DNA of 64,000 bases from Gammaproteobacteria bacterium. Its GTDB lineage: Bacteria; Pseudomonadota; Gammaproteobacteria; AKS1. The position numbers and the translations under genes were made by a program. This document shows, one piece after another, positions 1 to 64,000 of this stretch; position 1 is the first letter of the stretch; each line of letters begins with the position of its first letter. The notes under the pieces were generated by a model. That model searched no databases, was not told where the DNA came from, and was given only the letters and a program-made list of their open reading frames with translations. The stretch lies in contig JALTKS010000101.1 in assembly GCA_027006175.1 (NCBI GenBank), positions 55,596 to 119,595 on the forward strand. Direction: 5' to 3'.

Positions 1-483
1 TTCAATGGTTTGTCGAATCCACCAGGTTGCGTAAGTTGAAAAACGGAAACCACGTTCTGGATCAAATTTTTCAACTGCACGAATAAGACCAAGGTTGCCT
101 TCTTCGATTAAATCCAGCAGCGCAAGACCACGATTCATGTAACGACGGGCAATTTTAACCACCAGACGGAGATTACTCTCGATCATGCGCTTGCGACCGG
201 CTTCTTCACCGCGCTGCGCCATTCTGGCGTAGTGAACTTCTTCTTCTGCTGACAATAAGGGAGAGGCACCGATTTCACTCAGGTACAAACGGGTCGCATC
301 AGCTTCTGCGGGCCTGCCTTTGGCTTTTAGTTTATCGACGACTTTATGCTTTTCTGCCTTCACGGCTGAACTTGTATCAACTTCTGGCTCGGCTTCAATA
401 GGATCTACAATCATTTCACTGCCCTCCATTACGTCCGTCAACGCATCATCTGGTGCTTGCGAATTGGACTTCTTGTGCGGCAT
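1..483 (-). CDS. rpoS: RNA polymerase sigma factor RpoS, N-terminal 161 codons (continues beyond window start)
   Basis: Reverse-strand translation [13 protein letters not shown]...[26 protein letters not shown]...[33 protein letters not shown], sigma-70 region 1.2-2.4 signature; followed in synteny by nlpD-pcm-surE. Confidence 0.95.
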
Positions 484-644
484 GGCCTTATCTCCTTGAA
501 AACGACTAAATCTCTCGATTTAACCTTACATTCTCTGACATATGACTCAATTAACCCTGTCTCAGTTCCAACAGGATTCCGCTCGCTTATTGTTATCGTT
601 ATAGCTATCGGCTTTTTTTGCTAATACTGAATACCCGTTGCCAA

Positions 645-1463
645 TTATCGGCGCTTGGGCAGGTATCGAAGTGGATCAACAGGGTTTCCATCACTGCGTA
701 TCTCAAAATGCAATTTAACCCGATCCGTACCGCTTCTTCCCATTTCAGCAATGCGCTGACCTTGCTTCACTTGCTGTCCTTCCTTCACAAGTAACTTTCG
801 GTTATGCGCGTAAGCACTTAAAAACCTTTCATTATGTTGAACAATAATAAGCCTACCATAGCCCCTAAGTCCACTCCCACTGTAAACTATTTTTCCCGCC
901 GCCGATGCTTTTACCGCCTGACCTAGGCGACCTGCGATATCAACGCCCTTTTTAGTTGCCGATTTTCTTGAAAACTTATTTATAATCATACCTTTAGCAG
1001 GCCACTGCCAGTATATACGCCCTTTGACATACCCCTGATTAGATGCACTTTTCTTCGTCTTTTTGCTCGCTTTCTTATTCTTTTTCAGGCTCTTAGATGA
1101 TTTTTTTTGTGTAGATTTGTAAGTTTTTTTCCTAACCTGGGCTTTTTTTGACTTTGCAGAATGACTAACGTGATGTTTTTTACTCGATTTAAGACGAATT
1201 TTTTGCCCCACATAAATGGTGTAAGGCTTTCTAATACCATTCAACCGAGCTAATTTTCTGAAGTCTTTTCGATGTTGAAAGGCGATGGAATAAAGCGTTT
1301 CACCACGACGAACTTTGTGAAAGCTAACATTTCGAGGAGCCGTGCTTCGAGCATGCTTGGAAACGGGAGCAAGACCGCTTTGCCCACCACAACCAGACAG
1401 TAAAACAAGACTACTGCCAAGCAAAACCGCCAACAGTAATGAAAAAAGCCTAACCACGCCCAC
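645..1463 (-). CDS. nlpD: NlpD-like lipoprotein, LysM + M23 (LytM) domain
   Basis: Lipobox LLSGC, LysM motif ([16 protein letters not shown]), C-terminal LytM fold lacking the first catalytic His; adjacent to rpoS and pcm. Confidence 0.92.
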
Positions 1464-2115
1464 CTAACAATGGTACGAAGCTAACAAGATCGAGATGTTG
1501 GGAATCAAATCCCTCTTCGGTGCGTGTAACAACGAGTAATTGCTGCTCGCCCTGTTGCGCCCCCACCGGAATCACTAATCTACCGCCTATTTTAAGCTGA
1601 TCAAAGAGCGGTTTTGGAACTTGTGACGGTGCCGCTGTAACAATAATCCCGTCATAGGGTGCATAATCCTCCCAACCCCAGTTTCCATCACTGTATTTAA
1701 GGCGAATATTTCTTAAGCCTAATTCCTGAAAACGTAATCGCGCCTGCTGTTGCAATGCTTCAATGCGCTCAACGCTATAAACACGTTTTACTAACCGTGA
1801 CAGAATAGCCGTTTGATAACCTGAGCCAGTACCAATCTCCATGACTTTTTCCAACGGCCCTGCTTCTAATAGCGCTTCTGTCATACGTGCAACAATATAG
1901 GGCTGTGAAATGGTTTGCCCTAGCCCAATTGGTAATGCGGTGTCTTCATAAGCGCGTGTTGCCATCGCTTCATCAACAAAGATATGCCGTGGTGTGCTAC
2001 GCATCACATCAAGAATGGCGTTATTATTAATTCCTTTTTCACGCAAACGCTCAATTAAGCGATCCCGTGTGCGCTGCGAGGTCATACCAATACCTTGATG
2101 GCGAAGCTCGTTCAC
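1450..2115 (-). CDS. pcm: Protein-L-isoaspartate O-methyltransferase
   Basis: [21 protein letters not shown] motif, [15 protein letters not shown]; synteny. Confidence 0.97.
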
Positions 2116-2864
2116 GCCTTCACACCCTCTAGCCAGTTTGCAACCACATCAAGCGACTCATAATGCGTCATGTCGATCTGTAAAGGGGTAACAGAGATGC
2201 TGTTATTCGCCACCGCATGAAAATCCGTGCCAGGACCTGCATCCTGTTTCTCACCGGGAGGACCTACCCAGAAAATAGGTTTACCTCGTGGATCTTTATC
2301 GCGGTAAACCGGCTCAGCCTTGTGACGATGCCCCAACCGCGTCGCAATAAAGCCCTTTATTTCAGCCCAGGGAAGATCGGGGACATTAATATTTAAAATC
2401 GTGTTGGCGGGCAATGGTTGCTGTGCCAATTGATCAATTATCACCTCTACGGCACGTGCAGCAGAGTCATAATGGCGTAGCGTTTCACCTGAAAGCGACA
2501 CGGCAATCGCCGGTAATCCCAAAAACCGCCCTTCTACCGCAGCAGCGACGGTTCCAGAATAAAGGACATCGTCACCCATATTTGCACCGGCATTTATCCC
2601 GGCAATGACCATATCCGGCTCTTCATCGAGCAAACCGGTGATGGCAAGGTGTACACAATCGGTGGGGGTACCTTCAACACTGATAAAGCCGTTATCTTTC
2701 TCCGTGGCGCGCAAGGGGCTGTCGAGAGTCAATGAGTTACTGGCACCGCTACGATTTCTATCTGGAGCGACCACGGTTAAATCTGCTTTATTTTTGAGAG
2801 CCTGGTGAAGACAGATAATCCCTTCTGCCTGATAACCATCGTCATTACTTAACAAAATACGCAT
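2112..2864 (-). CDS. surE: 5'/3'-nucleotidase SurE
   Basis: N-terminal [16 protein letters not shown] and [11 protein letters not shown] motifs; synteny. Confidence 0.97.
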
Positions 2865-2932
2865 ATGCCCAGAATAACAGAAAATACTTATGCTAACATT
2901 ATCATCAATTTGAGCATGCTTTAATAAAGAAT

Positions 2933-3475
2933 ATGGCTGATAAACCTAAAATATCGGATGCCGACAAGGCCTTGTTCCGTGAACAAACCACAGGGGCACG
3001 TAAACTTCAGGATGACAAAGTCCATCATGCCAAAAAACCGGTTAAACCTATCCCTGCTCAGCGTATCGCGGATGATCGTCAGGTGCTTGATGACATGTTC
3101 TCGGACGAAAGTTATGCCGAGGATGTTGAAACCGGTGAAGAGTTACTCTTTGTTCGTGAAGGCTTGCAGCAGCAACTGATTAAAAAATTACGTCGCGGTC
3201 AACTCAGTGTCACCGCAGAACTGGATTTACATGGTTATATTGTTCCTGAAGCCCGAATTGCCTTAACCGAGTTTTTAAAAGATTGTCGCCGTCATGGTGA
3301 TCGCTGTGTGCGAATTGTGCATGGTAAGGGGCATGGTTCACGGCAAAAGTTACCGGTTCTCAAAAACAAAGTGAATGCCTGGTTGCAACAACGAGATGAA
3401 ATACTGGCATTTTGTTCAGCGCGCCCTGCCGATGGGGGAACCGGTGCAGTTTATGTCTTGTTAAAACGGTTGTAA
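2933..3475 (+). CDS. Smr domain endonuclease-like protein
   Basis: C-terminal Smr motifs [13 protein letters not shown] and [11 protein letters not shown]. Confidence 0.9.
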
Positions 3476-4515
3476 TCACTCGCATCAAATAACTCACGAA
3501 TGACCGAGGTTGCGTAGCACCCTGCCGGCAAACCAAAACGGCATTTAACGCCGTTGTCATTTTCCTCAAGACTAAAATCGCTCGGCACTAATCGCAGTTC
3601 ACGGCGTTCCATTTTTAAACCGGCTTTCTCGAGCCCTGCACACCACTCTGGAAACGCTACAGGCAATTGCTCTTCCAGCTGCTTTACTTCATGCGCTACG
3701 GGTAGTTCTCCTTGACCCCATAATGGTGCCGTAGGATGAATTTCACCGGATGCTAAACGCTGTGCCAGTTCATCATTAAGTTCTTCGACTGGAAAAAAAC
3801 CGCGACGCCCCGTTCGCAAACAGATGTCACCGACTTGTAGTGTATTCCAGTTACCAACCTTAACGCGCTCGGCCAAAATATAATTAAACAATAATGAGCG
3901 TGCTGTTGATAAATAGAGCGATCGCTGATGGCGTTTAATGCGCCGATCACCTTCAAACATGGCTTTGGCTTTGTTTAAATTAGCACCGGCATGGCCAAAA
4001 CGTTGGCTAGCAAAAAAATTAGGTACACCGTATTGTTTGATTGCGTTAGCACGTTGCATGAGTGCTTCGCTATCAACATCAATGTCTCTAATCTGTATCG
4101 TGAAACGATTTCCTAACAATGTGCCACGACGCAATTTCCGTGAGTGACGCTTTACCTCGATGATTTCAATTTCATCAGAAGCCAAGGCTTGCCAATCAGG
4201 TTCTTCTGTTGTGGGAAGGTGAACGCTAAACCATTGTGTCGTCAGTGCATGGCGATCTTTCATACCGGCATAACTCACTGCCATTGATTTAACGCCCGCC
4301 AGTTTTTGCAACTGCTTGGCGACAAAGTCCGTATTGGTATGGCGCTTACGGATCTTTAACCACACATGCTCACCTTCGCCATCCGGTTCAAGCAACGGAA
4401 TTTCATCCACAATATAATCTTCAGCATGTTCCCGCAGTATTCCCTTCGCAACAGGACCACCATGGGCATAAGGTGTTTGTAATGCAATGACGAGGCATTG
4501 CTCAAGAGTTTTCAT
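3451..4515 (-). CDS. truD: tRNA pseudouridine(13) synthase TruD
   Basis: YAGMKDRHALTTQWFS, NFFASQRFGHAGANL motifs; next to ispF. Confidence 0.97.
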   Translation of the reverse strand: MKTLEQCLVIALQTPYAHGGPVAKGILREHAEDYIVDEIPLLEPDGEGEHVWLKIRKRHTNTDFVAKQLQKLAGVKSMAVSYAGMKDRHALTTQWFSVHLPTTEEPDWQALASDEIEIIEVKRHSRKLRRGTLLGNRFTIQIRDIDVDSEALMQRANAIKQYGVPNFFASQRFGHAGANLNKAKAMFEGDRRIKRHQRSLYLSTARSLLFNYILAERVKVGNWNTLQVGDICLRTGRRGFFPVEELNDELAQRLASGEIHPTAPLWGQGELPVAHEVKQLEEQLPVAFPEWCAGLEKAGLKMERRELRLVPSDFSLEENDNGVKCRFGLPAGCYATSVIRELFDASDYNRFNKT

Positions 4516-4527
4516 TGGAAGGACTTT

Positions 4528-4995
4528 TTAATCAAGCAAGACAACAGCAGTGGCAGCGATACCTTCGCCTCGCCCGGTAAAACCCAGCTTTTCCGTTGTG
4601 GTTGCTTTGACATTAATATCATCAAGTTCAAGCTTACAATCGCTGGCGATATTTTTACGCATATCGATAATGTAGCTAGCAAGCCTGGGGGCTTGTGCAA
4701 TAACAGTGCAGTCGATATTCACAATACTTAGGTTCTTATCAATCAACAGTGCCATCACATCGCGTAATAACTGTCGGCTATCGGCACCCGCATAGGCCGG
4801 ATCGGTATCAGGAAAATGTTGACCAATGTCACCAAGCGCCGCCGCACCGAGTAATGCATCGCAAATGGCATGTAGTAAGACATCTGCATCAGAATGACCG
4901 GCAAGACCTTTGTCATGGGGAATCGTGACACCACCCAGGATAAGCGGTCGCCCTTCTGTAAAGGCATGAACATCAAGACCTTGACCAATTCGCAT
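4528..4995 (-). CDS. ispF: 2-C-methyl-D-erythritol 2,4-cyclodiphosphate synthase
   Basis: [38 protein letters not shown]. Confidence 0.98.
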
Positions 4996-4997
4996 GG

Positions 4998-5702
4998 CTA
5001 TTTCCTTTGACTTAAATAAAATTCAGCTAACGCCAAATCTTCAGGTCGGGTTATTTTAATATTATCAGCACTGCCTTCGAGCATCAGCGGCGCATAACCC
5101 GCGTGTTCAATGGCAGAGGCATCATCAGTGACCAGATAACCATCATTCAAGGCATTGTTGAGTGCCTCTTTTAACATACCATAGCGAAACATTTGCGGTG
5201 TCAGTGCGCGCCAGAGATATTCTCGATCAACTGTTTGTTCAACCACATTAACCGGATCGATTTTTTTAATTGTGTCATGAACAGGCGCACCGAGTAAGCC
5301 ACCCACAGGGTGTGTTGCCATGGTAATTAATAGTTTATCAAGATCATCTTTCTGTAAGCAGGGTCGCGCGGCATCATGCACCAGCACCCAGTCCTGCTCA
5401 TCGGCAAACTCTTGCAGTCCGTCCATCGCATTCAATACAGAATGACAACGTTCATCGCCACCTTTAACGGTCATAACAGGCCGATCTGTTTTGAAATGTA
5501 AATCAGGCCAGTAGTGATCGTGTTCAGCAAGTACTACAACCACGCCACTAATACGTGGATGATGAATAAAACAGTCGAGTGTTTTTTCTAACACCGTTTT
5601 ACCATTCAGTTTGAGATATTGCTTGGGACAATCGGCATTCATTCTGGCGCCGATACCCGCTGCAGGAATAATGACCCAGAATTTTTGTTCAACAACCGTC
5701 AT
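4998..5702 (-). CDS. ispD: 2-C-methyl-D-erythritol 4-phosphate cytidylyltransferase
   Basis: [30 protein letters not shown]. Confidence 0.97.
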
Positions 5703-5989
5703 TTTGTTTCCGGTTTTTCTTGATCGATGACTTGAAAGAAGGTTTCGTCTTTTTTGATCATACCCAATTCATTACGGGCACGTTCTTCGATAGCGCCAAG
5801 ACCTTGTTTAAAATCCCTGACTTCGGCTTCAAGGGCGGCATTGCGCTCACTAAGTTGTTTGTTCTCAGCTTGTTGCTTTTCTATTTGCTGCTTAAGCTGA
5901 TGAACTTCAGCAAGACTCCCCTCACCTACCCACAGACTAAGTTGTAGGGTAATGAATAAAACAAGTAAACCCGCTAATAGCCATTTCAT
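5699..5989 (-). CDS. ftsB: Cell division protein FtsB
   Basis: Single TM + coiled coil, ERARNELGMIKKDETFFQVI; ispD neighbour. Confidence 0.95.
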   Translation of the reverse strand: MKWLLAGLLVLFITLQLSLWVGEGSLAEVHQLKQQIEKQQAENKQLSERNAALEAEVRDFKQGLGAIEERARNELGMIKKDETFFQVIDQEKPETK

Positions 5990-6016
5990 ACTTGTTGGGG
6001 AGTCCGCTTCTCACAA

Positions 6017-7321
<1,305 letters not shown>

Positions 7322-7359
7322 TTAAAATTAAAATAAAGTTAAATAATACTCGTTCAATG

Positions 7360-9839
<2,480 letters not shown>

Positions 9840-9982
9840 TTAATTGGAAATCCCGTCGAAATTATTGAGCAAAAATTGCATTGCTGGACGGGATTACATG
9901 TTACCAGCACCCCCGTGAATACTCAATGAGCACAAGCCTTTCCAGGCATAATAAATCCAGAATCAGTCGCTTGCAGTGATAT

Positions 9983-11314
9983 TTAGTGATTGGGCTGCCA
10001 ATCGAGTTCAAAACCGGTCATTTCGCCTGACGCAACGAAGGGTTCACAGATACACAGCCCCGGAATAGCCGCCAACTCATCATTCACATAGACCAACGGG
10101 GTTCGATTGCGTTGCCAGGGTGGAATGCCGGCTTCCTGAAACAGCTTTTTGAGGCTGGTATGGCTGTTTTTCCCCGCAGGCTGGCATCGTTCACCGCCAC
10201 GGCGGTATTTAAGGCTTGTTTGTCCTTGTAAGAACACCCCACGCCCTTTTACCGAGTGTGACAATAGCGTCCCTGATGATGCTGGTAACACGAACCTCTC
10301 CCCGGGTTGCCAATCCAGACTCAAATTAGCATCGAGCTCAAGCAAGGGGTTCATGGCATAAAGGCGATCGCGATAACGTCGTACTTCACAGCCCTGCCAT
10401 GACACACAGGGATTTCGGTCTTCTGCAGCATGAATCACATCATGCTGAAGCTGGGCAAGTTTCTTTGCTGAAGGTGGTCGCATGCCAAGATGCTCAAGCC
10501 AATACCGCAATACATTTCTTTGTCGTGCAAGAGACAGACTGAGCAAGCCTGTGATCACAAGGGTACCGTTTGAATCTATCAGTGTTTCACTATCTTGTTC
10601 CGCTAACTCAGCCAATAATTGCTGTGCCTCGGCTTGTTGAGATGCCACCCGTAATACGGTGCTATCCAATGAAGGCCAGCGTTCACGCAGTAATGGTAAA
10701 ACATCATTACGCAATAAATTACGGTCAAAACGGGTTTCTTGATTGGATGGATCATCAATCCATTGCAAGCCTTGCTGTTGTGCATAATTTTGCAATGCCA
10801 TATAAGGGATATTTAATAACGGACGATATAAATGACCTTGTCCTAACTCGCTCAATTCAGGCATGGCAGATAAACCACGTGTCCCTGCCCCACGTAACAA
10901 CTGTAAAAAAACAGTTTCACTTTGATCGCGCTGGTGTTGTGCCGTTAGCATCACTTCTTTATGAGAAATTAATGATGCCAAGGCATCATATCGTGCCTTA
11001 CGCGCCGCCGCTTCAGGACTTTCGCCTTTTGCCGCCTCAGCATCCACATGCAGAACCGTTAAGGGAATATCAAGCTGCTGACAGATGCTTTCACAATGCG
11101 CTGCCCAGTTGTGTGAGGATGATTGCAAACCATGTTCAACATAGACCGCCTTAATTTGCGTATCGATCGTATCTCGACATTGGGCAATGGCATGCAGTAA
11201 AACATGAGAGTCCATACCACCACTGAAGGCAACCCAGTAACATGATGGCTGAGCGCTTAAACGCAAACTACATGAGCGAAGCGCATCATGCAGTTGCTGA
11301 GATGAAAAAGACAT
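9983..11314 (-). CDS. tilS: tRNA(Ile)-lysidine synthetase
   Basis: VAFSGGMDSHVLLHA PP-loop, NLLRNDVLPLLRERWP. Confidence 0.96.
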   Translation of the reverse strand: MSFSSQQLHDALRSCSLRLSAQPSCYWVAFSGGMDSHVLLHAIAQCRDTIDTQIKAVYVEHGLQSSSHNWAAHCESICQQLDIPLTVLHVDAEAAKGESPEAAARKARYDALASLISHKEVMLTAQHQRDQSETVFLQLLRGAGTRGLSAMPELSELGQGHLYRPLLNIPYMALQNYAQQQGLQWIDDPSNQETRFDRNLLRNDVLPLLRERWPSLDSTVLRVASQQAEAQQLLAELAEQDSETLIDSNGTLVITGLLSLSLARQRNVLRYWLEHLGMRPPSAKKLAQLQHDVIHAAEDRNPCVSWQGCEVRRYRDRLYAMNPLLELDANLSLDWQPGERFVLPASSGTLLSHSVKGRGVFLQGQTSLKYRRGGERCQPAGKNSHTSLKKLFQEAGIPPWQRNRTPLVYVNDELAAIPGLCICEPFVASGEMTGFELDWQPNH

Positions 11315-11323
11315 GAGCGTGTC

Positions 11324-12283
11324 TTATTGTTCCTGATAATTACCGATGCTTGATAGACGTTCGTAACGTTGCTCCAACAAACGATCAATTGGCGTACGTG
11401 CCATCGCATCGAGCGATTCAATAAGTGAGTGTTTGAGGGTTCGCGCCATGGTATCCATGTCACGATGAGCACCGCCTAACGGTTCAGGAATAATGGAATC
11501 GATTAATTCCAGTTCTTTTAAACGTTCAGCAGTGATACCCATAGCTTCCGCTGCATCAGAGGCTTTTTCTGCACTCTTCCATAAAATGGAAGCACAGCCT
11601 TCTGGCGAGATCACCGAGTACGTGCTGTACTGCAACATGTTCAAGCGATCACCAACACCAATAGCAAGTGCGCCACCTGAACCACCTTCACCGATCACGG
11701 TACAAATAATCGGTGTCTTTAAGTCGGCAAGTACAAACAGGTTACGTGCAATCGCTTCACTTTGACCGCGTTCTTCCGCACCGATTCCAGGATATGCGCC
11801 GGGAGTATCAATAAATGTTAAAACTGGCAATGAAAAACGTTCTGCCATTTGCATTAAACGCAGCGCTTTACGATAACCTTCTGGTCGAGGCATTCCAAAG
11901 TTACGTTTAATCTTTTCTTTGGTGTCACGTCCTTTTTGCTGACCAATCACCATCACAGGTCGATCATCAATACGCGCAATCCCCCCCACAATGGCATGGT
12001 CATCTGCGTAGGCACGATCACCATGCAGTTCTTCAAAGTCATCAAAGATACGTTCAATATAATCCAAGGTATAAGGGCGTTGAGGATGACGAGCGAGTTG
12101 AGAAACCTGCCAGGCATCAAGACCACTAAAAATAGATTCTGTCAGCGTTCGACTCTTCTCTTGCAGGCGCTGGATTTCATCACTGATATTAATTTCAGTG
12201 TCATCCCCTACATAGCGAAGCTCTTCGATTTTAGCTTCAAGTTCAGCGATAGGCTGTTCAAATTCAAGAAAATTCATGTCCAT
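11324..12283 (-). CDS. accA: Acetyl-CoA carboxylase carboxyltransferase subunit alpha
   Basis: [58 protein letters not shown]. Confidence 0.99.
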
Positions 12284-12340
12284 AACTATAAAATACCGGA
12301 TCTTGGCGTAAAGGGCAAAATACGCCGCGCTTAATAATGT

Positions 12341-15300
12341 TTAATAAAGAAGCTCAACCTGCTCGTTACCCGCTAATTTTCGTAGCTGCAGTAAGCATTC
12401 ATCCGTTGGGTGAATGCGCCATTCTTCACCCAAAAGCAGTCGAGTTGATAAATCGGCACGCTGATAATCTATGCATACAGGGCATTGACCGTTCTTGAAT
12501 GGCGATAATACCTGCTCCAGGGACTCAACAAAGCCATTTTCTGCCTTTTCAGCCGGAATACGTATCAGCAGTTGCCGTGAATAATTTTCTCTTGCTTGAT
12601 CAATATCATAGATCTGCGTAGCGCGTAACCGCAAGCCACCACTGTAATCGTCTTCCGCAACAGGGCCTTTAATCACCAACAGGCGATCTTTGCCAATCAG
12701 ATCCTGAAATTGTGCATAAACTTCAGTGAATGCCGCCACTTCCAGTCGTCCACTGCGATCATCCAGTGTTAAGAAACCGATCTTACCACCGCTCTTGGTG
12801 TTACGTGTTTGAATCGCGACCACTAGGCCTGCAACCGTTTGTTCCTGCTTATTTCGCGACGGTTGAATATCCGCCAAACGCGTGGAGATAAACCGACTGA
12901 GTTCTTTTTCATACTGAGTAATAGGATGCCCGGTTAAATAGAGACCCAATGTTTCTTTCTCAAATTCGAGACGGTCTTTTTCGGTCCAGTCTTCTTGCTC
13001 ATCAAATGAAACAACCTGTTCGTGTTCGACGGCTCCACCAAACATATCATCTTGACCGCGAGCTTGATCTTTAAGATATTGCTCTGCGCTTTTTAATGCT
13101 AAGCCTAACGATGCCATCAGTGTTGCGCGATTTGGACCTAGTCCATCTAAAGCTCCTGCACGGATCAATGCTTCTAATACACGACGATTTAATTTACGTG
13201 CATCAACGCGTCGGCAAAAATCAAACACATCGGTAAACAAACCATTTTCAGTACGCTCGGCAATCACGCTTTCTAATGCACCTTCACCAACCCCTTTGAT
13301 CGCACCCAGTCCATAAAATACTTCATCCTCACCGTTCGACTTAAACATGTAGTCACATGTATTGACGTTAGGTGGGAGTACTTTTAATTTCATGGTGCGG
13401 CACTCATCAATCAAGGTAACAACTTTATCCGTGTTATCCATATCAGATGAAAGTACGGCTGCCATGAAGGCCGCGGGATAATGTGCTTTAAGCCATGCGG
13501 TTTGATATGAAACCAGGGCATAAGCTGCCGAGTGTGATTTGTTAAAACCATAACCGGCGAATTTTTCCATCAAATCAAAAAGATCACCGGCTTTTTTCTC
13601 ATCAAAGCCCAGCTCTTTTGCGCCTGACATAAAAATACTGCGTTGCTTCGCCATTTCTTCCGGTTTTTTCTTACCCATGGCGCGACGTAATAAATCCGCA
13701 CCACCCAGAGAATAGTTACCAATGATTTGGGAAATCTGCATCACCTGTTCTTGATAAACGATGACACCGTAGGTCGGTCCAAGTACCTCTTCTAATTCAG
13801 CAAACGGGTATTCAACTTTTGCACCATGCTTACGACTGATAAAATCTTCAACCATACCCGACTCAAGTGGACCCGGTCGAAATAAGGCAACCAGTGCAAT
13901 AATTTCTTCAAAATTATCCGGCTTGAGGTTTTTAATCAGTTCTTTCATACCGCGTGATTCCAACTGGAATACTGCGGTGGTTTCACACCGTTTAAGCAGT
14001 GCAAAAGTTTCTGGATCATCGGTAGTAAGTTGTTCTAACACCAACAATGGTTCACCGGCACGTTCACGATCTCGGTTAATCGTTTTAACCGCCCAATCAA
14101 TAATCGTTAAAGTACGCAATCCCAGGAAATCGAACTTAACCAAACCAATTGATTCAACATCATCTTTATCAAGTTGCGAAACAATACTATCAGAGCCTTG
14201 TTCACAATAGAGCGGCAAGAAATCAGTTAGGGCCGTTGGCGCAATCACCACACCACCGGCATGTTTACCCGCATTTTTAGTTATACCCTCGAGAGATAAC
14301 GCTAATTCAATTAAGCCATGCACTTCATCATCTTGTTCATAGCGCCGGCGTAATTCTTCTTCCTGCTCCAGTGCTTTGGTTAATGTAATGCCGATTTCAA
14401 AAGGAATCAGTTTCGCAATCTGATCAACAAATCCGTATGGATGCCCGAGTGCACGCCCTGCATCACGAATAACTGCTTTGGCTGCCATAGTGCCATAGGT
14501 AATGATTTGTGAGACTTTATCGCGACCATAAGTACGCGCAACATAATCAATCACACGATCACGCCCATCCATACAGAAATCAACATCGAAATCAGGCATA
14601 GAGACACGTTCAGGATTAAGAAAACGCTCAAATAGTAAATCGTATTCAATGGGATCAAGATCGGTGATAAAAAGCGCATAAGCCACAATTGAACCCGCAC
14701 CTGAACCACGACCTGGGCCAACAGGTACATCATTGTTCTTTGCCCATTTAATAAAATCAGCAACAATCAAGAAGTAACCGGGGAAGCCCATGGTGATAAT
14801 AACGCCTAGCTCTACCTTTAGGCGTTCGAAATATTCTGCGCGTTTCTCGTCAGTGAATTTACCTTTAACGATTTCAAGTTGCTCAATACGTTTTTCCAGG
14901 CCCTTCTCAGATTCCAGTGTGAGGAACTGATTAATATCAAGACCTTCTGGTACGGGGAAGTCAGGCAGGAAGTAAGTACCTAATTTAAGTTCAATATTAC
15001 AACGTTTGGCAATCAGAACACTGTTTTCTATCGCCTCAGGAATATCCGCAAACAACTCACACATTTCTTCTGAACTGCGAAGGTATTGCTGATTACTGTA
15101 TAAGTGTGGGCGTCTTGAATCATTTAAGGCACGCCCATCATGAATACAAACACGTGCTTCATGTGCTTCAAAATCATCTTTTTTAATAAAGCGCACATCA
15201 TTGGTTGCGACAACGGGGATATCATTATCTGCCGCTAACTGAACAGATGCATGCAGATAACGTTCTTCATGCTCACGCCCGGTTCGCTGTAATTCAAGAT

Positions 15301-15796
15301 AAAAACGATCTGGAAAGAGTTCAGCCCACCCTGCTAACAATTGAGTGGCTTGAGTCACATCGCCACCAAGTAAAGCCTGACCAATGTCGCCACTACGCCC
15401 TGCTGACAAGGCAATCAACCCCTCGGTACTGCCTTCTAACCACTGTTTTTCAATCATGGGAATACCACGATGTTGCCCTTCCAAATAGCTACGCGTAATC
15501 AAACGATTTATGTTTAAGTAACCATCATGGTTCTGGCAAAGTAAAACAATACGCGAGGGAGGAACACGCTCACTGTCTGGATGAATAAGCATCTCGACAC
15601 CGATCAGTGGTTTGATGCCGGCGGAAATAGCAGCACGATAAAATTTCACCATCGCAAACAGATTAGATTGATCGGTCAACGCCACCGCTGGCATGCCTGC
15701 TTCCGCAACGGATTTCATGAGTGGTTTAATGCGCACCAGGCCATCCACCAAAGAAAATTCAGTGTGAAGGTGTAGATGTACAAAATCTTGTGACAT
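12341..15796 (-). CDS. dnaE: DNA polymerase III subunit alpha
   Basis: 1151 aa; PHP LHLHTEFSLVDG, VGPGRGSGAGSIVAY, PDFDVDFCMDGRD. Confidence 0.99.
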   Translation of the reverse strand: MSQDFVHLHLHTEFSLVDGLVRIKPLMKSVAEAGMPAVALTDQSNLFAMVKFYRAAISAGIKPLIGVEMLIHPDSERVPPSRIVLLCQNHDGYLNINRLITRSYLEGQHRGIPMIEKQWLEGSTEGLIALSAGRSGDIGQALLGGDVTQATQLLAGWAELFPDRFYLELQRTGREHEERYLHASVQLAADNDIPVVATNDVRFIKKDDFEAHEARVCIHDGRALNDSRRPHLYSNQQYLRSSEEMCELFADIPEAIENSVLIAKRCNIELKLGTYFLPDFPVPEGLDINQFLTLESEKGLEKRIEQLEIVKGKFTDEKRAEYFERLKVELGVIITMGFPGYFLIVADFIKWAKNNDVPVGPGRGSGAGSIVAYALFITDLDPIEYDLLFERFLNPERVSMPDFDVDFCMDGRDRVIDYVARTYGRDKVSQIITYGTMAAKAVIRDAGRALGHPYGFVDQIAKLIPFEIGITLTKALEQEEELRRRYEQDDEVHGLIELALSLEGITKNAGKHAGGVVIAPTALTDFLPLYCEQGSDSIVSQLDKDDVESIGLVKFDFLGLRTLTIIDWAVKTINRDRERAGEPLLVLEQLTTDDPETFALLKRCETTAVFQLESRGMKELIKNLKPDNFEEIIALVALFRPGPLESGMVEDFISRKHGAKVEYPFAELEEVLGPTYGVIVYQEQVMQISQIIGNYSLGGADLLRRAMGKKKPEEMAKQRSIFMSGAKELGFDEKKAGDLFDLMEKFAGYGFNKSHSAAYALVSYQTAWLKAHYPAAFMAAVLSSDMDNTDKVVTLIDECRTMKLKVLPPNVNTCDYMFKSNGEDEVFYGLGAIKGVGEGALESVIAERTENGLFTDVFDFCRRVDARKLNRRVLEALIRAGALDGLGPNRATLMASLGLALKSAEQYLKDQARGQDDMFGGAVEHEQVVSFDEQEDWTEKDRLEFEKETLGLYLTGHPITQYEKELSRFISTRLADIQPSRNKQEQTVAGLVVAIQTRNTKSGGKIGFLTLDDRSGRLEVAAFTEVYAQFQDLIGKDRLLVIKGPVAEDDYSGGLRLRATQIYDIDQARENYSRQLLIRIPAEKAENGFVESLEQVLSPFKNGQCPVCIDYQRADLSTRLLLGEEWRIHPTDECLLQLRKLAGNEQVELLY

Positions 15797-15808
15797 TAAA
15801 TTATTAAC

Positions 15809-16393
15809 TCAGCGCTGATTAATTATTTTTGCGACGGGTGAAAAACTTCGACGATGTATCGGGGTAATCCCTAAATCCAATAACGCCTGCATATGTACTT
15901 TGGTTGGATAGCCCTTATGCGAAGCAAAGCCATAACCTGGATATTTAATATCCATTTCGAGCATTTCAGAATCGCGGGCAACTTTAGCGATAATGGATGC
16001 TGCACTAATACAGGCGACTTTTTGATCACCTTTAATAATTGCTTCACTACTACAATTTAATTCAGGACAACGATTACCATCTATCTGTGCATGTTCTGGT
16101 TGGATCGCTAAGCCTTCAACTGCACGGCGCATCGCTAACAAGCTTGCATGAAGAATATTGATATCATCAATTTCTTCAATTTCAGCCCGTCCAAGCGACC
16201 AGCTTAAGGCTTTCTCACGTATTTCTATATCGAGTTTATTGCGTTTTGTTTCCGATAGCTTTTTAGAATCAGCCAAACCTTCGATAGGCTGTGCCGGATC
16301 AAGAATAACAGCCGCGGCAACAACGGGCCCAGCGAGTGGTCCTCGACCCACCTCATCAACACCGGCAATAAGAATCGTTGTTGTTTCAGGCAT
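15809..16393 (-). CDS. rnhB: Ribonuclease HII
   Basis: [22 protein letters not shown]; start reassigned to MPETTT (ATG overlapping the lpxB stop). Confidence 0.97.
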
Positions 16394-17540
16394 GCATTTG
16401 TTCCACTTTTTTATTAACAAGCTGCAAAACAGCATCGGCTGCCTGTTTATCTGTATCCTGTCTCAATGTGTGATGTATTTCAGAGAACCGTTCCATTATC
16501 TGCTTCACCTCATCCGGATTATTCAGGTAATGTAATAACTTCTCTCCCATCACTTCTGGTTTAGCGGCATCCTGAACGTATTCAGGTACGATTGTTTCTC
16601 CCGCTAATAGATTGGGGAGTGAGAAATTCTTTATTTTTACCCACAATTTTAAAATAAAATAATTGAGTCGTGAAAAACGATAAGCAACCACCATGGGTCG
16701 TTTAACTAACATCGCTTCCAATGTTGCCGTGCCAGATGCCATTAAAATAGCATCCGCAGCGCCCATCACTTCACGTGCCTGACCATCAATATAAGTAATA
16801 GGAAGCTGTTTAACTAAATCGCCTCCAACTTGTATAAATACGTCTCGAACAATTTTCGAGGCAAATGGCACCACAAATTGAATATCTTGTTGTTGCTCAT
16901 AGCAATAACTGGCTGTTTTAAGAAACGTCTCGGCAAGATATTTCACTTCACTGATACGACTACCGGGTAACATTGCAATAATTGTTGCATCTTCCGCTAA
17001 ACCAAGATTTATTCTTGCCGCCGCTTTATCTGTGGCCAGTGGTATTTGATCTGCGAATGGATGACCAACAAACTTCACGGGAACCTTATGCTCACGGTAA
17101 AATTCTGCCTCAAAGGGGAACAGAGCTAAAACACAATCAACTGCTCGAGCAATCTTTTTTACGCGATAACGACGCCATGCCCAAACTTGTGGACTGACAT
17201 ATTGAATGGTTGGAATACCTTCTCGGCGTAATTGCTCAAGCAAGGTCAAATTAAAATCAGGCGCATCAATACCGATAAATACATCCGGTGGATTAGCGAT
17301 AAATCGATCTCGTAGCTGATTTCGTATTGCACGTAATTCACGGTATTGAGCCAATGCATCAACCAGCCCCATAATGGATAATTTCTCTGCAGGAAATAGC
17401 GCATTACAACCCTGCTCAACCATATTGGGTCCGGCAATACCTTCCACTTCCAGATCATTCACAGAATGACGAAGTGCTTTAATCATGCCCGCTCCGAGCA
17501 AGTCTCCCGATGATTCCCCTGCAACCAGACCGATACGCAT
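16386..17540 (-). CDS. lpxB: Lipid-A-disaccharide synthase
   Basis: [30 protein letters not shown]. Confidence 0.98.
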
Positions 17541-17543
17541 AAC

Positions 17544-18320
17544 TTACCTGACAATACTGCGTTCTGCGTTTTGTATAAACTCAACGAAGTTATTCACTTC
17601 TGCGCAATTTCCTTGTTGCTTTTGAATTTGCTCAACTGCTTCCGTTAATTTCATACCTGAGGTATAAATATCACGATAGGCATTTTTTAATTCTTTAATT
17701 GCACCGGGCTCAATTCCACGGCGTTTTAAGCCGATACTATTAAGACCACGCGCATCTGCCGGGTTACCTGTAACAATGATGTAAGGTGGCACATCTTTGT
17801 TAACACCACTGCCCATTCCACAAAAACTATATGCACCGACTTTTACAAACTGGTGAATTAACGCAAACCCACCAAGCGTAACGTAATCTTCAATTACCGC
17901 ATGCCCGCCTAATGAAGCGCCGTTTGCAAAAATAATATGGCTACCAACCTGACAGTCATGGGCAATATGCGAATAAGCCATAATAAAATTATTATCAGCA
18001 ACGCGAGTAACGCCACCACCATGCACAGTACCTCTGCTCATGGTACAACTTTCACGGATAATATTATTGTCACCAATTTCCAGACGCGTTGGTTCGCCTT
18101 TGTAACCAATATCCTGAGGCTCTTCACCTAATGAAGTAAATTGAAATATTTTATTCTTTTTACCAATCCTGGTGGGACCATTAATAACAACATGTGGCCC
18201 TATCCACGTGTCTTCGCCAATTTCCACATCAGCACCAATAATCGAGAAAGGACCAACGCCAACACCTTCAGCTAAACGAGCAGAGTCATCAATTATTGCC
18301 TGTTTACTTATTAAACTCAT
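17544..18320 (-). CDS. lpxA: UDP-N-acetylglucosamine acyltransferase
   Basis: Hexapeptide repeats, VGPFSIIG...; start reassigned to MSLISKQ (ATGA overlap with fabZ). Confidence 0.97.
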
Positions 18321-18760
18321 ACGCCGCGTTGTGCACACATAATTTCAGCACTGGAAACAACTTTATCATCAACTTTTGCTTCAGCGTTAAACTTCCAGAT
18401 ACCGCGTTTCTCTTTAATAACATCAACCGTCAAAATCAGTTGATCGCCTGGACTAACCGGCGCTTTAAATCGTGCTTTATCAATACCAACCAGATAATAA
18501 AGTGATTCACTGTCGGGGCGCTGTTCAGTGGTAATATAAGAAAGTATCCCTGTTGCTTGTGCCAGTGCCTCAAGAATCAGCACGCCAGGCATAACAGGGT
18601 GGTGGTTAAAATGCCCTGTAAAAAACTCTTCGTTATACGTTACATTTTTAAGCGCGGTTAACGACTTTCCTGGCGTATAGTCTAATACCCTATCTATAAG
18701 CAGAAATGGGTAGCGATGCGGTAAATGCTTCATTACCTCATGGATATCTAAACTCGGCAT
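18317..18760 (-). CDS. fabZ: 3-hydroxyacyl-ACP dehydratase FabZ
   Basis: [38 protein letters not shown]. Confidence 0.98.
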
Positions 18761-18796
18761 ACTAACAACCTCTATTAAGTATTAAATACTTATTCT

Positions 18797-19810
18797 TTAT
18801 TTTTTAAGTTCTGTTTCGATTCGCTTCAATCGCTTTGCTATGTCGTCTAATTGTGTAAAGCGAACATAATTCCGCTGCCACTTGGCATTTTCCTGCAAAG
18901 GTGTGCCTGATGAATAGGCACCCGACTCTGTAATTGATTGTGTCACTAATGATGTCGCAGTAATGTGAACGTTGTCCGCTATTTGCACCTGATCGGTAAT
19001 TCCTACACCACCGGCGATTGTACAGTAACGACCAATAACAACACTGCCTGCAATGCCAACACATCCAGCAATAGCGGTATGGTCACCAATCCTAACATTA
19101 TGAGCAATTTGAATTTGATTATCTAACTTAACACCATTACCAATAACAGTATCATCCAATGCACCGCGATCAATCGTTGTGTTCGCGCCGACTTCAACAT
19201 CATCACCAATATCAACAATGCCTAACTGCGGTATTTTTATCCAACGCCCTTCATTATTCGCCATACCAAAGCCATCGCCACCGATAACAGCACCCGAATA
19301 TATGATGGTGTTCTTACCTATCCTGGTGCCATGATTCAAGGTGACGTTTGCATGTAAAAACGAGTTCTCGCCAATCACACATTTTTGTTCAACAACACAT
19401 GACGGTTCAATAACCACCCCTGCTTTGATTTCAACATCTGCGCCAATAACCGACTGCGCACCAATATAAGCAGATGCATCAATGCTTGCTGTTTCATCAA
19501 CGCTGGCATCAGGATGAATACCTGATTTTGATTCAACAGGATTCAGTTTTGCCGCAATTAAAGCAAATGCAAGTAATGGATTGCTGACAACCAGACAATT
19601 ATTTGTTGTCGCGCTCAAGTGCTTATCACAAAGAATAACGGCACCCGCTTGTGTATTAGCGAGTGCCGTTTTATGTTTTCCGCCTGTGTAAAAACTGATT
19701 TGCCGAGGTCCAGCAGAAGCAAGCGATGCTACATTCTCGATAACACAGGTTGCATCACCCTCTACTCTACCACCGACATCACTAGCCAGTTCTTCAAGTG
19801 TATGTGACAC
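18797..19810 (-). CDS. lpxD: UDP-3-O-(3-hydroxymyristoyl)glucosamine N-acyltransferase
   Basis: Hexapeptide repeats, IQIAHNVRIGDHTAIAGCVGIAGS. Confidence 0.98.
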   Translation of the reverse strand: MSHTLEELASDVGGRVEGDATCVIENVASLASAGPRQISFYTGGKHKTALANTQAGAVILCDKHLSATTNNCLVVSNPLLAFALIAAKLNPVESKSGIHPDASVDETASIDASAYIGAQSVIGADVEIKAGVVIEPSCVVEQKCVIGENSFLHANVTLNHGTRIGKNTIIYSGAVIGGDGFGMANNEGRWIKIPQLGIVDIGDDVEVGANTTIDRGALDDTVIGNGVKLDNQIQIAHNVRIGDHTAIAGCVGIAGSVVIGRYCTIAGGVGITDQVQIADNVHITATSLVTQSITESGAYSSGTPLQENAKWQRNYVRFTQLDDIAKRLKRIETELKK

Positions 19811-19827
19811 AATAATTCCCGTTATAA

Positions 19828-20346
19828 TTATTTTCCGGCGTTTGCTTCCGCTTTTAGACGCTGAAGAATTCTTTTCGTCAAATCAACTTTAGGATTTGCA
19901 TAAGCAATACCTTCATAAAGTATCAAATCAAACTTTTCTTCTTTACCTATTTTGGTAATGGCTTCATTAACAAAACGTAATAACCTGCCACGCTCTTCGT
20001 TACTACGGAACGTCCGATCTTCACGAAGCTCATCTGAACCACGGCGTAATTCACGTTTACGACTAACAATATCACGCTCAAGTTTACGGCGTTCTGATTC
20101 AGCCATAATGGCGCCATCACGACGTAGTTTGTCTTCTAAACCTTTTATCGACTTCTGTTCTTTTAGTAACTTGCTATTACGCGCAGAAAATTCCTGCTCT
20201 AGTCGCTGAAGCGCCATTTTTGATTGCGGCGCTTCTTCTAATAAACGATTAGGATTGACAACACCAATACGCAACTCCTGCGCAGAAACAAATGTTGTCA
20301 ACGATGCCAGCATCACTGTACAGATTGTCTTTCTCAATGTATTCAC
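19828..20346 (-). CDS. skp: OmpH/Skp family periplasmic chaperone (probable GTG start)
   Basis: Signal peptide MNTLRKTICTVMLASLTTFVSA then QELRIGVVNPNRLLEEAPQ; GGAG SD upstream of GTG; bamA neighbour. The longer tracked ORF overlaps bamA. Confidence 0.9.
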   Translation of the reverse strand: MNTLRKTICTVMLASLTTFVSAQELRIGVVNPNRLLEEAPQSKMALQRLEQEFSARNSKLLKEQKSIKGLEDKLRRDGAIMAESERRKLERDIVSRKRELRRGSDELREDRTFRSNEERGRLLRFVNEAITKIGKEEKFDLILYEGIAYANPKVDLTKRILQRLKAEANAGK

Positions 20347-20389
20347 TGTTCCACTCCGGTATTTCCATGTATTTTCACAGTCTAACACA

Positions 20390-22729
20390 TCAGAATCCGT
20401 TGCCGAAATTAAACTGGAATGTCTTGGTATCATCATCTGGCTGGTCATTAAAGGGTGCTGCAACACTCACACTCAAGGCACCAAACGGTGATAACCATGT
20501 CACACCCAGCCCAGCTGCAAAACGAATATTATCAACAGCAAATTCTTCATCACCAGGCCCTGAACCAAATACATTACCACCATCAACGAAAGTACTAAAA
20601 CGCCATGCATTAACATCTTTAACGAATGGCACAGGGAAGATTAACTCCACGCTACCAACTAATTTAAGATCACCACCTATTGGACGGTCGTTATTAACAC
20701 CACCAACAATACGCGGTCCAAGCGTATTGGCCCGGTAACCACGAACTGAACCTCTACCACCAACAAGGAAATTCTTGAAGAACGGTAATATTGGTGTATT
20801 CCCATAACCATCACCGTAGCCAATATCACCCCGCATACCTAAAGTTAAATTGCGTGTTAATGATATGTAGCGTTGAGCACGGTAATTAATCTTGTAATAT
20901 TCAAGATCACTGCCTGGTACGGATACTTCTGCACTGATGCGTTGCAAACCACCTTTCGTCGGGAATACACGTCTGTTCCGAGTATCTTCAGAATAGGATG
21001 CTGTCATGACAAAACTATTAAAACTGGCTTTATCCGAATTATTAACATCCAACGCATCAAAGCTACTGTCTAGTTGAGCTAAATCATCACGGAACCGCTG
21101 TGGTGTACTACCTGTTGTATTAATAACATCACGCTGAAAATTAAGGTTAAGCGATATTCGTTCAACATCTGTAATCGGAATACCATATGAGATTCCTGCA
21201 GACAACAAATCAGATGAGTAACTCGCCAAATTCGCTTGACTTGCATCACGTTGGCGGAAATTTAGATTAAAACCACGACTCACACCATCTTCAGTGTAAT
21301 AAGGATTTGTATAGGCAAAACGATAAACACGATTAATTTCACTGTTATCAAAACCAACACTAATACGTTTACCACTACCTAAAAAGTTATTCTGCGCAAC
21401 ACTGGCATTCAAAATAACACCCTGTGAATCTGAATAACCAACACCGGCAAGTAAGTTACCGGAAGCACGTTCTTTAACTTTATAATTCACATCAACCTGA
21501 TCCGTTGTCCCCGGAACGGCAGGTGTTTCTACTTCAACTGTCTCAAAATAGCCCAGGCGTCTTAATCGAGCCTGTGATTTCTCAATATTGTCTGTAGAAA
21601 CCCAGGCACTTTCAAACTGACGCATTTCACGACGTAATACTTCGTCTCGCGTTCTGGTGTTACCCGAGAAGTTGATTCTTCTTGTGTAAACACGTTTACC
21701 GGGATCAATGAAGAATGTCAGGTTAACTTCTTTCTTATCATCAAGAATTTCCGGTACAACATTCACATTCGCAAATGCATAACCACTATTACCTAGTTGA
21801 CGCGTAATGTTCTCACTGGTTTTTGTTGAACGACGTCGTGAGAAAATGTCACCTTTTTGAATAGACACTAAAGGAAATAATTTTTCTTTCTCGACAACAA
21901 GCTCACCTGCGAGTTTTACCTTGTTAACAGTAAATTGCTCACCTTCAGTAATATTAATAGTAATAAAGACATCTTTACGATCGGGTGTAATCGATACCTG
22001 CGTTGAATCGATATTAAAATTCACATAACCACGGTTAAGATAGTAAGAACGCAGTGTTTCAAGATCACCTGCAAGTTTTTGTTTTGAATATTGGTCATTG
22101 CCTGTATAAAACGAAAGCAAGGTTGGTGTACTTAGCGCAAACTCTTCTAATAAATCTTTATCTTCAAAGGTTTTATTACCAACAATATTTATTTGATGAA
22201 TTTTGGCTACAACGCCTTCAGAAACATCAATCGTAATACCAACACGATTTCGCTCTAGCGGTGTCACCGTTGTTTCCAGCTTTACGCCATATTTACCTTG
22301 ACTGAAATAAATGCGACGTAATTCTTGTTCAACTTTATCTAATAGGGATTTATCAAACACACGTCCTACTGCAAAACCAATTTCTTTCAAACCAGAATTA
22401 AGCGCTTCATCTTCGATTGAGTCATTACCATTAATGTCAATAGTTGATATCGCTGGACGCTCAACAACATAAACAATCAATGTACCCTCTTCTTTCTCAA
22501 GTCTGACGTCTTTAAAAAATCCGGTTTTAAATAATGCGCGAATAACACTTCCTGAACGTCGGTCATTCAGCGTATCGCCTACTTTAATTGGCAGATAACT
22601 AAACACCGTCCCCGCAGCAATTCGCTGGAGTCCTTCAACCCGAATATCTTTGATCACAAATGATTCACCGGACCAGGCAACCTGTACAAATCCGATACAC
22701 AAGAAAACTGCGAGAATAAATCTTTTCAT
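20390..22729 (-). CDS. bamA: Outer membrane protein assembly factor BamA
   Basis: Five POTRA-type repeats, FLVGGRGSVRGYRANTLGPR, terminal F. Confidence 0.98.
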   Translation of the reverse strand: MKRFILAVFLCIGFVQVAWSGESFVIKDIRVEGLQRIAAGTVFSYLPIKVGDTLNDRRSGSVIRALFKTGFFKDVRLEKEEGTLIVYVVERPAISTIDINGNDSIEDEALNSGLKEIGFAVGRVFDKSLLDKVEQELRRIYFSQGKYGVKLETTVTPLERNRVGITIDVSEGVVAKIHQINIVGNKTFEDKDLLEEFALSTPTLLSFYTGNDQYSKQKLAGDLETLRSYYLNRGYVNFNIDSTQVSITPDRKDVFITINITEGEQFTVNKVKLAGELVVEKEKLFPLVSIQKGDIFSRRRSTKTSENITRQLGNSGYAFANVNVVPEILDDKKEVNLTFFIDPGKRVYTRRINFSGNTRTRDEVLRREMRQFESAWVSTDNIEKSQARLRRLGYFETVEVETPAVPGTTDQVDVNYKVKERASGNLLAGVGYSDSQGVILNASVAQNNFLGSGKRISVGFDNSEINRVYRFAYTNPYYTEDGVSRGFNLNFRQRDASQANLASYSSDLLSAGISYGIPITDVERISLNLNFQRDVINTTGSTPQRFRDDLAQLDSSFDALDVNNSDKASFNSFVMTASYSEDTRNRRVFPTKGGLQRISAEVSVPGSDLEYYKINYRAQRYISLTRNLTLGMRGDIGYGDGYGNTPILPFFKNFLVGGRGSVRGYRANTLGPRIVGGVNNDRPIGGDLKLVGSVELIFPVPFVKDVNAWRFSTFVDGGNVFGSGPGDEEFAVDNIRFAAGLGVTWLSPFGALSVSVAAPFNDQPDDDTKTFQFNFGNGF

Positions 22730-22770
22730 TACTTGCTCTTATTATATTTCGTTATTTTTTAGCAGTGCGA

Positions 22771-24132
22771 TTAAATTAATCGCATCACATCATTATAAAA
22801 TGCCACAACCATCAACAACCCGAGTAAAACCATCCCCATTTGCTGACCCAAAAACTGTGCTTTCTCCGAGACCGGACTCCCTTTAATCAGCTCAGCCAAA
22901 TAATACATAAGATGACCGCCATCGAGTACCGGAATGGGGAGTAAATTTAGCACGCCAAGACTGATGCTGACTACTGCCATAAAGCTCAGAAACTGAATTA
23001 TGCCAATACTCGCAGAACGCCCTGCATACTGTGCGATCGTCAATGGACCACTTATATTCTTAATCGAGGCTTCACCTATCACCATTTTACCCAACATTCT
23101 TAATGTTAAGTGGCTGATTTGCCAAGTCTTTTTAGCAGCTTCGCCCCACGCTGCAAAGAACGGATATTGTACCACAGCAAGAAACTCTTTGGACACCGCT
23201 GGAGGTGGTAAACCTGCCGCACCAACGTAGCCATATTGCACATCATTATGTGTTTTAATACCCGGCGTCAGAGAGATAACTATTTGTTTTCCCTCGCGAA
23301 GTATTGTTAATTGCATGGTTTCACCAGGCTTTTTCTGCACCCGGGTAACCCAATCTCGCCAGTCTTTTACCTTTTTACCGTCTGTTGCCAACACTTCATC
23401 ACCAGACATAAGACCCGCCGCTTCAGCTGCGCCATTAGGCTTAATTTCATCGATGATAGCCGGCCATGCTGGCAACCGGGGTTCTATACCTAGTTGAGAT
23501 ATAACGCTTTTATTCTTAACATCCGCAGACAAGCCTTCGACCGGAAGCTCTCGAATCTGAGGTTCACCATTACCGTCCTTCACTGCAATTTGAATAGAAG
23601 GTCGCCCCTCAACCACTGCGGCTATTAAATCTAATCCCGCAACACTCCAGGTTTGAGTTTTTTTCCCATCAATTGATAAAAATTCATCACCCGCCTTCAC
23701 CCCTGCCAAAGCAGCAATACTTGCCGGCTTCACCTCTGAGACAATGGGCTTGAGCCCTTCTGTACCAATAGTGAAGATTGACCAATACAGGACGATTGCT
23801 AATAGAAAATTAAATAAAGGTCCCGCAACCACAATGGCCATACGTGCATAAAGCGGTTTTTGAGTAAAAGCCAAAGGAAGTTCAGCCTCGGATACCTCGT
23901 CATTACGCTCATCAAGCATTTTGACGTAGCCACCTAAAGGAATTTGCGCCAAAACGTACTCGGTTCCATTCTTACCATGCCATGTATAAATAGGCTTACC
24001 GAAACCAATCGAGAAACGCAGCACTTTTACATCAAAACGACGTGCAACCCAGAAATGCCCATATTCGTGAAACGTTACCAAAATACCGATAACGACAATA
24101 AATGAAGCAATATTAATAAGTATATCAAGCAT
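22771..24132 (-). CDS. rseP: RIP metalloprotease RseP
   Basis: HEYGH zinc motif, PDZ domains, NLLPIPVLDGGHL. Confidence 0.98.
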   Translation of the reverse strand: MLDILINIASFIVVIGILVTFHEYGHFWVARRFDVKVLRFSIGFGKPIYTWHGKNGTEYVLAQIPLGGYVKMLDERNDEVSEAELPLAFTQKPLYARMAIVVAGPLFNFLLAIVLYWSIFTIGTEGLKPIVSEVKPASIAALAGVKAGDEFLSIDGKKTQTWSVAGLDLIAAVVEGRPSIQIAVKDGNGEPQIRELPVEGLSADVKNKSVISQLGIEPRLPAWPAIIDEIKPNGAAEAAGLMSGDEVLATDGKKVKDWRDWVTRVQKKPGETMQLTILREGKQIVISLTPGIKTHNDVQYGYVGAAGLPPPAVSKEFLAVVQYPFFAAWGEAAKKTWQISHLTLRMLGKMVIGEASIKNISGPLTIAQYAGRSASIGIIQFLSFMAVVSISLGVLNLLPIPVLDGGHLMYYLAELIKGSPVSEKAQFLGQQMGMVLLGLLMVVAFYNDVMRLI

Positions 24133-24146
24133 AATCAGGTATCACG

Positions 24147-25334
24147 TTATTGATTAACCGCCTTGTTTTCAATTATTTTCAATGCTACTTCTCTCGCTTG
24201 TGCATCAGCAGATAAAATAGTTTCCAGGGAATCGGCTTGCTGGTATTCAATCCCATCCATTGTTGCTTCAATAACCTCAGCAATCATTGTAAACCCGAGC
24301 TTCTCATCCAGAAATGCATCCACAGCTATTTCATTAGCCGCATTTAAAATGGTACTAGCGGTACCACCGGCTTTTGCTGCCTCAAAGGCTAAACGCAAGC
24401 AAGGAAAACGCACTAAATCAGGTTGTTCAAAATCAAGCCGCGCAACGCTAAACATATCTAATGGAGCCACACCTGACTCAATTCGTTCAGGCCACGCCAT
24501 TGCGTGTGCAATGGGTGTACGCATATCAGGATTACCCATTTGCGCCAGTACTGAACCATCGCTGTAATCAACCATTGAATGAATCACACTCTGGCGATGA
24601 ATCACTACCTCAATATCATCGGGTCCTACATCGAATAACCAACAGGCTTCTATTAACTCCAAGCCCTTGTTCATCATGGTCGCCGAATCAACCGAAATTT
24701 TACGCCCCATGCTCCAATTAGGGTGCGCCACTGCTTGTGCCGGTGTTACTGCTCCCAATGTCTCCGGATCAGCTTCACGAAACGGCCCACCGGATGCGGT
24801 CAGTAAGATTCGACGTACAGAAACCGGTTTAGTTCCCGTTTTATATCCTGCCGGCATCGATTGAAAAATAGCATTATGTTCGCTATCAATTGGCAATAAT
24901 TCTGCGCCATTATCTCGTACCGCTTGCATAAACAAATGCCCAGACATAACCAGTGCTTCTTTATTGGCGAGAAGCACTCGTTTACCTGCTTCTGCGGCAG
25001 CCAGGCTCGGTAATAAACCTGCTGCACCAACGATGGCTGCCATCACACTATCGACACCTGAATCACTGGCTACTTTTATTAAGCCATCATTACCGGACAA
25101 TATTTCGCAGCTAAGGTTATTGCTTTTAATTGCCTGCTGTAATGCTTTTGCAGCATCCGCATCTGCCATCACAGCATAACGTGGTTTAAATTCCTGACAC
25201 TGTTCGAGCATCCGCGTAACATCTTTATTCGCGGTTAAGGCAAAGACCCCGAACCGATCAGGATGGCGTCGAATAACATCAAGTGTACTAACACCTATCG
25301 AGCCGGTTGATCCTAAAATTGTGACTGCTTGCAT
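24147..25334 (-). CDS. dxr: 1-deoxy-D-xylulose 5-phosphate reductoisomerase
   Basis: [42 protein letters not shown]; start at MQAVT overlaps the cdsA stop. Confidence 0.98.
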
Positions 25335-26149
25335 TACAACCATCCCGCTAAATAATAACCCGCTGTAAACACAGGTGCTGCAGCAGTAATACTATCTAAT
25401 CTATCCATTGCGCCACCATGACCGGGTAATATTTTACCGCTATCTTTTACACCAATGGCACGCTTATAAATACTTTCCAATAAGTCTCCCGCAACCGATG
25501 CGATTGCAGCCAAAACACTGATCAAAACAAATAACCATTGCTGCTCAGCTTGCTCAAGATAGAACAAAACAATCACAACAGAATAAACTACAACAGCTAA
25601 CATCGCACCCCATACGCCTTCCCAACTTTTTCCTGGACTGATCGCAGGTGCAAGTTTACGCTTACCAAATAACTTACCACTAAAATAGGCTCCGGTATCC
25701 GCAATCCAGACAATACCGAAAACATATAAAACCATCCATGGGTTATGCTCGTGTAATAAAACCATTGCCAGCCAGGTCGGAAATATAACAAGAACACCTG
25801 TCAGTAAAGCAGTGCTTGAATAAAGCGCTGAGCTACATTTTTTTAATCGTGCGACGGGATCACCGGTAAAGCTAACGATAACAAAAAGCCAGACAATTAA
25901 AATTAACCAAGCAGAAGGAAAAGTAGGTACGGGATAAAACCAAACCAATGCAAAAGCACTGTTAAGTAATACCAGTCCGGTCAATAAGAAGAAGCTGTTT
26001 TTAACACCACTTAATTTAAGCCATTCATACGCAGCAACTGACATAATGGCTGCCCATAATATTGAAAACAAATTCAGCGGCAGAAACAGAATCCCCCCCA
26101 CAACAAGAGGTAATAAAAAAAGTGCTGTAATAATACGCTGCTTAAGCAT
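25334..26149 (-). CDS. cdsA: Phosphatidate cytidylyltransferase
   Basis: Multiple TM helices; [36 protein letters not shown] signature. Confidence 0.97.
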
Positions 26150-26900
26150 GTTCTGATTCTACCTGTTCGCCTGTTTTACCAAAACGACGTTGTCTACCAG
26201 CATAATCACAAAATGCTTGTATAAAATGCTCTTCAGAGAAGTCAGGCCATAAGGTATCAGTAAAATATTGTTCCGTATATGCAATTTGCCAAAGCAGAAA
26301 ATTACTAATGCGATGCTCTCCCCCCGTACGAATGAATAAATCTGGCGCGGGCAAATGTGAAAGTGTTAAATACTTCTCAATCAATGTCTGATCGATATCT
26401 TCGGCTTTTACACCATCAGCGACTAATTGTTGTACTGCCTGAACAATATCCCAGCGGCCACCGTAGTTTGCAGCAATTGATAATGTCATTCCCGTATTGT
26501 TTTCAGTCAACGATTCCACTTCAGCAATTCGTGACTGTAATTTCTCGGAAAAAGCAGTGCGATCACCAATTATCTGCATACGAATATTATTATCATTAAT
26601 CGACTTTGCTTCTTCGCGCAAAGAGTTAATAAACAAGTCCATCAATAAGTCGACTTCTTTACGTGGTCTGTTCCAGTTCTCGCTACTGAATGCAAAGAGA
26701 GTTAATGCGGTAATATTATTTTCAGCACACACTTTTACAGCCATACGTGCAGACTTAACACCGGCTTTGTGTCCGGCAATCCGTGGCATAAAACGTTTTT
26801 TAGCCCAGCGACCATTACCATCCATAATGATGGCAACATGTTTAGGCAGATCACTGCCTGGTGGAATTTGAATTTCTTTTTTGGAAGGAGACATAACCAT
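26142..26900 (-). CDS. uppS: Undecaprenyl diphosphate synthase
   Basis: HVAIIMDGNGRWAKKR, RTGGEHRISNFLLWQIAYTE. Confidence 0.98.
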   Translation of the reverse strand: MVMSPSKKEIQIPPGSDLPKHVAIIMDGNGRWAKKRFMPRIAGHKAGVKSARMAVKVCAENNITALTLFAFSSENWNRPRKEVDLLMDLFINSLREEAKSINDNNIRMQIIGDRTAFSEKLQSRIAEVESLTENNTGMTLSIAANYGGRWDIVQAVQQLVADGVKAEDIDQTLIEKYLTLSHLPAPDLFIRTGGEHRISNFLLWQIAYTEQYFTDTLWPDFSEEHFIQAFCDYAGRQRRFGKTGEQVESEHA

Positions 26901-26970
26901 AATTGTTTACGCTACGTCTTACTTGGATAATTTAAAATATTGCTTTAAGAAATTTATCATGGAAGTTAAA

Positions 26971-27528
26971 TTAAATTTCCATTAGATCCTTTTCTTTTGC
27001 TTCAAGTACCGCATCTATCTCGGCAATCTTTTTATCGGTTAGTTTTTGCACAAGGTCTTCTGCATGATGCTGTTCATCTTCAGAAATATCTTTGTCTTTT
27101 TCAAGTGACTTGAAATCACCATTGGCATCACGTCGAATATTACGAATGGCAACACGTGATTGTTCAACTTCCTCCCGAACCAATCGAATCATATTTTTAC
27201 GTGTTTCTTCTGTCATGGCAGGTAAAGGAATACGAATTACTTCACCGGCGGTAACAGGGTTTAAACCTAAACCTGCATCCATAATGGCTTTTTCAATCGG
27301 TTGTACCATGGTTTTATCCCACGGCGTTACCGTTAAGGTTCTTGCATCGGAAACAGAAATATTCGCGGTCTGTCCAAGTGGTGTATCGTTACCGTAGAAA
27401 GACACCATAATATGGTCAATTAAACTCGGGGTGGCACGACCGGTACGCATTTTACTTAAATCGTTTTGAAGTGCTTCAATGGTTTTACCCATGCGCACTT
27501 CGGCATCTTTAAGGATTTCATCAATCAT
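26971..27528 (-). CDS. frr: Ribosome recycling factor
   Basis: [26 protein letters not shown]. Confidence 0.99.
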
Positions 27529-28262
27529 GCTGCGTTCCCCTTTTCGACGAGTGTACCCTCGCCTTCGCCTTTAATGACACGCATTAGCGCACCAGGTTTG
27601 CTCATATTAAATACCCGCAAAGGCATATTCTGGTCGCGACACATGACAATCGCTGTCGCATCCATCACCGCTAATTTTTTACTAAGCACTTCATCATAGG
27701 TGAGTAACTCATAGAGTGTTGCATCAGGCTCCTTAACCGGATCAGCTGAATAAACACCGTCAACCTTGGTGGCTTTGAGCATAATATCAGCGCCAATCTC
27801 AATGGCACGTAAGCTTGCGGCTGAATCTGTTGTAAAGAAAGGATTACCTGTACCAGCAGCAAAAATAACCACACGGCCTTTTTCAAGGTGTCGAACTGCG
27901 CGGCGACGAATATAGTCTTCGCACACTTCATTAATACTCAGTGCCGACATCACCCGTGCCTGCATACCATCTTGCTCTAAAGCATCTTGCATTGCCAATG
28001 AATTCATTAACGTTGCCAACATACCCATGTGATCACCGGTCACCCGATCAATCCCATTTTGAGCTAAACCGGCACCGCGAAAAATATTCCCGCCACCGAT
28101 CACGACACCCACTTCGATGCCAATATCAATCAAGGCTTTAATTTCACCCGATACACGACTAATAACCGCTGGGTCAATGCCATAATCTCCATCACCCATC
28201 AGCGCTTCGCCGCTGAGTTTCAACAAGATGCGCTGATAGGCTTGTGATGAAGATGTTGTCAT
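27525..28262 (-). CDS. pyrH: UMP kinase
   Basis: [25 protein letters not shown]. Confidence 0.99.
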
Positions 28263-29144
28263 TTATTCGCCTTTCATCTGTGCAGCCACTTCGTCTGCAA
28301 AGTTTTCGACCTTTTTCTCAATACCTTCGCCTACTTCAAGACGATCGAAACCAAGTACATCGGCATCAGCTGCTTTAACCAGCTTCTCGACATTTTGATC
28401 AGGGTCTTTAACAAATGGCTGTCCGTAGAGACTTTGTTCGTTAAGGAATTTCTTCACCTTACCAACCATCATCTTTTCAATGATTTCAGCAGGCTTGCCA
28501 CTTTCTGCAGCTTGCGCGGCGAAAATAACTTTTTCCTTTTCAACCAGCTCGGCTGGAACGTCGTCTTGTTTAACACAAACAGGCTTGCTTGCTGCAATGT
28601 GCATCGCAATATCACGCGCCATTTCAACACTGCCACCTTTCAGGTCAACAATCACACCAATGCGCACACCATGAGAGTAAGTACCAAGGTGATCGCCTTG
28701 ACGCTTAACAACAGTACAACGACGTACTGTGATGTTTTCACCAATCACTGAAACAAGTGCTTTACGCCCTTCTTCAACGGTTTCGCCTGACGCCAGTGTC
28801 ATACTGGATAAGGCTTCTGCATCAGCGGGTTCGTTAACGAGTGCTGCGTCAGTCACTGCTTTAACGAAAGCCTGGAAGCCATCATCTTTAGCCGCGAAAT
28901 CAGTTTCACTGTTTACTTCAACTAATACAGCAGTTGCACCGTCATCACTCAAGCCGATTTCAATTTTACCTTCTGCTGCAACACGACCCGCTTTCTTGTC
29001 AGCTTTCGCTGCGCCAGACTTGCGCATCATTTCAATTGCGGCATCAATGTCACCATCGGTTTCAACGAGTGCCTTTTTGCATTCCATCATGCCTGCGCCA
29101 GTACGTTCGCGCAGTTCTTTCACTAATGAGGCTGTAATGGCCAT
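28263..29144 (-). CDS. tsf: Elongation factor Ts
   Basis: [22 protein letters not shown]. Confidence 0.99.
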
Positions 29145-29164
29145 ATCTATCTAATCCTCGTTAA

Positions 29165-30028
29165 TTATTCGTCAGCGTCGTCTTTCTTGGCAGCAGTTTT
29201 CTTGGTTGTTGCCTTTTTAGTCGTCGCTTTCTTGGTTGTTGCCTTTTTAGTCGCGGCTTTCTTCTTGGTCGCCTTTTTCTTGACAGGCTTGGCATCGTCA
29301 GCATCTACTTCCATAAACTCATCAGCAGGACCTTCGGTCTTGGTCATGGTTGGACGACTTTCCATTACGGCATCAGCAACCTGTGCAGTGTAAAGTTTAA
29401 TGGCACGAATCGCATCATCGTTACCAGGAATGACGTAATCAACACCGGCTGGAGAGTTGTTTGTATCAACAACACCGATCACAGGAATGCCTAATTTTTT
29501 CGCTTCGCTAATGGCGATGTTTTCGTAACCCACATCAACAACGAAAAGTGCATCAGGAAGACCACCCATATTTTTGATACCACCAAGACTACGATCCAGT
29601 TTTTCCATTTCGCGACGCATGTTTAATGCTTCTTTCTTTGTTACGCGGTCAAAGCTGCCATCTTCAGACATTTTTTCAAGGTCTTTAAGGCGCTTGATTG
29701 ATTGGCGAACTGTTTTGTAGTTCGTCAACATGCCACCTAACCAACGATGGTTAACAAAAGGCATGCCACAACGTTCAGCTTCTTCCTGGACGATCTTGCT
29801 TGCCGCACGCTTAGTGCCAACAAAAAGGATACGACCCTGGTTTGAAGCCATACGGCCAAGGAAATTTAGCGCATCGTTAAATAACGGTACGGTTTTTTCC
29901 AGGTTAATAATATGGATTTTATTACGGTCCCCAAAGATGTAAGGGGCCATTTGAGGGTTCCAGAAACGTGTTTGGTGACCGAAGTGGACACCCGCTTCCA
30001 GCATGTCGCGCATGGAAACATTCGCCAT
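29165..30028 (-). CDS. rpsB: 30S ribosomal protein S2 with Lys/Ala/Thr-rich C-terminal extension
   Basis: [24 protein letters not shown]; start reassigned to MANVSMRDM; tail [38 protein letters not shown]. Confidence 0.98.
29201..29260 (-). repeat. Two tandem 30-bp near-identical units within the rpsB 3' end
   Basis: cttggttgttgcctttttagtcgtcgcttt followed directly by cttggttgttgcctttttagtcgcggcttt (2 mismatches). Confidence 0.9.
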
Positions 30029-30043
30029 GATAATTCTCCTAAG

Positions 30044-30120
30044 TTTAGGGTTGCGCCTCCACATTTCCCATAGACCAACCTGATTCCCTTATATTACGTA
30101 GGGGTCAAGCACCCGAGCCT
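30044..30120 (-). promoter_or_regulatory. Candidate rpsB leader (ribosomal protein S2 autoregulatory RNA)
   Basis: Transcript-sense CAGGTTGGTCTATGGGAAATGTGGAGGCGCAACCC just upstream of rpsB; GGTTG/CAACC complementarity; resembles my memory of gammaproteobacterial rpsB leaders (GTGGAGGC..AACCC). Confidence 0.5.
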
Positions 30121-30300
30121 ATGCGCCAAAATGTGTGCGATTTATAGTTCACCTGTATCGAAGTTACTCAATAACAGATATGATTTGCCAAACCGGCGCG
30201 CGATTTATACCATAATTGCCCCGCCACAACAACGGATCAGACTGATTTTGGATGAATTTTCACTAAAATTAGCTAAAACACATATAAAACGAAGAGATGT

Positions 30301-31071
30301 ATGGCTGTCACAATAAAAACACCTGAAGAGATAGAGAAAATGCGTATTGCCGGCCGACTGGCTGCCGATGTGCTGGAAATGATTCAACCGCATGTTGAGG
30401 CGGGTATCACCACAGACGAGCTGGATAAGATTTGTCACGATTATATAGTGAATGAGCAGCAGGCCATCCCTGCCCCACTCAATTATCACGGTTTTCCCAA
30501 ATCTATCTGTACCTCGGTCAATCATCAGGTATGCCACGGTATTCCTGCCGATAGAAAACTTAAAAATGGCGATATTATCAATATCGATATCACCGTTATT
30601 AAGGATGAATACCACGGTGATACCAGCAAGATGTTTCTGGTGGGCAAACCCAGCGTCCAGGCAGAACGGATTTGCCGTATTAGCCACGAATGCCTGTTAT
30701 TAGGTATCGACTTGGTCAAACCCGGCACGCAACTCGGTGATATTGGCCATGTCATTCAACAACATGCTGAAAAGAACCATTGCTCCATTGTTCGTGAATA
30801 CTGTGGTCATGGCATTGGTAAACAATTTCACGAAGACCCGCAGGTCGTCCATTATGGCGAGCCTGGCACCGGTCTGGTACTTGAGCAAGGCATGATCTTC
30901 ACCATTGAACCAATGGTGAATATTGGTAAACGCATGATTAAAGTCTTACCCGACAAATGGACTGTGGTAACCAAAGATCGCAGTCTCTCGGCACAATGGG
31001 AACACACCATTCTGGTCACTGATAATGGTCATGAAGTACTTACACAACGTCCTGACGAAAATTTTAGTTAA
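30301..31071 (+). CDS. map: Methionine aminopeptidase type I
   Basis: IKTPEEIEKMRIAGRLAADVLEMI, CGHGIGKQFHEDPQV. Confidence 0.98.
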   Translation: MAVTIKTPEEIEKMRIAGRLAADVLEMIQPHVEAGITTDELDKICHDYIVNEQQAIPAPLNYHGFPKSICTSVNHQVCHGIPADRKLKNGDIINIDITVIKDEYHGDTSKMFLVGKPSVQAERICRISHECLLLGIDLVKPGTQLGDIGHVIQQHAEKNHCSIVREYCGHGIGKQFHEDPQVVHYGEPGTGLVLEQGMIFTIEPMVNIGKRMIKVLPDKWTVVTKDRSLSAQWEHTILVTDNGHEVLTQRPDENFS

Positions 31072-31073
31072 TC

Positions 31074-33728
31074 ATGAGTGAATCTTTATCCGATGTAGCC
31101 TGTCTCAACATGGAAGGCCTGAGTGTTGCTGAAAGAATTAAACATTACCGCGATTACCTGAAACAGTCTGAACAACAAATACGCCATGCCTTTGAAAATA
31201 ACGTTGAGGCAAGTGAATTAGTTCATCGTCACGCAAGTAATATTGATCACGTACTACAACAAGCCTGGCAACATTTCCTTGGAACAAATCAAGATAAAAC
31301 CTCACCATCCCTCATCGCGGTAGGTGGCTATGGGCGTGCTGAATTGCATCCTAATTCAGATATTGATCTCATGTTATTACTTCCCTGTAAAGATGATAGC
31401 CAATGGCATGATGCCATCACACAATTTCTTACTTTCCTATGGGATATCGGCCTTGAAGTCGGACACAGTGTTCGAACACTCGCTGATTGCGTACAACAAG
31501 CCACTGATGACATCACGATTGCAACCAACTTAATGGAGGCACGACTCCTGTTTGGCTCGCAGTCCATGTTTGAAAAAATGCGTGAGCAAACAGGCCCCGA
31601 ACATATTTGGCCAAGCATCGATTTCTTTTCAGCAAAATGGAAAGAACAAATTGCACGCCACGAAAAATTCGATGACACCGCCTATAACCTTGAACCTAAT
31701 ATTAAAGAAGCACCTGGCGGGCTCCGTGATATTCAAATGATTGGTTGGGTAGCGAAACGTCACTTTGGTGCGGAAACATTACGTGATCTGATTTCAAAAG
31801 ATTTTTTAACCGAAGAAGAATGTGATGCATTACTCATGCATCAGAACTTTCTCTGGAAAGTGCGCATGGCACTTCACTTCTTAACCTCACGAAGAGAAGA
31901 TCGTTTGTTATTCGATTTTCAACGCGACCTTGCGCTGCAATTTGACTATGCCGATGATGCGCAGCAGCTTGGTGTCGAAAAATTCATGAAACAGTTTTAT
32001 ATCACTGTTGGTGAATTAAGCCGCTTAAATGAAATGTTACTGCAATTATTCCAAGAAGAGATTCTCTACAAACATGAATCCGAAGCCCCTATTGCAATAA
32101 ATGAACGATTTCAATCCCGTAAAGGTTTTATTGAAATCATCGATGAAAAAATATTTTCTGAACAACCATCCGTATTACTAGAGGTGTTTCTGCTTCTAGA
32201 ACAACACCCTGAACTAAAAGGGGTTCGCGCAGAAACAATTCGTTTAATACGTAGCAACCGCTACCGTATTAATGACGAATTCAGAAATAATGAAACCTGC
32301 AGAAATACTTTTATGGAAATAATTCGCCAGCCACAGGGCATTACCCATGAATTCAGGCGCATGCATCGTTACGGCATACTCGGCGCGTACATTCCTTTGT
32401 TCGAAAAAGTAACGGGGCAAATGCAATATGACTTGTTCCATGTTTACACTGTTGATGAACATACACTGTTTGTTGTACGTAACTTACGCCGGTTTACGGT
32501 TGAAGAGTTCAGTCATGAGTTTCCTCATTGTAGCAAAGTCATTAACGAATTAGAAAAACCCGAAGTGCTCTACCTTGCAGGATTATTTCACGATATAGCA
32601 AAAGGCCGTGGCGGTGATCACTCCGAATTGGGAGCAGATGACGCCTTTAATTTCTGCCGCCATCACTATATGAGCACTTATGATTCAAGTATTGTTGCCT
32701 GGCTTGTTCGAACCCATCTAACCATGTCGAGAATATCGCAACGCGAAGATATTAATGATCCCGACGTCATCAATAATTTTGCTGACATTGTTGGCAATAA
32801 AGAACGACTGGACATGCTGTACTTACTAACAGTTGCGGATATGCGTGCTACCAGTCCACAGGTCTGGAATTCATGGAAAGGCACTCTGCTTAAGAACCTT
32901 TATAACTACACACTTAAAGCACTACGTAAACGACTTAATAGTATAAATAATGCCGATTTAGCTTCCGATATTAAGGAAAAAGCACTGGAAAAACTTATTG
33001 CACAGAAACAAAATCCAAATGACGTGATGCGATTGTGGCAAACGCTTAGCGAAGACTACTTCCTGCGCTATAACATTGAAGAAATCGTTAGCCATGCGAT
33101 AGCTATTCTGTCATTAAAAGAAAATGAACTGCCGCTGATCCTTATCCGCGCGGCAGTAGGTCGAGGTGGCACGGAAGTTTTTATTCATAACAAAGTAAAC
33201 AATACCGTATTTGCTTTAGTCACATCTATCCTTGAACAGAAAGGTGTTAATATTGCGGACGCACGCATTATTCGCTCATCCGATGGCTACTGTTTTGATT
33301 CCTATATCATTCTTGATAGTGATGGTAACGAGATCGATTCACAAGACTTACAACACAGTATTCAGGAAACACTTCTCAAAGAATTAAGTAAAGATACTGA
33401 TAGCACCTATACAATCAGTCGTATGCCGCCAAGGCAATTACGACACTTTACAATGAAAACAGAAGTTCATTTTGATATCGATAATCGAAACAACCATACG
33501 ATTATGGAAGTGATCACCGCAGATCGTGCCGGTTTATTAGCCAGCATTGGTCGTATATTAAATGAAAATCAGCTACAACTTCATAATGCAAGAATCAGTA
33601 CATTTGGTGCGCGAGCTGAAGATTTATTTTACATTACTGATGCGAATGGCGAGCCACTGGATATTATTGTAAAGGAGGTTTTAAGAAATACGGTTATCAA
33701 TGAACTAGACAGCAGTAACAAAATTTAA
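31074..33728 (+). CDS. glnD: [Protein-PII] uridylyltransferase / uridylyl-removing enzyme
   Basis: AVGGYGRAELHPNSDIDLMLL nucleotidyltransferase, HD motif LFHDIAKGRGGDHSELG, two C-terminal ACT domains. Confidence 0.97.
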   Translation: MSESLSDVACLNMEGLSVAERIKHYRDYLKQSEQQIRHAFENNVEASELVHRHASNIDHVLQQAWQHFLGTNQDKTSPSLIAVGGYGRAELHPNSDIDLMLLLPCKDDSQWHDAITQFLTFLWDIGLEVGHSVRTLADCVQQATDDITIATNLMEARLLFGSQSMFEKMREQTGPEHIWPSIDFFSAKWKEQIARHEKFDDTAYNLEPNIKEAPGGLRDIQMIGWVAKRHFGAETLRDLISKDFLTEEECDALLMHQNFLWKVRMALHFLTSRREDRLLFDFQRDLALQFDYADDAQQLGVEKFMKQFYITVGELSRLNEMLLQLFQEEILYKHESEAPIAINERFQSRKGFIEIIDEKIFSEQPSVLLEVFLLLEQHPELKGVRAETIRLIRSNRYRINDEFRNNETCRNTFMEIIRQPQGITHEFRRMHRYGILGAYIPLFEKVTGQMQYDLFHVYTVDEHTLFVVRNLRRFTVEEFSHEFPHCSKVINELEKPEVLYLAGLFHDIAKGRGGDHSELGADDAFNFCRHHYMSTYDSSIVAWLVRTHLTMSRISQREDINDPDVINNFADIVGNKERLDMLYLLTVADMRATSPQVWNSWKGTLLKNLYNYTLKALRKRLNSINNADLASDIKEKALEKLIAQKQNPNDVMRLWQTLSEDYFLRYNIEEIVSHAIAILSLKENELPLILIRAAVGRGGTEVFIHNKVNNTVFALVTSILEQKGVNIADARIIRSSDGYCFDSYIILDSDGNEIDSQDLQHSIQETLLKELSKDTDSTYTISRMPPRQLRHFTMKTEVHFDIDNRNNHTIMEVITADRAGLLASIGRILNENQLQLHNARISTFGARAEDLFYITDANGEPLDIIVKEVLRNTVINELDSSNKI

Positions 33729-34601
33729 TAATCGTTGTCGTAATTTGTTACCTAAACCATATTGAGTACAAAAACGGTTTATACGCATTGTAGTTGGCGA
33801 TGTATATGATAACTTTTTTAGACCTGTTTTCATTGGCGAATTACGGACTATTGTCGCCAGTTGCTGTGAGATAAAGGCCAGTTCCTGATGTTGCTTTAAT
33901 AAATCATGAATACGCAGCGCACCTCTTAGCTTGCTATTTTTAATCTTTTCCAAATTTGCATAAATTTTTTCTAGTGAACCGTATTTATTCAGCAATACAA
34001 TCGCAGTTTTTGCGCCAATGCCGGCTACACCTGGAATATTATCAATACTGTCACCCGCTAATGCCAGAAAATCAACCATCTGCTCTGGTTTTACCCCAAA
34101 CACCTTTCGGCAATCTTTATAACTGTGTTTTATATCTTTAGCATAATTCCAGAAATAATCACCCTGTTTCACTAACTGGGATAAATCTTTATCGCTCGTC
34201 ACAAAGATTGTACTAAAACCATGTTTGCTAACATTGTTTGCGATAGTGCCTATTAAATCATCTGCTTCATAACGTTTACTGGAAAATGCACTAACGCCCA
34301 ATATCTCCGTTAATTTTTTACACAACATAAATTGATATTTTAAATCGTCAGGTGCTTTTTCACGGTTAGCCTTATAGAGGGGATATATTTTATTTCTAAA
34401 ACTCGTGCTCAGACTCTCGTCAAATGCCGCCGCGATGTGTGTTGCCTGTGTCTTCTCTAATAACTGGCATAGAAAATAAGCATAACCATAAACAGCATTA
34501 ACGGCATCACCGTTACTATTCACAATCGAATCTGGCATAGAAAACCAGGCGCGAAAAACATAGATGCTTGCATCAATCAGATAAATTTGACGTTTTTTCA
34601 A
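33705..34601 (-). CDS. Stand-alone 5'-3' exonuclease (Pol I N-domain/ExoIX-like)
   Basis: YLIDASIYVFRAWFSMP, YEADDLIGTIA, VTSDKDLSQLV, GDSIDNIPGVAGIGAKTA (H3TH); no polymerase domain. Confidence 0.92.
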   Translation of the reverse strand: MKKRQIYLIDASIYVFRAWFSMPDSIVNSNGDAVNAVYGYAYFLCQLLEKTQATHIAAAFDESLSTSFRNKIYPLYKANREKAPDDLKYQFMLCKKLTEILGVSAFSSKRYEADDLIGTIANNVSKHGFSTIFVTSDKDLSQLVKQGDYFWNYAKDIKHSYKDCRKVFGVKPEQMVDFLALAGDSIDNIPGVAGIGAKTAIVLLNKYGSLEKIYANLEKIKNSKLRGALRIHDLLKQHQELAFISQQLATIVRNSPMKTGLKKLSYTSPTTMRINRFCTQYGLGNKLRQRLLNFVTAV

Positions 34602-34945
34602 TCGATAAAACTCATTTTATTAATGATTGAATGTTTTACATCATCGTTGTGATAAGGACTCTCTTCACCACAAGAATATAAATGCTGTTCCCATTCCGAC
34701 CATTGCATTTTTTGTTCTATATCACCGCAACTTAGCAGCCGCACGATGACATCACCCACTTTCCAGGGACCGTCACCTTTAATTTCACCAGCTAATAACG
34801 TTGCCACAGGCGGTGTCGATTCCATCCAAAAAGGTTCAACATAGACCATTCCTGATGGGTGTTTAAATGTCTCAGCAATTATCCTGATTTCACCATCAGG
34901 ATACCGCGCCAACATGGGGTGGGATACTGTAAAAACATCTGCCAT
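34598..34945 (-). CDS. Conserved-looking hypothetical protein, 115 aa, translationally coupled to the exonuclease
   Basis: Start of the exonuclease overlaps its stop by 4 nt; no family recognised. Confidence 0.6.
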   Translation of the reverse strand: MADVFTVSHPMLARYPDGEIRIIAETFKHPSGMVYVEPFWMESTPPVATLLAGEIKGDGPWKVGDVIVRLLSCGDIEQKMQWSEWEQHLYSCGEESPYHNDDVKHSIINKMSFID

Positions 34946-34949
34946 TGAT

Positions 34950-37900
34950 TTATTGTGCAGCAGACAGTTCAGAGATCATAACGGGTTTTTCAACGCCATA
35001 GCCTTGAACGAAATCAACCCCTATTTCAGATAGCATTTCTATTATTTCAGCATCTTCTGCATATTCTGCGATAACGCGCTTACCCATAAAATGGCCTATT
35101 TCACAGATAGATTTAACCACCGCGTAATCACTGATACTGGTTTTCATTTCCTTAACAAAAGATCCATCAATTTTTAAATAATCGACAGGTAGATTTTTCA
35201 AATAAGCATAAGAAGACATGCCGCTACCAAAGTCATCCAGTGAGAACTGACAACCAGTGTCTTTAATCCTTTTAATGAATTCTGCAGAATCAGATAAATT
35301 TTCGATACCAATTGTTTCAGTTATCTCAAAGCATAATGCTTTAGATGGCACGCCAGAATCTGTAATTTGTTCGAGAATATAATCGACCAATCTCTCATCA
35401 CTTAGTGAACGCCCTGACAAGTTAATAGAAAATGAGTCAATATTATTTAATATATCTTTGTTCTCACTAATCCAGGCCAATGTTTCCTTGATAACCCAAT
35501 GATCGATGTCAGTAATTCGGTTTCCTAACTCAGCAGCTTCGATGAAGTCCTGAATTGATATTTGCTTTCCATCTTCATCAAACATGACTAACAACACTTC
35601 ATAATGAGGCTTTGTCTCGTTATTATCACCCAAAGGTTGTATTCGTTGGCAACGTAACTTTAAACGCCCCTCATCAAGCACATCATCAATGAGTGAAACC
35701 CAATTAATAACTTCATTTCGGTGGGTAAAGCGTTGTTGCCCTGAACGATAAAGCTGTAGTCTATTTCCCCCCATATCTTTTGCAATCGCACAACTTGATT
35801 CAGCTGCTTGCATAAGGGTTGTTATACTTTCACTTTGTGCGTTAATACTTACAAGCCCCGTACTGGCTCCTGTTGACAACCGCTTACCTTCCCACATGAA
35901 TTTATGACTTCTTATCTGGTAGATATAATCTTCAGCTATTGATAGAGACTCTTCCAAATCAACATTCTCAATCAATAAACCAAATTCATCACCACCTAAT
36001 CGTGCTAATACACACTCATGGTTATCATTTTCAGCTAATAACTTCGCCACTTCAGTAAGCAGCATATCGCCCGCTTCATATCCATGCGCTGTATTTAAAA
36101 TATTAAACTGATCGATATCAAAGAAACATAATGCATGCTTCAAACCTGAATGGCGGGCACTAATTAAAGCTTTGGCAATAACCTTTTCGAATTGGCGGCG
36201 GTTAATTAAACCCGTTAATGGATCATGGGTTGACTCGTAAACTAATTGTTCATTTAACTCTTGAAGCATGGTGTATTGAGCGCGATCCATTGCCGGCTCA
36301 TTTGCATCATCAAGGAAAATGGCTTTACCACTGTGCAACAGAACAGCAAGCTCTTCAAAGAAAATAAACCTGTCTTTCTTACCAAGTGCATCGACAAAAA
36401 CTATTTTGTTCGCATGAGGTGCAACCCAGGCCGCCCTTAATCGTTTGTTATGTTCTTTATCAAGGTCAAATAATACCCAGTCACCTTCTTTTAGACGATG
36501 TGCTCTGCGTAGCCATTCCTGATGATCACCCTCGCAGTCAAACTCTTTTTCTACTTCCGGTGCAGTTTCATCTTCTTTAACGGGTTTTGATTGAAACTCG
36601 TTAATCACTTTTTCTATTTGAACTGCATATTTCTTGTCTTGTGCTTTAATAAGTATATCCAGCTGATCCGATACACGCTGAAAAACATCTAGCGTTCCAT
36701 CAAAATCAGAATTAATCAGATTCACAAGCCAATCAAGCGCCGTTCTTACACTATTTGTTCCTTCAGACTCTTCTTCACCAATCAACAAACCTAATTGTGC
36801 AATTTTATTAACAACCTGCCGAACAAGATGTTCTCGATTCATAAACAAGGAATCATCATCTATTGCCATCTTAAGTACTGGCATTTCAAGGCGTGCAAGC
36901 CATTTATGCATACTTTCAGGAACTTGTGTATCCGTCAAAATAGTGTCAAAAATACTATTGGAAACATCAATAATCTGATTTTCCCGAGGCGCTACAATTT
37001 TTGCTTCACCATTATTATCCACCTCACTAGCAAGAGATGAATAAATGAGTTCTTTAAAATCCTCACGATCAAGCTCAGCACAACTCGACTCTATACGCGC
37101 AAGTGTTTCCACCACCTCACTCGATGTTAATGTTTCACCTTCAGAAACCACATCCACAGCTGTATTCGATGTGCTACCACCTCCGGTATTTGAAAAATCT
37201 GATGCACCACTATGAGAAGTTTGGCTTCGCAACTGTCGTTTTAATGTTCTTAATTCTGCTACTAGTTCATAGATATTATGTTTTGATGCGCCTTGATGAT
37301 GCCCGGATCTGATAGACGAGGATGATACTCCGTTACCGGCTCCGGCTACATCTTGACTGTTCTCCTGAAATGTCTCACGAATATCACCTTCATGCGTAGA
37401 TGATTTTGGAATGTCATATTTTAAATCCGGGAGAATTCCTTTTGATACCAAACAGCTATTCAATTCTTTGTACAACTGCCCAAGCACTGTCGTCAGCAAA
37501 GACTTAAATACCTTATGACAAACCAGAATAATTTTATGATTCAACCCAAATGCCGAAATAGCTTCCTTGAAAGCATGCGTAAATAACGCGGGACCATAAG
37601 GATTATTGTCATTATTTATTGTCACAACAAATAATTCAGATAGGCGTCTGGATAATTGTACTAATACTTCATTATGGGTACGTTGAACACTTTCAATCGT
37701 ACCGGTATCAGCCAACCATTTATCGAGGGTTTCTTCTTCAACAATCGCTAATTCAATATGCTCATTTTCTAGCAATTTAGCATCAGTATGTTTATCTGCA
37801 ATTTGCCCATTCTGGGTTGATGCCAAGTCCTGAATAATAAAATCTGAAAATACCGAAATGAATTTTTCTTTATTATTATTTAAAATTCCTAACGATTCAA

Positions 37901-38453
37901 AATACAAGTTTTGTTGGGCAATTTCTTTTAGCGTTTTAGATTGCTCAAAAAGATCTTCAACAATGCGTTCATGTGTATTCGTTGCAAGTGGCTTCAAATA
38001 GGTAACAATAAGTTCAGTACATGCTGCAATGATATCGGTGTCTGCTTGTTGTGATGAGTTTGGCTTTGTTTTATTAATTTGTGATTGTTGATACGAATTT
38101 GATAACGCCATTAACTGCTGCATTACCTCTGCATCAGGATCCAGTAACCTAACACCTGACGATTCGTCATCTTGATGAACAACACAACCATGTAAAGAAT
38201 GAGGCCGATCAATCGTAAAACGGATCTCAACTTCATCACCCTCATGGAGATTTTCTGCCGTATGTTCTAAATCACGTGCATGCCCGTTAGCCACTAATAA
38301 CATGCCTTCATCACAAAAGTCCCTAATGCTGAAAAGCATTGAAGGTAAATCGGGTGCAATGACTTCAGCGGTTAAATCAAGCGAGTAACGTTTACGAACA
38401 CGCTTGTTTTCCCCCTCAAAACATGGCCCTGATTTAATTACATCATCCGTCAT
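34950..38453 (-). CDS. DUF1631-type protein with N-terminal PilZ-like domain, GGDEF and EAL domains
   Basis: N-term RVRKRYSLDL...DFCDEGM; ARLGGDEFGLLIE; EAL region YEVLLVMF, FEITET, LDDFGSGMSSY, DYLKIDGSFVK, VQGYGVEKP. Confidence 0.88.
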   Translation of the reverse strand: MTDDVIKSGPCFEGENKRVRKRYSLDLTAEVIAPDLPSMLFSIRDFCDEGMLLVANGHARDLEHTAENLHEGDEVEIRFTIDRPHSLHGCVVHQDDESSGVRLLDPDAEVMQQLMALSNSYQQSQINKTKPNSSQQADTDIIAACTELIVTYLKPLATNTHERIVEDLFEQSKTLKEIAQQNLYFESLGILNNNKEKFISVFSDFIIQDLASTQNGQIADKHTDAKLLENEHIELAIVEEETLDKWLADTGTIESVQRTHNEVLVQLSRRLSELFVVTINNDNNPYGPALFTHAFKEAISAFGLNHKIILVCHKVFKSLLTTVLGQLYKELNSCLVSKGILPDLKYDIPKSSTHEGDIRETFQENSQDVAGAGNGVSSSSIRSGHHQGASKHNIYELVAELRTLKRQLRSQTSHSGASDFSNTGGGSTSNTAVDVVSEGETLTSSEVVETLARIESSCAELDREDFKELIYSSLASEVDNNGEAKIVAPRENQIIDVSNSIFDTILTDTQVPESMHKWLARLEMPVLKMAIDDDSLFMNREHLVRQVVNKIAQLGLLIGEEESEGTNSVRTALDWLVNLINSDFDGTLDVFQRVSDQLDILIKAQDKKYAVQIEKVINEFQSKPVKEDETAPEVEKEFDCEGDHQEWLRRAHRLKEGDWVLFDLDKEHNKRLRAAWVAPHANKIVFVDALGKKDRFIFFEELAVLLHSGKAIFLDDANEPAMDRAQYTMLQELNEQLVYESTHDPLTGLINRRQFEKVIAKALISARHSGLKHALCFFDIDQFNILNTAHGYEAGDMLLTEVAKLLAENDNHECVLARLGGDEFGLLIENVDLEESLSIAEDYIYQIRSHKFMWEGKRLSTGASTGLVSINAQSESITTLMQAAESSCAIAKDMGGNRLQLYRSGQQRFTHRNEVINWVSLIDDVLDEGRLKLRCQRIQPLGDNNETKPHYEVLLVMFDEDGKQISIQDFIEAAELGNRITDIDHWVIKETLAWISENKDILNNIDSFSINLSGRSLSDERLVDYILEQITDSGVPSKALCFEITETIGIENLSDSAEFIKRIKDTGCQFSLDDFGSGMSSYAYLKNLPVDYLKIDGSFVKEMKTSISDYAVVKSICEIGHFMGKRVIAEYAEDAEIIEMLSEIGVDFVQGYGVEKPVMISELSAAQ

Positions 38454-38667
38454 AAAAATCCAATACTCACGATTATGTGTAGCCCATACAAACCACCCTA
38501 CCCAACACCTACACTATATATAGTATCGGTAATTGCAGCCAAATAATGAAGCTTTTAATCAATAAATTCTAACTTTTATAAAATCCTGAAATTCTTCTGG
38601 TTCTAACGCCCAGAAACGCCGGCAACATGCTAAAATATCTGGGTTTATTATATAAAGCAGTGAAATT

Positions 38668-41600
38668 ATGCCGCAATCTGCACGGATTCGTGAAATCCCC
38701 TACAATTACACGTCTTTTACCGACCGCGAAATCGTGATTCGTTTCCTCGGTGAAGACATGTGGGAAACGCTCGAACAACTACGCGGTGAGCGGGTTACAG
38801 GCCGTTCGGCACGCATGCTTTTCGAGATTTTGGGCGATATGTGGGTGATTAACCGCAATCCCTTCATTCAGGATGACTTACTGGAAACTGCCAAACGACG
38901 TGATTCACTGACACATGCCCTGCATCACCGACTCGACCAGGTATTTGCCCGCGCCGATAATAATCCGCTAGCGATCAAACTGGCTGAAAAAACCCGTCAG
39001 GCGATTAGTGAATTTGAACAATGGTTTGATCAGCAAAAAAATACCCGTGATAACGTCCGTAGAAAACTCTCGCGTATTACCCGTACTGATAACATAGATT
39101 TCTCCGGTCTGGCGCGTGTATCGCATGCCACCGATGCCAGTGACTGGCGTGTTGAATACCCGCTGGTGATTATTTACCCTGACACGGAACAGGAAGTCAT
39201 TGAGGTCGTTAAAGCCTGTATCGACTGCGGACTTACTATCATCCCTCGTGGTGGTGGTACCGGTTATACCGGCGGTGCGATCCCCCTGTCACGCAACACC
39301 GCGATTATTAACACCGAAAAACTCGATGCCATTGGCACCATTCAACACCAACAACTTGAAGGCACTAACCAACAAGTTGCTACCATTAAATCTGAATGTG
39401 GTGTGGTCACACGCAGAATTAGTGAACATGCAGAAGCGCAACACCTGGCGTTTGCCGTTGACCCAACCTCACAGGATGCCTCGACCATTGGTGGCAATAT
39501 CGCCATGAACGCAGGCGGTAAAAAAGCCGTTGTCTGGGGCACCACCCTCGATAATCTTGTGTCATGGAAAATGGTTACACCGAATGCCACCTGGCTTGAA
39601 GTAGAACGACTCGATCATAATCTCGGTAAAATACATGATCAGGAAACTGTGCGCTTCCGCGTTACCGAATACAAAAAAAATGGTCACAGTAAAATCGGCG
39701 AACCACGCATACTGGAAATGCCCGGCGAGATATTTCGCCTGAAAGGTTTGGGTAAAGACGTAACCAACAAAACCTTAAACGGTCTGCCTGGCATTCAAAA
39801 AGAAGGCTGTGACGGGCTAATTACCTCGGCACATTTTATTCTGCATAAAAAACCGGAATTTACTCGCACTGTCTGTCTGGAGTTTTTTAACCCCGATGTT
39901 CAGCTCGCCGTCCCGGCGATTGTTGAAACAAAAGATTATCTTGATAACTATCAGGACATCATGCTCATCGGCATGGAACACCTTGATGAACGCTATGTTA
40001 AAGCCGTTAAATACAGCACCAAGGCACCACGCGCAGATTTACCTAAAATGGTTCTGCTGATTGATGTTGCCGGTGACGACAGCGATAAAGTAGCTGATGC
40101 CGCCTCCAATATTGTCAAAATGGCAAATGCACGTGGCGCCGAAGGTTTTATTGCTGTTAGTGATGATGCGCGAAAACGTTTCTGGTTAGACCGCGCCCGC
40201 ACGGCAGCGATTGCCGCCCACACCAATGCTTTTAAAATTAATGAAGACGTGGTGATTCCGCTTGATAAACTTGCCGAATACAATGAAGAAATTGAACGCA
40301 TTAATATTGAGCTATCCACACAGAACAAATTAAAAATTACTGACGCGCTGATTGAATACTTAAACAGTGATTTACTCGGCAGCAATTCATGTAGTGATTT
40401 TTCTGATACCGAGGAAAATGCCTCTATTCTCGCTGCCAAAAAAGCCGCCGCACTTGAGCACTTGCAGGCAACCAAAGATAAATGGCAGAGCATTCTCAAG
40501 CACCTTGATAGCAAGGCGGTCGATTTACCTGAATTATTATCACCTATCGATCCAGACAGTATTGCCGCAGATGCCAGTTTCTTTAACTTACTGCAACGAC
40601 GCAGTTTACGTATTTCATTCAGAGATACCGTTGAGAAGCCCTTAAAGGAAATTTACGCAGGACAAGATTTAATCGCCGTGCGTGAGCGTATTGATAAAAT
40701 ACATTCAAAATTACGCGACAGCCGTTTATTTGTTGCTACCCATATGCATGCAGGTGATGGCAACGTACACACCAACATCCCCGTCAACTCAAACGACTAC
40801 GAGATGATGCACAATGCCGACCGTATTGTTGAACGCATTATGGGTATTGCCACAAGCTTGGGCGGTGTGGTGTCGGGTGAGCACGGTATTGGTATTACTA
40901 AATTACAGTTCCTTGGCAAACCCGCCATTGAAGAATTTACCGACTACAAAAGCAATGTCGATCCTAAAGGGCATTTCAATAGCGGCAAGTTGCTTGAAGG
41001 TGCGGGGCTGGACAATGCCTACACCCCTTCGCTGCGCTTATTGGAACAGGAAGCCCTGATTCTTGAAGCCAGTGAACTGGGCGATCTTAACGCGGCGATT
41101 AAAGACTGTTTGCGCTGCGGTAAATGTAAACCGGTTTGTACCACGCATGTACCACGTGCAAATTTATTGTACTCACCACGTAACAAGATTCTGGCAACCG
41201 GGCTTATCATTGAGGCATTTCTTTACGAAGAACAAACCCGGCGTGGTTTATCGATTCGTCACTTTGATGAAATGAATGATATTGCTGATCACTGTACGGT
41301 TTGCCATAAGTGTGAAACCCCCTGCCCTGTGAATATCGATTTTGGTGATGTCACGGTTAAAATGCGCAGCATCCTGAAAGCCTATGGTAAGAAACGCACC
41401 AATATCGCTACACGCATGTCGATGGCGTATTTAAATGCCACCGATCCCACCACCGTAAAATTACTTTACAGTGGTTTAATTCGTGCCGGTTACGCAGGGC
41501 AACGCTATGCATCGCGGCTATTGCGTAAAATGGTACCGTTTAAAATTCCTACGCAGCCTAAAAACACCAATAAGCTCGCGTCTGTCTCGGTACAGTTTAC

Positions 41601-42513
41601 CCACCTTATTAGTAAACCCTTGCCAGCAACCTTACCCAAACGCACCATGCGTTCTATTCTGGCATTGGAAGACAGTAAGATTGTGCCGATTCTGCGTAAC
41701 CCGAATAAACTCAGTGAGAGCTCGGAAAGTGTTTTCTACTTCCCCGGTTGTGGTTCAGAGCGACTCTTTAGTCAAATCAGTCTCGCCACGCTTGCCATGC
41801 TTTATGAGCTAGGCACACAAACGGTTTTACCACCTGGCTATTTATGTTGTGGCTACCCGCAAACCTCGGCGGGTGATATTGAGAAAGGCAGTAAGATCTC
41901 AACCGACAACCAGGTGTTGTTCCATCGTATTGCCAACACGCTTAACTATCTTGATATTAAAACCGTGATCGTTTCCTGTGGCACCTGCATGGATCAATTA
42001 TTAAAATACCAGTTCAATAAAATATTCCCCGGCTGTCGTCTGCTCGATATTCACGAATACTTATTAGAAAAAAATGTCACCATGCCTGAGTCGGGTACCA
42101 AATACCTTTACCACGAGCCCTGTCATACTCCGATGAAAACGCATGACTCTATTGCGGTGGCAAATCAGTTATTAAGTTCGGACGTTAAATTAACCGATCG
42201 CTGTTGTGGTGAAGCCGGCACCTTTGCTATTTCAAGACCGGACATTTCATCGCAGGTGCGTTACCGCAAACAAGCCGAGTTGCATCAGGATATTGAGCTG
42301 GTTTCAGGTGAACAAAAAGCCAAACAAGGCAATGTTAAATTACTCACCAGCTGCCCTGCCTGCCAACAAGGTCTGTCTCGTTATACCGATGATACGGGCC
42401 TGGAAATTGATTACATTATTGTTGAAATGATGAATCACCTGCACGGTGAAAACTGGCAGGAAGAATTTACTACATCAATTGAAAACGGTGGTATCGAGCG
42501 CGTCTTGCTCTAG
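38668..42513 (+). CDS. FAD-linked oxidase / 4Fe-4S / CCG-domain fusion oxidoreductase (DUF3683-type, GlcD/D-LDH-like)
   Basis: PRGGGTGYTGGAIPL FAD-binding_4; HAGDGNVHTNIP and GVVSGEHGIG; CLRCGKCKPVC and CTVCHKCETPCP clusters; two CCG-type motifs. Confidence 0.9.
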   Translation: MPQSARIREIPYNYTSFTDREIVIRFLGEDMWETLEQLRGERVTGRSARMLFEILGDMWVINRNPFIQDDLLETAKRRDSLTHALHHRLDQVFARADNNPLAIKLAEKTRQAISEFEQWFDQQKNTRDNVRRKLSRITRTDNIDFSGLARVSHATDASDWRVEYPLVIIYPDTEQEVIEVVKACIDCGLTIIPRGGGTGYTGGAIPLSRNTAIINTEKLDAIGTIQHQQLEGTNQQVATIKSECGVVTRRISEHAEAQHLAFAVDPTSQDASTIGGNIAMNAGGKKAVVWGTTLDNLVSWKMVTPNATWLEVERLDHNLGKIHDQETVRFRVTEYKKNGHSKIGEPRILEMPGEIFRLKGLGKDVTNKTLNGLPGIQKEGCDGLITSAHFILHKKPEFTRTVCLEFFNPDVQLAVPAIVETKDYLDNYQDIMLIGMEHLDERYVKAVKYSTKAPRADLPKMVLLIDVAGDDSDKVADAASNIVKMANARGAEGFIAVSDDARKRFWLDRARTAAIAAHTNAFKINEDVVIPLDKLAEYNEEIERINIELSTQNKLKITDALIEYLNSDLLGSNSCSDFSDTEENASILAAKKAAALEHLQATKDKWQSILKHLDSKAVDLPELLSPIDPDSIAADASFFNLLQRRSLRISFRDTVEKPLKEIYAGQDLIAVRERIDKIHSKLRDSRLFVATHMHAGDGNVHTNIPVNSNDYEMMHNADRIVERIMGIATSLGGVVSGEHGIGITKLQFLGKPAIEEFTDYKSNVDPKGHFNSGKLLEGAGLDNAYTPSLRLLEQEALILEASELGDLNAAIKDCLRCGKCKPVCTTHVPRANLLYSPRNKILATGLIIEAFLYEEQTRRGLSIRHFDEMNDIADHCTVCHKCETPCPVNIDFGDVTVKMRSILKAYGKKRTNIATRMSMAYLNATDPTTVKLLYSGLIRAGYAGQRYASRLLRKMVPFKIPTQPKNTNKLASVSVQFTHLISKPLPATLPKRTMRSILALEDSKIVPILRNPNKLSESSESVFYFPGCGSERLFSQISLATLAMLYELGTQTVLPPGYLCCGYPQTSAGDIEKGSKISTDNQVLFHRIANTLNYLDIKTVIVSCGTCMDQLLKYQFNKIFPGCRLLDIHEYLLEKNVTMPESGTKYLYHEPCHTPMKTHDSIAVANQLLSSDVKLTDRCCGEAGTFAISRPDISSQVRYRKQAELHQDIELVSGEQKAKQGNVKLLTSCPACQQGLSRYTDDTGLEIDYIIVEMMNHLHGENWQEEFTTSIENGGIERVLL

Positions 42514-42515
42514 GT

Positions 42516-43244
42516 TTATCGGGGTAATACCACTGGCGGCTGGCGATTTAAATCCACATCGACCTCAACCTCATAAACAGAATGTAATAATGATTCTGTT
42601 AATACCTCGGTGGGTGAACCTTGTGCCACACACTCAGCACTTTTAAGTAAACACAGTTTATCGCAATAACGTGCGGCTAAACTGAGGTCATGCAACGCCA
42701 CGATTACGCCATTATTATTCGCCGCATAGTCTTTTAATACATTCATGACTGATAGCTGATAATGAATATCTAAATTTGCAACTGGTTCATCCACCAATAA
42801 AGCCTGTGGCTGACCAGCAAGCACTCGCGCTAACCAAACCCGCGCCCGTTCACCACCCGATAAATGATCAATGGTACGCTGTGAAAATTCAGTGATACCC
42901 GCCATCTGCATCGCCTGTTGTATGGCGACTTCATCACGATCATGCCAGGGCGTGCGACCAAGTGCGACCACTTCTTCAACTGAAATCGGCCAGGTGCTGT
43001 CAACCAGTTGTGGCTGTAAACCTACCATTCGAGCGCGCTCGCTTGAGGAATAAGATTCAAACAGGTTATTTTCAATCCGTATTTCACCGGAATAATCCTC
43101 AAGTCCTGCGAGTGTTTTTAATAAGGTTGATTTACCCGCACCGTTCGGGCCGATTAAACCAACTACCTCGCCTCGCTGCAATTGCATCGACACCGCATGA
43201 AGACGTGTATCTACCGTGAGTGATTGGGTTGCGATCAAAGCCAT
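42516..43244 (-). CDS. btuD: ABC transporter ATP-binding protein, cobalamin/iron-chelate type
   Basis: Walker A GPNGAGKSTLLKTLAG, signature LSGGERARVWLAR. Confidence 0.85.
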   Translation of the reverse strand: MALIATQSLTVDTRLHAVSMQLQRGEVVGLIGPNGAGKSTLLKTLAGLEDYSGEIRIENNLFESYSSSERARMVGLQPQLVDSTWPISVEEVVALGRTPWHDRDEVAIQQAMQMAGITEFSQRTIDHLSGGERARVWLARVLAGQPQALLVDEPVANLDIHYQLSVMNVLKDYAANNNGVIVALHDLSLAARYCDKLCLLKSAECVAQGSPTEVLTESLLHSVYEVEVDVDLNRQPPVVLPR

Positions 43245-44227
43245 CGCCTACTCTCCTTCACCACCAGCCAGATAAACAATGGTGCACCGAGTAACGAGGT
43301 GAGCACCCCTAACTTTAATTCCTGACCATAAGGGAGTAAACGCACAAAAATATCGGCGCTGCATACCAGTATCGCGCCAGCAAGTGCCGAGGGGATGAGT
43401 AATTGATCAGGACGATATTTTGTAAACGGTCGCAATAAATGTGGCACAATCAAACCAACAAAACCGATATTACCTGCCACCGACACCGATGCGCCAACAA
43501 GAATCGCCGTGCCTAATACCACCAGACGACTGCCCCGATTGACTGCCAGCCCCATACTCGCCGCAACCTGTTCGCCCAAGCCCAATGCTGCCAGCAAACG
43601 GCGTTGCGATAAAATGATTACCCCGCCCACCAGCAATGCCGGTGCTAACACATACAAACTATCTAAACCGCGATTCGATACCGAGCCTAATAACCAGAAC
43701 ACCAGTTCCTGCATCGCATAGGGGTTTGGTGCAAAGTTCAATACCACTGCCAGTGCCGCTCCAGCAATGGTCGAAATAGCCAGACCGGCAAGAATCACCA
43801 GCGATGGGCGACCGGTACCCGACAAGGCAAGCATTAACAACAATGCCACAAAGGCACCGATTAAACCGGCAAGCGTAATCGCTAAACTTCCCGCGGCGGC
43901 AAATAAACCAAAATAGAAAACCGCTGCCGCCCCCAATGCCGCCCCCTGACTCGCACCGACTAACCCCGGTTCAACCAAGGGGTTACGTAACAAACCTTGT
44001 AAAGCGGCACCACTCATTCCTAATGCTGCCCCGACAAACAAGGCAATTAAGGTTCTTGGCAAACGGATCTCACCAACAATAATCGCCTTCTCACTCACTA
44101 CACCCGAAACAAAATCAATTAAGCCACCAGGCACCGACACATGCACCGATCCCACCCACAGTGATAGCCATGCCACCAGGAGCAGTGCAATCGAGAGATA
44201 AGGCATTATTTTTATTTTGTGAACCAT
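43235..44227 (-). CDS. btuC: FecCD-family ABC permease (BtuC-like)
   Basis: RLPRTLIALFVGAALGMSGAALQGLLRNPLVEPGLVGASQGAALG; GFVGLIVPHLLR. Confidence 0.85.
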   Translation of the reverse strand: MVHKIKIMPYLSIALLLVAWLSLWVGSVHVSVPGGLIDFVSGVVSEKAIIVGEIRLPRTLIALFVGAALGMSGAALQGLLRNPLVEPGLVGASQGAALGAAAVFYFGLFAAAGSLAITLAGLIGAFVALLLMLALSGTGRPSLVILAGLAISTIAGAALAVVLNFAPNPYAMQELVFWLLGSVSNRGLDSLYVLAPALLVGGVIILSQRRLLAALGLGEQVAASMGLAVNRGSRLVVLGTAILVGASVSVAGNIGFVGLIVPHLLRPFTKYRPDQLLIPSALAGAILVCSADIFVRLLPYGQELKLGVLTSLLGAPLFIWLVVKESRRWL

Positions 44228-44994
44228 TTTTCTCGTAAATTACTTAATGTTTTAACTTGCTGCCATGTCCACGGACCGGGACATTGCCAACGCCCATCAT
44301 CAAGTACCAATACCGGTTTATTTAACATCGCACGTTTTAACGCCGGATGTTCAAACAACTGATTTGCCAGTGCCGGTGATGACGGTGCCGACCATAAAAT
44401 CGCATCCGGTGGATCTTGCACTAACTGTTCTAAATCCACCTTGCCGTATCCGTATTGTGTCACGTAATTACGCCAACCGGCGAATTGTAATAATTCATTC
44501 TCCAGAGTACCCGTACCCGTGGCATTGGCGTTAGCATTTAATAATAACAGTCTCGGGGCATCGACTGCAGCGGGTTTTACATCTGCAATTAGCGGTAATG
44601 ACGCTTGACGACCAAGTAAGTTAATAAATTGCTGCATATAGTCTTGCAGCGCCGCAATAGAACGCGGCAAGGCGGTTGTTTCAACATGCACGCCCAACTC
44701 TTTTAAACGGGCTCGTAATACACTGGCATTAAATTCACCCGTGATCACTAAATCCGGTTTAAGCTGCAGGATCTGCTCTAATGAACCATCATGTACCGGC
44801 CAGCCCTGTTGTTCTTTCGTGGTAGGGTATTGATATAACAGCGGTGACATTGCCACGACCTGATCGCGACTGGCGTAACGCGCCAACATCCAGTCACTGC
44901 AAATATCCAAAGACACTATCTTTTTATATTCAGCCGCTGACGAAAGTGATGCGAACAACATCAACACGGAAAGAATCCACAACCTAAATGTCAT
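44212..44994 (-). CDS. Periplasmic substrate-binding protein of a BtuF/FecB-like importer
   Basis: Signal peptide; KKIVSLDICSDWMLARYASRDQVVAMSP; start ATGA-overlaps the upstream hydrolase. Confidence 0.85.
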   Translation of the reverse strand: MTFRLWILSVLMLFASLSSAAEYKKIVSLDICSDWMLARYASRDQVVAMSPLLYQYPTTKEQQGWPVHDGSLEQILQLKPDLVITGEFNASVLRARLKELGVHVETTALPRSIAALQDYMQQFINLLGRQASLPLIADVKPAAVDAPRLLLLNANANATGTGTLENELLQFAGWRNYVTQYGYGKVDLEQLVQDPPDAILWSAPSSPALANQLFEHPALKRAMLNKPVLVLDDGRWQCPGPWTWQQVKTLSNLREKWFTK

Positions 44995-45845
44995 TTGCAC
45001 ACAGTCCTGGCAATAAAGTCAGCGGTCTCTTTCAGTGCCGGCGTATAAGATCGAAACGTACTCGATAATGAAATTAAAATATCAATATGATCCGTGTCTT
45101 TATAAAGTTTTACTTCTGCCGGAACACCAAGCCGCTTAGCACGCGCCGCCATGTTGATTGAGTTGCCAGGTTTTACTGCTTCATCATCCTCGCCATGCAA
45201 TAACAACATCGCCGGATCACCTTTGCTAACAAAGGTAATAGGCTGGGTGTTTTTTAAATCCGCCGCAGTGCTATAAATACGCTTCACATCTTCATCTCTG
45301 ATCGGCAAAAAATCATAAGGCCCTGCCAAACCAATCAAGCCACAGGGACGTTTTGTTCCTTTTGCTAATAAGGACTCATCAACCGCCGCCATTGCTGCAA
45401 TGTGAGCACCGGCAGAATGTCCCATCACAAAAATACGCTTTGGATTACCACCGTATTTTTGAATATTCTGTGCCACCCATTGATAAGCCGATGCACCGTC
45501 CTGCACAAACTCACGCCAGTCTACCCGTGGATATAAACGATAATCCGCAATCACCGTAATAAAACCTTGCGAGGTTAAAGCATCGGCAACAAAGGCATAC
45601 TCATCCTTACTGCCATACTGCCAACGACCGCCATAAAAAAACACCACTACATCAGCGTTCTTTTTTACTTGCCTGGGAATATGAATATTTAAACTCTGAC
45701 GCGGTTTATTACCGTAAGGTTTATTCAACACACTGGTATAGCCCTCATCACTGACCGTCGCATTAAGCATTTCCAGTGGCGAACAAGCACTCAGCCCCAA
45801 TAGACTCACAAAAGGAATAATGAATAGCAATAAACGATACGACAT
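44991..45845 (-). CDS. Alpha/beta hydrolase (carboxylesterase-like lipoprotein)
   Basis: Lipobox LSAC; VVFFYGGRW oxyanion region; GHSAGAHIAA nucleophile elbow. Confidence 0.85.
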   Translation of the reverse strand: MSYRLLLFIIPFVSLLGLSACSPLEMLNATVSDEGYTSVLNKPYGNKPRQSLNIHIPRQVKKNADVVVFFYGGRWQYGSKDEYAFVADALTSQGFITVIADYRLYPRVDWREFVQDGASAYQWVAQNIQKYGGNPKRIFVMGHSAGAHIAAMAAVDESLLAKGTKRPCGLIGLAGPYDFLPIRDEDVKRIYSTAADLKNTQPITFVSKGDPAMLLLHGEDDEAVKPGNSINMAARAKRLGVPAEVKLYKDTDHIDILISLSSTFRSYTPALKETADFIARTVCK

Positions 45846-45860
45846 GACTAAACCAGTTTA

Positions 45861-46412
45861 TTATTGTTTATGAAACGTAACAGCAATATCGCCCAACGTA
45901 TAACCAAACTTGCTTAAAGTCGCACGATTAATCAGGGTTTTATCATCAATCATGTGCATCCAGTAATCGTAATCCAGATCATAGGTACCGCTATCCGTTT
46001 CAGTTTTAATGGTGTAATTCCAGTGCATACTATTACCCCACACTTCACCCTTACCTTCACCGACTGAATCATTAGCCTTACCCGTGTAATGATGATCATC
46101 AATACGCGTTAAGGTCCAGCGGCGAACCTGCTTTGTACCATCATTAAAGGTAAAATTCTCCACAAACGTGCCGACATTGCCTTGCCAATTTGCCGTCATA
46201 TCAATCCGAAAACGCTTTTGTACTTCACCATCACGTCCCTGAAAAATCCCCCAGCCAGTTAAGTTACCCTGCAGGAATTTATTGAACTCAAATTGGGGGG
46301 ATTGATTTGCGTATGTCTTTGGTTCAACGCTGCTGCAGGAAATTAAAACCATTGAAGCAACGACAACTAATAGCAAACGAACATAGGATTTGACCTTCAT
46401 TGAGTACGTCAT
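45861..46412 (-). CDS. DUF3833-like lipoprotein
   Basis: Lipobox LISC; FNKFLQGNLTGWGIFQGRDGEVQKRF and YDLDYDYWMHMIDDKTLINRATLSKFG. Confidence 0.8.
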   Translation of the reverse strand: MTYSMKVKSYVRLLLVVVASMVLISCSSVEPKTYANQSPQFEFNKFLQGNLTGWGIFQGRDGEVQKRFRIDMTANWQGNVGTFVENFTFNDGTKQVRRWTLTRIDDHHYTGKANDSVGEGKGEVWGNSMHWNYTIKTETDSGTYDLDYDYWMHMIDDKTLINRATLSKFGYTLGDIAVTFHKQ

Positions 46413-46492
46413 TTGTAGTACTTCCTTTGTATCAATTTATTATTACAGAGATGATAAACCGTATTTTCTCATTAATCTGTCCCACAAACGAA

Positions 46493-46520
46493 AAAAGCCC
46501 CCAAAATGGGAGCTTTTTTC
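46493..46520 (-). terminator. Rho-independent terminator downstream of tRNA-Arg
   Basis: Minus-strand GAAAAAAGCTCCCATTTTGGGGGCTTTTTTC hairpin with T-run. Confidence 0.75.
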
Positions 46521-46527
46521 GTTTGTA

Positions 46528-46604
46528 TGGCGCGCCTGGAGCGATTCGAACGCCCGACCGCCTGGTTCGTAGCCAGGTACTCTATCCAGCTGAGCTACAG
46601 GCGC
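46528..46604 (-). tRNA. tRNA-Arg (anticodon ACG), CCA encoded
   Basis: Cloverleaf GCGCCTGTAGCTCAGCTGGATAGAGTACCTGGCTACGAACCAGGCGGTCGGGCGTTCGAATCGCTCCAGGCGCGCCA. Confidence 0.97.
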
Positions 46605-46673
46605 TTTAAGAGGCGAGCATTATCCTTGGAATGAGTGGGCGCGTCAAGATAAGTTATGGCTAATGTAGGGGAT

Positions 46674-46700
46674 AAAAAACCGCCCTACTGGGCGGTTTTA
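46674..46700 (-). terminator. Rho-independent terminator downstream of tRNA-Ser
   Basis: Minus-strand AAAACCGCCCAGTAGGGCGGTTTTTTA. Confidence 0.8.
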
Positions 46701-46704
46701 TGTA

Positions 46705-46794
46705 TGGCGGAGAGCGAGGGATTCGAACCCTCGATAGGGATTAACCTATACACCCTTAGCAGGGGCGCGCCTTCAGCCGCTCGGCCAGCTCTCC
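46705..46794 (-). tRNA. tRNA-Ser (anticodon GCT), CCA encoded
   Basis: Class II cloverleaf GGAGAGCTGGCCGAGCGGCTGAAGGCGCGCCCCTGCTAAGGGTGTATAGGTTAATCCCTATCGAGGGTTCGAATCCCTCGCTCTCCGCCA. Confidence 0.97.
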
Positions 46795-46830
46795 AAAAGA
46801 TGCGGTATTATATAGACAACCGCGCTCAGC

Positions 46831-46861
46831 AAAAAGCCCCAAACGTCTGTTTAGGGCTTTT
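46831..46861 (-). terminator. Rho-independent terminator downstream of csrA
   Basis: Minus-strand AAAAGCCCTAAACAGACGTTTGGGGCTTTTT. Confidence 0.8.
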
Positions 46862-46947
46862 ATTTACTGTCCTGTTCAATTTTACCTCGCTTACATGCAA
46901 GGTTGTATAAAAACTGTCCAGATTAGTCCTTTTAAATCCAAGCGAGA

Positions 46948-47136
46948 TTAACCCGCTACTTCCTTCCCGTCCTTTTCTTGCTGAATACGATCGTAAATTT
47001 CTTCACGATGTACACTGACATCTTTCGGCGCATTAACACCAATTCTTACCTGGTTTCCTTTAACGCCAAGCACAGTGACTGTCACCTCGTCACCAATCAT
47101 TAGCGTTTCGCCTACTCGTCTTGTCAAAATTAACAT
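46948..47136 (-). CDS. csrA: Carbon storage regulator CsrA
   Basis: [58 protein letters not shown] upstream of ATG at 47136. Confidence 0.99.
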
Positions 47137-47374
47137 TGCCATTCTCCTGAATCGAACCAATACAACTGGGTGAGTCTTCCAGATTTCTCGCTATATATAA
47201 CGTCCACCCGAGTAAAATCTATACCCATTTTTTCCAAAAAGAAGCACTATAAAAAAAGTACTTATCCACTCACCCCTGAGTTGGCCGACCTTGGCCTGAT
47301 TATTATTATTTTTTAATACTAGTAGCTTGTACCCATACTATCTAGTAAACACGTATAATTAATAGGAGTTAATT

Positions 47375-48592
47375 TTATTCTTGTTCCAAATCAAAGGCTT
47401 GATGAAGTGCCCTTACGCCCAGTTCAAGATATTTTTCATCCACCACCACTGAAATTTTAATTTCTGAAGTAGAAATCATGCGAATATTGATGCTTTCTTC
47501 CGCTAAAGTAGAAAACATCTTACTCGCGATGCCAGCATGAGATCGCATTCCCACACCAACCAATGAAACTTTCACAATCTTATCATCACCAGAGACTTCG
47601 CGCGCGCCTAATTCCTTAGCAACTTGCTCAAGAACTTCCATGCCACGTTCAAAATCATTGCGATGCACCGTAAACGTAAAATCAGTGGTTGAATCAGCCG
47701 CCACGTTTTGTACGATCATATCAATTTCGATATTCGCATCGGCGACCGGTCCTAAAATGCGTGATGCCACACCCGGTTCATCGGGGACACCTAATATCGT
47801 CAATTTAGCTTCATCGCGGTTAAAGGCGATGCCTGAGATTAACGGTTGTTCCATTTTCTTATCCTCAACACTGATCAACGTACCGGATCCTTCTTCAAAG
47901 GAAGAGAGTACACGTAACGGTACGTTGTATTTGCTGGCAAACTCCACCGAGCGAATTTGTAATACTTTAGAACCTAAACTCGCCATTTCCAGCATTTCTT
48001 CGTAAGTAATTTGCGGTAATCGACGTGCTTCAGGCACAACCCGGGGATCGGTAGTGTAAACACCATCAACATCGGTATAAATCTGACACTCATCGGCATT
48101 TAACGCCGCCGCCATTGCCACCGCGGTTGTATCAGATCCACCTCGACCTAATGTGGTGATATTGCCTTGCTCATCAACACCCTGGAAGCCAGCAACAATC
48201 ACGACACGCCCTGCATCCAGATCGTCTCTTACCCGTGATGCGTCAATATTTTTAATGCGTGCTTTGCTATGAACATTATCGGTAGTAATACGCACTTGCC
48301 CACCAGTAAATGAACGTGCCGGACAGTCTCGCTCTTCCAGCGCCATACTTAATAAGGCAATAGTGACCTGTTCACCGGTTGAAAGTAGTACATCCATTTC
48401 ACGTGCAGCAGGTCGCTGACTGATTTCACCGGCTAAACCAACAAGACGATTTGTCTCACCGCTCATCGCAGAGACAACAATAATCATGTCATTGCCGGCT
48501 TTGCGCTCACGAACAACGCGATCAGCCACAACCTGGATACGTTCAACCGTTCCAACTGAAGTGCCACCAAATTTTTGGACTATTAACGCCAT
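47375..48592 (-). CDS. lysC: Aspartate kinase
   Basis: ALIVQKFGGTSVGTVERI; two ACT domains; alaS-lysC-csrA order. Confidence 0.98.
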   Translation of the reverse strand: MALIVQKFGGTSVGTVERIQVVADRVVRERKAGNDMIIVVSAMSGETNRLVGLAGEISQRPAAREMDVLLSTGEQVTIALLSMALEERDCPARSFTGGQVRITTDNVHSKARIKNIDASRVRDDLDAGRVVIVAGFQGVDEQGNITTLGRGGSDTTAVAMAAALNADECQIYTDVDGVYTTDPRVVPEARRLPQITYEEMLEMASLGSKVLQIRSVEFASKYNVPLRVLSSFEEGSGTLISVEDKKMEQPLISGIAFNRDEAKLTILGVPDEPGVASRILGPVADANIEIDMIVQNVAADSTTDFTFTVHRNDFERGMEVLEQVAKELGAREVSGDDKIVKVSLVGVGMRSHAGIASKMFSTLAEESINIRMISTSEIKISVVVDEKYLELGVRALHQAFDLEQE

Positions 48593-48691
48593 ACTGACCC
48601 ATTTACCCACACGGCAGAGAGTTCAAGAGAGCTCCGCGACAAAAGGTGGGAATTAAACACTAATTTAGATTGAATATAAAGAGTAAATTGC

Positions 48692-51298
48692 TTATTTATT
48701 AAGCGTTTCGCCTACCCATGCGTTAACGCTTGCAAGAGCTGCATCTAATGCAGCAGGATCGTTACCACCCGCCTGAGCCATGTCAGGCCGCCCCCCGCCT
48801 TTACCGCCTACCTGCTGGGCAACACAGTTTACTAAATCGCCCGCTTTAATGCGATCGGTTGCATCTTTACTGACACCAGCAATTAAAGTGACTTTATTAC
48901 CGTCAGCCGAACCTAATACGATGGCTGACGTTCCTAACTTATTCTTAAGTTGGTCAACGGTTTCACGTAAGGCTTTTGCATCAGCACCGTCCATCCGTGC
49001 TGCCAATACTTTTATACCATTAACATCTTCTGCCTGACTCGCCAAATCACTACCGGCTGAACTGGCTAACTTGCTCTTTAACTGCTCCAGTTCTTTTTCA
49101 AGTTTGCGTTGGCGTTCTAATAACTGCGTTACTTTATCCGTGACATCATCACGATTGCCTTTTACTAATGAGGCAAGATCATCAAGCTTGGCTTCATCAT
49201 CAATAATTTTTTGAATAGCCGCTTCACCGGTAACCGCTTCAATACGGCGAACACCGGCAGCCGTACCCGTTTCGTTATAGATTTTAAATAAACCAATATC
49301 ACCGGTGCGTTTTACATGCGTACCACCACAGAGTTCAACAGAGAAGGCGCTCATACTGAGTACGCGTACTTCATCTGCATACTTTTCACCAAATAATGCC
49401 ATCGCACCTGATTCACGGGCATCATCAATCGCCATTAATTTTGTGACCACTTCATGATTAGCGCGAATATGTTGATTCACAATGGTTTCTATTTCATTAA
49501 GCTGCTCAGTTGTAACCGGCTCAAAATGAGAGAAGTCAAAACGAAGTCGTTCCGGATCAACCAGTGAACCTTTTTGTGATACATGATCACCTAACACTGT
49601 TCGCAATGCCGCATGCATAAGATGCGTAGCAGAGTGATTTAATTCTGTTGCATGACGAGCGGCCTCGTTAACTTCGGCAGTTAATGCATCATCAGCACTG
49701 ATCGAACCACGTTCAAGTGTTCCAATATGTGCAAATACGCCACCACCCTGTTTACGCGTATCATCCACTTTAAAGACAACATCATTTGCAGCGCGCAAGA
49801 AACCTTGATCACCAACCTGACCACCTGACTCTGCATAAAAAGGTGTTTGTTCTAATACAATCACCGCCTGTTGCCCTGCTTGTATTGTTTTAACTTGTTC
49901 GCCATCAACAAACAAGGCAACAATTTTACTTTGATCCTGTAAATGGTCGTAACCACTGAAAATAGTTTCGCCTTCAATACCCAGGTCATCTGCAACAACG
50001 ACATCAAACTTACCTGCTGCACGTGCACGTTCACGTTGCGCATCCATGGCTTTTTCAAAGCCTTCACTATCAAGTGCTAAATTGCGTTCGCGCGCAATGT
50101 CTCCGGTTAAATCAAAGGGGAAACCATAGGTATCATAGAGTTTAAAAATGGTTTCGCCAGGAATAATATTGCCATCAAGTTCGCCAATGGCTGACTCAAG
50201 AATCTTCATCCCTTGATCAAGCGTTTCAGCAAAACGTTCTTCTTCTGTCTTTAAAATACGTTCGACTTGTGACTGCGCTTTTAAAAGCTCAGGGTAAGCA
50301 TTACCCATTTCCTTGCATAGCGGCGCCACTAATTTATAAAAGAAGGTATCTTTTATTCCTAATTTATAACCATGGCGAATGGCACGGCGAATAATACGGC
50401 GTAAGACATAACCACGCCCTTCATTCGATGGAATCACATCATCAACAATTAAAAAACTACAGGCACGAATATGATCGGCAATTACTCTGAGTGATGCTTG
50501 TTTTAAATCGTCCGTACCAACAATCGCCGCAACGGCTTTAATTAAATTCTGGAATAAATCGATGTCATAATTTTCATGACCATTTTGCAAAATAGCTGCC
50601 AGACGTTCCAGGCCCATGCCTGTATCAACCGAAGGTGCCGGCAACGGGTTTAATGTCCCTTCTTTGTCTCGGTCGTATTGCATAAAGACCAGGTTCCAGA
50701 TTTCAATGTAGCGATCGCCATCTTCTTCCGGTGTACCGGGTGGCCCACCTGCAATTTCTTCACCATGATCGTAAAATATTTCAGTACAGGGACCACAAGG
50801 ACCTGTATCCCCCATTGACCAAAAGTTATCTTTCGCCCCAATGCGTGAAAAACGACTGGCATCTACACCAATTTCGTTTAACCAGATGTCGGCCGCTTCA
50901 TCGTCTTCTTCAAAAACAGTGATCCATAATTTTTCTGGGGGGAGTTTGACAACCTCGGTTAAAAATTCCCACGCGTATTTAATCGCATCTTGTTTAAAGT
51001 AATCACCAAAACTGAAATTACCCAACATTTCAAAAAACGTATGATGGCGGGCAGTGTAACCAACATTTTCCAAATCATTATGCTTGCCACCGGCACGCAC
51101 ACAACGTTGCGCACTGGTTGCACGAACATAACTACGCTTTTCCTGACCCAAAAAGGTTTCTTTGAATGGCACCATGCCCGCATTGGTAAATAACAGCGTT
51201 GGATCATTTCCAGGCACAAGCGAACTGCTTGCAACCACTTCATGACCTTTGTCATGAAAGTAATCAAGAAATAATTGACGAATTTCGTTAGTGCTCAT
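48692..51298 (-). CDS. alaS: Alanyl-tRNA synthetase
   Basis: [60 protein letters not shown]. Confidence 0.99.
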
Positions 51299-51305
51299 CA
51301 TAGTG

Positions 51306-51755
51306 CTAATCATCCAAACCTGTTACTGCCGCATTTATTTGTGCGTGAGAAAAACCCCGGTACTGCAAAAACTTCATTTGTTTCGCGCGCAACTTGTATT
51401 CTTCGGGCGGCTGCTCACCAAACTTTTTGTTTCTTACTTCCAGTGCCAGTGCATTCCAGTCTACTTCACACTGCTCTATTGCATCACTTATTAATTCACT
51501 GGCGACACCACGCTCCTGCATTTCCATGCGAATACGCTGTAAACCATAACCTCGCGCACTGCGCATGCGAACATAAGCCTCGGCATAGCGTTCGTCACTC
51601 AATAAGTTCTCCGCGACGAGTCGCTCGATCACTTCTTGTATCAATTCGGATGGAAAATCTTTTTGTTGTAACTTGCGGGTCAGCTCAAAAACAGAATGCT
51701 CGCGTCGGGCGAGCATATTCATGGCTGACTGGTATGTTTTCGCTAACATAGGCAA
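51306..51755 (-). CDS. recX: Recombination regulator RecX
   Basis: [24 protein letters not shown]; between alaS and recA. Confidence 0.95.
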
Positions 51756-51827
51756 AACCGTGTTACAGGATTGGTCCAGTCCAATTGCGGCGTAGTTTAG
51801 CCTTTCTCGGCGGACACATAAAGTAAT

Positions 51828-51848
51828 AGGGGCGCTAAAAGCGCCCCT
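51828..51848. terminator. Strong GC-rich hairpin between recA and recX
   Basis: AGGGGCGC-TAAAA-GCGCCCCT perfect 8-bp stem; weak T-tract, so may attenuate rather than terminate. Confidence 0.6.
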
Positions 51849-51862
51849 TTACTGCCTGTTTT

Positions 51863-52924
51863 TTAAGCAATTGCCTCTTCCGCCTCATCATCCGCCTCAA
51901 CTTCGGCAGACTTTACTGCAGCATCTTTGCCTGGCAGCAATTTCGTGCGGATTTGATTCTCGATATCATCAGCAATATCGGGGTTCTCTTTCAGGAAATT
52001 ACGCACATTATCCTTACCTTGACCAATGCGCTCACCGTTATAACTGTACCATGCGCCAGCTTTATCAACGATTTCTTCCTTCACACCAATATCAATCAGC
52101 TCGCCTTCATGCGAAACCCCTTCGCCATAGAGAATATCAAACACAGTCTGTTTGAATGGTGGTGCAACCTTGTTTTTCACCACTTTCACCCGTGTTTCAT
52201 TACCTAAAATCTCGTCACCCTTCTTAATCGCACCAATACGGCGAATATCTAAACGAACCGAAGCATAGAATTTAAGCGCATTACCACCGGTAGTGGTTTC
52301 AGGGTTACCGAACATGACACCAATCTTCATACGAAGCTGGTTAATGAAAATCACCATGGTATTTGAACGTTTAATATTGGCCGTCAGTTTACGTAGCGCC
52401 TGTGACATCAAACGTGCCTGCAGCCCCATATGGGAATCACCCATGTCTCCTTCAATCTCAGCTTTGGGTGTTAACGCGGCTACGGAATCGACCACCAAAA
52501 CATCAACTGCACCAGAACGTACTAACATATCAGTGATTTCTAAAGCTTGCTCACCTGTATCTGGCTGTGAAACCAATAAATCATCGACGTTTACGCCGAG
52601 CTTTTCAGCATAAGTCGGGTCTAGCGCATGCTCCGCATCAACAAAGGCACACGTGCCACCCGCTTTCTGTGCCTGCGCAATTACATGCAGGGTCATGGTG
52701 GTTTTACCTGATGATTCAGGTCCGTAAATTTCAATTACACGCCCTTTCGGTAAGCCACCGACCCCAAGCGCCAGATCCAGACCAATTGAGCCTGTTGAAA
52801 CAACCTCAATATCATTATTAATACCGTCTTCACCCAAACGCATCACCGAGCCTTTACCGAACTGTTTCTCGATTTGCCCGAGTGCGGCAGCAAGTGCCTT
52901 ATCTTTTTGATCTTCTTTTGCCAT
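51863..52924 (-). CDS. recA: Recombinase RecA
   Basis: [19 protein letters not shown] Walker A; full-length RecA. Confidence 0.99.
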
Positions 52925-52967
52925 GGTGCTTCTCCAATGTACTTCGTTATTAATGTTATGTGTTCTG

Positions 52968-52983
52968 GCTGCTTTGTAGCAGC
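52968..52983. repeat. Perfect inverted repeat in recA 5' UTR / operator position
   Basis: GCTGCT-TTGT-AGCAGC, just downstream of the predicted recA transcription start. Confidence 0.85.
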
Positions 52984-52993
52984 TGATGGAAGT

Positions 52994-53022
52994 AGATTAG
53001 GTTATATAAAACACAATGTCAA
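52994..53022 (-). promoter_or_regulatory. recA sigma-70 promoter
   Basis: Minus-strand TTGACA-N17-TAATCT (-35 at 53022..53017, -10 at 52999..52994). Confidence 0.75.
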
Positions 53023-53120
53023 TACTTTTTATCATGTGCATATTTTATACTTGGTGGTAGAATTTATTTGATGTACCCCTATAATTTGTATCCATACTGG
53101 CTTTTGAATAGAGTAGAAAC

Positions 53121-54011
53121 ATGGCAACTCACTTTAAAACTGCAGCAGATATCAAACGAAATACTCGTCAGCGCCTGCAATACATTGAAATTATGGCGTT
53201 TTATACCGGTGTGGTCACACGTAGCGATGTCGCGAAAAGCTTTGGGATCTCCGATCCAGCCGCCACCAAAGACCTTAAACTCTATAGCGAGCTAGCACCG
53301 GATAACCTCAGTTACCGTCACCAGGTGTTTGGTTTCGTGCCAACTGATAACTTTCAAGCCATGTTTGCTGATTTATCGCCCGAAGTCGTTCTACCCATGA
53401 TTGCGAGTAACCTGGCGGTGGTCGCCGAGCCCATCGAAGAACAACCTATATATAGTATTGCGGTTGAGACCCTCCCCTTACCGGTACGCTTACCGAGTAA
53501 AGAAGTCCTCGCCCCGATTATTCAAGCGCTCAAACAAGGTAAACAGCTTCGCGCCAGCTACAAATCCATGTCTGAGCGTGAAGATATTCAAGACCGACTC
53601 ATTGAACCTCATGCCTTAGTGAACACGGGGCTTCGTTGGCATGTGCGCGCCTACTGCCAACAAAGTTATGAGTTTCGTGATTTTGTTTTATCGCGTTTTG
53701 TTGAATCAGAACGATTGGATCTCGCCGCTGAATCCAGCCCGATATATGACGATGACTGGACAGAAGCAATTACTTTAAAACTTTCGCCCCACCCTCAGTT
53801 AAGTGAATCAAAACGAAATAGTTTACTAACTGATTACGATGCGACTGATGATGTTATTGAATTAGATATTAGGCGTGCTTTAGTTGGTTACAGTTTACAT
53901 CGACTCTCTGTTGATACGAGCATCGATCATTCCTTAAACCCAAATGCTTACCAGTTAGTTTTATTAAATAGAGATGAAATAGAGCCATTTGCGGGCTGGG
54001 CATTTTTATAA
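53121..54011 (+). CDS. WYL-domain transcriptional regulator, CapW/BrxR-like (wHTH-WYL-WCX layout)
   Basis: wHTH TRSDVAKSFGISDPAATKDLKLYSELAPDNLSY; WYL region RLIEPHALVNTGLRWHVRAYCQQSYEFRDFVLSRF. Confidence 0.85.
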   Translation: MATHFKTAADIKRNTRQRLQYIEIMAFYTGVVTRSDVAKSFGISDPAATKDLKLYSELAPDNLSYRHQVFGFVPTDNFQAMFADLSPEVVLPMIASNLAVVAEPIEEQPIYSIAVETLPLPVRLPSKEVLAPIIQALKQGKQLRASYKSMSEREDIQDRLIEPHALVNTGLRWHVRAYCQQSYEFRDFVLSRFVESERLDLAAESSPIYDDDWTEAITLKLSPHPQLSESKRNSLLTDYDATDDVIELDIRRALVGYSLHRLSVDTSIDHSLNPNAYQLVLLNRDEIEPFAGWAFL

Positions 54012-54026
54012 AAAACCTGACCGGAT

Positions 54027-54533
54027 TTACAAAACATCAAGCCCCCCTTTCAAAGCATGCATCACCGCCTGCTTTCGTACCGCCTCACGATCACCACTGA
54101 AGCGTTGCACCTCAGTCGTTGTTTGTACACCACGCACCACACCCGCCACTTTATCTGCCAGCGACCAGGCAAACCAAACAGTTCCCACCGGCTTATCTTT
54201 AGAACCACCACCAGGTCCTGCGATACCACTGATCGACAAGCTAACACTGGCATTACTATTTGCCAACACGCCTTCTGCCAAAGAGCGTACAACCGCTTCG
54301 CTGACCTCGCCATTTTGTTCAATCACTGTAGCAGGAACACCCAACATCTGTTGTTTAGCCAGTCCGTTATAAACTACATAGCCGCGATCAAACCACTGCG
54401 AACTACCCGCCACATCAGTCAGGCATTTAGCCACCCAACCACCCGTGCAAGATTCAGCCGTGCCTAGAGAATGACCTGTTTCAATCATTTTGGCAGCAAC
54501 TTGCTCTGCTAATTGATATAATTCTGTATCCAT
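54027..54533 (-). CDS. pncC: Nicotinamide-nucleotide amidohydrolase (CinA C-terminal domain)
   Basis: GTAESCTGGWVAKCLTDVAGSSQWFDRGYVVYNGLAKQQMLGV; SGIAGPGGG. Confidence 0.96.
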   Translation of the reverse strand: MDTELYQLAEQVAAKMIETGHSLGTAESCTGGWVAKCLTDVAGSSQWFDRGYVVYNGLAKQQMLGVPATVIEQNGEVSEAVVRSLAEGVLANSNASVSLSISGIAGPGGGSKDKPVGTVWFAWSLADKVAGVVRGVQTTTEVQRFSGDREAVRKQAVMHALKGGLDVL

Positions 54534-54603
54534 AATTAATAGTGTCGCATACTAGTTAAATAAATGCAGATGATTGATACTAACGAGAACAATAAAAACA
54601 GCA

Positions 54604-57147
54604 ATGAGTGAGTCCTCCACACAATTTGAAACCCACACACCGATGATGCGCCAATATCTGGCTATCAAAGCAGACCACCCTGAAACATTGCTGTTTTACC
54701 GCATGGGTGACTTCTATGAGTTGTTCTTTGATGATGCCCACCGTGCGGCAAAATTACTCGACATCACGCTCACCCACCGTGGCAAAACCAATGGCGAGCC
54801 CATTCCCATGGCAGGTGTGCCCTACCATGCTGCTGATAATTACCTTGCGCGTTTAGTCAAACTCGGCGAGTCCATCGCTATTTGTGAACAAATTGGTGAT
54901 CCCGCTAGCAGTAAAGGGCCAGTTGAACGCAAGGTCATGCGTATTATTACACCCGGCACAGTCACAGAATCTGCATTACTGGATGATCGACAAAATATTT
55001 TATTGATTGCGATTCATCGCAAAGGCAAAGATAGCCAACAACGCTTTGGGCTTGCTTCGCTGGATATGAGCAGTGGTCGTTTTTGTATTTCTGAACTTGA
55101 AACTGAAGCCGAACTTGCAGGAGAGTTGCAACGCCTACAAGCCGCTGAGATTTTAGTTGAAGAAACCTCGTCACTGGCAACAAGTTCACTACACCAACGT
55201 TTAGCACCCTGGTATTTTGAATACAGCTCAGCGTATCGTCAGTTATGTGAGCAATTTTCAACCAATGATTTGCATGGCTTTGGTTGTGAGGATCTTAAAG
55301 CGGGTATTTGTGCTGCAGGTGCCTTACTGCAATATGTTCGTAATACCCAACGCAGCCAATTACCACACATTCGAAGCCTGCAAACAGAGTCGTTGCATGA
55401 CAGTATCGTGCTTGATGCTACGACACGCCGTAATCTTGAAATTGACACCAACCTTGCTGGCGGAGAAGAACATACGCTGCGGCATTTAATTGATAACACT
55501 GCCACCGCCATGGGTAGCCGCTTGATGCAAAGCTGGCTTAATCGCCCGTTACGCGATCATGCGGTTTTAAATCAACGTTATGCCGCCGTTACTGAGTTGC
55601 GACACAATGCTAATTACAGTGATATTGCTGAAACATTACATGGCATGGGCGATTGCCAACGTATTCTTGCACGCATTGCATTACGTACCGCAAGGCCGCG
55701 CGATCTTTCTACCTTACGAGATAGTTTAGCTCTTTTACCCGCATTGAAAAAAAGCTTGGCTGATTTTTCAGGTTTACTCGCCAATATTTATCACGATATT
55801 GATCCTCACAGCGCTTGCCAACAATTATTAAGCAACGCAGTCGTTGAAACACCACCAGTTGTATTACGCGATGGTGGCGTATTGCGTGATGGCTACGACA
55901 AAGAACTCGATGCCCTGCGCCATACCAGTGATGATGCAGAACAATATTTATTGGATCTTGAAAAAAGAGAACAGCAACGTACTGGCATCGCAACACTGAA
56001 AGTCGGTTACAACCGTGTACATGGTTATTTTATTGAACTCGGGCGAGGTCATGCCGATAAGGTTCCAGCCGATTACCAACGCCGCCAAACCCTCAAGGCC
56101 AGTGAACGCTACATCATTCCCGAACTAAAAGAATTTGAAGACAAGGTGCTGAGTAGCCGCGAACGATCACTGGCGCGTGAAAAACAGCTCTATGCCGAAC
56201 TGCTTGATCGTATCGCTGACGATCTGGAAACATTACAAACCACTATGGCCGCTGTCGCTATGCTGGATGTAATACAAAACCTTGCCGAACGCGCCGAATC
56301 GCTTAACTTCTGTGCGCCAACACTGACGTCAGATGATGTCATCGATATTCGCGATGGTCGGCATAGCGTTGTTGAACAGGCGATGAGTGAGAGTTTTATT
56401 GCCAATGATGTGTTATTAAATCGAGACCGGCGCAGCCTGATTATTACCGGCCCCAATATGGGCGGTAAATCGACCTATATGCGCCAATTAGCCCTCATTT
56501 TAATTCTTGCTCATGTTGGCAGTCATATCCCTGCTTCTTCGGCGAAGATAGGCACAATTGACCGCATATTTACCCGCATTGGTGCATCTGATGATTTAGC
56601 CGGTGGTCGCTCAACCTTCATGGTCGAAATGACCGAAACTGCCAATATTCTACACAATGCCACAGCACAAAGTCTGGTATTGATGGATGAAATTGGAAGA
56701 GGAACAAGTACTTACGATGGACTAGCCCTCGCCTGGGCATGCGCAGAACGCCTTGCTGCCCATGATGGACCATACACCTTGTTTGCCACCCATTACTTTG
56801 AGTTAACCGAGCTTGCCGAACAGCAGGAAGGAATGAAAAACATTCACTTTTCTGCCGCGGAACATGCTCAAGGCATCGTTTTCCTTCATGAAATACAAGC
56901 AGGCGCAGCAAGTCGTAGTTATGGCTTGCAAGTGGCTGCGCTCGCGGGCTTACCAAAAGATGTTCTTAATGTAGCACATCAACATCTGCAACGATTAGAG
57001 GATAAACCTGTTATTAAACATAATGTTGAGGAATATTCGCTTAACGAACTTGAACAAATACTTACCGACATTCAACCCGATGATTTATCTCCCAAGCAAG
57101 CCCTTGAAGCACTCTACCGTCTAAAATCCCTCTTAAAAACGAAGTAA
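54604..57147 (+). CDS. mutS: DNA mismatch repair protein MutS
   Basis: [45 protein letters not shown]; start placed at MSESSTQ. Confidence 0.99.
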
Positions 57148-57215
57148 TACTTCAAATCACTTCAATATTAGAAGTATCTTATTGAAAAGCATAATAAATT
57201 CTACCTTAGTAATAC

Positions 57216-57243
57216 TAAAGTTTAGTGCCCTTGTTGCCGATAA
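57216..57243 (+). promoter_or_regulatory. FliA/sigma-28-like promoter upstream of the Wsp-like operon
   Basis: TAAAGTTT-N12-GCCGATAA versus enteric consensus TAAAGTTT-N11-GCCGATAA (spacing one nt longer). Confidence 0.65.
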
Positions 57244-57291
57244 CCGAGTTTAAGAGTCAGCATTCCCAATACTTATTGTCGGAAACAAGGG
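57228..57291 (+). repeat. Long inverted repeat flanking the leader; right arm contains the SD of the first gene
   Basis: CCCTTGTTGCCGA (57228-57240) and TCGGAAACAAGGG (57279-57291), 12 of 13 positions complementary; GTG start at 57298. Confidence 0.8.
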
Positions 57292-57297
57292 TTTATT

Positions 57298-59370
57298 GTG
57301 AAAATACAATTAATTAATAAATTGCCGCTCCGCTACAAATTCGTTGCCGTGGCTTTCAGTGGCATGATACTGATTGCTATTACCCTGGGGATCGCGAACA
57401 GAATTTCACTGCAAACAACTGAAGACAGATTTAATCAACAACTCATTTCCATTCAAGACCGTCTCTGGCAACGAATTCTTAAAACACAATTTGAACAACT
57501 AGAAATTGGTACAAGCAGCTTACGAAGAGAACAACGTATTCCACGTGCATTAAGCGAGCAAGATGATGATCTTGTTCGAGAACGAGCTGAAAGTATTTAT
57601 ACACGCTTACTCGGTGCAAAGATTCTTCAAAACTTACAAATCACCGATGACAAGGCTGAAATTAAATATCATTCCAGTCTCGATGAAAATAAAACCAGTA
57701 ATATGCAGGTCGTACAAACTGCTCTGAAGAATAAAAAAATCAGCAAAGATGTCGAGATTGGTGCGAATAATGAATTAAATAGTTTGGTGGCGTTCCCATT
57801 ATTCTCTAGTGGACAGCTGGTTGGTACCGCAGTGTTTAGCAACGATTTACAAAATGCCGTTGAAAGTTTTTCTAATGAGAATCAAATAGATACTTATATT
57901 GTTTCCTCTCAACAAAAACTCCTGCACAGTTCAAATACAAAACTTTATAATGAAATTTCTCCTCAACTTCCCAAGCTAGGTGAAACCTCACTCTCGCGTT
58001 ATAATCATAACGACAACTATTACTCTGTTGCTGTACAAGCAATTAATAATACAGCCAACAAGCCTATTGCCTATCTTGTAACGGCGCGAGATGTGACAGA
58101 GAGTTACTTATCAGAAAGAAATACTCAGTTCATTATTTATATAAGTATCACACTTGGCATACTCATTATTGCTACGGCATTATCCTATTTTATTTTTTAT
58201 TCGCTTCGCCCACTCAATGAACTATTAAAAACAGTACAGAGAATGCGTTCTGGTGATACAAGCGCACGTATGAAAAAACAAAACAATGATGAAATCGGCG
58301 AATTAGGTATTGCCTTTAATAAAATGGCTGATGAATTAGTTGATACGCTAGAGAAAGAAAAAAATATAAAAGAAGATCTTGAAGGTAAAATAGAAACACT
58401 GCACGAAACTGTTCAGAAAATTTCGAAAGGTGACTTAAGTGCTGAAGTAATGGCCTTTTCAGGAGACGAAGGCATTGATAAATTAGCCTCCAGTATTCAG
58501 TCGATGATTGATGGTCTTAATAAACTGGTTTCGCAAGTTCAACAAGCCGGCATTAACGTTGCAAGTTCAACCAATGAGATCGCCTCAACTGCAAAAGAGC
58601 AAGAAGCAACGGTGACTGAACAAGCAGCAACAACGAATCAAATCATGGCGACCGCTACACAAATCTCAGCAACCAGCCGTGAACTTGCCTCTACCATGCA
58701 TGAAGTCGCGAATGTTGCCGACAAAACAGCACTTTCTGCTAATGAAGGTCAGGATGCGCTTGGCAATATGGAAAACACCATGATGCAAATGAACAATGCC
58801 ACCGCCTCAATAACATCAAAATTAGCCGTGCTAAGTGAAAAAGCATCCAACATCAATACCGTGGTAACAACGATTACAAAGGTCGCAGACCAAACCAATT
58901 TACTCTCACTCAATGCGGCCATCGAAGCAGAAAAAGCCGGTGAATATGGTCTCGGCTTTGCTGTTGTTGCCACTGAAATACGCCGTCTTGCTGACCAAAC
59001 CGCTGTTGCCACATGGGACATTGAGCAAATGGTTAAGGAAATGCAATCAGCTGTGTCTGCGGGGGTGATGGGAATGGATAAATTTTCTGAAGAAGTCACA
59101 CGCGGCGTAGATGAAGTAAGACAAATCGGGGGGCAACTTGCGCAAATCATCGAAGAAGTACAAACCCTGACACCGCGATTTGACTCTGTAAATGAAGGCA
59201 TGCAATCACAATCACATGGTGCGCAACAAATATCAGTGGGAATGGTACAGCTTAACGAGGCAACGCAACAGACAGTTGAATCACTTCGCCAATCAAATTC
59301 CTCTATCAGCACCTTAAATGAGGCCGCGCAAAAACTTCAAAGCGGTGTATCTCAATTTAGAATTAAATAA
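57298..59370 (+). CDS. Methyl-accepting chemotaxis protein, WspA-like signalling domain, Cache-like periplasmic sensor, HAMP
   Basis: GTG start; two TMs; [20 protein letters not shown]; signalling core [42 protein letters not shown]. Confidence 0.93.
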
Positions 59371-59383
59371 AGCAAGGAATACC

Positions 59384-61624
59384 ATGAAATTATTTAAAAT
59401 GACACAAAACTTCTCTACTAAAAAGAAGATGTACACTGGTTTTTCAGTGGTTTTAGGGATTATGAGCATTGTGGTAGTTGTGGTACTTATCAATTTGCTG
59501 CAAGCACAACAACAAATAAAAACCATGACAACAGAGATTCAACCAGCCACGATTACATCGCTAAAATTATCCAATGATTTACAAAAAGCCATAACAGAGC
59601 TTGGCTTTTATATGTTAAGCAAAGACAAAAGCCGCAAAGAGAGTTATTTGAAAAAGATAGCAACAGCAGAAAAATCCATTGAAGAACTATCAAAAAAGAT
59701 CCATGCGAATGAAAGCAACGCATCTTTGCCCGCACTAAAGGCAATAAAAAATAATATTAAAAAATTAAAATCATCTCAGAATAAACTTTTTGATATAACA
59801 GAGAGCATTGAGAAGAACTACCCCGCTGCCTCATATACATCAAAAAACATCAACCCTATTAGTCAGAAAATATTAGCCAGTTTACAATTTGCCATCGAAT
59901 CAGAAATTGAAGAGCATCGCGACAACCCACGATTAGAAATCGTCAATTCAATTCAGGATATGCGCTACACATGGTCCCGAATTATGGGTGAACTTCGAGC
60001 TTTTATTGGCTTCCACTCACAATACAATCTTGATGCTATTGGAGATAATCTGGAGGTCTTTAATGGACTTCTGTCTAATATGCAAAACAAATATTCTGAG
60101 TCATTAACCTTCGAACAGGAAGAAGCTATTGCAAACTTTGACTCTTTAATAACCCAGTTCAACCAACAGCTGAAGAAGGTCAGTGAAATTCATCTTAGTG
60201 ATGAATGGCGACAAGATGCCTGGCTAATTAAAACAGACGTGGGCAAATTGGTTAATGCGATCAATGCTAATCTTGATATTTTAATTAACGAAAAAAACAA
60301 CCAAAGTATCTCCTATGCATCAAAACTAACATCTAATACAAGTAATACGATCTATATCGTTGTCACATTACTTCTTGTCGCCATTGCCGCGGTTGTTGCT
60401 TTGGTTTGGTTGCTAACAGCGCACATAATAAAACCGATGACAAGCGCTGTAGACAAGAGCCTTGTTAAAATAAACGACATTATGACCATGATGTCTGAAG
60501 ATAAAAACAAAAATGTTCAACTGGAAACATCCGATGATGAAATTGAAAATGTAGAAAAAACACTGTCCGTTATGACAGACACGTTAGCGGAAATCGCAGA
60601 AAACCAAATAGCAAGTACAAGTGCTTTAAAGCTGAAAATACAACGTATTAATGATGTAGTATCCCGCGCATCAAATGGTGACTTAACAGGACAACTTGAG
60701 AATTTTGATGGTAATGAGAATATCGATACGTTAGCAAGCGGTATTCAATCAATGATCGATGGGCTTAATAAGCTTGTCTCACAAGTTCAACATTCCGGCA
60801 TTCAGGTTACCAGTTCAAGTACAGAAATTGCCGCAACAGCGAGAGAACAGGAAGCCACAGTAACCGAACAAGCCGCCGCGACCAACCAGATCATGGCAAC
60901 CGCAACCCAAATATCAGCCACTAGTCGCGAACTTGCTTCCACTATGCATGAAGTTGCTGAAGTCGCCGATAAAACAACCATGTCAGCTAATGATGGTCAG
61001 GATGCGTTGGCAAACATGGAAAACACCATGATGCAAATGAATAATGCAACAGCATCAATTACTTCAAAACTTGCCGTTCTCAATGAAAAAGCAGCCAACA
61101 TTAATACGGTTGTGACAACCATTACTAAAGTTGCTGACCAAACAAACCTGTTATCGCTCAACGCCGCAATCGAAGCAGAGAAAGCCGGTGAATATGGCCT
61201 GGGGTTTGCTGTGGTAGCAACAGAAATTCGCCGTCTTGCCGACCAAACGGCAGTGGCAACATGGGATATTGAACAGATGGTCAAAGAAATGCAGTCTGCT
61301 GTGTCTGCGGGTGTAATGGGTATGGATAAGTTTTCCGAGGAAGTCACGCGGGGTGTTGATGAAGTGAGACAAATTGGCGGGCAACTAGCTCAAATCATTG
61401 AAGAAGTTCAAACCCTCACACCACGTTTTGAAGCGGTTAATGAAGGCATGCAATCACAATCACATGGTGCTCATCAAATCTCTGATGGCATGGTCCAACT
61501 TAATGAAGCAACACAACAAACAGTTGAGTCACTAAGACAGTCTGGTATTTCTATTAATACCTTAAAAGAGGCCGCTAACAAGCTGCAAAATGGTGTCTCT
61601 CAGTTCCGGGTACAAAAAGGCTAA
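59384..61624 (+). CDS. Methyl-accepting chemotaxis protein, second WspA-like receptor, long helical periplasmic domain
   Basis: ATG with SD AAGGA; signalling core nearly identical to the preceding receptor; different sensor and HAMP-like region. Confidence 0.93.
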
Positions 61625-61626
61625 GT

Positions 61627-62082
61627 ATGTTATTACTCAGCTTCAACATCGGTGATGACAGATACGTGATAGACACCCGAAATATCATTGAAGTCACCAC
61701 GCTCGTTAGGCTTAAAAAGCTACCCGGAAGTATTAACGGTGTAGCTGGCTTATTGAATTACCACGGAACAGCCGTTCCTGTTATTGATATTAGTGCATTA
61801 TGTGAGAAGCCAGCGCAGCAAAATACGCTGACTACACGCATCATCATTGTCGAGTACAGAAAGAAACATATTTTAGGCATCAAAGCGGAGAATGTAACAG
61901 AAACATTACGCATTGATAGCAACGCGTTCAAAGAATCAGGGATTGAAATTAATAACAATGATTTTCTGGGTGATGTAGCAGAAATCGATAATCGATTCAT
62001 ACAGCTGATTAATATTGACCAACTGCTTACTGACGAGATTAGAATGTGTTTATTTCCCAATGCAACAAAAGCGGTAGGCTAA
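61627..62082 (+). CDS. CheW-like coupling protein (WspB position)
   Basis: LSFNIGDDRYVIDTRNIIEVTTLVRLKKLPGSINGVAGLLNYHGTAVPVIDISAL. Confidence 0.9.
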   Translation: MLLLSFNIGDDRYVIDTRNIIEVTTLVRLKKLPGSINGVAGLLNYHGTAVPVIDISALCEKPAQQNTLTTRIIIVEYRKKHILGIKAENVTETLRIDSNAFKESGIEINNNDFLGDVAEIDNRFIQLINIDQLLTDEIRMCLFPNATKAVG

Positions 62083-62089
62083 CAGCACT

Positions 62090-63343
62090 ATGTCTCGGGA
62101 ACTTATCGCAGAACGGTTAAAACAAGCCATGGGTCTACATGCACCAACGGTCGGCATGATGACTGTTTCGAGTGCTATTGATAGACGTATGCGCGCACGT
62201 GAGATAGATAATGATGCCCACTATCTATCACAGATAATCTCTGATCCAGATGAAATGAAAGAGCTTATCGAAGCAGTGTTAATTCCTGAAACCTGGTTCT
62301 TCAGGGAAAGCCAACCCTATGAATATGTCCTGGAATATTTTTCCAATAACAATAAAGCCAGGGTCAATATCTTAAGTATCCCCTGCTCAACAGGAGAGGA
62401 GCCCTACTCTATTGCCATGATGTTGATGGATAACAATATCAGTGTTGATGAATTCAGTATTGATGCGGTAGATATTGGTCAAAACAATATTGCAAAAGCC
62501 AGGAAAGCACAATACAGAAAAAATTCATTCAGGGCAGATGATTTGAGTTTTATGGACAAGTACTTTCATGAAGAAAATAATTTATTTAATCTGGCGGGAT
62601 TCGTGAAAAACAAAGTTAACTTTTACTGTGAAAATGTTCTTGGCGACTCATTCGATTTAGGCACAGAACACTACGATATTATTTTCTGCAGAAATCTTCT
62701 TATCTATTTTGATGCAGAAACACAATATAAAATGTTTTCCACCATTAACAAAATGCTCAAGCCTAAAGGCATGCTTATCCTTGGCCATGCTGAGACTATC
62801 CAGAGCTCCGAGGGGTTATTTGTTCCTGCCATTAACTCCAAATCATATGTCTATGTCAAACAAAGTAATCATGAACGGTCGTTACCTCATCTTCAGAAAA
62901 CCAGAAGACAACAATTTTCAGCGCCATCAAAAAAACAACAGAGCAAAAAGAAAACCGCACGACCTTTTGCAAATATAAACAGATTATCGACCAGAAATAA
63001 AAATAAAAAATCCATAGCAATTAAAAATATTCCTGATAATCTGAATAAGGCATTTGAGCTTGCCGATGAAGGAAAACTTGATGATGCATTAAGAATCTGC
63101 AATGACTTCATACACAACAACACAGATAGTTCAAAAGCTTACTATTTATCTGGTGTCATTTATGACACCAAAGGTGATACATCCAAAGCAGATGACGCCT
63201 TGCATAAAGCGGTATATCTGGATCCTGACAATATCGAAGCGCTTATACATTTATCTCTACTGGAAGAACAGCGTGGTAACCATGACGAAGCTATTCGCTA
63301 CAAAAAACGCGCTCAACGTGTTCAAGAAAGGCGTTCAGCATGA
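62090..63343 (+). CDS. CheR-type methyltransferase with C-terminal TPR (WspC-like)
   Basis: VLIPETWFFRESQPYEYV, LSIPCSTGEEPYSIAMML, DIIFCRNLLIYFD; TPR DALHKAVYLDPDNIEALIHLSLLEE. Confidence 0.93.
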   Translation: MSRELIAERLKQAMGLHAPTVGMMTVSSAIDRRMRAREIDNDAHYLSQIISDPDEMKELIEAVLIPETWFFRESQPYEYVLEYFSNNNKARVNILSIPCSTGEEPYSIAMMLMDNNISVDEFSIDAVDIGQNNIAKARKAQYRKNSFRADDLSFMDKYFHEENNLFNLAGFVKNKVNFYCENVLGDSFDLGTEHYDIIFCRNLLIYFDAETQYKMFSTINKMLKPKGMLILGHAETIQSSEGLFVPAINSKSYVYVKQSNHERSLPHLQKTRRQQFSAPSKKQQSKKKTARPFANINRLSTRNKNKKSIAIKNIPDNLNKAFELADEGKLDDALRICNDFIHNNTDSSKAYYLSGVIYDTKGDTSKADDALHKAVYLDPDNIEALIHLSLLEEQRGNHDEAIRYKKRAQRVQERRSA

Positions 63344-64000
63344 TAGTAGATTCATTAGAAATAGATGATTGCTGGAACACAATTGGTGTTTGGCGAAGTG
63401 GTGAAACAAAGTGCGAAAAACTCAATGATGTTATTCATTGTTACAATTGCGAGGTCTATTCGAATACAGGTCGTTCTCTATTAAATAGAACAACGCCTGA
63501 GGGATATGATGATGAATGGGCAGATGTTCTGGCGAGTGAAAAATCCGCTAAGAGCATGAATACGATATCCGCCGTTATGTTCAGGCTCGGTGCTGAATGG
63601 TTATCACTGCCTGTTAATATGATCAATGAAATTACCCTTCTAAGAAATATCTATGACATACCGCATAACCAGAATAAAAAGATTCGCGGCATGGTAAACA
63701 TTCGCGGTGAGCTGATTATATGTATGTCGCTCGGTTATTTATTAGGTGTAGAAAAACCTGAAGATGATTTAATTGACGAAGAACGTCCTATCAACCGGCT
63801 CATTATGATAAGAGAAAGAAGTGGTCACATTGTCTTTCCCGTTAGCGAAATAGATGGAATCATTCACTATAACCCGGAAAAGCTATCATCAGCACCAGAT
63901 ACGGTAAAAAACTCAAAACTCAACTTTATTCATGGGGTAACAAGCGTAAACAATAAGACAATTGGCTGTATTGACCATACTACTCTTCTTGAGAGTATTG
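63340..64000 (+). CDS. CheW-like protein, 3' truncated by window end (WspD position)
   Basis: ATGA overlap with the CheR stop; RLGAEWLSLPVNMINEITLLRNIYDIPHNQNKKIRGMVNIRGELIICMSLGYLLG. Confidence 0.88.
   Translation, partial: MIVDSLEIDDCWNTIGVWRSGETKCEKLNDVIHCYNCEVYSNTGRSLLNRTTPEGYDDEWADVLASEKSAKSMNTISAVMFRLGAEWLSLPVNMINEITLLRNIYDIPHNQNKKIRGMVNIRGELIICMSLGYLLGVEKPEDDLIDEERPINRLIMIRERSGHIVFPVSEIDGIIHYNPEKLSSAPDTVKNSKLNFIHGVTSVNNKTIGCIDHTTLLESI

Follow-up and report, generated by a model that had tools for sequence, protein, structure and literature searches.

A CapW/BrxR-Like WYL Regulator Encoded Divergently from recA and a Gene-Dependent Repeat Array in Their Shared Promoter Region

Gene Organization at the recA Locus

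The window, that is, the whole stretch of 64,000 nucleotides of gammaproteobacterial DNA that was analyzed, contains a gene for a WYL-domain regulator between recA and pncC. The genes concerned are as follows:

51863..52924, minus strand: recA, divergent from the WYL gene
53121..54011, plus strand: WYL regulator gene (296 aa, ATG start), whose product is composed of a wHTH domain (about aa 10-75), a WYL domain (aa 128-195) and a C-terminal WCX-like part (about aa 205-296)
54027..54533, minus strand: pncC, the usual upstream neighbor of recA

The gene order is alaS-recX-recA (minus strand), a 196-bp gap (52925-53120), the WYL open reading frame (plus strand), a 15-bp gap, pncC (minus strand), and mutS (plus strand). 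A sequence-only reading of this DNA had placed the WYL gene between pncC and recA, opposite in strand to both and divergent from recA, and this arrangement was confirmed by gene order and strands. No defense genes were found in the immediate neighborhood, which consists of alaS, recX, recA, pncC, mutS, and two chemotaxis receptor genes. These tandem receptor genes (57298-59370 and approximately 59384-61624) encode near-identical C-terminal signaling halves and differing sensory parts, and look like the product of duplication or gene conversion. Some relatives carry, between the WYL gene and pncC, a minus-strand gene that by eye resembles thpR (RNA 2',3'-cyclic phosphodiesterase), such as those at positions 8885-9430 of locus L016 and 11460-11984 of locus L060.

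Homology to CapW and BrxR

The WYL domain (E = 4e-13) was the only Pfam domain in the protein. A sequence search of the PDB returned full-length matches to Stenotrophomonas maltophilia CapW (1.5e-38) and Acinetobacter BrxR (2e-38), PafBC was matched in the WYL piece only (1.5e-7), and the family-profile match to CapW/BrxR had an E value of 5e-51. The best fold matches of an AlphaFold2 model of the protein (mean pLDDT 82) were likewise CapW/BrxR (E about 4e-24), and PafBC and DriD matched far less well; the TM-scores of the model versus CapW/BrxR were only about 0.54, which is probably due to a differing domain orientation in the single chain and to the poorly predicted linker at residues 97-121. 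The protein therefore has a single-chain wHTH-WYL-WCX architecture that is homologous to CapW/BrxR from end to end, and the CapW/BrxR-like identity proposed from sequence alone is upheld by both full-length homology and fold. A PafBC orthologue was ruled out, because the WYL piece alone matched and the fold match was weaker than that to CapW/BrxR. Nor was a tandem or heterodimeric pair of wHTH-WYL-WCX modules found: the protein is a single module and the sole copy in the source genome.

As homodimers, CapW and BrxR repress the operon next to them (PMC9122588, PMC9122589, PMC9122601), until ssDNA is bound and they let go, as summarized in PMC13373217. Residues Y138, S140, R149, R162, and R182 of the BrxR pocket (PMC9122589) align with Y147, S149, R159, R172, and R192 of the recA-linked protein, all of which are invariant or at least 90% conserved, so that the basic WYL ligand pocket is kept; the pocket histidine H147 of BrxR is unconserved, being Q157 here. 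Of the CapW residues that contact DNA, R32, S42, and S47 have invariant counterparts here (R34, S44, and T49), the position of CapW Q45 is occupied by an invariant alanine, and the recognition-helix stretch is fixed as S-D-x-A-A-T in the recA-linked clade.

Conserved Linkage to recA

A scan of species genomes with the WYL protein alone as query yielded 59 loci, and divergent recA adjoined the gene, usually at a distance of about 200 bp, in all 55 loci with sufficient contig reach. Homologues counted for linkage had at least 56% identity, mostly 57-65%. In an even sample of the class, orthologues were present in 25 of 369 genomes, scattered patchily over many families, and recA lay beside the WYL gene in each of the 22 loci examined. 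Family and order searches of two densely sampled lineages detected the gene in 21/53 and 17/24 genomes, with recA next door in all 33 readable loci and in one more locus reached via recA; locus counts of the separate searches overlap, since some genomes were reached twice. The gene-recA pair occurs in many gamma- and betaproteobacteria, and its recurrence in every independent locus that could be read is more than chance would give. Three genomes of carrier genera that seemingly lacked the gene (G459, G473, and G488) had no match to recA either, and hence the locus is probably missing from these assemblies. In genome G450, the recA-WYL locus was present on two contigs (L230 and L234), possibly as an assembly duplicate.

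A phylogenetic tree separated the 56 recA-linked proteins, as one group (support 99/98), from ten CapW-like homologues that do not adjoin recA, although the rooting is unsettled. Five plasmid homologues were inspected and none was beside recA; one lay by the BREX-3 gene brxF and another by a DUF262 gene. Within the recA-linked clade, no unlinked copy was seen in the loci examined, and the neighbor in every readable locus was recA rather than an anti-phage system. The distances of the WYL proteins correlated with those of RecA (Mantel r = 0.61), which suggests that the pair was mostly inherited together. The sequence-only reading had staked its proposal on conserved recA linkage, and this linkage proved universal in the orthologous clade and absent from the unlinked CapW-like homologues examined; a recent insertion or an accident is thus ruled out. 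Apart from mycobacterial PafBC, we found no WYL regulator with a link to recA described in the open-access literature, and recA is unmentioned in a survey of the BrxR family. The recA-linked WYL regulator is therefore likely new to the literature.

A Repeat Array in the Shared Promoter Region

The 196-bp gap is mostly unalignable between species, except for a block of about 70 bp. On the WYL strand, this block consists of approximately four TA-N5-TA units at offsets of 18, 18, and 17 bp; shifted by 18 bp, the block matches itself at 0.52, as against about 0.3-0.38 for neighboring shifts. Together with promoter elements inferred from the sequence, the units are arranged as follows:

52994..52999, minus strand: inferred recA -10 (TAATCT)
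53005..53022, plus strand: array unit R0, within the recA -35/-10 spacer; the weakest unit in the window
53017..53022, minus strand: inferred recA -35 (TTGACA), with a 17-bp spacer
53023..53040, plus strand: array unit R1 (TA-N5-TA-YYA), abutting the recA -35
53041..53057, plus strand: array unit R2
53058..53075, plus strand: array unit R3, within the inferred -35/-10 spacer of the WYL promoter
53080..53085, plus strand: inferred WYL-gene -10 (TATAAT)

The recA -35 is exactly TTGACA in 80 of 90 distinct blocks, TAxxxT occupies the -10 position in about 98% of them, and conservation of the array extends across the spacer between these elements. Direct repeats dominate: the 18-bp direct period is clear over all loci, and the search for a strong palindrome common to all of them turned up none (arm agreement at best about 0.53). 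Inverted repeats occur in some loci only, for example L060 and L043. In the intergenic regions of L060 and L061, R1 and R2 together form a perfect inverted repeat, AATACTTTTTATCA-TGT-TGATAAAAAGTATT, which is nearer to the BrxR operator style. An RNA element was also considered, and the search gave no Rfam match.

The array depends on the presence of the gene. Where the gene is present, the R1 motif was found upstream of recA in 113/113 cases (90 distinct blocks); where the gene is absent, it was found in 0/46, and these 46 include 22 from the same two families as the carriers. In these gene-free same-family relatives (the L250-L275 set), recA mostly has a different promoter, which lacks TTGACA and carries an extended -10 of the form TGTGGGATAAT. 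One locus listed as gene-free (L269, genome G443) possessed the motif, and the beginning of the gene, truncated by the end of the contig, then came to light. When applied to distinct sequences, Fisher's test gave 2e-37; because related genomes are non-independent, we rely on the within-family contrast instead. With a model of the block, each of 16/16 carrier genomes gave a single strong match, located at recA, whereas 8 non-carriers gave none, and the target hence looks dedicated. No other significant whole-array site was detected in the 16 genomes, which argues against a wider regulon; individual units are too degenerate for such a search.

LexA in Carrier Genomes

recA is a textbook LexA target. 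Simple loss of LexA is ruled out as a general account, since a LexA-like protein was found over the cut-off in 38/50 carriers, including the genome of the window. In the source genome, the lexA-like gene is the first of an operon that also contains a Y-family polymerase gene (L091 1465-3399, contig C46), and the only perfect GTTCTC-N5-GTTCTC, a box of the GTTC-N7-GTTC type, precedes lexA. This box type is known from alphaproteobacteria and occurs here in a gammaproteobacterium. Among 79 recA-WYL intergenic regions, GTTC-N7-GTTC was absent, and the Escherichia coli-type box CTGT-N8-ACAG scored no better than in shuffled sequences at these gaps. With neither type of LexA box standing out at recA, the gene appears, as judged from its promoter sequence, to lie outside the LexA regulon in carriers. 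About seven Thiobacillus/Hydrogenophilaceae-type carriers (L025, L028, L031, L035, L043, L049, and L059), mostly incomplete assemblies, had no LexA match over the family cut-off.

Proposed Regulation of recA

The WYL protein very probably controls recA, and this proposal of the sequence-only reading is backed by the operator-like, gene-dependent array conserved in the recA promoter as well as by linkage. WYL-type control of recA is supported, with CapW/BrxR rather than PafBC as the nearest relative. Building on the homology, the linkage, the dependence of the array on the gene, the uniqueness of the array, and the lack of recognizable LexA boxes, each supported above, we infer DNA binding, repression, and an ssDNA signal. 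A dimer of the protein, or several dimers, would bind the array of 18-bp-spaced units between the two genes, and because R0 and R1 lie in and beside the recA core promoter and R3 in the WYL promoter, binding would most likely repress both genes. ssDNA arising from damage, stalled forks, or phage infection would then enter the WYL pocket, the ssDNA-bound protein would leave the DNA, and recA would rise under LexA-independent control. We assign a probability of about 0.6 to this reading, in which the protein would be a dedicated local repressor of recA and of its own gene, released by ssDNA by analogy with what has been published for CapW.

The consensus TTGACA and 17-bp spacer of the recA promoter would suit such a repressor. 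What may count against it is that R1 and R2, upstream of the -35, also occupy an activator position, that the array would be an operator of mainly direct repeats, unlike those published for CapW/BrxR, that BrxR H147 is replaced by Q157, and that most carriers have LexA-like proteins. The same regulator and array could instead activate recA, with the ssDNA-bound protein at R1-R3 recruiting RNA polymerase as DriD and PafBC do. Activators commonly bind where R1-R3 lie, about 36 to 88 bp ahead of the inferred recA start, and DriD and PafBC, albeit weaker fold matches, are described in PMC12340889 and PMC11804915 as ssDNA-triggered WYL activators of damage genes. Nevertheless, the protein is much closer to CapW/BrxR, which repress, a near-consensus -35 with good spacing needs no activator, and R0 is inside the recA core promoter, so that activation seems unlikely, if still to be reckoned with. 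Since CapW and BrxR are the nearest relatives, the ssDNA-released repressor is a better model than a PafBC-type activator.

Two further explanations would leave recA unregulated by the protein. The block might combine an autoregulatory operator with a strong recA promoter bearing an A-tract UP element; R3 overlaps the promoter of the WYL gene, and A/T tracts upstream of a -35 can serve as an UP element. This explanation is improbable, however, as the conserved stretch spans the recA -35/-10 spacer, relatives of the same family that have no WYL gene are devoid of the block and drive recA from another promoter, and the linkage to recA would be left unexplained. It is more improbable still, to the point of being hardly credible, that the gene is a passenger linked to the recA promoter without function, through shared descent from one transfer or ancestor. 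The single clade and the tracking of RecA distances indicate that vertical descent explains part of the linkage, but the array, unlike the rest of the gap, is near-fixed across WYL proteins that have drifted apart to about 60% identity, and the clade has no unlinked copy among the loci seen.

We see roughly even odds that recA passed, in several lineages of gamma- and betaproteobacteria, from the control of LexA to that of a dedicated ssDNA-sensing WYL repressor recruited from a family of phage-defense regulators. If true, the ssDNA that is RecA's own substrate would directly trigger recA, with no LexA cleavage needed, and a phage-defense-type sensor would be seen in a housekeeping role. Regulation of recA by a protein of another family, fixed throughout a lineage, would amount to a second wiring of the bacterial damage response, and would help explain recA induction in species whose recA has no LexA box. 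With one protein, one putative operator array, and one target, the locus offers a ready test system.

Comparison with Known Regulators

The proposed control resembles that of recA by LexA in being of the repressor type, with an operator at core promoter elements, and differs from it in that the WYL protein is unrelated to LexA and without an S24 protease, and in that these recA promoters have no LexA box. PafBC of mycobacteria shares the WYL domain and provides LexA-independent control of damage genes, recA among them; it is, however, a double-module or heterodimeric activator that acts by sigma adaptation, and its sequence match is confined to the WYL piece. DriD of Caulobacter shares the WYL/WCX fold and the DNA-damage theme, but its fold match is weak (E about 1e-7 to 1e-6, 12-14% identity), and it is an activator with several target promoters. 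CapW of CBASS and BrxR of BREX differ from the recA-linked protein, which belongs to a distinct clade, in that its inferred target is the housekeeping gene recA with no defense operon adjoining, and in that the operators published for them are palindromic or inverted-repeat sequences that often cover the -10, the array described here being composed mainly of direct repeats at 18 bp. They share with it full-length wHTH-WYL-WCX homology, the conserved pocket, a gene divergent from its target, and an operator, putative in the present case, within the shared promoter region.
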